IMG/VR virus record: IMGVR_UViG_3300042198_000178
Location: 1-37,879 of that record
Strand: one strand, 5' to 3'
Length of the DNA: 37,879 bases
Origin: a virus
The position numbers and the translations under genes were made by a program. Shown here in pieces: positions 1 to 37,879 of the stretch. The notes below the pieces were generated by a model that was not told the DNA's origin, made no database searches, and saw only the letters and a program-made list of their open reading frames with translations. How positions within the stretch are numbered: the first letter of the stretch is position 1; each line of letters starts with the position of its first letter.

Positions 1-346
1 ATGACACAGAAGGAGTTACGGTAAGAGTTCCCTCTAGCACACGAGTTTTTGTGCCACCTGAATCGGTGACTAAAATGTCATAAAAATATCTGCGAGGGTA
101 ATAATTTGCAGTATTGGCGGCGGTCTGAGAAATGCGAATAAGTCCATTTTGTGAATCAAGTAGTTGTGTATTGAATACAATATCGGCATTTGCACTCTGA
201 GAGAATGCAGAATAAGACTTTCGCGCATTGCACGTTACAGTATGATTGACGAGATTAATATTTGCACCATTGTAATCATCGGTAAGGGTAATGTCACGAA
301 TAAATGTCGTTCCCTGATCCAATAATAATTCTAAAAATGCAGGCAT
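1..346 (-). CDS. Small virion structural protein, C-terminus beyond window
   Basis: A minus-strand reading frame starts with ATG at 346 and stays open for 115 codons to the window edge, so the gene is partial at its 3' end. The protein opens MPAFLELLLDQGTTF, and its last visible part reads VLEGTLTVTPSVS. From memory, this resembles a family of roughly 100-130-residue proteins found next to fibre genes in marine T4-like phages, with a beta-sandwich-like pattern of short strands ending in a VxEGxxTVTP motif. Its function is not known to me; an adaptor or fibre-proximal domain is plausible from position. A perfect late-promoter sequence lies 29 bases upstream of the start, so it probably has its own late transcript. 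No signal peptide or membrane segment is visible. Confidence 0.7.
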   Translation of the reverse strand, partial: MPAFLELLLDQGTTFIRDITLTDDYNGANINLVNHTVTCNARKSYSAFSQSANADIVFNTQLLDSQNGLIRISQTAANTANYYPRRYFYDILVTDSGGTKTRVLEGTLTVTPSVS

Positions 347-374
347 GGCGCTATTTTTTCCCTAATTTTACTTC

Positions 375-382
375 TATTTATA
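375..382 (-). promoter_or_regulatory. T4-type late promoter TATAAATA
   Basis: The minus strand reads TATAAATA, an exact match to the T4 late promoter consensus recognised by gp55-modified RNA polymerase. It lies in the short gap between the first fibre gene and the gene starting at 346. The implied transcript start is about 20-25 bases before that ATG. Confidence 0.7.
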
Positions 383-408
383 CATCTTGGACGCCCGCAA
401 TATTTTAA

Positions 409-3400
409 TTAAACCGAGTACGCCTCCACAATAACAAGTCCAGGCGCGCCATTTCCTCCGTGCACTTGCCAAGTCTTTCCGTCCCACGGGAAGTTACCTG
501 TGCCTTTGACTGCACCACCTCCGCCTGCCCCATAGCCTGTTGCGTCCTGACCATTTTGGAATTTATAATACCATACGCCAGAATCCATTTCTCCTACAAG
601 AGTTCCGCCTGCATCTCGAACTTGATAGTGTGCCTGAGACAGTCCTGCGGTTCTCATGTTCCATGGAGCAGCGGTGTTTCCTCGAATGGCTATGGTAGTA
701 GAAAGAATATTTCCTTGTGTAGCAAATGGGGCAGAGCTAAAGAAATGAGCAGTACCGGCTGCATTGACCGCTTCAATTCCAAAATGTCCATTTGCATCAG
801 TGGGTGCCGTGTTCGACCCAGTTTCTTTTTTAATTTTTAGTGCATACCCCAACACAAGGCTTGTTGTTCCTAAAATAAAATCTGTTTTCGTGAACCAGTT
901 TGTATCATATGATAAATCAGAGGACGTAGGTCCTACTAGTTTTAACGAAGTAAGATTTGCTGACACGTTCGCATTAAACGCAGTAAATGTCATATACATG
1001 AGAGTATTTGTTGTTCTTCCCCATGTGGTAGAAACAGTTGTACTAGAGACATTTATTTCTCTAGGAGGATTAAATGAATTGGTAAAGCCAGGAGAACCTG
1101 TGATTGGAGGAGATCCAGAAAAATAGGAACCTTTTGCAATTCTGAAAATAAAATACTCCAAGAAAGAAGGTGCGGAGAGTCCCAAAGTATTATCCTGATG
1201 CCCTATTAATGCTTGTATTGTTGCACCAGGAGTTGTTCCCGCCTCAGATGTGATATCAACAAACCAGGCTCCTCCAAAAAAGGCAACGTTCGTTCCCTGA
1301 CCCGCAAATTGTGCGGAGTTTGTTACGAATTGAATTTGTGCGCCACCCAAAAAACCAGAAAGATCAATAAAATCATTATTTACGTCTCTGACATTAGAAG
1401 ACGCCACGAAAATAAGTCTATCTCCAACCTCTCTTTCTGGAAGAGGAATCTGAAATCTACCTTGAAATAGATTAAGAGCGGTAAAATCAGTTGTTACTCC
1501 CTTTGTAATTGAAAGAATGTGCGGTGCGGCTCCGTACGCAACAGGAGTCGTGCTTGTTGCCGCAGATGATTCACTTGCGCCATTTGCGGTGTAAATTCCA
1601 GAAGGCGCTCCAAAAGAATACCAAAGATCATTAATAAAGTTCGACACAACATTTCCTGTATATACGGGATTTTGTCCTGGAGTGTTTCCTGATCCCTTGA
1701 TATTTGAAATAACAGGCGTTCGATCCGTTGTAATGATGCCGCCATATCCTCCGCGACCAAATGGAGTCGAACCGCCTTTGCCTCCGTAAATTGGCCATAT
1801 AGAGCCTGGCGCATTATATGTTACTCGTCCTGCGGTATCATTTGAAATTAGACCCGTCCAAGGCAAACCAAGAGCGGGAAGATCGGCGGATACTCCTTGA
1901 CTTAAGCCGCGAAACACGTCCCAGAAATTTGGATTTTCTGTATATACTCCAGCATCTTTTACGGCATTGTTTGAGCCTTTGATGTAGCCTTGCCATTGAT
2001 CTCCTGGTCGCGCGTCTGGAGATGCAAGAGATCGTCCAATAGTAGACAGCACATCGGAAGATCCTGCCATGTCGCTGTATGGACTATGTAAGCGTGAGTT
2101 GGGATCTGATGCAGATGCGCGTTCTGAACCTGAACGATGCGCAGTTATAATATTGTTTGTTGACGGCGCTCCTGGAACCCGCACAAAACTTGTATTTCCA
2201 AACCAAGAATCTCCACCATTTCCTGCGCCTCCGCTTCGAGTTGTTCCGCCTCCTCCCACAAACAACGATGCGGTTGCTCCAAACGAAGATGCTGGGCCTG
2301 ACCAATACGCGACCGATCCTGCTGCTCCTGGCCCTCCAAAAAAAGCAGAAGTTGTAAGACGATTGACATGAGTGTTTACATTGTATACGCGAGGAAACCA
2401 GCTGGTTTCGTTTGAGTTCCATACATTAAGAGATGATCCTCCTGCCGCTCCGCCAGACATTACCATAATGTTTATGTACGATGCCTTGTCTGGTTTTGTC
2501 CATGTGTACTGAGTTCCTGGTGACTGGCCTGTTATTCCTGCGAAATTAGATGTCGTATATACATTGCGAGAAATAAGTCTGCCAAAGGTATTTTTTGTTG
2601 GAACTGCACTCAACGCAATCATAAGAGAGTTGACAGCATTTGGTGTTACTGCAAGAGATGTAGATGTCGAGTTAAATCCGTCAAATAAACGAACGGTGCC
2701 GTTTGCGGATGTGTTTCCTTCTGCATATGCATTTGACGTAATTGTAACTCCAGAATTACCTGATGACTGTAGAACAATTCCTGGCCCCGCAATCAAGTTT
2801 GCGGAAACGGTAATTGAGCCATTTGCAGATGATACAATTATTCCGTGACCAGGAGTAATCTGTCCTGTTTCTAGTTGCTGTGACAGAGTATTTCCAATAA
2901 GTATTTTTCCGACCTCATGCGATGACTTTCCAGTTCCGCCTCGTTCTTGTTCAACAACATATGTTGTAACTGCCGATGCATTTGATGTAACTGAATTTGC
3001 AAAAATCAATGCGGCGCGAACAGAATTTGCGGCCGCGGGAAGAGAGTTTGAATTTGATGTAATTGAATCAATAACATTTGCGGTAATTAATATTGACTGT
3101 CCTAGAGCGACGGTAGATATATTTGATGAAAGTCCATTTGCGGCAACAATTGTAATTGTTGCATTTTGTAGTTGAGAATTATTTGCAACTCCAAGTAAAG
3201 ACAACGCATTGATTGAAAACAGTTGCGAACCATTTCCTCTAATTGTTCCATTCGCAACATTTAATGCAACAAAAGATGAGTTTGATACAGAAATTATTAC
3301 ATTTCCATTTACAACAAAAGATGTGTCAGTAATCGTGTTGATTCGTGTTGCCAACTCATTAAGAGAAAGCCTCAGAAAATTCATATTACTTGAAGTAAGA

Positions 3401-3423
3401 ACTGGACTTTGAATACTAGACAT
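409..3423 (-). CDS. Large tail fibre / adhesin with glycine-rich tip (paralogue 1)
   Basis: A 1004-residue fibre protein, the longest of three adjacent paralogues. Residues 52-95 carry the shared N-terminal signature (LNVANGTIRGNG, then NSQLQNATITI). Residues 161-180 hold a GGTG repeat typical of phage fibre shafts. From residue 281 (GRLISRNVYT) and the YTWTKP strand at 306 onwards comes a glycine-rich domain that closes with GGNGAPGLVIVEAYSV at the C-terminus. Compared with its two neighbours it carries an extra non-glycine-rich block at roughly residues 635-950, which may be a separate receptor-binding module. Glycine-rich domains of this type occur in phage tail fibres and in the gp38-type adhesins of T-even phages; here they are fused to the shaft. 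The start codon overlaps the stop of the upstream fibre gene by 8 bases, so the two are translationally coupled. The family-level call is firm; the receptor is unknown. Confidence 0.8.
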   Translation of the reverse strand: MSSIQSPVLTSSNMNFLRLSLNELATRINTITDTSFVVNGNVIISVSNSSFVALNVANGTIRGNGSQLFSINALSLLGVANNSQLQNATITIVAANGLSSNISTVALGQSILITANVIDSITSNSNSLPAAANSVRAALIFANSVTSNASAVTTYVVEQERGGTGKSSHEVGKILIGNTLSQQLETGQITPGHGIIVSSANGSITVSANLIAGPGIVLQSSGNSGVTITSNAYAEGNTSANGTVRLFDGFNSTSTSLAVTPNAVNSLMIALSAVPTKNTFGRLISRNVYTTSNFAGITGQSPGTQYTWTKPDKASYINIMVMSGGAAGGSSLNVWNSNETSWFPRVYNVNTHVNRLTTSAFFGGPGAAGSVAYWSGPASSFGATASLFVGGGGTTRSGGAGNGGDSWFGNTSFVRVPGAPSTNNIITAHRSGSERASASDPNSRLHSPYSDMAGSSDVLSTIGRSLASPDARPGDQWQGYIKGSNNAVKDAGVYTENPNFWDVFRGLSQGVSADLPALGLPWTGLISNDTAGRVTYNAPGSIWPIYGGKGGSTPFGRGGYGGIITTDRTPVISNIKGSGNTPGQNPVYTGNVVSNFINDLWYSFGAPSGIYTANGASESSAATSTTPVAYGAAPHILSITKGVTTDFTALNLFQGRFQIPLPEREVGDRLIFVASSNVRDVNNDFIDLSGFLGGAQIQFVTNSAQFAGQGTNVAFFGGAWFVDITSEAGTTPGATIQALIGHQDNTLGLSAPSFLEYFIFRIAKGSYFSGSPPITGSPGFTNSFNPPREINVSSTTVSTTWGRTTNTLMYMTFTAFNANVSANLTSLKLVGPTSSDLSYDTNWFTKTDFILGTTSLVLGYALKIKKETGSNTAPTDANGHFGIEAVNAAGTAHFFSSAPFATQGNILSTTIAIRGNTAAPWNMRTAGLSQAHYQVRDAGGTLVGEMDSGVWYYKFQNGQDATGYGAGGGGAVKGTGNFPWDGKTWQVHGGNGAPGLVIVEAYSV

Positions 3424-5248
3424 TTACATAACTTTCTATTTTAACATATGCAAAACCACCATTTGCCCCTGGAACATCTCGTGTTCCTCCGTTTGTTGTG
3501 TTTCCGTCAAACACACTGTACGGACCTTCTCCGCCTACGCCATAGTTGATTCTTCCCTGCATGTTTGCAACATTTGAAGAAGACTGTAACTGTTCTCCTG
3601 TTGGAAGCTGAATTGTAGGAGATGCAGGCCCGCCGTAATCATCTATAAATCGAGACAGTGTTCCATACCGCTCTGATGTTGGAAAATACGCATCTCCGAT
3701 TGCGTATGGATATACAGGCGACGCTCCTTGTCCTCCTACAACCATTTTTCCTTCGTAATATGTAGTTGCGTTTCTGCCTGTTCGAAATACCATTCCTGGA
3801 AGACCATGCATTCCTGCACTTTTCATGACAACAGTGCCGTATGTTGCATTCGCAAACGCGCGAGAGATTCCAGCAAAGGAACGAGAAAGTCCAGTTGTTA
3901 CATTTGCATCATTTGCAAAACTTATAAGTTTATTTGTTGGTCCCGCGCGGCCGCCCTCTAGATGAAACAGATATGATGTTGGAGGATCTCCTGCTCCGCC
4001 TTTAACTCCTATTGTTACATTTCCTCCATTTGTTCCTGCATTTCCTGGAGCTGCTCCTCCAGTCTCCCCTCGTCTTCCAATCTGTCCAATCTTGATTGTA
4101 AGTGTGTTTGCAGCATTGTCATCATTAAAAAGACGAATATCGTCTGCTGTTATAATTGCCTGTATTGATGCTCCTGCGCCTCCTCCAATTGATGTAACGG
4201 CAGGAGGAGCAGTTATTGTTCCAGGTACCACTCCGTTATTTGCCGATGCCGATCCGCCTCCGCATGCCACTGCCGTAACGATTGCGTACGCAAAATCTGT
4301 TTCCCAACCAACAGGCCGCGTCCAAATAAAAGTATTTCCTGCACCGTTTGCAAGATTCGTATATGTTCGAACCTCAATAAGTCTTCCGTAGGCATTGATT
4401 GACGCTGGATTTTGTACGGCTTTTCGAGACTCCATAAAGTTGGACACCGCATTTAAAGAGTTTGCGGTTGCTCCAAGAGTTGTAGATGTAGATGTGGTAT
4501 TATCATTAAGTCGAATAAGTCCTGCAACACTTGTTGTTCCTAAAGGCGCAGCATTTTGAGTAAAAGATATTCCACCATTACTTCCAATGTACGTAACTGT
4601 TACATTTTCTCCTTGAATAATATTTGCAGTAAGAGTAATAGAACCAGCACCGCTTGTTACGAGAATTCCAGTATTTGGAGCAATAGTATTTGGAGATAAA
4701 TGATTGTTGCTGTGAGTAAGTAATATCTGTCCGTTTGTGTAAGAGACTGTTCCTGTTCCTCCTACATTTACTGCAAATACTCCTGTTGTTTTTTGAATTG
4801 TAAGAGTTGGCGTAATGGGATCAAGTAGACTTTTAACTGCATTTGCAGATGCGGCAAAAATAGTGCTTGTATCATTTTTTGAATCAACAACATTACTTGA
4901 CGTAAGTGTTGTTATTGGGCTTCCGCCAAGAGTTGCAATTCCATTACTTTGTATTCCAGTTCCAGAATGAATCGTAATTGTTGTATTTTGTAACTGAGAA
5001 TTGACAAACTGTCCGAATATGCCTGTTGAAAAGGGAATTGAAAATATTTGCGCGCCGTTGCCTGAAATAATTCCATTTGCAACATTTAAAGAAACAAGAC
5101 CCGCAACAGGAGCGGCAGGATTAACAGTCACTGTTCCCGTTGTAATATACGCATTACTTGTAATATAATTAAGCGCAAGAATACATTGATTTGTAATAGT
5201 ACGAAAAAACTCTAACGAATTTGAAAGGTCGACATTTACAATAGGCAT
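3416..5248 (-). CDS. Tail fibre / adhesin with glycine-rich tip (paralogue 2)
   Basis: A 610-residue fibre protein, middle member of the three-gene set. Residues 51-92 repeat the N-terminal signature (VSLNVANGIISGNG, NSQLQNTTITI). GGTG with a following YTNGQILL strand is at 163-176. The segment STSTTLGATANSLNAVSN at 253-270 has a counterpart in both neighbours. From residue 288 (GRLIEVRTYT) and FIWTRP at 307 begins a glycine-rich domain ending in an aromatic-valine C-terminus, YVKIESYVNV. Upstream of the ATG is AAGGAAC, a reasonable Shine-Dalgarno sequence. The conserved N-terminus suggests that all three proteins dock on the same baseplate or fibre component and differ mainly in receptor-facing parts. 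They could instead assemble as a hetero-oligomeric fibre. Confidence 0.8.
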   Translation of the reverse strand: MPIVNVDLSNSLEFFRTITNQCILALNYITSNAYITTGTVTVNPAAPVAGLVSLNVANGIISGNGAQIFSIPFSTGIFGQFVNSQLQNTTITIHSGTGIQSNGIATLGGSPITTLTSSNVVDSKNDTSTIFAASANAVKSLLDPITPTLTIQKTTGVFAVNVGGTGTVSYTNGQILLTHSNNHLSPNTIAPNTGILVTSGAGSITLTANIIQGENVTVTYIGSNGGISFTQNAAPLGTTSVAGLIRLNDNTTSTSTTLGATANSLNAVSNFMESRKAVQNPASINAYGRLIEVRTYTNLANGAGNTFIWTRPVGWETDFAYAIVTAVACGGGSASANNGVVPGTITAPPAVTSIGGGAGASIQAIITADDIRLFNDDNAANTLTIKIGQIGRRGETGGAAPGNAGTNGGNVTIGVKGGAGDPPTSYLFHLEGGRAGPTNKLISFANDANVTTGLSRSFAGISRAFANATYGTVVMKSAGMHGLPGMVFRTGRNATTYYEGKMVVGGQGASPVYPYAIGDAYFPTSERYGTLSRFIDDYGGPASPTIQLPTGEQLQSSSNVANMQGRINYGVGGEGPYSVFDGNTTNGGTRDVPGANGGFAYVKIESYVNV

Positions 5249-5265
5249 GTGATTTCGTTCCTTAC

Positions 5266-6942
5266 TTAAACGCTCGAATATACTTTAATTATGACGAGTC
5301 CATTTGCCCCCGATGCTCCAGATACGGCTCCCGCTGCTCCACGCGACTCATTGAATGCTCCTCCTCCGCCTCCACCACCAAAACCACTTCCGTTTGGTTG
5401 CTGCGCGGCAGTTTCTCCATCGGGACCATACGTAATACAGTTTGCTCCGCCAGATATTGCGGTATTTACTGAATATGATACTCCGCCTCCTGCGCACCAG
5501 CCTGGAACAGATCCGCCGATTGAACCTATTACATTTCCAGGGCTAAGCCGCATAAAGACTCCAGATGGCTCGCCTGCAATACGAAGAGAATACTCTGGTT
5601 GCGGAAAGATAGACGAAGGAACTGATGCGGTTGCAAGAGCAGGAGTTAACAACTCATCTTGGTACAAATATCCATACTGTCTTTCTCGCGCAATGGTGTT
5701 CCAAGTATGAATAATTGGAAGATTCGCAGACGAGTTTGTAACGGTTATTGTGAGACCTCCATTGCCACCTTGAGCAACATAGCGTTCGGAAGAATTGGAG
5801 GTATTTGCAAATATTGTATCTCCTCCTTTATATCCGACTCGCGCGATTGCCCCTGTACTATTTCCGCCATGTCCAACTGTGACTGTCATTGTTGAATGTA
5901 CATTATCATTAGCAATCGACGCATATAAAAGTGCTCCTGCATAGCCGCCCATGCCGTAGGTATATGTTGCCGCAGAAAGATTTCCTGAATTTGCTCCGGC
6001 ACCTCCTCCGCCTCCTCCAATCATAACAATATCAACATATCTTGTATTTGCGGGCTTTGTCCATGTAAATGTTCCTGGAGTCGAATACACGGATATCTGA
6101 ATTAATCTTCCTGATACATCTGGAAGAGTGGGCGGAAGAGTTGTGTCTACTCTGACATATGCGGCATTGATTGCATTTGCGGTTGCTGCTTGTGTTGTTG
6201 ATGTTGATGTGAGCGTATCATTTAATTGCACAAAACCATTTGTTGTCGTTGATGCAACTGGAGTAAGAAGACGAATTCTATTGCCTCCAGTTATTTCAAC
6301 GTTTTGTCCTGCAATCAAGTTTGCAGAAAAACTAAGAGATCCATTTCCATACGATGCAGAAATTCCTGCTCCTGGACGAATTGTATTTGCAACAAGACTT
6401 CCTTCGGTTGTTCCAATAAGTGTTGCGCCAAGTGTTCCAGAATACGTGTTATATCCAGTTCCACCATACTGCACCTGAAGAGTACCAGTAGTCACAAGAC
6501 TTGCATTTTGTCCAGCACCAAAAATGATTGCATTTGCATTTGACACTGCCGCGGCCGCGACTGCAATGTTTGACCATGTATTTGTAAAAGAATTAACAGG
6601 AACAAGATTAAGTCTAATTGCTGATCCTAGAGAAACAACTCCGCCTCCATTTGTTCCAACTCCCGCAACTACTGTAATTGAAGAGTTTTGTAGCTGAGAG
6701 TTTCGAAGTGTATTGATTGTCACCGCGCGAGAATTAACAGAAAAAAGATTTGCTCCATTTCCTGCAATAATTCCGACCGCAACATTCAGCGAGACATGAG
6801 ATGCATTTGCACCTCGAATAATCAAGTTGCCAGTTGTTGTGACTCCCGACGCAAGTAAACTGTTAATGTTGGAAGATATTTGATTTAATACTTGTCTTCC
6901 AAAATCAATTGTGTTTGTTATGGCAATAGTACTAATCGGCAT
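5266..6942 (-). CDS. Tail fibre / adhesin with glycine-rich tip (paralogue 3)
   Basis: A 558-residue fibre protein, first of the three in transcription order. The N-terminal signature is at about 50-92 (VSLNVAVGIIAGNG, NSQLQNSSITV), and a GGTGYNTY repeat follows at about 160. The glycine-rich domain begins after FTWTKPANTRYVDIVMIGG with a run of six glycines. A second run of eight glycines lies near the C-terminus, which ends GLVIIKVYSSV. This is the clearest example in the window of the glycine-rich sandwich domain. The ATG lies inside the last codons of the upstream coiled-coil gene (11-base overlap), so translation is coupled. There is no dedicated tail-fibre chaperone gene next to it unless the small upstream gene serves that role. 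Confidence 0.8.
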   Translation of the reverse strand: MPISTIAITNTIDFGRQVLNQISSNINSLLASGVTTTGNLIIRGANASHVSLNVAVGIIAGNGANLFSVNSRAVTINTLRNSQLQNSSITVVAGVGTNGGGVVSLGSAIRLNLVPVNSFTNTWSNIAVAAAAVSNANAIIFGAGQNASLVTTGTLQVQYGGTGYNTYSGTLGATLIGTTEGSLVANTIRPGAGISASYGNGSLSFSANLIAGQNVEITGGNRIRLLTPVASTTTNGFVQLNDTLTSTSTTQAATANAINAAYVRVDTTLPPTLPDVSGRLIQISVYSTPGTFTWTKPANTRYVDIVMIGGGGGGAGANSGNLSAATYTYGMGGYAGALLYASIANDNVHSTMTVTVGHGGNSTGAIARVGYKGGDTIFANTSNSSERYVAQGGNGGLTITVTNSSANLPIIHTWNTIARERQYGYLYQDELLTPALATASVPSSIFPQPEYSLRIAGEPSGVFMRLSPGNVIGSIGGSVPGWCAGGGVSYSVNTAISGGANCITYGPDGETAAQQPNGSGFGGGGGGGAFNESRGAAGAVSGASGANGLVIIKVYSSV

Positions 6943-7198
6943 TATTATTGTCTATCTTTTCGAAGATTTTATTTAAAACACCAAGTATTGTATCAAACTT
7001 TTCTTCAAGCGCCTCAATCTTTTTTTCAATAGTTTGTTGACGCTGTTTTTGCTCCAACAACACTTTTCTTTTTTCTTCGTACTCGTTTGCCGTTTTTCTA
7101 TCGATCATGACTAAAGCCTTTGAGCCAACTTGACGCAAATATTTATCCGTGTCTTTTAAGAGCATCAGTGATGGATCTGAAATACTATCGGATGTCAT
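6932..7198 (-). CDS. Small coiled-coil protein of unknown function
   Basis: An 88-residue acidic and lysine-rich protein beginning MTSDSISDPSLMLL. I chose the ATG at 7198. The longer frame would need a TTG start inside the upstream structural gene, whereas this start leaves only a 13-base gap. Residues from about 37 onwards (EEKRKVLLEQKQRQQ, then IEKKIEALEEKFDTIL) have a strong heptad pattern of a coiled coil. I do not recognise the family. Its position between a large structural protein and the fibre genes, with overlap into the first fibre gene, would suit a trimerisation collar or a fibre assembly factor. This is inference from location only. Confidence 0.65.
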   Translation of the reverse strand: MTSDSISDPSLMLLKDTDKYLRQVGSKALVMIDRKTANEYEEKRKVLLEQKQRQQTIEKKIEALEEKFDTILGVLNKIFEKIDNNNAD

Positions 7199-7211
7199 TA
7201 TTTTTGTTTCA

Positions 7212-9740
7212 CTATGAAGACGAATACGGAGCCAAGGCAATTGCTCTTAGATCATACACAATAGGAACAACAGTTGTCTTGGCTGCGCGTAATACAATCT
7301 TGATTGCAAACTGATTGAATCTATCATATGTTGCATTTCCTGAAGTGTATGATATTGATTCTGTTTCCGAACTCGATGAAGATCCTCTGTATTCATACTC
7401 GATGAAGTCAGAAACGTCGTCCGAGAAAAGAGTCGATGGCGTTTTTTGTGTCATGAGAGTCCAAGATTTATTTTCAAACGGCTCTGGATCGGCAAGATTT
7501 TTAACTTTATAGTAAAGATAAATTTCTGTTCCAAGAGGCTTGTATGCCGTAATGTATGCTCTAATATCTCCTGCATCAAATCCTTCGGCAAGAGTAACGA
7601 CTCGCGTTACATAACGAGCATCGGCAGGTCCTCCCTGAGAACTGGTTTCTGCCGCAATAATTGCATTTGCATTTACACCAGAGCCGCCAGAGAATGAAAT
7701 GGACGCCTGGCCTGTATACCCTGATCCGGGATTCGAAAGAGTAATTGCCTGAATCGCTCCACCTGAAATATTAGATACTGCTGCGACTGCACCACTTCCG
7801 CCGCCACCAGAAATCGTAACCACAACATTTGACGTATCGCCTGCAAGATATCCAGTACCTCCATTAATAATAACAATATCCGAATTTGAAAGAGATAGAT
7901 CATCGACAATATTTTCTGCTCCAACGAAAAGCATTTTTTCAGTATACACAACAGGAGATATGTGCTTATCGTTTGTTGATAGTTGCGCACGTAATCTAAA
8001 CTGATTATTTGCAGTAATCGAGAATCTATTTACAAGATCATAGCTCTTTTTTGGAATAAACTCATTGTACGTTACGCCACTGTCTCGCGAATAGAAATAT
8101 CTAAGTGAATTGTTTGAGTACACTTCTTCTGATGTGCGTACATATAACGTATCAACATTAATACTTCCACTTGCAGGAGTTTCATTGTAGAAATCAATAG
8201 TTGCAGTTGAAGATGTGTTAAATACTGCTTTTCTCAGCACAAACATTAAATCTTCTTCTTGAATAGGAGTCCAAGTTGAACTGTTCTGAGATTTAAAGAA
8301 TGAACCAAGATATGGCTGTGTAGATACAACTCTGTTGGTGCCGATGATTTGTTTTCCAAGTTCTGACACGTATACATTGTACTCTAAAGAGTCGGAAAGA
8401 AGAACCATTGCATATTCTTTTCCTGGCTCCAAGTACAGAGGAGCAGGAAATCTAAATGTAGTTGCGGTGGACGGATCAGTTACACTTGGAACAGACGATG
8501 TTCTAATGTTTTCTGGATAGACTGTTACAGTTCCTCCCTTTAGAATTTCTGAAGAGTGAGGAAATCCATTTACAACAGGACGAATCTGTAAAGTAACAGG
8601 AAGTATAGAATCTTTTGTTTCAAAGAAAACATCAATGGATGTAATAAACACTCCTGACGTATAAAGCGCCTCGTCTACGTAAAAAGTTTGCGCAACTGGA
8701 TCTAGTCTTGTAATTTGAGGAATTACAATTGGCTGAATTGGAGCAGGCGGCGGAGGAGCAGGCTGAGGAGGCCTCTGAATAACAATATCGCGACGAACTT
8801 CTGTTGTTCCCAGACCAATCCATCTAAAATCACCTCGTGATGTAGAATTCGGTACAGAGTTATCTTCGCGATCAATAATTCTAAAGATTCTCTCACCCGT
8901 TCGGAATCGAAGAGAATCATTGCTTGGAATAATAAATGTTCCAGCGATTGATCCATTTCTTTCAATAAAGGTATTTCCTATTGAATACCTGGTATTTGTT
9001 GAAAGTGCAGTTGTCCAGTTAGTCTGAACATTTGCAACGCGATTTGTTCCATCATATGCGGTAATAAGTCCTGTTTGCCCAATTCCACTTCCTGCGCAAA
9101 TGTAGATTGTATTTCCAACATAATAGTTTGAAACCGAAGATGCATCTGCGGCAAGAGTGATCGAATTCGCGCCTGCTGCGGTTGCAGTACCAGACCGATG
9201 ACTGTATGATACAATAGCCGCGGAGTTTCCAGAAATTGTTCCAGAAATGGACGCGCCAGGAACAAAAGTTCCCACAACACTTGTCACAAACAGATCGGTG
9301 TTTCCAGTATCTGGATTTACTGCGGAGTGAAGTAGAATTGCAGTGTTTCCTGTTCCTGATGAAATTATATCAGAGCGCCCAAGAGTAGAGTTGAAGTTAA
9401 CAACTCCTGGAACGCTGATTACAGAGGGTCGCTGAACATAATTTGTTACATTTGTATCATCAAAAAAGAAATATGAACGTCGCTGAGGACGGAAAGAATG
9501 GCCGACAAAATTAACGTCTATTGTTCTAAGAAAAGGATTTGTAGAAATATCAACAACAACTGTCTGAGTTGTCGATCCGTCTCCCTGAGGCTGAACCGTA
9601 GTAGTTACCGTTGGAGGCTGTACAACCGGCCTTTCTTGTGCGTTTGTTGTTGCAATTCTTGGATCACCAACGATTGTACCAGTACGGGGAAAGACTACGT
9701 TTCGTCTTACGCCTATCCATTGAAAGTCGGTCATTGACAT
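7212..9740 (-). CDS. Large structural protein, baseplate/fibre-associated (companion of the DUF4815 protein)
   Basis: An 842-residue virion protein. The middle part contains ITRLDPVAQTFYVDE followed by GVFITSIDVFFETKD and IRPVVNGFPHSSEIL, a conserved segment of large structural proteins in marine T4-like phages, often linked to DUF4815 proteins. A glycine-rich repeat module (NGGTGYLAGD to NPGSGYTG, encoded at about 7655-7885) is shared with gp6, gp7 and gp8 here. The C-terminal 120 residues (YKPLGTEIYLYYKVKN onward) form another conserved block. Two ATGs lie close together (9740 and 9734). A GAGG lies upstream, but further away than usual. The protein probably replaces the T4 gp9-gp11 region that connects baseplate and fibres. 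That functional assignment is inference. Confidence 0.65.
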   Translation of the reverse strand: MSMTDFQWIGVRRNVVFPRTGTIVGDPRIATTNAQERPVVQPPTVTTTVQPQGDGSTTQTVVVDISTNPFLRTIDVNFVGHSFRPQRRSYFFFDDTNVTNYVQRPSVISVPGVVNFNSTLGRSDIISSGTGNTAILLHSAVNPDTGNTDLFVTSVVGTFVPGASISGTISGNSAAIVSYSHRSGTATAAGANSITLAADASSVSNYYVGNTIYICAGSGIGQTGLITAYDGTNRVANVQTNWTTALSTNTRYSIGNTFIERNGSIAGTFIIPSNDSLRFRTGERIFRIIDREDNSVPNSTSRGDFRWIGLGTTEVRRDIVIQRPPQPAPPPPAPIQPIVIPQITRLDPVAQTFYVDEALYTSGVFITSIDVFFETKDSILPVTLQIRPVVNGFPHSSEILKGGTVTVYPENIRTSSVPSVTDPSTATTFRFPAPLYLEPGKEYAMVLLSDSLEYNVYVSELGKQIIGTNRVVSTQPYLGSFFKSQNSSTWTPIQEEDLMFVLRKAVFNTSSTATIDFYNETPASGSINVDTLYVRTSEEVYSNNSLRYFYSRDSGVTYNEFIPKKSYDLVNRFSITANNQFRLRAQLSTNDKHISPVVYTEKMLFVGAENIVDDLSLSNSDIVIINGGTGYLAGDTSNVVVTISGGGGSGAVAAVSNISGGAIQAITLSNPGSGYTGQASISFSGGSGVNANAIIAAETSSQGGPADARYVTRVVTLAEGFDAGDIRAYITAYKPLGTEIYLYYKVKNLADPEPFENKSWTLMTQKTPSTLFSDDVSDFIEYEYRGSSSSSETESISYTSGNATYDRFNQFAIKIVLRAAKTTVVPIVYDLRAIALAPYSSS

Positions 9741-9766
9741 GGTATTTTTATATCCTCAGTAACTGA

Positions 9767-12700
9767 TTAGAATGCGTTAAAATTTCTTTCGTCGGTAGGT
9801 TCAACACCAAACCATCCAATTTCCCACCAATTTGTTCTTCCGCCAAAAGGATCAGGGCCTGTAACAGGATCATTCTGACTTGGTGGAACTGTAACTAGAT
9901 TATCGTTTTGACCAGAAGGATTAATGACTACCTCAGGCAATGTAACAGTGTCTATCCATATATCACTGTCTGGCCACATTGATATTGTTCCTGCATATGT
10001 TGCAAACATGTATGGCTGAAGATTGACTGTTTTTGTTGCAAAACTCTGAGTAACAAAATCTTCTTCGGTATAACTCATAAGAGCCATTTGTGATGCAATT
10101 GATGCTCCAGAATTCGCTGCATAGTAAAGTTTTGAAGGTTTGGCTAGATTTCTGGCTGTCATTCCTCCAATTACAATATCCATCGAGCAATCATAATCTG
10201 GGCTGCTTACATCTCCAATCGAATGTCCTGTAAATGAATCTACAATTACTCCATACTTCGCGCGCGCGAGTCCAAGATCATCGGTGATTGTAATGTCTGT
10301 TGCGCTTTTTTCAAGAAGAGAAAGGGTCGTGTAGTATTCCAGATTTGAAATTCTGGTTTCTAGCGCACCAATGTCTCGCATTGTATACCGCTTATTTTCA
10401 ACATAAGAGATTGATACATTAGCTGGATATAAAGTATATGGCGGAGAGTATAGTTTATACAGAACCATCGAATCGGTAATATTACCAGGTTCTTGTGGGT
10501 TTACAGAAGGCACGCCTTGAACTAGCTTGAACTTTCTATCTTTTGTCAAAACCAGTTTGTCGCGACGACCAAGATAGTATGCATATTTTTGAATGTAGAA
10601 ATTATCAGTTGGAATAGAAAGTTTTAGTCCTTGATATGCATAGTTTGGATATGTGTTTTGTGCATTTTGAATACGAGGTCTAAAATCGATACAATCCCGA
10701 AGATTTAATACTGTTCCATCACTTTGTCTATATGCGGGAATATCTGCGTACGCAACATTTGCAGAAATATAAGAGTCAACACTAAAGTATCCAAGACTTG
10801 GTGTTGTAATTGTATGATCGAACCAGTCGGCGCATACGATCAGATTACCAGAAGGCGGCGTGGTGGATGGTTTTAGTGAAATACTTGCATGTCCATAATG
10901 AGTATCGCGCTGACCAGTATCAAAATCAAAGCGAGATGTTACATCGGTAAATCCAGTTATTGATGCTCCTGCGGCCGGAGTTGCAGTTCCTGCTCCAAGA
11001 TCGTAAATCTTTCTAACCGCGGTTACGTCGGAGATATACAGAGATTGTTGAAGTCCTGGAGTTTTAAATGGAGTTTGAATTAATATTTGCCCAGAGTTTA
11101 AGTATACTGTTGTATTTGAAGAGGATGTAAATCCTGTTGTTGGCTCGGTATAAGTGCGAATAAACGAGCCATTGGATGCACCACCAACAAAGTGAGTTGT
11201 ATTTGCCAAATATCGTACTTTTGCCTTGTTAGATGCCTCAGAATCTTCGACTTTAACTAATGCTACAACAGTTGCGGTAAATGATTCTGACGTATTTCCA
11301 GTACTCAGAGTAGCAGAAGTTGTTGAGCCAACATCGATGCTATCAAGAACAACTATTTCTCCGTTTGAGCGCGCGGACCCAGTAGGATTGTTTACGACAA
11401 CTAAAAAGTTATTTAATGCCGTTGTTGATCTACCAGTGATCGTTCCAGGAGACGTTGCAAATTCTTCTCCCGTTATGGGCAGAGAGAGTCCTACAGAGGC
11501 ACCCGCGGTAAAAGTTATTGGATTTGAAAATACTTTTCTATAGAAATAGAACGGAAAACTTCCCGCTTCTTTTAGCGACCCTTCTTTAATAAATTGTTGA
11601 GGAAGAGGAAACACAAGAGATGGATCAGTTGCTTCTTGAAAATACGTCAGACCTGCAACTTTATTTGAGTCTGCAACGTTATATTTTGTCCAAATTGAAT
11701 TTGCGCCAGTATTGCCGCTGGTCGGAACAACAATCGACTCAATATCTTTCGGATCAAATTCAATAGAGATTTGAGTTTGATTGTTTGGAGTTGTTATTGC
11801 CGTTGAAAATAGAGTCGTTGTAAATACAGTTTTAACACCAGTTGTTGTGTTAACACTATAGTTTGCGATTGTTGATTGCTGAGGCGCGCCTGGTCCGCTA
11901 CTCAGTCGAATTGTTGCTCCAAGATATGCATTTGATGTGGACGAAAATACGTTAGATCCACTGGGATCAAAAAGAACAATCTGATTTGCAGAAACAAATG
12001 ACGAAATGTTTGATGATAGGTTTGAAAATTGAGTATCAAACAAATACATTTTATACACATATGACGCCTGATTTGCGGTATTTGCAGCAGAATCGTATGT
12101 GAGCATTCGAACGCGACTTGTGCCAATTTTTGTTGAGCGATAATGTCCTCCAACAGGAGTTGTTGCAGGAGATGCAACGTTTGAAACCTGTTGATGTGGA
12201 ACACAGTGCAGATCAACAATCTGAGCAGTCGAGTGGTCAATAAATCCTCTTGCATCTTTTACAAAAAGAAAATTACCAAATGTTGTATTAAGATTAAAGT
12301 TAACGACGTTTGCAGTTGTTCGCGCGCGCGGAATCTCGATTGGTGTCTGAGAAATTGTTTCATACTCGTATCCAAAGACATATGCTTTTCCTGGATCTAG
12401 AGTTGCTGTATATGATAGTGCATTTCCTGTTACGGATTCTCCTACTGAAAGCCTAAATGGACGTACAGTGTATGATCCAGATTCGTCAAATGTACGGCGC
12501 GCAAATGTGTCTTCTAATACTGAGTACTCGGGATAGATTACTTTCTTTTTAACATCTCCATTTTCAATTCGAAGAAGTTCGGAAAACTTTGAATCGTCGG
12601 TTGATATTAGCGATCTTTTTGCTAGTGTCAAAAGAATTTGATAACGACCTGCTCCTGGAGCCTGATAATTTGAGGATTCAAGTGCAGGATCAAGAAGAGA

Positions 12701-13372
12701 AGTGTCAGAAGTTTCTGTAATAATGGCATCTGACAGTTGCATGCCAATACGGGCATTGGCAAATTTAGAATACTTGTCAACAACAAGAGTTTGCCCTGGA
12801 GCTTTTACAAAATAGCCATTAAAGAAAAACACACCATCGTTAATAAATGAAACAGTTCCAGTTGAAAATGGATTACTTGTTGCAATAGACGCAAATGTGT
12901 TTGTGTTTGGCACCATGATGGTGTCGGCTGCGGCAAATTCATTTCCTGTCAGATATTTGACTGTAAGACTTGGCGGTTCAGATGAAGTGTTTGACGATCC
13001 TCCAAGAACTATTGCCTGGACACTAGTATTTGTTGTTCCATATGCAATAGTTTTTCCAATAAATGACGAGACGTTAATATCTGTTCCAGAAAACTGAGGC
13101 TGAAGATTAATTGTTGTTGCGTAGTCTAGTGAAATTTGTCCACCTGAAACAATAGAGCCATTTTCATATATCGACCGACCGAATCGCTCAACCTGATTTT
13201 GTGCAATAGTCTGCATTTGCGTAAGTTCGCGCGCCTGAACTGCATAACCAGGGCGAAATAGGATACGGTGATAATAATTGTTTTCGTTGTAATCATCGTA
13301 ATAGGGAGAACCAATAGTACCAACAGGTACAACATTTGTCTCTGCAATATTAGCGGTTGGATTAGTTGCCAT
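9767..13372 (-). CDS. DUF4815-type large structural protein
   Basis: A 1201-residue virion protein. Its N-terminus has the hallmark segment around residues 24-62 (YYDDYNENNYYHRILF, then PGYAVQARELTQMQTIAQ), which I recognise as the start of the DUF4815 family of phage structural proteins. The protein has no membrane segments and is rich in short beta-strand patterns with Ser, Thr and Asn. Near its C-terminus it has MRDIGALETRISNLEYYTTLSLLE (about 1000-1030), a helical stretch also typical of the family. It lies directly after gp8, where T4 has gp9 and gp10, and is followed by the 842-residue protein. The function is probably the outer baseplate or the fibre attachment. Role confidence is moderate, family confidence good. 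Confidence 0.7.
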   Translation of the reverse strand: MATNPTANIAETNVVPVGTIGSPYYDDYNENNYYHRILFRPGYAVQARELTQMQTIAQNQVERFGRSIYENGSIVSGGQISLDYATTINLQPQFSGTDINVSSFIGKTIAYGTTNTSVQAIVLGGSSNTSSEPPSLTVKYLTGNEFAAADTIMVPNTNTFASIATSNPFSTGTVSFINDGVFFFNGYFVKAPGQTLVVDKYSKFANARIGMQLSDAIITETSDTSLLDPALESSNYQAPGAGRYQILLTLAKRSLISTDDSKFSELLRIENGDVKKKVIYPEYSVLEDTFARRTFDESGSYTVRPFRLSVGESVTGNALSYTATLDPGKAYVFGYEYETISQTPIEIPRARTTANVVNFNLNTTFGNFLFVKDARGFIDHSTAQIVDLHCVPHQQVSNVASPATTPVGGHYRSTKIGTSRVRMLTYDSAANTANQASYVYKMYLFDTQFSNLSSNISSFVSANQIVLFDPSGSNVFSSTSNAYLGATIRLSSGPGAPQQSTIANYSVNTTTGVKTVFTTTLFSTAITTPNNQTQISIEFDPKDIESIVVPTSGNTGANSIWTKYNVADSNKVAGLTYFQEATDPSLVFPLPQQFIKEGSLKEAGSFPFYFYRKVFSNPITFTAGASVGLSLPITGEEFATSPGTITGRSTTALNNFLVVVNNPTGSARSNGEIVVLDSIDVGSTTSATLSTGNTSESFTATVVALVKVEDSEASNKAKVRYLANTTHFVGGASNGSFIRTYTEPTTGFTSSSNTTVYLNSGQILIQTPFKTPGLQQSLYISDVTAVRKIYDLGAGTATPAAGASITGFTDVTSRFDFDTGQRDTHYGHASISLKPSTTPPSGNLIVCADWFDHTITTPSLGYFSVDSYISANVAYADIPAYRQSDGTVLNLRDCIDFRPRIQNAQNTYPNYAYQGLKLSIPTDNFYIQKYAYYLGRRDKLVLTKDRKFKLVQGVPSVNPQEPGNITDSMVLYKLYSPPYTLYPANVSISYVENKRYTMRDIGALETRISNLEYYTTLSLLEKSATDITITDDLGLARAKYGVIVDSFTGHSIGDVSSPDYDCSMDIVIGGMTARNLAKPSKLYYAANSGASIASQMALMSYTEEDFVTQSFATKTVNLQPYMFATYAGTISMWPDSDIWIDTVTLPEVVINPSGQNDNLVTVPPSQNDPVTGPDPFGGRTNWWEIGWFGVEPTDERNFNAF

Positions 13373-13427
13373 CTGTTGTCAATACTCTCTTTTTAATAGT
13401 TATTTTCTATAGTTATCCGTTTTTTGT

Positions 13428-14783
13428 TTAAAATAGTTGACACGATATTACAATCTTAATGTCTTCCGTTTGTGAATCATTTCTGACAATAGGAGTAATA
13501 TTGTCTTTATATATGATTGAACCTGTATAGTACGCAAGATCTGGATTTGAAATTGCCGTAACAAATCTTTTTGTGACGGTGTTTGCGCCAGTTATTTCTC
13601 CTGCAACTGGAATTCCTTCTGGATTGATAAGACGAATGATATTGTTTGTAGAATTGAAGGTGGCAACTTCTCCAATAAAAGATGCAGCAGGTTCATTAGG
13701 GCCCTGAAAAACCGTCTCGTCTTGTGCAAAGTTTCCACCTCCAGGTTCAGATGCCACTGTTAGATCAGTCGTCTGCGAAAATGCCGCTCCCGAAAACACA
13801 TTTGTGGTATCATACACATAGGGATTAACAAGTAGAGCATACGAACGATAATCGTTTGTGTTAATAAGTTTTCCATCTTCTGCTCCTTTTAATCGAGCAT
13901 TAAACATCACATAAAATCCGCCCAATTCTGATTCAGGATTTGCACCATGTCCGCCTTGAGGCTCGATTTCTGCACGAGCCGCTGCTGTTCCTCCTCCAGA
14001 AAAAGTAACGGACGCATATGAGTATCCAAATCCATATGAAGAAAGAATAACTGAATCGATTCCTGTTGTTGACGCATTTACGGTTGCAATTGCATCGGCG
14101 CCTCTTCCGTCACCAGTAATAGTAACAGTAGGAGGATTATTTGCGTCATATCCACTTCCAGGATTTGTTACCGTACAGACATGAATCGCTCCTGGAATTG
14201 CTGCCTGCTGAACTCTAAACTGAAGAGAGCCATCATTTCCTGTAAGTGTTCGAACAGGAATCCAGTCTGGAGTAAGAAACTTTACAATGTCTTTTGAAGA
14301 CAGCGTGTACATGTATTTCCAGATATATCCGTCTGCCGTAGAGTATATTGTCGCGGGATTTGTAGAGATAGGCTTGATTGTACTGTTTGCTCCATTGCTA
14401 TTTGATAAACACTTGTACACGTTAAAATCGTCTGTAATTACATACGGAAGACTTGAAATAACCGCACCCGAACTAATATTACCTGGCATCACACGAGGAG
14501 ACGAAGAAGAATACGCGGGAACAAGAGTATTGTATTCCCAATTTTTTCTTGGAATAACAAGAGAAATATCCGAGCGAAGAATCTTTTTTCCTCCAATCAT
14601 ATTTCTCCAAAAGTTGTTGATTGCTTCAACCGAAGAATTTGCCGTAGGAGGATTTGAGTCGTCTGGAAAAGGTTCGACGCGCGATATCGCAAGATACACA
14701 TTTGCGCGTTCTCCTACGACTTCCTGAAACTGACGAGCAATAATAACGCCCATGTCTTGCGTAAATGTTGATGTATTTGGCAT
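13428..14783 (-). CDS. 8: Baseplate wedge protein gp8
   Basis: A 451-residue homologue of T4 gp8 (334 residues in T4), a dimer in the wedge that bridges gp7 and gp6. Recognisable features are NFWRNMIGGKK at 57-67, ITDDFNVYKCLSNSNGANS at 116-134, and DGYIWKYMYTLSSKDIVKFL at 151-170 followed by TPDWIPVRTL. These form the conserved gp8 core. The extra length comes partly from an inserted GxGY repeat module at 203-275 (NPGSGYDANNPPTV, then GFGYSYASVTFSGGG), which T4 gp8 lacks as far as I recall. The gene follows gp7 with a 2-base gap and precedes the DUF4815 gene, matching the T4 order 6-7-8. Confidence 0.85.
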   Translation of the reverse strand: MPNTSTFTQDMGVIIARQFQEVVGERANVYLAISRVEPFPDDSNPPTANSSVEAINNFWRNMIGGKKILRSDISLVIPRKNWEYNTLVPAYSSSSPRVMPGNISSGAVISSLPYVITDDFNVYKCLSNSNGANSTIKPISTNPATIYSTADGYIWKYMYTLSSKDIVKFLTPDWIPVRTLTGNDGSLQFRVQQAAIPGAIHVCTVTNPGSGYDANNPPTVTITGDGRGADAIATVNASTTGIDSVILSSYGFGYSYASVTFSGGGTAAARAEIEPQGGHGANPESELGGFYVMFNARLKGAEDGKLINTNDYRSYALLVNPYVYDTTNVFSGAAFSQTTDLTVASEPGGGNFAQDETVFQGPNEPAASFIGEVATFNSTNNIIRLINPEGIPVAGEITGANTVTKRFVTAISNPDLAYYTGSIIYKDNITPIVRNDSQTEDIKIVISCQLF

Positions 14784-14785
14784 GT

Positions 14786-17700
14786 CTAGTATTCCTCTCC
14801 TGGTCCTGGCTGTAATCCTTTTGGAACAAGCGTATTTGCCGCAACTGGTTCTTGTACTGTCGCTCCGCTAACAAAGAAAAGAGTATTTCCATTTGCGTCG
14901 TGATAGCTTCCCTCAAATCCGCTAGATCCTGAGTTAAGATTTGCAAGATTTGCAGATGGCGGTACTGCTGCAAATTGTCCCGCTCGGCCTGGCCCTGTTG
15001 TTCCTTTAAAGAAGTATCTTGGCTCGATTCGTATCATCGCACCTGATGATACACTGATTCCAATATTTGCAAGATTTGCTCCACTTCCTCCATACTCAGG
15101 TCCTATTCCAAGAACATTGGACGAAAGAGTGTTTGAGACCAAAAATGCATTCATGTGCGCGTATACCTGAGGCGCGACAGATACAATGTTTGGATTTGCA
15201 TTGATTGTATAATTTGGCTGCCAGAAGAAATCTCCAATATAGCCTTTATACTTAAGTCCTCCACGAGACGCATCGGCTCCCAGTGTTCTAAGATTTGCGT
15301 CGATTGTTGGATAATTTAAGTAAGTATTTCCGCCAAATGATGCGTGTGCAACTCCCGCCAAGTTTGCAGACTGTTCAGAAGGAAAACTTCCTGTTGTGCT
15401 GATAACAATCTGAGAATATACATTATTTAAGAATATTCCTTGATTAAACGGAATTTCATGATACACTCCGTTTGAACACAGATTTGCAGAAACCAAAACA
15501 TGATACCAATTGTTTGCAACAATTGGATTTTTTCTGTAATCTGTTCTGAATTCGGCTTGCGTATTTCCCGTGATTACATTTTTAAATCTAAAGCCAACAA
15601 AAAGTTCAGAAGGCGCAGTATTTGAATACACATATGTTGGAAGATTTGTTCCATTTGTTGTTACATGAATAGATGGGGCAATATTACCTGGCTCAATTTG
15701 AAATCCACCAATAATGATTCCGTCGTTTGCACTTTCCGTTGTAGGATACGAGTACGTCTGAGCAATATTTAATGAGTGCGAATTGGATACTTTTAATATG
15801 TCAAATTGAGTAGATGTCGTCGTAAGTGTTGGATTTGTAAAGAATGCAAATCGATACACTCCATTTCCAACACTTGTAACATTTGAGTATGCATAGCCTT
15901 GATTTGCTCCAATATTTGATGTTGTCTGATATACATGACCGTTTACTGTATTGCAGTAGAATATTGTTCCGTTGCTAGGAGAAACTGCATTTTGAATGCG
16001 CACCGCGATTCTATCATTGTTTGCAGAAGAGCCGCTTTTTGAGTAGAAAGAGTAGATTACTTGTTTATTTCCAGTATCATAAAGTGTATTTGCTGGAGAT
16101 GGAAATGGAGCGACTCCTCCAAATGCATGACGCAAGAAATATTGTCCAGTGACTCCTGTATTTGCGCGCATTCGATCTAAGGAAAGGGTTCGTGTATTTC
16201 CATCTGCATCTGGAATAGAAATGCGCAATACATTTTTATCAATCGTAATATTTGTATGCGTCCAGGTGTTTGCTCCTGTAACTTCTAGATTTGATGACCA
16301 TGGAATAAAATTGACTCCAGCTGGATCTTTTGCTCTACCGATAAAGACTTTGTGCGCAGCATTGTATGACGGAGGAGGGCCCGCAATTTCAAAGATGGTC
16401 ATTTCTGGACCACCAACATTAATAAGATTAGGGGCATCGGGGTCTAGTTTAAACCAAAATGATCCAAATGCGGCATGAGTGTTTGATGTGCCATTTGCAG
16501 TATTTGTGAAGCTATCGGCGGACCATACAAAAGAGTTTCCTGGAAAATATATTGCATTACTCTCTGGAGTTAGCGCAGTTGAGCGAATACTGTCGTAACC
16601 AAACGAGCCAGTGATTGTGTTTGCATTTAAAAATTGATTTTTGGCTGGATTATCATTAATGACAAGATATTCTCCAAATACTTTAAGACCAGAAGGATGC
16701 ACAAGATTAAGTACAGATTGAATCCAAGAAGTAAACGAAGTCTTGGCGGCGCGAAGAACATACGCATAGTTCTGATAGTAGTCTCTATCTTGAAGAAAGT
16801 TAAATGATGAAGGAAAACCATCCTGATTCAAGAAATAACCAGGATATGTAAACAGACCCTGAATAACTGCAACAAGAGCGGTTGCCGTGCCATCTCCTCT
16901 TCCCGAAAGATTGGCAACTGGAGCGGATGTATATCCTGTTCCTCCAGATATAACTGCAATCGAGATTACGGTACCAATTTGACCTGTATCGGGGCTGAAT
17001 ACTGCTCCTGTTCCAAGAGTAGAATCTACGACAACATTTGCGCCGCTGCCTCCGGAGGACTGAATTGTGATCGTTGGAAGGTAACCATTTTCGTATCCAG
17101 TTCCCCCGAGAACTGAGTTTATATCTCCTTCCGGAGTATATTGCACACTTGTAATCGCTCCTGTTCCATTTACGGATGCAACATTTCCGTTTGCTCCGTG
17201 TCCCCAGCCTCCAAACGGATTCGTAAAGATAAGTTGATCTCCATTTGAATATCCTGTTCCTGGATTTTGTATTTTAAGAGATCCTAATATTCCTAATAAA
17301 ACAATCTGAGCATTCGCCGAAACAGAGATTGTTGGCAACGAAGTATAGTTGACGCCTTGTTGAAGAACAGTAACAATAGACGCGGGACCTGTATTGGTAT
17401 ATGTAAAGACAGATCCCAACGAATTAATCGAGTTTTGGGCAAGATTTGATGTTACGACTGTCCATATATTTCCAGATGCATTCCATGTAGAGTTTGCAAT
17501 AAATGATAGAGAGTTCGAGTGAGTAACAATATTATACGAGTTTGGATGAAAAGATCCGTCGTCTAAAACAGTAGAAACTTTTGCGTTTGCTCCAGTACCT
17601 CCGCCTCCAGAAAACACTAGAAAATCTTGAACTGTATATCCAGATCCTCCAGATGTCACTTGAATAGATTCAATATTTCCTCGTGTGACTTCAGATACTG

Positions 17701-18559
17701 CGGCAGTTGCGCCGGTTCCGCCTCCTCCTATTAAAAGAACGGGATCTCCGACAAGATATCCTTTTCCGCCTTCTACTACAGATACTGACGAAACAAATCC
17801 AGAAAATATATTTGCTCGAATATCTACTATGTTCCCCGTGGAGTTTACTGTATTTGATTGTACTGTTTCTCCACCAATAAACGTATTTGAAATAGAAGAA
17901 AGAAAGATTTCGTTGACCTGAGTTCCTAACTCAAAGAATTGTTCAACACGATCAACAATTGCGGTAGAGTTTGATGAAAGCCCTTTAATTTTTTTGTTTG
18001 TAAAGAGATTGAATGTTTCAAGAGAAGAATCCTGGGTTCCATTAATTGATGTATTAGACACGCGAATAGAACGCTGAATAAACCATTTGCCGTCAGATGC
18101 TTTAAGCACATTTGTTTTTGGATAATACAGAGATGTGTCGTCTCCAGCTGCGCCGCCTGTTAAAAGACGAATCAAAAATCGATATGATTTTTCTGTTCCT
18201 CGTGAGCGATAAAAATCCTTGATCTTTGGAAGAATGCGATCAAAATCAACAACATTTCCAGTTGAAACAAAAGAGTTGTTTGCTCCCGTTGGAAGCATTT
18301 GTAAAAACTCAGAGTACAACTGGGCCTTGAAATCGGCAAGAGTGGATTCAAGAGTTCGATATGACGGAAGTTTTTTTAGTTTTTCAATTGCTCTTCCTTG
18401 GCCAGTTGCTCCTGTATCTGCTGCTGATGGAACCTGTTTTTCGAGATATTCGTAGTATGCCTCTAGAAATGCCACAAATAGAGGATTGTCATCCCGAACA
18501 AATGCGGGAAGCTGCGAACTGACCAGAGTTGATATTGCGGTATTTGTATTAGAAGACAT
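14786..18559 (-). CDS. 7: Baseplate wedge initiator gp7 with glycan-binding-like extension
   Basis: A 1257-residue protein in the position of T4 gp7 (1032 residues). Residues 1-135 match the N-terminus of gp7-type proteins in marine T4-like phages: LPAFVRDDNPLFVAFLEAYY at 17-36, DRILPKIKDFYRSRGTEKSY at 107-126, then KTNVLKASDGKW at 148-159. Residues 255-330 and 425-565 contain repeated GGxGY motifs with intervening GGGGTGAxA. Residues 580-632 (FLQDRDYYQNYAYVL, HPSGLKVFGEYL) end the conserved part. The remaining 600 residues look like one or two beta-sandwich carbohydrate-binding-type modules. VIYSFYSKSGSS and GNGVYRFAFF with a later GGFQIEPG match a motif series common in phage fibres, and a second unit carries FRFKNVITGN. 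The gene lies between gp6 and gp8. Confidence 0.75.
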   Translation of the reverse strand: MSSNTNTAISTLVSSQLPAFVRDDNPLFVAFLEAYYEYLEKQVPSAADTGATGQGRAIEKLKKLPSYRTLESTLADFKAQLYSEFLQMLPTGANNSFVSTGNVVDFDRILPKIKDFYRSRGTEKSYRFLIRLLTGGAAGDDTSLYYPKTNVLKASDGKWFIQRSIRVSNTSINGTQDSSLETFNLFTNKKIKGLSSNSTAIVDRVEQFFELGTQVNEIFLSSISNTFIGGETVQSNTVNSTGNIVDIRANIFSGFVSSVSVVEGGKGYLVGDPVLLIGGGGTGATAAVSEVTRGNIESIQVTSGGSGYTVQDFLVFSGGGGTGANAKVSTVLDDGSFHPNSYNIVTHSNSLSFIANSTWNASGNIWTVVTSNLAQNSINSLGSVFTYTNTGPASIVTVLQQGVNYTSLPTISVSANAQIVLLGILGSLKIQNPGTGYSNGDQLIFTNPFGGWGHGANGNVASVNGTGAITSVQYTPEGDINSVLGGTGYENGYLPTITIQSSGGSGANVVVDSTLGTGAVFSPDTGQIGTVISIAVISGGTGYTSAPVANLSGRGDGTATALVAVIQGLFTYPGYFLNQDGFPSSFNFLQDRDYYQNYAYVLRAAKTSFTSWIQSVLNLVHPSGLKVFGEYLVINDNPAKNQFLNANTITGSFGYDSIRSTALTPESNAIYFPGNSFVWSADSFTNTANGTSNTHAAFGSFWFKLDPDAPNLINVGGPEMTIFEIAGPPPSYNAAHKVFIGRAKDPAGVNFIPWSSNLEVTGANTWTHTNITIDKNVLRISIPDADGNTRTLSLDRMRANTGVTGQYFLRHAFGGVAPFPSPANTLYDTGNKQVIYSFYSKSGSSANNDRIAVRIQNAVSPSNGTIFYCNTVNGHVYQTTSNIGANQGYAYSNVTSVGNGVYRFAFFTNPTLTTTSTQFDILKVSNSHSLNIAQTYSYPTTESANDGIIIGGFQIEPGNIAPSIHVTTNGTNLPTYVYSNTAPSELFVGFRFKNVITGNTQAEFRTDYRKNPIVANNWYHVLVSANLCSNGVYHEIPFNQGIFLNNVYSQIVISTTGSFPSEQSANLAGVAHASFGGNTYLNYPTIDANLRTLGADASRGGLKYKGYIGDFFWQPNYTINANPNIVSVAPQVYAHMNAFLVSNTLSSNVLGIGPEYGGSGANLANIGISVSSGAMIRIEPRYFFKGTTGPGRAGQFAAVPPSANLANLNSGSSGFEGSYHDANGNTLFFVSGATVQEPVAANTLVPKGLQPGPGEEY

Positions 18560-18567
18560 TTAATGTT

Positions 18568-20697
18568 TTATACCACTCCTGGAGCCGACAATTTTGAAAC
18601 AAGAGGATCGACTTCTACTGTGACTTCAATCGCCGTCAAGTCGTTTTCGTCAATCGTAATTATGCGATTTCTAACAGGAAATAGAGTATCATTAACTGGT
18701 TTTACTGATAACGCAAAAGAACTGGGTTCTAGGCCGTAAAATGGAGTTGTTCCAACACCAAACGCAACGAGATCAATCAAAACAATTCTTCCTGTATCAT
18801 AGTCAATTGTTCCCGCATTTTCGGAAAGAATAACTTTTTCTCCATTGTCTGCTCGGATGTAAAATGAACGAAGTCTTCCATATCTTCCAAGAAGTCCAAC
18901 GCGTGTTGTTGCGCCTGTTCCTGATGAATCGGTTATTGTTGCAAAGGCAACCGAATAGCCTGTTCCTCGTTCATCGACCGAAATCGAATTGATTTTTCCA
19001 TTAACAACAAATGCAGATGCCTGCGCGCCAGTACCGTCTCCTGTAATTGTTACAACAGGAGAGTCAGAATAATTTGATCCAGGCGAAACAACTGAGATAA
19101 AGTCAACTCCTGTCGCGGAATCAATAACTTCTTCAAAAAACGCCTCGCGCTGAACGTTAGAAGAGTCAAGTACTAGTACCGAAGGATATGATACTAGTTT
19201 TTCCTGAAGACCGCCTCGATGTAGTTCTGTATTAAAATCAATAATATAGTTTTGCTTGATGCCACTAATGATACGAGTGCGCTTTTGAACATATATCTCG
19301 AGATCATTTGATGTAATTGCTGAATCTGCTTTGTCAATGAGTGCATGTAGCTTTGATCCTCTAAACACTGAGTTGAAGGTGTTCAGATTATCCGCGCCGT
19401 ATTGCGTAACGACTGCTTTAACTGCTTCTTGAATTTGTGAGGGCGAACGAACCGTTTTTCGCGGATCATAATACACGACAATCTTTGTTTGAAGATACAT
19501 TAAATCGGGATCGATGATTTCGGGCGTGACTGTCAGCACCGATCTATTTTTAATGATTTCGTTAACAATTGCCTGTTTTTCGGGTCGAGTAAACTCATAT
19601 CCTGTTACGGGCTTTAGAGAAATAAAGACTTTTCCATACTGAGGCGGATCGAATTCTTCCCCGCCCCATATGCTTAGAGACTGAATATTTGGATAGTCTC
19701 GTTTTAGCAAGAGAGAATAATCATTTTTTGTTACTGCTCTGTTTTGAGTTGTATAGTGAATAGGCGCGCGGAATTTAATATCTTCAATACTTTCTTTTTC
19801 TGCTCCTCCAGATGCAATCTGAGTTGTTGTAATTGCAACATTTGAAAAGCCTCCAATTGTTCCCGCCGATGTAAATATACTTGCTCTATTTGCGCGAGAC
19901 GCATTTGTGTCAAGATAGGAAATTGATACAATATTTCCAGTTTTTAGTGCTTTTCCAAACGTGCCATCTCCAAAAGTCAGGGTGTAACGTGAAGATTCTG
20001 TTTCTTCAAGAAAATATACTGCCGAATCTGCCGTGAGATCCGTAAGATCGGCAGCAAGAGTAAAAGTCTCTGTGCCTGTAGAAGAGATAGATTCTTGCAC
20101 AGTCACACGAATTGTATTTGTATCTACCGTTGGAGTTGGAATAACATATCTTGATTTTGGATTTGTTGATGAGTCATGCGTAAATGTAAGAACCACTGGT
20201 TCTCCTTCTCGGAGAACAACATTGCTAAAGATAAACGAGTCTCCAGTCTTGGACGCCGTGTAATTGTCAAGAGTTACAAAGTTGTAATTTGTTGATCCAT
20301 CGACTGCTTCTGTTAAAAATCTATCGGTAAGCCTATTGATTGTTATGGATGATATAATATCTCCAGGAGGAGGAGTAACAACAACATTTACCCGCGCGGT
20401 TGCGGCCGTCATTGACCGTGGAACATATCCAAGAAGTTTTGCGTGTGACAGAACCGAGTTACGAATCTGAGCCGTGTCCAAGAACATTTCATTTGCAACC
20501 ATGTTTACATAGTAACCCATGTAATGCGTATTATACGCAAGAACATCAAGCAAAATATTCATTGCCGATCCTTCAAAATCATAATCGGCAAATTCGGACT
20601 GACTCTTTAAAAATGTCTTTAGATTGGTCTTGATTGAATCAAAATCCAGTTCGGTAACTCTAAGAAGAGACGCGGTGTTTGAACTTGAGTCTGCCAT
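18568..20697 (-). CDS. 6: Baseplate wedge protein gp6 (baseplate J family)
   Basis: A 709-residue homologue of T4 gp6 (660 residues), the wedge protein that dimerises to form the inner baseplate ring and is related to the baseplate J proteins of other contractile tails. The N-terminus has LDFDSIKTNLKTFLKSQSEF, then FADYDFEGSAMNILLDVLAY, typical of this family. ENDxKYG-like residues and YPNIQSLSIWGGEE are in the centre (about 335-360). A GxGY repeat module (about 545-625, VSPGSNYSDSPVVTITGDG) is inserted before the C-terminal domain and is shared with gp7 and gp8 of this phage. The gene follows gp25 with 6 bases between stop and start. AAGGAC lies upstream of the ATG. Confidence 0.9.
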   Translation of the reverse strand: MADSSSNTASLLRVTELDFDSIKTNLKTFLKSQSEFADYDFEGSAMNILLDVLAYNTHYMGYYVNMVANEMFLDTAQIRNSVLSHAKLLGYVPRSMTAATARVNVVVTPPPGDIISSITINRLTDRFLTEAVDGSTNYNFVTLDNYTASKTGDSFIFSNVVLREGEPVVLTFTHDSSTNPKSRYVIPTPTVDTNTIRVTVQESISSTGTETFTLAADLTDLTADSAVYFLEETESSRYTLTFGDGTFGKALKTGNIVSISYLDTNASRANRASIFTSAGTIGGFSNVAITTTQIASGGAEKESIEDIKFRAPIHYTTQNRAVTKNDYSLLLKRDYPNIQSLSIWGGEEFDPPQYGKVFISLKPVTGYEFTRPEKQAIVNEIIKNRSVLTVTPEIIDPDLMYLQTKIVVYYDPRKTVRSPSQIQEAVKAVVTQYGADNLNTFNSVFRGSKLHALIDKADSAITSNDLEIYVQKRTRIISGIKQNYIIDFNTELHRGGLQEKLVSYPSVLVLDSSNVQREAFFEEVIDSATGVDFISVVSPGSNYSDSPVVTITGDGTGAQASAFVVNGKINSISVDERGTGYSVAFATITDSSGTGATTRVGLLGRYGRLRSFYIRADNGEKVILSENAGTIDYDTGRIVLIDLVAFGVGTTPFYGLEPSSFALSVKPVNDTLFPVRNRIITIDENDLTAIEVTVEVDPLVSKLSAPGVV

Positions 20698-20703
20698 GAG
20701 TGT

Positions 20704-21192
20704 TTATGTCCTTGACGAAAGCGAAAGCAGTTGAAATGATGCATCCAACAGTGTTGGATCAGATGACGAAACAATATAAAAAGTAACTGTTACAACATAC
20801 ATGTTGTTATCAATATCTGCGCTTACAATTACTTCTGAGACCGAAACGCGCGGCTCAAAGTTTTTAATTGTTCGCAAGATTGAATCTTGAATAATACTTG
20901 CAGTCAGTGGAGTTGCAGGCTCAAATAAAAGGTTTCGAACATCGCAGCCGATATAGGGCTTAAATGGTTTTTCATAGAAGTTTAACTGAACCAGATTTTT
21001 TAGCGACTGAATAATTGCCGCTTCATTGATCTTTTTTGTTACATCTTTTTTTGTTGGATGTTTACGAAAAGAAATGTCGAGATCCGATGCCGTTATTGCC
21101 GAATTTCTCGACGAAAGCATCAAATCTCCATTATTGTTTGTTGTTATTGGAGATGTCTGTGGAGAATTCGAGCGGGTCGTTACGGTTGGCAT
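20704..21192 (-). CDS. 25: Baseplate wedge protein gp25
   Basis: A 162-residue member of the gp25/GPW family, one of the most conserved wedge proteins, which with gp53 and gp6 joins wedges to the hub and starts the sheath. The conserved core is visible: LDISFRKHPTKKDVTKKINE at 38-57, IIQSLKNLVQLNFYEKPFKP at 60-79, then GCDVRNLLFEPATPL and the C-terminal beta strands. About 30 extra N-terminal residues, rich in Thr, Ser and Asn, make it longer than T4 gp25 (132 residues). No good Shine-Dalgarno sequence is seen before the ATG at 21192. It lies directly before gp6 as in many T4-like phages. Confidence 0.9.
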   Translation of the reverse strand: MPTVTTRSNSPQTSPITTNNNGDLMLSSRNSAITASDLDISFRKHPTKKDVTKKINEAAIIQSLKNLVQLNFYEKPFKPYIGCDVRNLLFEPATPLTASIIQDSILRTIKNFEPRVSVSEVIVSADIDNNMYVVTVTFYIVSSSDPTLLDASFQLLSLSSRT

Positions 21193-21208
21193 GATGACAA
21201 TACTACTA

Positions 21209-22297
21209 TTATAACTTTAAAATTTGTTTAAGCGTGTCGGTACCAATCACATCTCGAAAAAGATACTTTCCAGAAGGCTCAGAAGCAGATGATTCAATAA
21301 ATGCGGAGAGTGTTGAATTCCGAATAGCAGACTGTACATTTGAATAGTAATTCAAATCCGCATCTACAATTTGATTTAGCGTATTCATTGAGTCTGATAT
21401 AATCCTGGTTGCAAATTCTGCGTTTACTGTATTACTTTTTAATTCAGTTATGATATTGAAGCTGATGTTTCCCGAAATGTTGTTCAATATATTGTTAGAA
21501 AACAGCGCAGACATACAATATAAAACATTATTATTTCCTTTTCCTTCATTTAGTGTATTTAGCGCAATTCCAAGATTCATTACTTCTTCTAAATCAATTG
21601 TATCTTCTGAATTGGATGCGACAAGACCACTTAGTCTATCTGTGTGATCTTTTAGTCTTTGTATTGTTCCAATGAGCGAATTTGCTCGTGGTTTTGGAGG
21701 AACATATGTATAAGTTCCTCCTGAACTGCCAATATTTGGACGTTGATACGCAGAATCAATATAGACAGTTGGATGCTCTCGAATCGATGAGTCTCTATAC
21801 TTGTCTGTTGTTGCATATGAAGAAGATATGTTAAATGTTGTCTGCGCACCGCCTGCCGCAACAAAAAACTCATTTTGTCGCTTAAGCGCAAACGATTCGG
21901 GCGTGCGCGGATTTATATCATTTCCATACGCGGGCGTAATTATTTCAATAATCTGGCCTGTTGTTGGTGCCGCCGAAAAGATTACTTTTGCTCCTTCAGT
22001 ATTGATAAGAGAAACTAAGTTTGCGCGCTGTTGTGTTGTCAGATTATTGTTTGTTGATGACACAAGATCAAGTAAAGTATTCGCAACGCCATAGGTTGCT
22101 GCAATAGTATTTGCAACGGGATTTACAAAAAGTCCTGATCTTCCGTTTGCCTGTAGCTCATCGAGTAACGTAAGAATAACTGTGCCCGTTGTTGGTGCGG
22201 CATAAGGTATAAAAGGATTCGTGTCTGGGTCTGCTCCAATGTCTGTTGGAACATTTGCAATTGCGGGCGAATCAGAAGAAAGATCAATGGTATTCAT
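21209..22297 (-). CDS. Baseplate-cluster protein of unknown function
   Basis: A 362-residue protein between the PAAR spike-tip gene and gp25. I do not recognise a named domain. The N-terminal half is rich in small residues and has FVAAGGAQTTFNISSSYATT and VYIDSAYQRPNIGSSGG at about 148-200. The latter resembles structural proteins of marine T4-like phages. The C-terminal half is predominantly helical (LIGTIQRLKDHTDRLSGL, then a series of Asn- and Leu-rich helices). There is no signal peptide or membrane segment. Given its location within an otherwise all-baseplate operon, it is probably a virion or baseplate assembly protein. Confidence 0.55.
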   Translation of the reverse strand: MNTIDLSSDSPAIANVPTDIGADPDTNPFIPYAAPTTGTVILTLLDELQANGRSGLFVNPVANTIAATYGVANTLLDLVSSTNNNLTTQQRANLVSLINTEGAKVIFSAAPTTGQIIEIITPAYGNDINPRTPESFALKRQNEFFVAAGGAQTTFNISSSYATTDKYRDSSIREHPTVYIDSAYQRPNIGSSGGTYTYVPPKPRANSLIGTIQRLKDHTDRLSGLVASNSEDTIDLEEVMNLGIALNTLNEGKGNNNVLYCMSALFSNNILNNISGNISFNIITELKSNTVNAEFATRIISDSMNTLNQIVDADLNYYSNVQSAIRNSTLSAFIESSASEPSGKYLFRDVIGTDTLKQILKL

Positions 22298-22308
22298 TTT
22301 TGGTCAAC

Positions 22309-22593
22309 TTATCCTTCAGAAAACATTCTAAAAGATCCCGTTAAATTTTTAGATCCACAACTTATAAAGTCCCCCATTCGAGCAACTGGCCTTCCTTCAA
22401 CAAACATTTTTTTACTGCCAGTTGCCTGAATTCCTATATGACATGTTTTGCAGCAGTGAGGTGCCCAAACATCACCAACTCTAACAACTCCTCGGCCTTC
22501 AATAAAAAACTTACTTGAGGAGGATAAATTGGTCCTAGGCGGAAAGCAGCCATGACCAGTGCATAAAGATCCGTCTTTAACTACAGCCGACAT
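22309..22593 (-). CDS. PAAR-type spike tip protein
   Basis: A 94-residue PAAR-repeat protein, the analogue of T4 gp5.4, which caps the gp5 spike and pierces the outer membrane. The sequence has the characteristic short repeats with metal-ligand residues: GSLCTGHGCFPPR at 8-20, VGDVWAPHCCKTCHIG at 39-54, and a second half with VEGRPVARMGDFISCGS at 65-81. The His and Cys residues are the candidates for the iron- or zinc-binding site seen in PAAR structures. AGGAG precedes the ATG at a distance of 11 bases. The gene follows gp5 directly, as expected for a protein that binds the end of the spike. Confidence 0.88.
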   Translation of the reverse strand: MSAVVKDGSLCTGHGCFPPRTNLSSSSKFFIEGRGVVRVGDVWAPHCCKTCHIGIQATGSKKMFVEGRPVARMGDFISCGSKNLTGSFRMFSEG

Positions 22594-22617
22594 TGTTCAT
22601 AATTCTCCTATGTTTTA

Positions 22618-24156
22618 TTACTTAAATGTGTAAATGTTCGAGGCCCAGGTTTGTGTTCCAACAGTTCCATGAATAAAATCGCCTCCGTTCTCTACAATTA
22701 AATTTTCTCCGACGGTAATTCTGAGACCTTTTTTAAATTCATATACTGCATCTCCTTCAACAACATGTCTCATATTTTTTCGTATGAGAAAATTTGCATC
22801 TCCATTTACGGTTATGTTACATACTCCAGAAATTAAAATATTTTCGTCTTTTGCAACAATATGATAATTATTTCCAAAAACATGAGTTACTTTTGATCCA
22901 TCGGGTTGCATTTCATCATATGTTCCCGTTCTATGTCGAATGTGTATTCTTTCGGCGCCAGGAGTATCATCATATTCAGTTATGTGTCCAGATTCTGTTT
23001 GAGTTACCACATTATATGGATATTGAGCGTTATATGGAGATTTGGGCTCCTCCCATGTTGAGGTGCTTGACGATGAAAAATTTACCAGGCTTGGCAACTT
23101 TAAATCGTTCACTATGTTTTTCAAATCCGAACTTAAATTTTGAGGAATATTAAATCCATTTACGGCTTGCTGCAATGATTCTGAGGCGCCAGAAATCGTC
23201 GAATCGATAGATTGTGTTACTCCTCCGACTGCTCCACCAACGGCATTTTCTATTGATCCTGTTATTTGTCCAGTTACATTATTGATTGCACCGGTTGCCG
23301 CTCCAGAAATATTTGTAACGGCATTATTTAGAGTGCCTCCTACCGCACCTGAAATGCCCGATGTTGCTGATCCAATTGCTCCGGTGACACTTCCACTAAT
23401 GCTTCCGGTTATTCCTGATAATCCTGAAGTGATTCCGGAGGTTATATTTCCTATTGTTCCACTGATCGATCCAACTAATCCCGATGTAAGACCACTCACA
23501 ATGCCTCCTAGCGCGCCAATAAACGATGATAGTCCAGGAATAGGAAGTGTGATTGCCTTTACCAAGCTACTAATGTCTGGAATCAATGAAGTGGCAGTAA
23601 CTACAGTTTTAATTCTCGTGACATCGCGAATATCAATATATGAATTTGCTCCTTCAAGCATTTCGTTGCGCGCCAGATTAATTGTCATTGGCTCGTTTAT
23701 TTTGACGGGATATGTCGATGCCTGTTGCTGGCCTGGAAGTTTTGGTCGCGACTCTAGATCAGTACCTGGATCGGAAAATCCTTTAGACGAAGGAACTTTT
23801 TCAGAAGGAATGCCATTTAGGATTCCCGTCATCACTGGAATCTGTCCTTCTTTTCCGTCCATAAAAAATCCAACGACGGTCGTTCCCTCTTTTGGTGGCA
23901 CAACATTTCCGTGAGTTGCATTGATCGGCTGCACCGCCTGTGCCCATGGAAGAGTCTCAGTGGGCATTGCCGCCTTGTCGGCAGTATGCCACGCATGTAT
24001 GCGCACTTGCGCGCGTCCAAGTTTTAACGGATCTTTTCTATTTTCAACAACTCCAATCCACCACACATAACCATCAAGTCCCATATGAAGGGTTGAAGGA
24101 GCCGCCTGAAGTGTTTTGGATGTTGAAGAACTTGCACCACTTGCCGCTAATACCAT
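22618..24156 (-). CDS. 5: Baseplate spike protein gp5 without a lysozyme domain
   Basis: A 512-residue gp5 homologue. Residues 26-118 form the OB-fold domain that binds the hub (GYVWWIGVVENRKDP, LGRAQVRIHAWH, LPWAQAVQP, GTTVVGFFMDG). Residues about 383-500 form the beta-helix spike with regular short strands (GDANFLIRKNMRHVVEGDA). In T4 gp5 a lysozyme domain sits between these two parts. Here the interval instead contains a linker and, at 208-335, a low-complexity Gly/Ser/Ile/Thr stretch of about 128 residues. No lysozyme catalytic Glu/Asp/Thr pattern is seen, so this protein should be purely mechanical. The start overlaps the stop of the hub gene as TAATG, with GGAG 10 bases upstream. It is followed by its PAAR tip. 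Confidence 0.85.
   Translation of the reverse strand: MVLAASGASSSTSKTLQAAPSTLHMGLDGYVWWIGVVENRKDPLKLGRAQVRIHAWHTADKAAMPTETLPWAQAVQPINATHGNVVPPKEGTTVVGFFMDGKEGQIPVMTGILNGIPSEKVPSSKGFSDPGTDLESRPKLPGQQQASTYPVKINEPMTINLARNEMLEGANSYIDIRDVTRIKTVVTATSLIPDISSLVKAITLPIPGLSSFIGALGGIVSGLTSGLVGSISGTIGNITSGITSGLSGITGSISGSVTGAIGSATSGISGAVGGTLNNAVTNISGAATGAINNVTGQITGSIENAVGGAVGGVTQSIDSTISGASESLQQAVNGFNIPQNLSSDLKNIVNDLKLPSLVNFSSSSTSTWEEPKSPYNAQYPYNVVTQTESGHITEYDDTPGAERIHIRHRTGTYDEMQPDGSKVTHVFGNNYHIVAKDENILISGVCNITVNGDANFLIRKNMRHVVEGDAVYEFKKGLRITVGENLIVENGGDFIHGTVGTQTWASNIYTFK
23152..23535 (-). repeat. Degenerate glycine/serine repeat region inside gp5
   Basis: This segment encodes gp5 residues 208-335. The pattern repeats roughly every 4-8 residues as (S/T)G(I/L/V)(S/T/G), for example SGLTSGLVGSISG and SGITSGLSGITGSISG. 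It stands where the lysozyme domain of T4 gp5 would be. Confidence 0.7.
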
Positions 24157-25505
24157 TAGAATAAATCTCCAAAACCTGTTGTTGACGGAGTTGTCGTATA
24201 CATTGAATCGTCTTTGACAACTGTCAATTGTGTGTAAAATGTTCCGTCGTTATTTAACATATGAGTTACGGTTGTGATTATGTAGCGACCGTAGCCACCT
24301 TCGCTTACTTGAGTTTCTCCTTGAATTTCGGCAGATCGTATGCGAATCTTTATGATCTTTCCACATTGCAAGTCTGTATTTCCTGGAACTAGCAATTTGA
24401 TTCGATTGTCCACAAAGTTTTGAAAAAAGCTATTGCGCGCAAGATCAGTTTTTTCTACAGGAAAAGGAAGAATTCCAGGCTGCTTTTGTTTTACATATGA
24501 AGATTTTGTTTGATCGAGAGAAGATGCAACAAATCGAGAATGCGCCTCGCGTGTCTTGTTTGGCGTATCTCCTTTTCTATTTCTCATGTTTGCAAGTTTT
24601 GAAAAGTAGTTTGCGTCTTTTCCCTCAACCCCTGCGTGTTTGTCAAACCATTCCTGAAGATCAAAGAATATTTCTTTTACAACAAGTGTGATTGGATCAA
24701 ATGTCAAAAGACTTGATGCAAACTTGCCAGCCTGTGTGCTTAACAGAGAGTCATGATGTTTTTTTGCTTCATATGATATAATCTGAGTCGGAACAATAAT
24801 GTTTGAATCCAGCTTTGCCTGATCGTATTGATATTCTGCAAGTTCTGGCGCTTTAAATAAAGATTCAATTGAACGAAACTTAAAGCCCTCGCGCAATGTC
24901 TCATAAAAAACAAATGATGGATGGTCTGTTTTTGTAAGAGCATGACGCGCAACTTTTTGAGTTGCCTCAAATGGTCTCATATACGGACATGCAAAATCAA
25001 TCTGTCCATATGTTTCTTCTATCTCTAGGCGATCTGATGGAATTTTAAGATAGTCGCGCGCAATGTTAAGAATTATTTCCGAAACTCTCTTTTTTGAATA
25101 CGTCTTGACAATAAAATATTCGGACGCAAGAAAAAGCTCTTCTGAGCAAAAAAGTAATTGATATGTCTGCGCTCCATTTGATGCACGCGCTCTATTTCGA
25201 ACATCATAGATTCGAAATGTCTTTGTTATCATTGTTTCTTGACCAAGCCGACTAAAAGAAAATGAAATGTAATCAAAGCCGCGCACTCCAACGCGATCAA
25301 TAAGATTAATTCCATCTAGCACAAAACACGATCCATATGTAACAGGAAGAAGAAGTGCCTCATTTAGTTGAAAACTTTCAACCATGAGTTTGATATCCGT
25401 CGTCGTGCCAAGAGATGTGGTAAGGCTGATTGCCTTGAGATCCATTGTAACCGCGGCATTTCTATTTGCCTCTGGTTTATCGGTTGTATCGGCTGTCGTT
25501 GTCAT
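24156..25505 (-). CDS. Baseplate hub protein (gp27 / VrlC-like)
   Basis: A 449-residue protein between gp53 and gp5, the place occupied by the VrlC-type hub protein in marine T4-like phages. It has beta-rich N-terminal parts (TDIKLMVESFQLNEALLLPV, FRIYDVRNRA) and the motif SEIILNIARDYLKIP with ACPYMRPFEATQKVARHALT at about 170-195. This pattern of domain followed by helix is found in gp27/gpD-type hub proteins, which form the trimeric ring that holds gp5. The C-terminus has a beta domain (GKIIKIRIRSAEI, YGRYIITTVTHMLN) that resembles the end of gp27-fold proteins. Identification is from context and fold-like pattern, not strong sequence identity to T4 gp27. Confidence 0.6.
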   Translation of the reverse strand: MTTTADTTDKPEANRNAAVTMDLKAISLTTSLGTTTDIKLMVESFQLNEALLLPVTYGSCFVLDGINLIDRVGVRGFDYISFSFSRLGQETMITKTFRIYDVRNRARASNGAQTYQLLFCSEELFLASEYFIVKTYSKKRVSEIILNIARDYLKIPSDRLEIEETYGQIDFACPYMRPFEATQKVARHALTKTDHPSFVFYETLREGFKFRSIESLFKAPELAEYQYDQAKLDSNIIVPTQIISYEAKKHHDSLLSTQAGKFASSLLTFDPITLVVKEIFFDLQEWFDKHAGVEGKDANYFSKLANMRNRKGDTPNKTREAHSRFVASSLDQTKSSYVKQKQPGILPFPVEKTDLARNSFFQNFVDNRIKLLVPGNTDLQCGKIIKIRIRSAEIQGETQVSEGGYGRYIITTVTHMLNNDGTFYTQLTVVKDDSMYTTTPSTTGFGDLF

Positions 25506-25513
25506 TATTATAA

Positions 25514-26194
25514 CTACTTTCTCAGTCTGACAGTAGAACTCTTTGCGGTAAGAACAGTATCAGTAACTTTTGGAAGAGATAGCATAACCTGCTGAAACTG
25601 ATTTTTAATTGCTCCGATATATTCTTTTCGTAATACTTTAATTGATCTTTTCTTTTCATTTTCCGATAGTTCATAGTCCCAGCAATACACAATTTTTCGA
25701 GTTATTGTTTCGGCTACTGTAGTTCCATTTGCAAGATTGAATGTATTGTTTTGAGTTTCTGGAAGAGCAGTATACGCAGTCACATCAATTACAAGCGTTG
25801 ACGTAGTTGTTACTTGAGAACTTGAGTCATGTCGCTCTATTACTTTTTCGTAGTGATGGACTTGAGTTTTTGCCGCGGCAATCGATCCATACTTGTTCTG
25901 AACATACTTTACAAATTTATTGTAGTCAAGAGGCCAGTCATACTGAGGATCAACAATATCATTCATGAACAATATGACCCAGTGTAGTTCTGGATCTCCG
26001 TAATATTTTGACGCAAGCATTTCTGGCGTATCACCGTCCTGAACATCATAGTCATAGTATGATACTGCTCGTGCTTTTACTGAATCAAGAATCTTTGCGC
26101 GAACAAAGACATTTGATGCAATCTGATATGCGCCATCTCGATTTCCAAAAATATCGTATGGTACCAGCGGATATGTGTCTAAAAATTTTCCCAT
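25514..26194 (-). CDS. 53: Baseplate wedge protein gp53
   Basis: A 226-residue homologue of T4 gp53 (196 residues), which holds neighbouring wedges together and contains a LysM-like fold. The conserved segment is clear: DYDVQDGDTPEMLASKYYGD at about 48-67, ELHWVILFMNDIVDPQYDWP at 69-88, then FVKYVQNKYGSIAAAKTQVH and HYEKVIE. The C-terminal third (YELSENEKKRSIKVLRKEYI) is the typical gp53 tail. It is located downstream of gp48 and upstream of the hub gene; stop and start codons are separated by short gaps, consistent with one late transcript from the divergent promoter at 27346-27353. Confidence 0.9.
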   Translation of the reverse strand: MGKFLDTYPLVPYDIFGNRDGAYQIASNVFVRAKILDSVKARAVSYYDYDVQDGDTPEMLASKYYGDPELHWVILFMNDIVDPQYDWPLDYNKFVKYVQNKYGSIAAAKTQVHHYEKVIERHDSSSQVTTTSTLVIDVTAYTALPETQNNTFNLANGTTVAETITRKIVYCWDYELSENEKKRSIKVLRKEYIGAIKNQFQQVMLSLPKVTDTVLTAKSSTVRLRK

Positions 26195-26206
26195 GTGATG
26201 TCGCGC

Positions 26207-27313
26207 CTAGAATCCTTGCTCTATTCTCTGCTTTGTAATGATTTCTGTTTCCATAAATTCTAATGTCATTCTGATAGACATTGGCTGCCCATCGGCCATT
26301 ATTGAAAATTGACCAGAGGGAGCAAAATCGGTTGTAATATTTGTTAGAACACAAGTGGAAATGCGAGGCAGTGTTTTAACCTGTCCGTTAAACAAACCAA
26401 ATTCAATATCAAACTCGGAAGGAGGAATAAGATATCTTCCCGCATCCGCACCGCCTGCAAAACTAGGAGCGGCCGCGCGCCTAAACTCACCAATAATTTT
26501 TTCTATTGTTCTCGCTTCTGCCATGCTGCGCGCCGCAAGAACAAACTCAAATTGAAAGTTTCGCAGGCCCGTTTCTTGATAGATGACCTCGATCTGTGGA
26601 TTTAATGCTTTTCCAGTAAATCCATACAAAAGCGCACCAAGGGCATCTTCTCCAAGTACTGCTCTTCCCACTGCCTCGGTTGCAGCAGTTCCTGCTTCTG
26701 ATAAATTGCCACGCGCGCCGCTATCGACTGCTTGTGCGAAAAGGCCGATTGAGCCTAGTCCTTGAGTGTACGAAAACGGATTATATGTGTTGGTCTGAGA
26801 AAAGACCATGGTATGCGGCATGTATAACGCAATAACTTTGCCTGTTTTTCGTACACGCCTTTGAGTCGTAAATTGAGACGTGAGTCCAAGTTTACTTGTA
26901 AAGTCTTTTATTGATGCCTGAGTTGCAGAATCAATTCCTAAAAGACCAGCAGCTTCGTTCGCAACAAGTCCTGTTGCGTCACGAACTACTCCTGTGACGG
27001 AGTTAATTAATTTTTCTATTTGAGAATTCTTTTTAGTTTCATTAACTGTTGCTGCAAAGTCGGCAGAGGATTCTCCCTCTACTGCCACACTGTCTAAAAT
27101 GTTAAACTTGATGTAGGGCAAGTTAGGTCCCGATCCAAGATTGCCTGGATATTGTATTTGAGATATCGCAAGTGGATTTTGACTAAGCGCAGCAAGGGGT
27201 CCTGATCGAGGATCGTACTTATCGCTTACTCGCGACACAACGGTGCCAACTAGACTACGTGCGCGCTCGGCAGTATCTCGTACAAATCCGTCAACCAGGT
27301 TGTTTAATGGCAT
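26207..27313 (-). CDS. 48: Baseplate tube cap protein gp48
   Basis: A 368-residue homologue of T4 gp48 (364 residues), which sits on the hub and starts the tail tube. I chose the ATG at 27313 (MPLNNLVDG). An AGAGAG ribosome-binding sequence lies just before it, whereas the longer frame to 27379 would run into the opposite-strand gp4 gene. Supporting segments are LNPQIEVIYQETGLRNFQFE, FVLAARSMAEARTIEKII and STCVLTNITTDFAPSGQFS with GQPMSIRMTLEFMETEIITK at the C-terminus. These belong to the tube-fold part shared with gp54 and gp19. The middle carries YMPHTMVFSQTNTYNPFSYT. It heads the long minus-strand baseplate operon. Confidence 0.85.
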   Translation of the reverse strand: MPLNNLVDGFVRDTAERARSLVGTVVSRVSDKYDPRSGPLAALSQNPLAISQIQYPGNLGSGPNLPYIKFNILDSVAVEGESSADFAATVNETKKNSQIEKLINSVTGVVRDATGLVANEAAGLLGIDSATQASIKDFTSKLGLTSQFTTQRRVRKTGKVIALYMPHTMVFSQTNTYNPFSYTQGLGSIGLFAQAVDSGARGNLSEAGTAATEAVGRAVLGEDALGALLYGFTGKALNPQIEVIYQETGLRNFQFEFVLAARSMAEARTIEKIIGEFRRAAAPSFAGGADAGRYLIPPSEFDIEFGLFNGQVKTLPRISTCVLTNITTDFAPSGQFSIMADGQPMSIRMTLEFMETEIITKQRIEQGF

Positions 27314-27318
27314 AAATA
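27311..27318 (+). promoter_or_regulatory. Candidate late promoter CATAAATA for the plus-strand operon
   Basis: CATAAATA differs from the T4 late consensus TATAAATA only in its first base. It lies 32 bases before the gp4 ATG and overlaps the gp48 start codon on the other strand. Its partner is at 27346-27353. Confidence 0.6.
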
Positions 27319-27345
27319 TTCTCTCTGCAATATTATTACTTAAGG

Positions 27346-27353
27346 TATTTATG
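27346..27353 (-). promoter_or_regulatory. Candidate late promoter CATAAATA for the baseplate operon
   Basis: The minus strand reads CATAAATA, one base off the T4 late consensus. It lies 32 bases before the gp48 ATG and overlaps the gp4 start codon, a mirror image of the plus-strand element at 27311-27318. Confidence 0.6.
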
Positions 27354-27842
27354 TCATATAAAGGAAAATATCTTCCCAAGAATCCTAAAAAGTATAGGGG
27401 CGACTTTCAAAACGTAATTTATAGAAGCGGATGGGAGCGCCAATTGATGGTGTATCTAGACGAAAACGAATCCGTGCTAGAGTGGTCCTCAGAGGAAATT
27501 GCAATTCCGTATGTGTCTCCCAAAGACGGTCGAACACACAGATATTTTCCAGATTTTTGGCTAAAAGTTCGTCGGCCTGATGGAACGACTCGCGAGCATA
27601 TTTGGGAATGTAAGCCAAGTAAAGAATCCGTCGAGCCTACAATCAAGACGCGCGAACAGATTCTTCAAGAGTCGCCCGCACGCAAGAGACGCTATTATCT
27701 AGATGTTTTAAAATATGGGATAAATAAGAGAAAATGGGATGCCGCGGAAGAATACTGCAAGCAAAAAGGATGGACTTTTCATGTTATTACCGAAAAGCAT
27801 CTATCTAGTCTTGTTGGAGCACGAAAGAATAAAAAGAAATGA
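27351..27842 (+). CDS. 4: Head completion nuclease gp4
   Basis: A 163-residue homologue of T4 gp4 (gp50), a small protein needed to finish the head before tail joining. Family-typical segments are visible: GKYLPKNPKKYRGD at 4-17, VIYRSGWERQLMVYLDENES at 21-40, then VLEWSSEEIAIPYVSP and HRYFPDFWLK, and IWECKPSKES. The spacing of Glu, Asp and Glu-x-Lys (SEE, PDF, ECK) fits a small PD-(D/E)XK nuclease core, as proposed for this family. AAGG lies 5 bases before the ATG. The stop codon overlaps the next start as ATGA. This start is preferred to the upstream ATG at 27243, which would read through gp48. Confidence 0.9.
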   Translation: MSYKGKYLPKNPKKYRGDFQNVIYRSGWERQLMVYLDENESVLEWSSEEIAIPYVSPKDGRTHRYFPDFWLKVRRPDGTTREHIWECKPSKESVEPTIKTREQILQESPARKRRYYLDVLKYGINKRKWDAAEEYCKQKGWTFHVITEKHLSSLVGARKNKKK

Positions 27843-28501
27843 CATATGTCAAGCGCCCGCGCAATACCTCAAAAACCTTTAGACAAGACACTGCTCTTGA
27901 TGTGTTGACAGACGAGTTTGATCTGTCTGGACTCCGACCCGAGCCTTTTGAGCCAACATCCGTTCAGGCAAGAAAATGGCTTGATCTTAAGGCAAAAGAA
28001 ATTGGACGCATTGATCCACGACATCTTTTCTATGATTCGGAACGAATTATTTACGATCACAAAAAGATTCTGCCTGGAAAAATGTATTTGTTTCGATACA
28101 ATCCTCTAAACAAGGCAACTCTTGCGTATTATGATATTCTTCCTCTTGTGTTTCCTGTAGAAAAGTATCGAGATGGATTTCTTGGAATCAACTTTCATTA
28201 TCTTCCAGTTCAAATGAGAGTGCTGCTACTTGATCGACTCAAGCCGTTTCATATTAATGCCGCTCGAATGGATCAAACAACTCGACTTCGACTCTCATAT
28301 AAACTTCTTACATCTTTTGCAAGATTGAATATTGTGCAACCTACGCTACATAAGTACCTATATAGCAGATTTCAGTCACGAATGCTTCAAATTCTTCCAG
28401 ACGACTGGGAGGCCGCGTTGGCATTGCCGTGTGAGAGATTTGTAGGAGAAAGTAAAAACGTTGTTTGGAGAAATTCAAAAAGAAGTATTAAGAAATGGTA
28501 G
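27839..28501 (+). CDS. Conserved phage protein of unknown function next to gp4
   Basis: A 220-residue basic protein. The central block GKMYLFRYNPLNKATLAYYD and FPVEKYRDGFLGINFHYLPV (about 80-122), followed by RLRLSYKLLTSFARLN and YLYSRFQSRMLQILPDDWEA, resembles a protein family I have met in many marine T4-like phages, always among structural genes. Its exact function is not known to me. By location beside gp4 it might be a DNA-end protector (gp2-type) or a head/tail joining factor, but no sequence motif proves this. It has no signal peptide or membrane segment. It overlaps gp4 by 4 bases (ATGA) and overlaps the next gene by 7 bases. Confidence 0.65.
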   Translation: MTYVKRPRNTSKTFRQDTALDVLTDEFDLSGLRPEPFEPTSVQARKWLDLKAKEIGRIDPRHLFYDSERIIYDHKKILPGKMYLFRYNPLNKATLAYYDILPLVFPVEKYRDGFLGINFHYLPVQMRVLLLDRLKPFHINAARMDQTTRLRLSYKLLTSFARLNIVQPTLHKYLYSRFQSRMLQILPDDWEAALALPCERFVGESKNVVWRNSKRSIKKW

Positions 28502-29301
28502 ATAAGACATCCGTTAATAGTCCTATTCCAGAGACCGTCGGTACATTCTGGCAGAGAATGACCTCGCGCGGAGGCGGGCCTGCAAAACCATCGCGCTTTT
28601 TAATTCAAATTATTCCTCCTTTCTGGGCGCAAAACTTTTCGAGATTTCCAACGGACATCTACCCTGCCGATCAGGAAGACGTAAATCGACTACGTGATCT
28701 TACATTTCAGTGCGAAAGCACGGAACTTCCTGGACGAAACATATCAACCTCTGATATTTTGATTGCAGGCCCATCGATTAAACTTCCGTATACAACCAAT
28801 TACAATGATATCAGCTTTACATTTTACTGCACAAATGATATGTACGAAAAGCGCATATTTGATGCATGGATGAATGTCATTTGTCCTCGCGATAGCAATC
28901 TTATACAGTATCGCGAAAATTATGCAACAACAATTGGAATCTTTCAGTATGACGAAGGTGGAGACAAAAGACCATGGCCTGCGCTCACATACGGCGTCAA
29001 GTTAATTGATGCATATCCAATTTCAATCAATCAGCTAAATCTGTCTTGGTCGGAAGATAATATACATAAACTTTCTGTGACTTTTGCATATACGCAATAC
29101 GAACCAATTGGAAAGATTACAAATCTTGTTCCTATTCCTATTATTGGAGATGCATTAAACGGAGCCCTTTCATCAGCAATAGGTCGCTCGTTTGATTCGG
29201 TTCGCGGAACACTTGTCAACTCACTAAGCAATTCAGGTCTTAATGGTCAATTCAATGGAGCATTTTCTGGAGTATCAAATTTCTTAGGATCATTTTTATA
29301 A
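28495..29301 (+). CDS. 54: Baseplate tail tube initiator gp54
   Basis: A 268-residue tube-fold protein. SRFLIQIIPPFWAQNF, RLRDLTFQCESTELPGRNIS and IKLPYTTNYNDISFTFYCTN, then KRIFDAWMNVICPRDSNLIQ and YPISINQLNLSWSEDNIHKL, match the gp54/gp19 group, in which the tail tube protein and the initiator share one fold. T4 gp54 (320 residues) polymerises on gp48. The Gly/Ser/Asn-rich C-terminal 60 residues are absent from simple tube proteins, which favours gp54 over gp19. The divergent gene on the other strand is gp48, its direct partner. A major tube protein could not be excluded without comparison. Confidence 0.65.
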   Translation: MVDKTSVNSPIPETVGTFWQRMTSRGGGPAKPSRFLIQIIPPFWAQNFSRFPTDIYPADQEDVNRLRDLTFQCESTELPGRNISTSDILIAGPSIKLPYTTNYNDISFTFYCTNDMYEKRIFDAWMNVICPRDSNLIQYRENYATTIGIFQYDEGGDKRPWPALTYGVKLIDAYPISINQLNLSWSEDNIHKLSVTFAYTQYEPIGKITNLVPIPIIGDALNGALSSAIGRSFDSVRGTLVNSLSNSGLNGQFNGAFSGVSNFLGSFL

Positions 29302-29318
29302 TAGAGGATTAAAATATT

Positions 29319-30083
29319 ATGGCGTTACCAAAATTGAGCGTGCCGACTTATAGTCTTAAACTTCCAATTTCAAAGCAAGAGATTGTATTTCGTCCTTATC
29401 TGACAAAGGAAGAAAAACTTTTGCTCATGGCAATGGAGTCAAAGGATTCAAAAACAATCATTTCTGCAATTACACAAGTGGCATCAAACTGTGTTGTGAT
29501 TCCAGAAAAGTTTGATGTTGAAAAGATTCCAATGATTGATGTTGAGTATCTGTTTCTTCATCTTCGCGCAAAATCAAAAAGCGAGGTTCTTGAAGCAAAG
29601 TTTGAATGTAAGCATGTACCAGACGGGGCGGAAAAGCATTGTGGAAATATTTTGACGTTTTCAACGCGCGTGGATAATCTCACGGTAGACATTCCAGAAA
29701 ATTTTGATACATCAATCAAGCTGACCGACACAATTGGTCTTATCATGACGCTACCAAAATACAAAGATGTTGTCGAGTCAACTTTTACCGCAATGGAAAA
29801 GACTGATAGTGACGAACCTGCCGCGGCACTAGTTGAAGAGACTTTTCGCGTGCTGAAAAAGTCAATTGTTTCCATTTATGATGGGGATGCTGTATACGAC
29901 GTAGTGGACTCAAAACCAGAAGAACTTGACGAGTTCATTGATTCGCTCACATCCGAGCAGTATAAAAAGATCGAGGCATTTTTTGATAATCTTCCAAAAA
30001 TCAACTACAAATTCAATGTAAAATGCTCGCGATGTTCGTATGAACATAATATCAATTTTAAGGATATCGCAAGTTTTTTTTAA
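29319..30083 (+). CDS. 26: Baseplate hub assembly protein gp26-like; frameshift donor
   Basis: A 254-residue protein of the T4 baseplate assembly (gp26/gp51) type. N-terminal SLKLPISKQEIVFRPYLTKE and EEKLLLMAMESKD, the block IPMIDVEYLFLHLRAKSKSE, and a C-terminal pair CSRCSYEH with an earlier CKHVP...HCGN (about 107-118) suggest a metal-binding site of the family. AGAGGA lies upstream of the ATG. The frame ends at TTT TTT TAA within a run of eight T residues, and a -1 shift there opens an 85-codon extension that has no start codon of its own. I therefore read this gene and the next frame as one frameshift pair similar to the tail assembly chaperones (gpG/gpGT) of other phages, located directly before the tape-measure-sized gene. 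Confidence 0.75.
   Translation: MALPKLSVPTYSLKLPISKQEIVFRPYLTKEEKLLLMAMESKDSKTIISAITQVASNCVVIPEKFDVEKIPMIDVEYLFLHLRAKSKSEVLEAKFECKHVPDGAEKHCGNILTFSTRVDNLTVDIPENFDTSIKLTDTIGLIMTLPKYKDVVESTFTAMEKTDSDEPAAALVEETFRVLKKSIVSIYDGDAVYDVVDSKPEELDEFIDSLTSEQYKKIEAFFDNLPKINYKFNVKCSRCSYEHNINFKDIASFF
30060..30081 (+). other. Probable -1 ribosomal frameshift site
   Basis: AAGGAT at 30060-30065 acts as an internal Shine-Dalgarno-like sequence. It is followed by the slippery run of eight T at 30074-30081 read as AGT TTT TTT TAA in frame 0. Slipping back one base gives AGT TTT TTT TTA ACC and continues open to 30337. Confidence 0.7.
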
Positions 30084-30337
30084 CCCTTTTTTGTGATGAC
30101 AGTTTGAAGAACTATTACCAGACCCGCTTTGCGATAGTGCACATTCACAAATGGGGGTCTTTTAATGAATTAGATGACATGCTTCCATTTGAGTTGGACG
30201 TGTACAAGGCGTTGCTGATTGAGCATTTACGAGAAGAAAACGAAAAGGCAAAAGAAGAACTGGAGCGCCAAAAAGCGTACCAGCAAAAAATAAATAGTCA
30301 GATAAAGGCAGCATCGAGTAGGGCAAGGCAACGTTAA
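30080..30337 (+). CDS. Frameshift extension of the gp26-like protein (chaperone T-like domain)
   Basis: An 85-codon reading frame joined to the preceding gene by a -1 shift (29319..30080 joined to 30080..30337; product about 339 residues). It reads LTLFCDDSLKNYYQTRFAIV and then HKWGSFNELDDMLPFELDVY, ending in a Lys/Glu/Gln-rich helix. Between the T run and TTG at 30104 there is no ATG in this frame and no Shine-Dalgarno sequence, so independent translation is unlikely. The pattern of small helical domain after a slippery site and directly before a long tail gene is typical for tail assembly chaperones that bind the tape measure. Its stop overlaps the start of the following gene (TAATG). Confidence 0.7.
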   Translation, partial: LTLFCDDSLKNYYQTRFAIVHIHKWGSFNELDDMLPFELDVYKALLIEHLREENEKAKEELERQKAYQQKINSQIKAASSRARQR

Positions 30338-32082
30338 TGGCAATTGGAAGAGTCGCACGAAAACTATACGCACAACAAGGTGAGTTTGGAACAGTACGAA
30401 AGGCGTATAAAGAGGCATTTCGGCGTCAAATGATTGCCAATTATGCTCCGGCTAATGTCATTGGTCGCATGTTTGGTTTTGGTTCGATGTTTCATACAAT
30501 GGCAAAGCGAGCATTTGGTACTCCCGAATGGAATCCTCGTTCACTTGAAACAGGCCGACCAGATATTGTTCCAGGTCAATCCCAGACAAGAGGTCGACAG
30601 GGCGCCGCGCGATCTACAGCAATGATGCGCGCGTCAGACATGGTATTGGCAGACATTGCAGAAAATACTGAACGCACTGCGGACGCAATGGAAAACATAA
30701 ACAAAATTGCCGCTGTCGAACAGAAAAAAGAAGATTTGGGAGAAAACTTTAAGCGCGAGCAAGATTTTGAAGAAAATCTAAAAAAGATTACTCCCCTATC
30801 GGTCGAAAAAATGGGGCCATCTTCCTCAGTACTAGAAAAAAATAAACAACCTTCTATGTTAGGAGATATAATAGGCTCTCTTATAAAAGAAGCCGCTCCA
30901 TATGTATTGGGTGGAATTGGCATCGCACTATTAACAGCTAAACTAACAGAATGGTTAACAGATGGGGAATGGTGGAAAAAAAATCTAGTTGATCCTCTTG
31001 CCACGGTAATTAAACAAGGAATAGATGGTGCGATTGGCGCAGCCACATCTGCTGTTGAGGGAACAGTAAATTCATTTTGGGAAACTGATATTGGAAGGTT
31101 TTTATTAAGACCGTTTCAGCCCACAGGGTCAAATCCTGCGCGCGAGGGAAAACAAAACGAAAGATTTCATGCACAAGCTAAACGCAGAGGTCGAAAAACC
31201 GTATCTAAATCTATGTTGGAAAATGGTGAACCGGTTGCAAGAGGCAAGATTCCTAAACTTAATCCTATGGTGCCGGCTGCCTCACCTCCTTCTTCTACTC
31301 CTGTATCTGTTGCGCCAGTATCATCTTCAGCTGGAGGCATGTCTAGTGATATTCCTCCAGAAGGACAAAAACTTTTAAATGCAATATCACGAACAGAAAG
31401 TGGAGGAGCATATAACGCAATTGTAGGTAGTGGAAAATATGGCGCACCGGCGACCTTTAGTGACTACTCCGACCATCCTAGAATCAAAGGAGTTGGATTA
31501 ACAAAACCAGGCGGAACTTGGCTTAAGGTAAATGATCCTCGTCAAACAACATTTAGCACGGCCGCAGGAAAATATCAAATTACAGCAAGTACCTGGGACG
31601 CTTTGCGAGCACGATATCCCGATTTAACAGACTTTTCTCCAAAAAATCAGGACAAGGCAGCGTGGTATTTGGCACAGGAGGTCTATAAACGCAGGACCGG
31701 AAACGACTTAACGCAAGACTTGAAAGATAGTTCGAAGGCTGGTTCGATTGGACGAGCATTGTCTGCAACATGGACCTCACTTCCTGGAGGCATGGAATCT
31801 CAAGTAAGTGCCTCTAAGTTTGCACAAAGTATGACTTCAACTACACCGCCATTAAACGTAGCTGCCGCTACAACGGCCGCGCGGTCTACTCAGGCTGCCG
31901 CATCTACCGCGGCTGGTGCAACTAGTTTTCAAAGTTCAATGACAGCACCGCAGGCAATGAGTACAACAATTGTAAATAATCTTCCGCCTGCCGCATTTGG
32001 TGCCTCGCCTCAAATGAATGAGTCTGTAGACGAATTTGTCACTCGCGTAATGGTCGCAATGGGTATCGTTGTTCAGACTTGA
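30337..32082 (+). CDS. Tail protein with lytic transglycosylase (GH104-like) domain
   Basis: A 581-residue virion protein. Residues 1-150 are basic with long helices. Residues about 177-205 are hydrophobic (GGIGIALLTAKL). Residues 340-497 match a lysozyme-like domain of the lambda-endolysin/GH104 kind: LLNAISRTESGGAYNAIVG with the probable catalytic Glu354, then FSTAAGKYQITASTWDAL at 406-423, DFSPKNQDKAAWYLA at 432-446, and SATWTSLPGG at 476-485. The last 80 residues are Ala/Ser/Thr-rich. It follows the frameshifted chaperone-like gene, a position usually held by the tape measure, and its length is close to T4 gp29 (590), so it may be a tape measure carrying an enzyme or a separate hub protein. 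This domain would supply the cell-wall-cutting function missing from gp5 here. Confidence 0.7.
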   Translation: MAIGRVARKLYAQQGEFGTVRKAYKEAFRRQMIANYAPANVIGRMFGFGSMFHTMAKRAFGTPEWNPRSLETGRPDIVPGQSQTRGRQGAARSTAMMRASDMVLADIAENTERTADAMENINKIAAVEQKKEDLGENFKREQDFEENLKKITPLSVEKMGPSSSVLEKNKQPSMLGDIIGSLIKEAAPYVLGGIGIALLTAKLTEWLTDGEWWKKNLVDPLATVIKQGIDGAIGAATSAVEGTVNSFWETDIGRFLLRPFQPTGSNPAREGKQNERFHAQAKRRGRKTVSKSMLENGEPVARGKIPKLNPMVPAASPPSSTPVSVAPVSSSAGGMSSDIPPEGQKLLNAISRTESGGAYNAIVGSGKYGAPATFSDYSDHPRIKGVGLTKPGGTWLKVNDPRQTTFSTAAGKYQITASTWDALRARYPDLTDFSPKNQDKAAWYLAQEVYKRRTGNDLTQDLKDSSKAGSIGRALSATWTSLPGGMESQVSASKFAQSMTSTTPPLNVAAATTAARSTQAAASTAAGATSFQSSMTAPQAMSTTIVNNLPPAAFGASPQMNESVDEFVTRVMVAMGIVVQT

Positions 32083-32085
32083 TAA

Positions 32086-32112
32086 AAAGGGCGAGATTTT
32101 GTCCCGCCCTTT
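32086..32112. terminator. Bidirectional intrinsic terminator
   Basis: AAAGGGCG at 32086-32093 pairs with CGCCCTTT at 32105-32112 around an 11-base loop. On the minus strand the stem is followed by a run of five T, and on the plus strand by TTT. It separates the plus-strand tail operon from gp32, whose stop codon is 7 bases further. Confidence 0.8.
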
Positions 32113-32118
32113 GTAACT

Positions 32119-33099
32119 TTAGCCCTTTGCTAGATTTCGAAACATTTCTAGATCAGGATCTTCGTCTTCATCAGACGACCATGGAGGAGAATTATCCTTT
32201 GCCGCTACCGCTGCCTTCTTTGGAGCAGCAGTAGGAGGTGTCACATATTCATCTTCCAAATCCTCGCTATCATATGATCCGTTATTAGAGTCGCCCCCAC
32301 CAACGCCGCCGCTCTGACCTGTTACGGACAGAAGACGAGCATTGAGTTCATCATATGACTTAAACTTAGACGGAGCAATTTCTTCTAGAAGAGAATGCTG
32401 CTTTTCCCAGACAGCCTGTAGCTTTTCTGGATCACCCTTGTACAGAGGCGATGGAGAATCAAACGCAGAACTATCATAGTTTGGATAGCCACCTTCTCCC
32501 TTGCGAATCTTCAGCTTAAAGTTTGCGCCGTCAATCATATGAAACGGATTAAACTTCACTTCGTCTGAAAACTCTGGCTCAAGTGCGCGCTTGATCTTAT
32601 CGTATAGCTTTACGCCATACTTGAAAAGAAATACCTTTCCAACGTTAGAAGGATTCTTTTCGTCCTGAAGAATCAGCACGTTTGAGATAAACGACAGCTT
32701 GCGCTTTTGCTTTCGCGCAATTTCCTTTTGAGCATCTGAACCAGACGCCCACAGCTTGCTGTTGAGTTCGCCGCACGGATCTTTTTCGTTGAGAGTTGTT
32801 CGGCTGTTTTCAATGTACCAAAGGCCAGTTGGACCCTGGAACCCGTGATGCCAAAGACGAACAAACGGAACAGAAAGTTTGCCCATGTCTTGCTCAGAAA
32901 GAGGAAGAAAGCGAATAACCGCGTAGCCGTTACCTGCCTTGTCTAGTTCAGGCTTCCAATAACGGTCGTCCTTATAGTTTCCCTTTTTTGTGTCTTCTTT
33001 TTCGATTTGCCCTGAAAGTTTTTCAAGATGCTTTGTATCGTTGAGAAGTTCTAGAAACTTGCTTGATACTGAAGACTTATTATTATTACTTGTCGCCAT
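32119..33099 (-). CDS. 32: Single-stranded DNA-binding protein gp32
   Basis: A 326-residue homologue of T4 gp32 (301 residues), the cooperative ssDNA-binding protein of replication, recombination and repair. The N-terminal basic arm has the form SSKFLELLNDTKHLEKLSGQ. The core has GYAVIRFLPLSEQD at 58-71, FVRLWHHGFQGPTGLWYIEN at 79-98, KQKRKLSFISNVLILQDEKN, and KVFLFKYGVKLYDKI. The acidic C-terminal tail (SSDEDEDPDLEMF), which recruits partner proteins, is intact. Of the T4 zinc ligands His64, Cys77, Cys87 and Cys90, only the equivalents of His (84/85) and one Cys (109) remain; Ser99 and Leu112 stand at the other sites. AAAGGA precedes the start. The gene order 33-59-32 is that of T4. Confidence 0.92.
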   Translation of the reverse strand: MATSNNNKSSVSSKFLELLNDTKHLEKLSGQIEKEDTKKGNYKDDRYWKPELDKAGNGYAVIRFLPLSEQDMGKLSVPFVRLWHHGFQGPTGLWYIENSRTTLNEKDPCGELNSKLWASGSDAQKEIARKQKRKLSFISNVLILQDEKNPSNVGKVFLFKYGVKLYDKIKRALEPEFSDEVKFNPFHMIDGANFKLKIRKGEGGYPNYDSSAFDSPSPLYKGDPEKLQAVWEKQHSLLEEIAPSKFKSYDELNARLLSVTGQSGGVGGGDSNNGSYDSEDLEDEYVTPPTAAPKKAAVAAKDNSPPWSSDEDEDPDLEMFRNLAKG

Positions 33100-33147
33100 A
33101 TTTATTTTCCTTTCTTAATATAACGCTGTATACGCAATGTAGTAGTA

Positions 33148-33882
33148 TTATATAGTCGTCTCACTTTTTGCATGTTGAACCATGAGTTTACGAAATTTGT
33201 TCACATCATGGATATTTGCCGAGAACAAAATCAGGTCTTTGTACTTTCGTAAAAACTTTCCTGTTTTTGTCCACAGCGGATCGTTGTTCAAAAGCTTGTC
33301 CCATTTGTTAAATATTCCAAGAACAGAATCTAAAATGATTACCGTTTCCGGTGATATTTTTCCATCAAAGTAAAGACTAAGAATGGAAGGAAACTGAGAG
33401 TCTGCCGATGAACAACTTTTATTCTGCTGCATCTTAGCATGTTGGGATAATATTGTCAAGTCTTTTTTGAAATTGTATTCTAGAGATTCCATTCGGGCAC
33501 GATATTTGATTAGCTTTTCTTTTCCTTCTGCGGATGCAAGAGTTCCAATCCAAACTGATTCGGGATTGATATCAAGCCCTGAGTCGCCATATACAAAATT
33601 TGCAATAACGAGATCTTCCATATCAGACTTGGCAACAGACTTTGCTGTCTTTTCAAAAAAGAATCTGTCTTTTCTTTTTAGATAAGAATCGAATGATGCC
33701 GTAACTTTTCCGTTGTATTTTCTATAATCGTATCCTGAATTTCTAAAATGACTTTTAAGAGCCAAAAAGATTTGATACACTTGAAAACCACTTGTCGTTC
33801 CTTCCGTAGTAAAGGATGATTTTTTAGCAATATCGGGTTTCTTTGGCCGCTTTTGTTGCTGTTGTTCGCTCACTAACATCAT
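33148..33882 (-). CDS. 59: DNA helicase loader gp59
   Basis: A 244-residue homologue of T4 gp59 (217 residues), which loads the gp41 replicative helicase on gp32-covered forks. The conserved N-terminal part is visible after a short Gln/Lys-rich leader: GFQVYQIFLALKSHFRNSGY, then DYRKYNGKVTASFDSYLKRK and DRFFFEKTAKSVAK (about 33-85). DMEDLVIANFVYGDSGLDIN and the C-terminal helical domain follow. Two ATGs are adjacent at the start (33882 and 33879). The gene lies 2 bases behind gp33 and 48 bases before gp32, which fits a joint operon. Identification rests on the N-terminal block plus synteny. Confidence 0.82.
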   Translation of the reverse strand: MMLVSEQQQQKRPKKPDIAKKSSFTTEGTTSGFQVYQIFLALKSHFRNSGYDYRKYNGKVTASFDSYLKRKDRFFFEKTAKSVAKSDMEDLVIANFVYGDSGLDINPESVWIGTLASAEGKEKLIKYRARMESLEYNFKKDLTILSQHAKMQQNKSCSSADSQFPSILSLYFDGKISPETVIILDSVLGIFNKWDKLLNNDPLWTKTGKFLRKYKDLILFSANIHDVNKFRKLMVQHAKSETTI

Positions 33883-33884
33883 AC

Positions 33885-34253
33885 CTATTTTTTCTTTCCC
33901 TTTCGTCGTGCTCTAGACTTTGAAGTAATTTGTTTTGCAGCATTTTTTCGCGGACGAATTACTTTTCCGTTTTTGTATCGTAAAAAGTTTAGCGCCGCGG
34001 CTTCATCTTTGAGAACATCTTTTAGATCTTTGTTTATAAGTTTTGCGACAACTTCAATTTCAATGCCATTTTTCTGAGAGTAGTGAACTATGGCCTCCAT
34101 GGCAGTGATTTGCAGTTGAGTCATGAGACTGGCGATCTCAACTGCAAATCGGCTCATTTCTTCTTTTACCGAAACTGCCTTGTTATTGGTCATAGAACTT
34201 ATCAATAGTTTATTAGTAGTGCTATTAGTTTCATCGCTGTTGTTGTCACTCAT
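33885..34253 (-). CDS. 33: Late transcription coactivator gp33
   Basis: A 122-residue protein in the place of T4 gp33 (112 residues), which links the gp45 sliding clamp to RNA polymerase and enables late transcription. The middle part EEMSRFAVEIASLMTQLQIT and AIVHYSQKNGIEIEVVAKLI followed by LKDEAAALNFLRYKNGK resembles gp33-type coactivators of marine T4-like phages. The C-terminal 30 residues are strongly basic (Lys/Arg-rich), unlike the short hydrophobic-acidic clamp-binding end of T4 gp33. Identification relies on helical pattern plus the 33-59-32 order. The late promoters in this window imply that such a coactivator is needed. Confidence 0.65.
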   Translation of the reverse strand: MSDNNSDETNSTTNKLLISSMTNNKAVSVKEEMSRFAVEIASLMTQLQITAMEAIVHYSQKNGIEIEVVAKLINKDLKDVLKDEAAALNFLRYKNGKVIRPRKNAAKQITSKSRARRKGKKK

Positions 34254-34262
34254 CGAATAGTA

Positions 34263-35033
34263 TTACCTTATTTTATAGAATATATGTGCTCCAATTTTCG
34301 TGGTCTTCTGATAGGTCTTTCTCCACCACGGAGCCACATAATCCGCATGATAAAACGTAGCCCCATTTGAAGGATCCACATTTTCACCGCTATTATATCT
34401 GATATAAGTTTCTTTTGCAAGAGCTTTTATTTCATTCCAGCGTTCTTTTTTCTTTACCCTCTGGAGTTTTGCATAAAAGCCTCGCTCGCATCGATATGAA
34501 AACGCACATGTGGTGTATGTCTTTTCAATCCACTTTTTCTTTTTCTTTTCTACAAGAACTGGCTTTTTATATGTTCGGCTAACGTTAAATGCGATGACAT
34601 CGCAGATACCGCCTTTAAATTCAATTCGATGGCGTTCATGTGGCTCGCGCTCGTTTTCATTCCAGTTTGCGCGATTCATGATGACATTTGCAACAGCAAT
34701 CTGTCCTTCGCGTGGTTCGCCCACTGACTCAAAGTATATTGCTTCCGTAAGACATTCGATATCCCGACGCGCGCGCTCGGTAAGAACATAAGGCGATTCG
34801 ACGGAAGGAAACTCTGGTTCTACGCGCGTAGTACCAAGAATATTTTCTGTAACTGTTTCCATTGATACTGGATATTCATCATGTTCGCGCACAGGCTCCA
34901 TTATAATGATATTTTCTACCCGTGTTATTGCGTCAGGCGCTACAGGTTTAAACTTTGGTAGCGGTACTTTTATTTCTGCCGCGTATGAAGACTGAATGAG
35001 AATTGCAGTCAAAAAAAGAGTTGATAGTTTCAT
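34263..35033 (-). CDS. Secreted SleB-type cell wall hydrolase, probable endolysin
   Basis: A 256-residue protein with an N-terminal signal sequence (MKLSTLFLTAILIQSSYA, predicted cut after Ala18), a Pro/Glu/Val-rich linker to about 88, and a SleB (Hydrolase_2) domain to the C-terminus. Domain marks are CLTEAIYFESVGEPREGQIA at 94-113 with probable catalytic Glu97, VANVIMNRANW at 114-124, CDVIAF at 144-149, CAFSYRC at 176-182, NGATFYHADYVAPWW at 223-237, and KIGAHIFYK at 246-254. SleB enzymes cut the glycan of peptidoglycan. With an export signal it can reach the periplasm through Sec without a classical holin. It could also be a remodelling enzyme; endolysin is the simplest reading. AGGA lies 11 bases before the ATG. 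Confidence 0.82.
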   Translation of the reverse strand: MKLSTLFLTAILIQSSYAAEIKVPLPKFKPVAPDAITRVENIIIMEPVREHDEYPVSMETVTENILGTTRVEPEFPSVESPYVLTERARRDIECLTEAIYFESVGEPREGQIAVANVIMNRANWNENEREPHERHRIEFKGGICDVIAFNVSRTYKKPVLVEKKKKKWIEKTYTTCAFSYRCERGFYAKLQRVKKKERWNEIKALAKETYIRYNSGENVDPSNGATFYHADYVAPWWRKTYQKTTKIGAHIFYKIR

Positions 35034-35066
35034 TTTGACATTATCCTTTCTTGTGGTTGAAAGAGG

Positions 35067-35074
35067 CTTTTATA
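35067..35074 (-). promoter_or_regulatory. Weak candidate late promoter TATAAAAG before the SleB gene
   Basis: TATAAAAG matches the late consensus at six of eight positions. It stands 33 bases before the SleB start, a distance like that of the other late promoters in this window, and just downstream of the terminator at 35107-35151. Confidence 0.35.
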
Positions 35075-35106
35075 TCTTTCCTTTCGGTGATTATTGTTTG
35101 TATGAA

Positions 35107-35151
35107 GAAAAAGTTGAAGCCGCTCAATCATCAACGGGACTGAACGGCTTC
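35107..35151 (-). terminator. Intrinsic terminator after the outer-membrane protein gene
   Basis: On the minus strand GAAGCCG (35145-35151) pairs with CGGCTTC (35116-35122) around a 22-base loop and is followed by AACTTTTTC. It ends the transcript of the barrel gene and isolates the SleB gene. Confidence 0.65.
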
Positions 35152-35189
35152 TATCGTATATTACAACTTATTATTTACTATTACTATTA

Positions 35190-35798
35190 TCAGAGAGCAA
35201 ATCTAACGGTAGCAACAACCGAGTCGCTTGAGCCGTCAGAAAGTTCGGTGCCCAGAACTTCCAGAGAAGGACCCTGGAAATAACGATAACCGATATCAAG
35301 ATTTACTCCTTCGGCCAGTTCTGTGCCCACGCCAGCGCCAAGCTGCCACGCGAAACCAGAATTCTCTAGCTTTAGGAGACCCACATTTTCAAATGTGACT
35401 TCTGTCTTTGCATAGCCAGCGCCAAACAGGGCGTATGGCTTAAGACCACCAAAGGCCTCGTTTGCGGGAAAATCATAAACAACATTTCCAAGAAGCGCAG
35501 TCGTGTCGTAGTTGGCCTTTAGAAAGCCAGCAACATCGATCTCATTCTGACGGAATGAAAGATCGCCCTCGATACGCAGACCCTTTACTGCGGGAACTGA
35601 TGTACCAAGAACTCCACCAACTACATAGCCAGTGTCGTTGTCAACAAACGGAACTTCAATAACATCATTCCAATTTGCTCCGCCATAGACTCCAACATAA
35701 GAGCCCTTTGCATCCTTGGCGTTTGCTGCCATTGGCGCGGCAGCAATACCAACGCAAAGTGCGGCAAGAGATACAGTAGTCTTTAGAAAATTTGTCAT
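35190..35798 (-). CDS. Phage-encoded outer-membrane beta-barrel protein
   Basis: A 202-residue protein with a clear signal peptide (MTNFLKTTVSLAALCVGIAA and on to ANA, cut after Ala27), followed by an 8-strand barrel-like sequence of the Omp25/OmpA N-domain type. Alternating strands are seen in SYVGVYGGANW, TGYVVGGVLGTSV, LRIEGDLSFRQNEID, KPYALFGAGYAKTEV, GFAWQLGAGVGTEL, and VNLDIGYRYFQG. The last strand VVATVRFAL resembles the C-terminal signal for the BAM complex. A strong GGAGAG ribosome-binding sequence precedes the ATG. Upstream by 37 bases is the lipoprotein gene. Such a protein in a phage late region is unusual; it may alter or mask the host surface, for example to prevent superinfection. 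A host origin is likely. Confidence 0.78.
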   Translation of the reverse strand: MTNFLKTTVSLAALCVGIAAAPMAANAKDAKGSYVGVYGGANWNDVIEVPFVDNDTGYVVGGVLGTSVPAVKGLRIEGDLSFRQNEIDVAGFLKANYDTTALLGNVVYDFPANEAFGGLKPYALFGAGYAKTEVTFENVGLLKLENSGFAWQLGAGVGTELAEGVNLDIGYRYFQGPSLEVLGTELSDGSSDSVVATVRFAL

Positions 35799-35835
35799 TC
35801 TTTTTACTCTCCTTTTTTGTTTTTGTAAAAATTAA

Positions 35836-36063
35836 TTATTCAGACTTTCCAGTGACTGTTTCCTGTGGTGTTGGTGCAACAGGTGCAACCTCCACGACGG
35901 GAGCGTCAACAGCAACAGGAGCCTCTGTTACTGTTGCGGGAACCGCGGGACAAGGAACTGCCTCTGTAGTTGTAGTTGTGGTGGCAGTCTCTTCTGAACA
36001 AGCCGAAACCGCAAGAGCGACGGCGGCAACGGCAGTAATAATAGAAATATTCTTAATACGCAT
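35836..36063 (-). CDS. Small outer-membrane lipoprotein
   Basis: A 75-residue lipoprotein. I chose the ATG at 36063 because AAAGGA lies 10 bases upstream; the longer frame needs a TTG inside that ribosome-binding sequence. MRIKN is followed by a hydrophobic segment and the lipobox VSAC with Cys22 as the lipidated residue. Ser and Glu follow, not Asp, which favours the outer membrane. The mature part (about 54 residues) is rich in Thr, Ala, Pro and Val, without recognisable domain. Small proline-rich lipoproteins in phages are known as Rz1-like outer spanins, and T5 encodes a small lipoprotein (Llp) that blocks its receptor. Either fits; the neighbouring barrel gene favours the surface-exclusion idea, and the nearby endolysin gene the spanin. 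Confidence 0.7.
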   Translation of the reverse strand: MRIKNISIITAVAAVALAVSACSEETATTTTTTEAVPCPAVPATVTEAPVAVDAPVVEVAPVAPTPQETVTGKSE

Positions 36064-36092
36064 TATATTTTTTCCTTTCAAGGTTTAGTACA

Positions 36093-36126
36093 AGATATAA
36101 AAGAGAACGGGGGTTGCCCGTTCTCT
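36093..36126 (-). terminator. Intrinsic terminator of the tmRNA gene
   Basis: On the minus strand AGAGAACGGG (36117-36126) pairs perfectly with CCCGTTCTCT (36102-36111) around a 5-base loop, followed by TTTTATAT. It ends the tmRNA transcript and lies only 39 bases before the lipoprotein start. Confidence 0.82.
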
Positions 36127-36168
36127 CATAACGATTTTTCTGTTGCCAAGAAAATCGTCAAACTCCGT

Positions 36169-36210
36169 TCAGGCTGCTAGAGCCATCTCATATGCCTCAT
36201 TATCGTTGGC
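36169..36210 (-). other. tmRNA proteolysis tag reading frame
   Basis: GCC AAC GAT AAT and on to GCC TGA encodes ANDNEAYEMALAA. AND at the start and ALAA at the end are hallmarks of tmRNA tags; ALAA-type ends are recognised by ClpXP. Confidence 0.92.
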
Positions 36211-36298
36211 ATTTCCGAGTTTGATCCTATTTCGCGGATCAGACGATTATCTCCAGTTACATCGTACAAGCAGTCGAACCTATTTCATCCCCATCAGA

Positions 36299-36396
36299 AG
36301 CGCATGTAGGGAGATCCGCCCTCCCGTACTCAGGTTAAAAGCCTGAGAACTTAGTCTAATTGCACGCATCCGCATGTCCCAGTTCATACATGCGCT
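36299..36396 (-). repeat. Inverted repeat closing the tmRNA intervening segment
   Basis: AGCGCATGT at 36299-36307 and ACATGCGCT at 36388-36396 are perfect 9-base inverted repeats that flank the excised interval, extending the acceptor stem. Inside are two further hairpins, CTCAGG/CCTGAG and GGGAG/CTCCC. The structure would hold the two halves together before processing. Confidence 0.8.
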
Positions 36397-36466
36397 TTTG
36401 GTGGAGATGTCGGGTACCGCCCCCGAGTCCTACTTATTTTCAATAACCTTCATCGACAATACTTCT

Positions 36467-36497
36467 TATTTATACACTAACCATATTCGGTTGTCAA
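36467..36497 (-). promoter_or_regulatory. tmRNA promoter: host sigma70 type overlapping a late promoter
   Basis: On the minus strand TTGACA (36492-36497) is followed by exactly 17 bases and TATAAA (36469-36474). The same site reads TATAAATA (36467-36474), a perfect T4 late promoter. Transcription should start near 36462. Confidence 0.8.
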
Positions 36498-36507
36498 GCA
36501 CAAAGTT

Positions 36508-37044
36508 TTAGAAAATTAACATTTGACGGTTTTCTGCGGGTGTGTATGTAGAGGGTGCGACACTTTGTCCATCTAGCTGAAGGTCTCGCACATTTTTTGT
36601 GATGGAAATAACGCATGTGATGTTCCTTGATTCAAAGGAAGAGGTCACAACAACGGTATATCCTTGAGTGGAAAGTTTCTTCCAAAAAGACATCATGAAA
36701 TTATTTCCGCGAATGTCCTGAGACGATCCCATGGAATATATTTCAAACCCTTCTTCAAACAATCCAATGACAATATCGTCGGATTTAGCACATGCCGCAT
36801 TCAATGGCATCAGCACTCCATTTGGAGAGTCTGAAATATCTGTTTGCTCGAATTGTTGGCCCAATCCATCACTATCGCCTTTTACATAATAATTAACTCC
36901 TATTAAGATTGCAAGAATCACAAGAAGGACAACACATGTGTAAAATACAAGTTTTGAATCTCGCGACATTAAAATGGCCGCAACATTAATTGCGGACATG
37001 TCGATTTTTGTGTTAGTTGTTGGTGGTGGTGTCGTTGTTGTCAT
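36508..37044 (-). CDS. Single-pass membrane protein of unknown function
   Basis: A protein of 178 residues from the ATG at 37044 (MTTTTPPPTT), or up to 195 from 37095. Both overlap the upstream exonuclease gene; a third possible start (MSAINVAA, 36999) would not. It has one strong membrane segment, KLVFYTCVVLLVILAILIGV, followed by a mixed-charge domain of about 120 residues (VIGLFEEGFEIYSMGSS, YTVVVTSSFESRN, ITCVISITKNVRDL). With Arg and Lys before the segment the C-terminal domain is expected in the periplasm. I do not recognise the family. An inner-membrane spanin or exclusion protein would be possible but unsupported. Its stop codon is 11 bases upstream of the tmRNA promoter. Confidence 0.65.
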   Translation of the reverse strand: MTTTTPPPTTNTKIDMSAINVAAILMSRDSKLVFYTCVVLLVILAILIGVNYYVKGDSDGLGQQFEQTDISDSPNGVLMPLNAACAKSDDIVIGLFEEGFEIYSMGSSQDIRGNNFMMSFWKKLSTQGYTVVVTSSFESRNITCVISITKNVRDLQLDGQSVAPSTYTPAENRQMLIF

Positions 37045-37840
37045 AAAATTTCTCTGCCAAAAGGGTGAGTTGTTTGTCATATTCATAGCCGTCATAAAAT
37101 TCTTCGATCATGCGAAGAAGTTGATCTTTGTAATCTGAAGTCTGTTTGATAAAAACTTGTGGTGGATAGTATGAATCTTTTACCGAAATGATGGTTACGA
37201 CCTGATCGATTTTTATTCCAGTTCTTTCTTCAAACATAAGAGCATAGCCCGTTTCTTGAAGAAAGTAATTTTGAATCCATTCTTCTTTTTTTGGTCGCGC
37301 CGAAGTCTTGTGATCGATAACCGAAAGCACTCCGTTATATTCTGCAATGCAATCTACCGTTCCTGCAATTTTGTATTGCTCAGAGTATAGCGCCTTTTCG
37401 ATGCACATGATGTTATCGATATTATCGACCCGCTTTCTTGCATTTGTAAGAGTAAGAACTTGAAGAGGATCCAAATCTTCATCTCTTAGCTGATTTTGAA
37501 GATACGACTCCATTAATGCATGATAGTTTTTTCCGCGAGTTGTCGCCTCGGCAGATATTTTTGCTGCTTTTTCTTCTCCAACCTTCTTTTTCCATTCTTC
37601 AATCTTTGCCTTGCTTGGTCCCACTGCCCCAAGTAGGGTAGTCATAGATATCGCTGTAGAACCGTTTGGAAGAATATAATATCTCATCCCGTTCTTGTCC
37701 GTCGACTCTAACGAAGCTATCTTCGTCACTGAAGCGGGCACGTGCCATTGAAAGGTCTTGAGAGGAGTCGGAAGTTTTGGAGACTGAAGAAACGGAAGAG
37801 GACTTGTCATAATTTTCGGGCATCCATTTTTGTGAACCAT
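37013..37840 (-). CDS. PD-(D/E)XK exonuclease (RecB/MGME1-like)
   Basis: A 275-residue nuclease of the PD-(D/E)XK superfamily, similar in motif arrangement to RecB-like and MGME1-type exonucleases that many marine T4-like phages carry. Motifs seen are RGKNYHALMESYL at 102-114 (His107), a Glu in CIEKALYS (148), AGTVDCIAEYNG at 159-170 (Asp163), VIDHKTS at 174-180 (Asp176, Lys178) and the helix YFLQETGYALMFEE with Gln195. The N-terminal NGMRYYILPNGSTAISMTTLL (about 50-70) is the family's leading beta strand. The start at 37840 follows an in-frame stop; ATG at 37810 is an alternative, neither having a clear Shine-Dalgarno sequence. Likely role: processing of DNA ends in recombination or degradation of host DNA. 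Confidence 0.82.
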   Translation of the reverse strand: MVHKNGCPKIMTSPLPFLQSPKLPTPLKTFQWHVPASVTKIASLESTDKNGMRYYILPNGSTAISMTTLLGAVGPSKAKIEEWKKKVGEEKAAKISAEATTRGKNYHALMESYLQNQLRDEDLDPLQVLTLTNARKRVDNIDNIMCIEKALYSEQYKIAGTVDCIAEYNGVLSVIDHKTSARPKKEEWIQNYFLQETGYALMFEERTGIKIDQVVTIISVKDSYYPPQVFIKQTSDYKDQLLRMIEEFYDGYEYDKQLTLLAEKFYDNNDTTTNN

Positions 37841-37879
37841 TAAATTGCTTGATTACATAATCTCTGTATTCTTTAAGAA

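Follow-up and report, generated by a model that had tools for sequence, protein, structure and literature searches.

A tmRNA gene in a T4-like phage genome raises two questions: whether the gene is complete and autonomous, and what occupies the segment between its two halves. The window, i.e., the whole analyzed stretch of 37,879 nucleotides from the viral record IMGVR_UViG_3300042198_000178, belongs to a T4-like phage, since genes for gp32, gp59, a gp33-like late coactivator, and the gp6 baseplate wedge are located near the tmRNA, the last being related to the homologues of Melnitz, HTVC008M, and Mosig. Upstream of the tmRNA lies a gene for a PD-(D/E)XK exonuclease, and the 195-aa protein encoded between the two (36508-37095) has no Pfam or PHROG match. 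Elsewhere in the window, the interval 409-6942 encodes three large tail-fibre-like proteins in succession, all rich in glycine and with similar N-terminal sequences, which suggests duplication.

At the locus we found a complete permuted (two-piece) tmRNA of the alphaproteobacterial type on the minus strand, spanning about 36462 to 36128 and having a promoter and a terminator of its own. Its features are as follows.

36492-36497, minus strand: promoter -35 hexamer TTGACA (read by eye as TTGACA-N17-TATAAA, 36497-36469)
36467-36474, minus strand: promoter -10 TATAAA, octamer TATAAATA (from the sequence)
36399-36437, minus strand: tmRNA acceptor piece with the 3' half of the inter-piece helix, T-arm (GGCGGTA), CATCTCC, and CCA (ARAGORN, RF01849/RF04321)
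36293-36398, minus strand: intervening segment, 106 nt, a conserved structured RNA element (leave-one-out model, covariation, fold)
36387-36397, minus strand: element P1, 5' arm AAGCGCATGTA, partner at 36298-36308 (fold; P1 covaries in relatives)
36351-36386, minus strand: element core with TGAACTGGGA, P2 hairpin CATGC-GGAT-GCGTG, CAATTAG, and ACTAA (alignments A1 and A2)
36326-36350, minus strand: element P3 hairpin GTTCTCAGG-CTTTTAA-CCTGAGTAC with a conserved U-U mismatch (alignment, covariation)
36309-36325, minus strand: element P4, T-arm-like, with GGGAG, loop GGCGGAT, and CTCCC, stacked on P1 (alignment, covariation)
36298-36308, minus strand: element P1, 3' arm TACATGCGCTT (fold, covariation)
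36266-36292, minus strand: 5' domain of the tmRNA coding piece with GGGGATG, D-loop, and the 5' half of the inter-piece helix (ARAGORN, Rfam)
36169-36210, minus strand: tag frame GCC AAC GAT AAT GAG GCA TAT GAG ATG GCT CTA GCA GCC TGA, encoding ANDNEAYEMALAA* (ARAGORN)
36128-36168, minus strand: 3' part of the coding piece, up to the end of the RF01849 model (Rfam)
36101-36127, minus strand: intrinsic terminator, 11 pairs and a T run (terminator scan)

Two Rfam families matched the window, both of them tmRNA. RF04321 scored 116.7 bits (E 2.5e-22, 36460-36169) and RF01849 (alpha_tmRNA) scored 98.4 bits (E 7.3e-26, 36501-36128), the latter over the whole model from end to end; both scores are far above the gathering cut-offs of 47 and 50 bits, respectively. 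ARAGORN also called a permuted tmRNA with the tag ANDNEAYEMALAA, which was the sole RNA gene called in the window. The acceptor half is encoded upstream of the coding half, as is characteristic of the permuted form, and GGGGATG (36292-36286) pairs with CATCTCC (36409-36403) over seven positions with a single G-U, which is G3-U70, the alanine identity pair. CCA is encoded, the inter-piece helix is present, the T-loop GGCGGTA equals the RF01849 consensus, and the tag frame includes a resume codon, a protease signal at its end, and a stop. Thus, the first-pass annotation, which had given no strand, was right about a permuted two-piece tmRNA in a T4-like genome and about acceptor strands pairing over seven positions with one G-U, and the RF01849 search that it had proposed was positive. 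It had also placed the acceptor strands 100 bases apart; a gap is indeed there, measuring 106 nt between the halves (36293-36398), and what had gone unnoticed is that this gap is a structured RNA.

A scan tool missed the promoter, as it accepts only -10 hexamers with T at position 6. The octamer TATAAATA equals the T4 late-promoter consensus, and since it is at once the -10 region and the late consensus, the gene could be expressed early as well as late. Transcription would start near 36462. The promoter and the 11-pair terminator frame the tmRNA, which argues for an independent transcript; this RNA would be about 360 nt from promoter to terminator, and in its predicted fold the acceptor stem, T-arm, inter-piece helix, and the element are all in place together. 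No smpB gene was found in 24 phage records, which points to a reliance on host SmpB. The tmRNA is probably an autonomous phage gene, and ribosome rescue by it during infection is plausible.

Three further points found less support. The gene type is not new: the two-piece tmRNA of Melnitz was reported in 2022, when 53 two-piece tmRNAs were counted in the phage database searched and 17 of the 47 contigs related to Melnitz were found to carry one (PMC9004378); moreover, the Mosig tmRNA is annotated at the same locus as that of the window. At least 119 viral-contig stretches match a single alphaproteobacterial T-arm pattern, and these together with the 2022 report place the window tmRNA in a known kind. 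The gene had further been thought to fix the host lineage. However, Melnitz has an alpha-type tmRNA and an OM43 host (PMC9004378), so the host cannot be read from the type of tmRNA. Among 80 relatives of the exonuclease, a permuted tmRNA follows the gene in nine loci (L213, L221-L223, L228-L230, L232, and L244), and Rfam assigned the betaproteobacterial type to all three of these that were checked. An alpha type in the window and a beta type beside the same exonuclease in relatives indicate that the locus swaps tmRNA types. Finally, redirection of proteolysis by the tag, which had been offered as a possibility, is unlikely because the tag ends in an ordinary ALAA. Unusually long or odd tags were called for six other viral two-piece tmRNAs (L031, L057, L064, L048, L042, and L026), e.g., ANDNALSNVTFVDFSAPVTAVNEDFALAA.

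The new part of the locus is the conserved RNA inside a segment usually regarded as a discarded spacer. The 106 nt between CCA (36399) and GGGG (36292) fold far better than shuffled sequences (z = -3.68 for the single sequence), forming a four-helix RNA with a T-arm. The leave-one-out covariance model R2, from which the window had been excluded, picked up the element as the single hit in the window, with 59.9 bits (E 4.9e-14), and copies left out of training scored 52 to 67 bits. RNAalifold on 22 distinct copies yielded the four helices with 27 pairs, 19 of which show compensatory changes. In a sequence-only alignment 96.1% of the pair cells are standard; double-change cells numbered 79 versus 22.3 (SD, 4.2) in shuffles, none of the 500 shuffles reached this value, and controls with slid partners gave 3 to 16 double changes.

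Invariant across the copies are GAACT, ACTAAGTT, and the TAC before P4, and the ACTAA of the core continues into the GTT of P3. P4 follows directly on P3 and runs directly into the P1 strand, the arrangement of a T-arm on an acceptor stem. Within its loop of seven, bases 1 and 5 are G/G in 24 copies and T/A in seven, and the two forms are never mixed. These bases correspond to positions 54 and 58, which close the T-loop in tRNA, and alphaproteobacterial tmRNA has the same G/G form. A link between the T-loop type of the element and that of the accompanying tmRNA was considered and is not strict, since L128 and L262 differ.

We also considered known RNAs as identities for the element. It has no RF00005 match, and ARAGORN in bacterial mode called no tRNA on the segment. 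A tRNA requires an anticodon arm of five pairs with a seven-base loop and a CCA end; the length of P3 and of its loop differs from copy to copy, and CCA is not encoded. A hidden tRNA-Lys(UUU) was suggested by the anticodon-like P3 loop CTTTTAA of the window, but the loops of relatives differ in both length and sequence, and this reading likewise lacks support from Rfam and from bacterial-mode ARAGORN. Homology to T4 RNA C or D is not supported, there being no model match. No family in Rfam 15 matches the element, and we found no description of it in the freely accessible literature.

Motif searches located the element in 46 viral records besides the window, several of which are near-identical, so that independent lineages are fewer (alignment A2 holds about 30 distinct sequences). 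The copies reside in 29 tmRNA intervening segments, in 10 promoter-to-tmRNA intervals (L166, L168, L255, and L257-L263), between tRNA genes in six records (L152, L153, L155, L158, L159, and L254), and, in one case (L167), just behind a promoter and before a small gene, a 37-aa reading frame. In L135 and L139, counted among the 29, the element comes after a second, reading-frame cassette in the intervening segment. Each of 26 records, out of 26, has a single copy. One record has the element within a tRNA array and, elsewhere, a tmRNA with a short intervening segment, indicating that the element is not tied to tmRNA. Six further pattern hits (L144, L147, L157, L164, L165, and L256) were dismissed as chance, having neither an adjoining tmRNA or tRNA nor a model match. 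A strict pattern gave no credible bacterial or archaeal copy in 84,980 genomes, although divergent copies could escape it; a bacterial origin was rejected, since the two hits obtained both lack the remainder of the element and are unmatched by model R1. Similarly, blastn of three element variants against the isolated phages of INPHARED returned no match, a search that divergent copies could also escape.

How the element might be produced is suggested by two-piece tmRNAs in general. A single transcript would begin at the start site given above and end at the hairpin at 36101-36127. Host tRNA-processing enzymes would then excise the intervening segment, leaving the acceptor and coding pieces held together by the acceptor stem and the inter-piece helix. 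Host AlaRS would charge this tmRNA via G3-U70, and host SmpB and EF-Tu would carry it to stalled ribosomes, where ANDNEAYEMALAA would be added for degradation. The ends of the segment are set by tmRNA maturation, and excision would therefore release the element, as a separate small RNA of about 106 nt with precise ends. In the tRNA arrays, these enzymes would free it likewise. One copy per record, together with the tRNA-array case, suggests that it is the RNA, and not its position, that the phage retains. The best reading of these sequence data is that the element would be a phage small RNA obtained from tRNA/tmRNA processing. Most likely, and this is a guess, it would bind a host protein that recognizes the tRNA elbow, whether to act as a decoy or to serve as a co-opted partner. 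We have good confidence in the overall account, namely, an autonomous two-piece tmRNA gene whose excised conserved element would be released as a small RNA.

Where the copies sit bears on this account and on its rivals alike. An element acting in cis, which would stabilize, process, or antiterminate (like the put RNA of phage HK022) the untranslated RNA operon that contains it or sense a ligand for it, is possible, if clearly the less likely reading. Ten copies follow immediately on a sigma70 promoter, where the tmRNA precursor begins and outside the part that is excised; the copy in a 5' untranslated region (L167) fits a leader equally well, and every copy is in an untranslated stable-RNA transcript or a leader. 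But the window and 29 other copies occur in the tmRNA intervening segment and six in tRNA arrays, with genes on both sides, and neither a visible expression platform nor an Rfam riboswitch was found. The spread of the copies over tmRNA loci, tRNA loci, and transcript starts, with a single copy in each record, favors a trans-acting tRNA-like RNA over the control of a single gene. A specific trans role, as a decoy for tRNA-cutting defense nucleases or for other host factors that bind the tRNA elbow, supplied by abundant transcripts of stable RNAs, appears unlikely. It would be in keeping with the T-arm and its coupled T-loop change, with the placement at tRNA and tmRNA loci, and with the role of phage tRNAs in countering tRNA-targeting defenses, as reported earlier (PMC10264068). 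Yet an anticodon-like loop is not conserved, P3 and its loop being variable in length, and no defense nuclease was linked to the element.

The two remaining explanations deny a function to one or the other part of the locus. That the tmRNA is a non-functional host relic carried by chance is very improbable: prophage-derived ssrA fragments do occur elsewhere (PMC9004378), but the gene in the window is complete, with G3-U70, an intact tag frame with its stop, a promoter, and a terminator, and a tmRNA is found at the same locus in Mosig and, as a beta type, beside the same exonuclease in other relatives. Least credible of all is an intervening segment of neutral filler that folds by chance. Other viral tmRNA segments do vary widely in length and content, and the element was present in just two of the 119 loci of the first viral tmRNA scan; the unchanging core of the element, its strong covariation, and the fact that it recurs in places other than tmRNA speak against filler, and the covariation counts already contradict it.

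In other phages, the intervening segments of tmRNAs hold other RNA or protein cargo, the latter as small reading frames. In L034 and L077, the segment encodes an identical 63-aa protein with seven synonymous and no non-synonymous codon differences, and this protein matches Pfam DUF6356 (E 5.1e-12); identity despite synonymous changes, together with the Pfam match, supports real nested genes. The segment looks like a site for exchangeable cargo. Segments of six loci (L004, L079, L106, L108, L135, and L139) encode a conserved protein of ~41 to 45 aa (xxW.SW.KG.PFQWGDFR...GPLLIRVF); in L135 and L139 its cassette comes first and is followed by a second one that carries the structured element. The segments of L010/L035, L067/L078, L046/L047, and L083 contain further small reading frames, and the ribosome sites of these are plausible. 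On balance, we lean towards an undescribed class of small structured phage RNA that would be freed by tRNA/tmRNA maturation, with the segment serving as a cargo site. These results make it testable whether phages exploit the maturation of tmRNA and tRNA as a source of additional small RNAs; the covariance model offers a direct route to more copies, also among cultivable phages, and the element may bear on the stable RNAs of the T4 tRNA cluster.

Among known systems, Melnitz (PMC9004378) and Mosig (MT647606) resemble the window in being T4-like marine phages with a permuted tmRNA. The gene order of Mosig, i.e., PD-(D/E)XK nuclease, hypothetical protein, annotated tmRNA, and gp33-like gene, is that of the window; its intervening segment, however, is short and without the element, whereas that of the window has 106 nt with it. 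Relative to alpha_tmRNA (RF01849), the window has about 80 extra nt in this segment, filled by the element. For Melnitz a glutamine riboswitch was reported (PMC9004378), whereas Rfam finds none in the window. A permuted tmRNA with tRNA-Ala in its intervening sequence is known from one nominally archaeal genome (PMC11915505); there, as in the window, a tRNA-like RNA is nested in the intervening sequence, but it is an intact tRNA, in contrast to the non-tRNA element, which forms a recurrent phage family.

The T4 tRNA cluster encodes two small stable RNAs, one of which, species 1 (RNA C), is likewise a small RNA from a phage tRNA cluster. To our knowledge, a function for these RNAs is still lacking. 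Species 1 is predicted to fold into a closing stem, one long and one shorter, P3-like hairpin, and a T-arm with the loop TTCGAAT; model R1 did not match T4 rnaC, so that the resemblance of this fold, predicted from a single sequence, to the element would be one of layout only. GOLLD RNA, a structured phage-linked RNA near tRNAs, is much larger than the element and has no Rfam match in any locus analyzed here. In its proposed maturation, the element would be released in a manner comparable to that of intron-encoded small RNAs.
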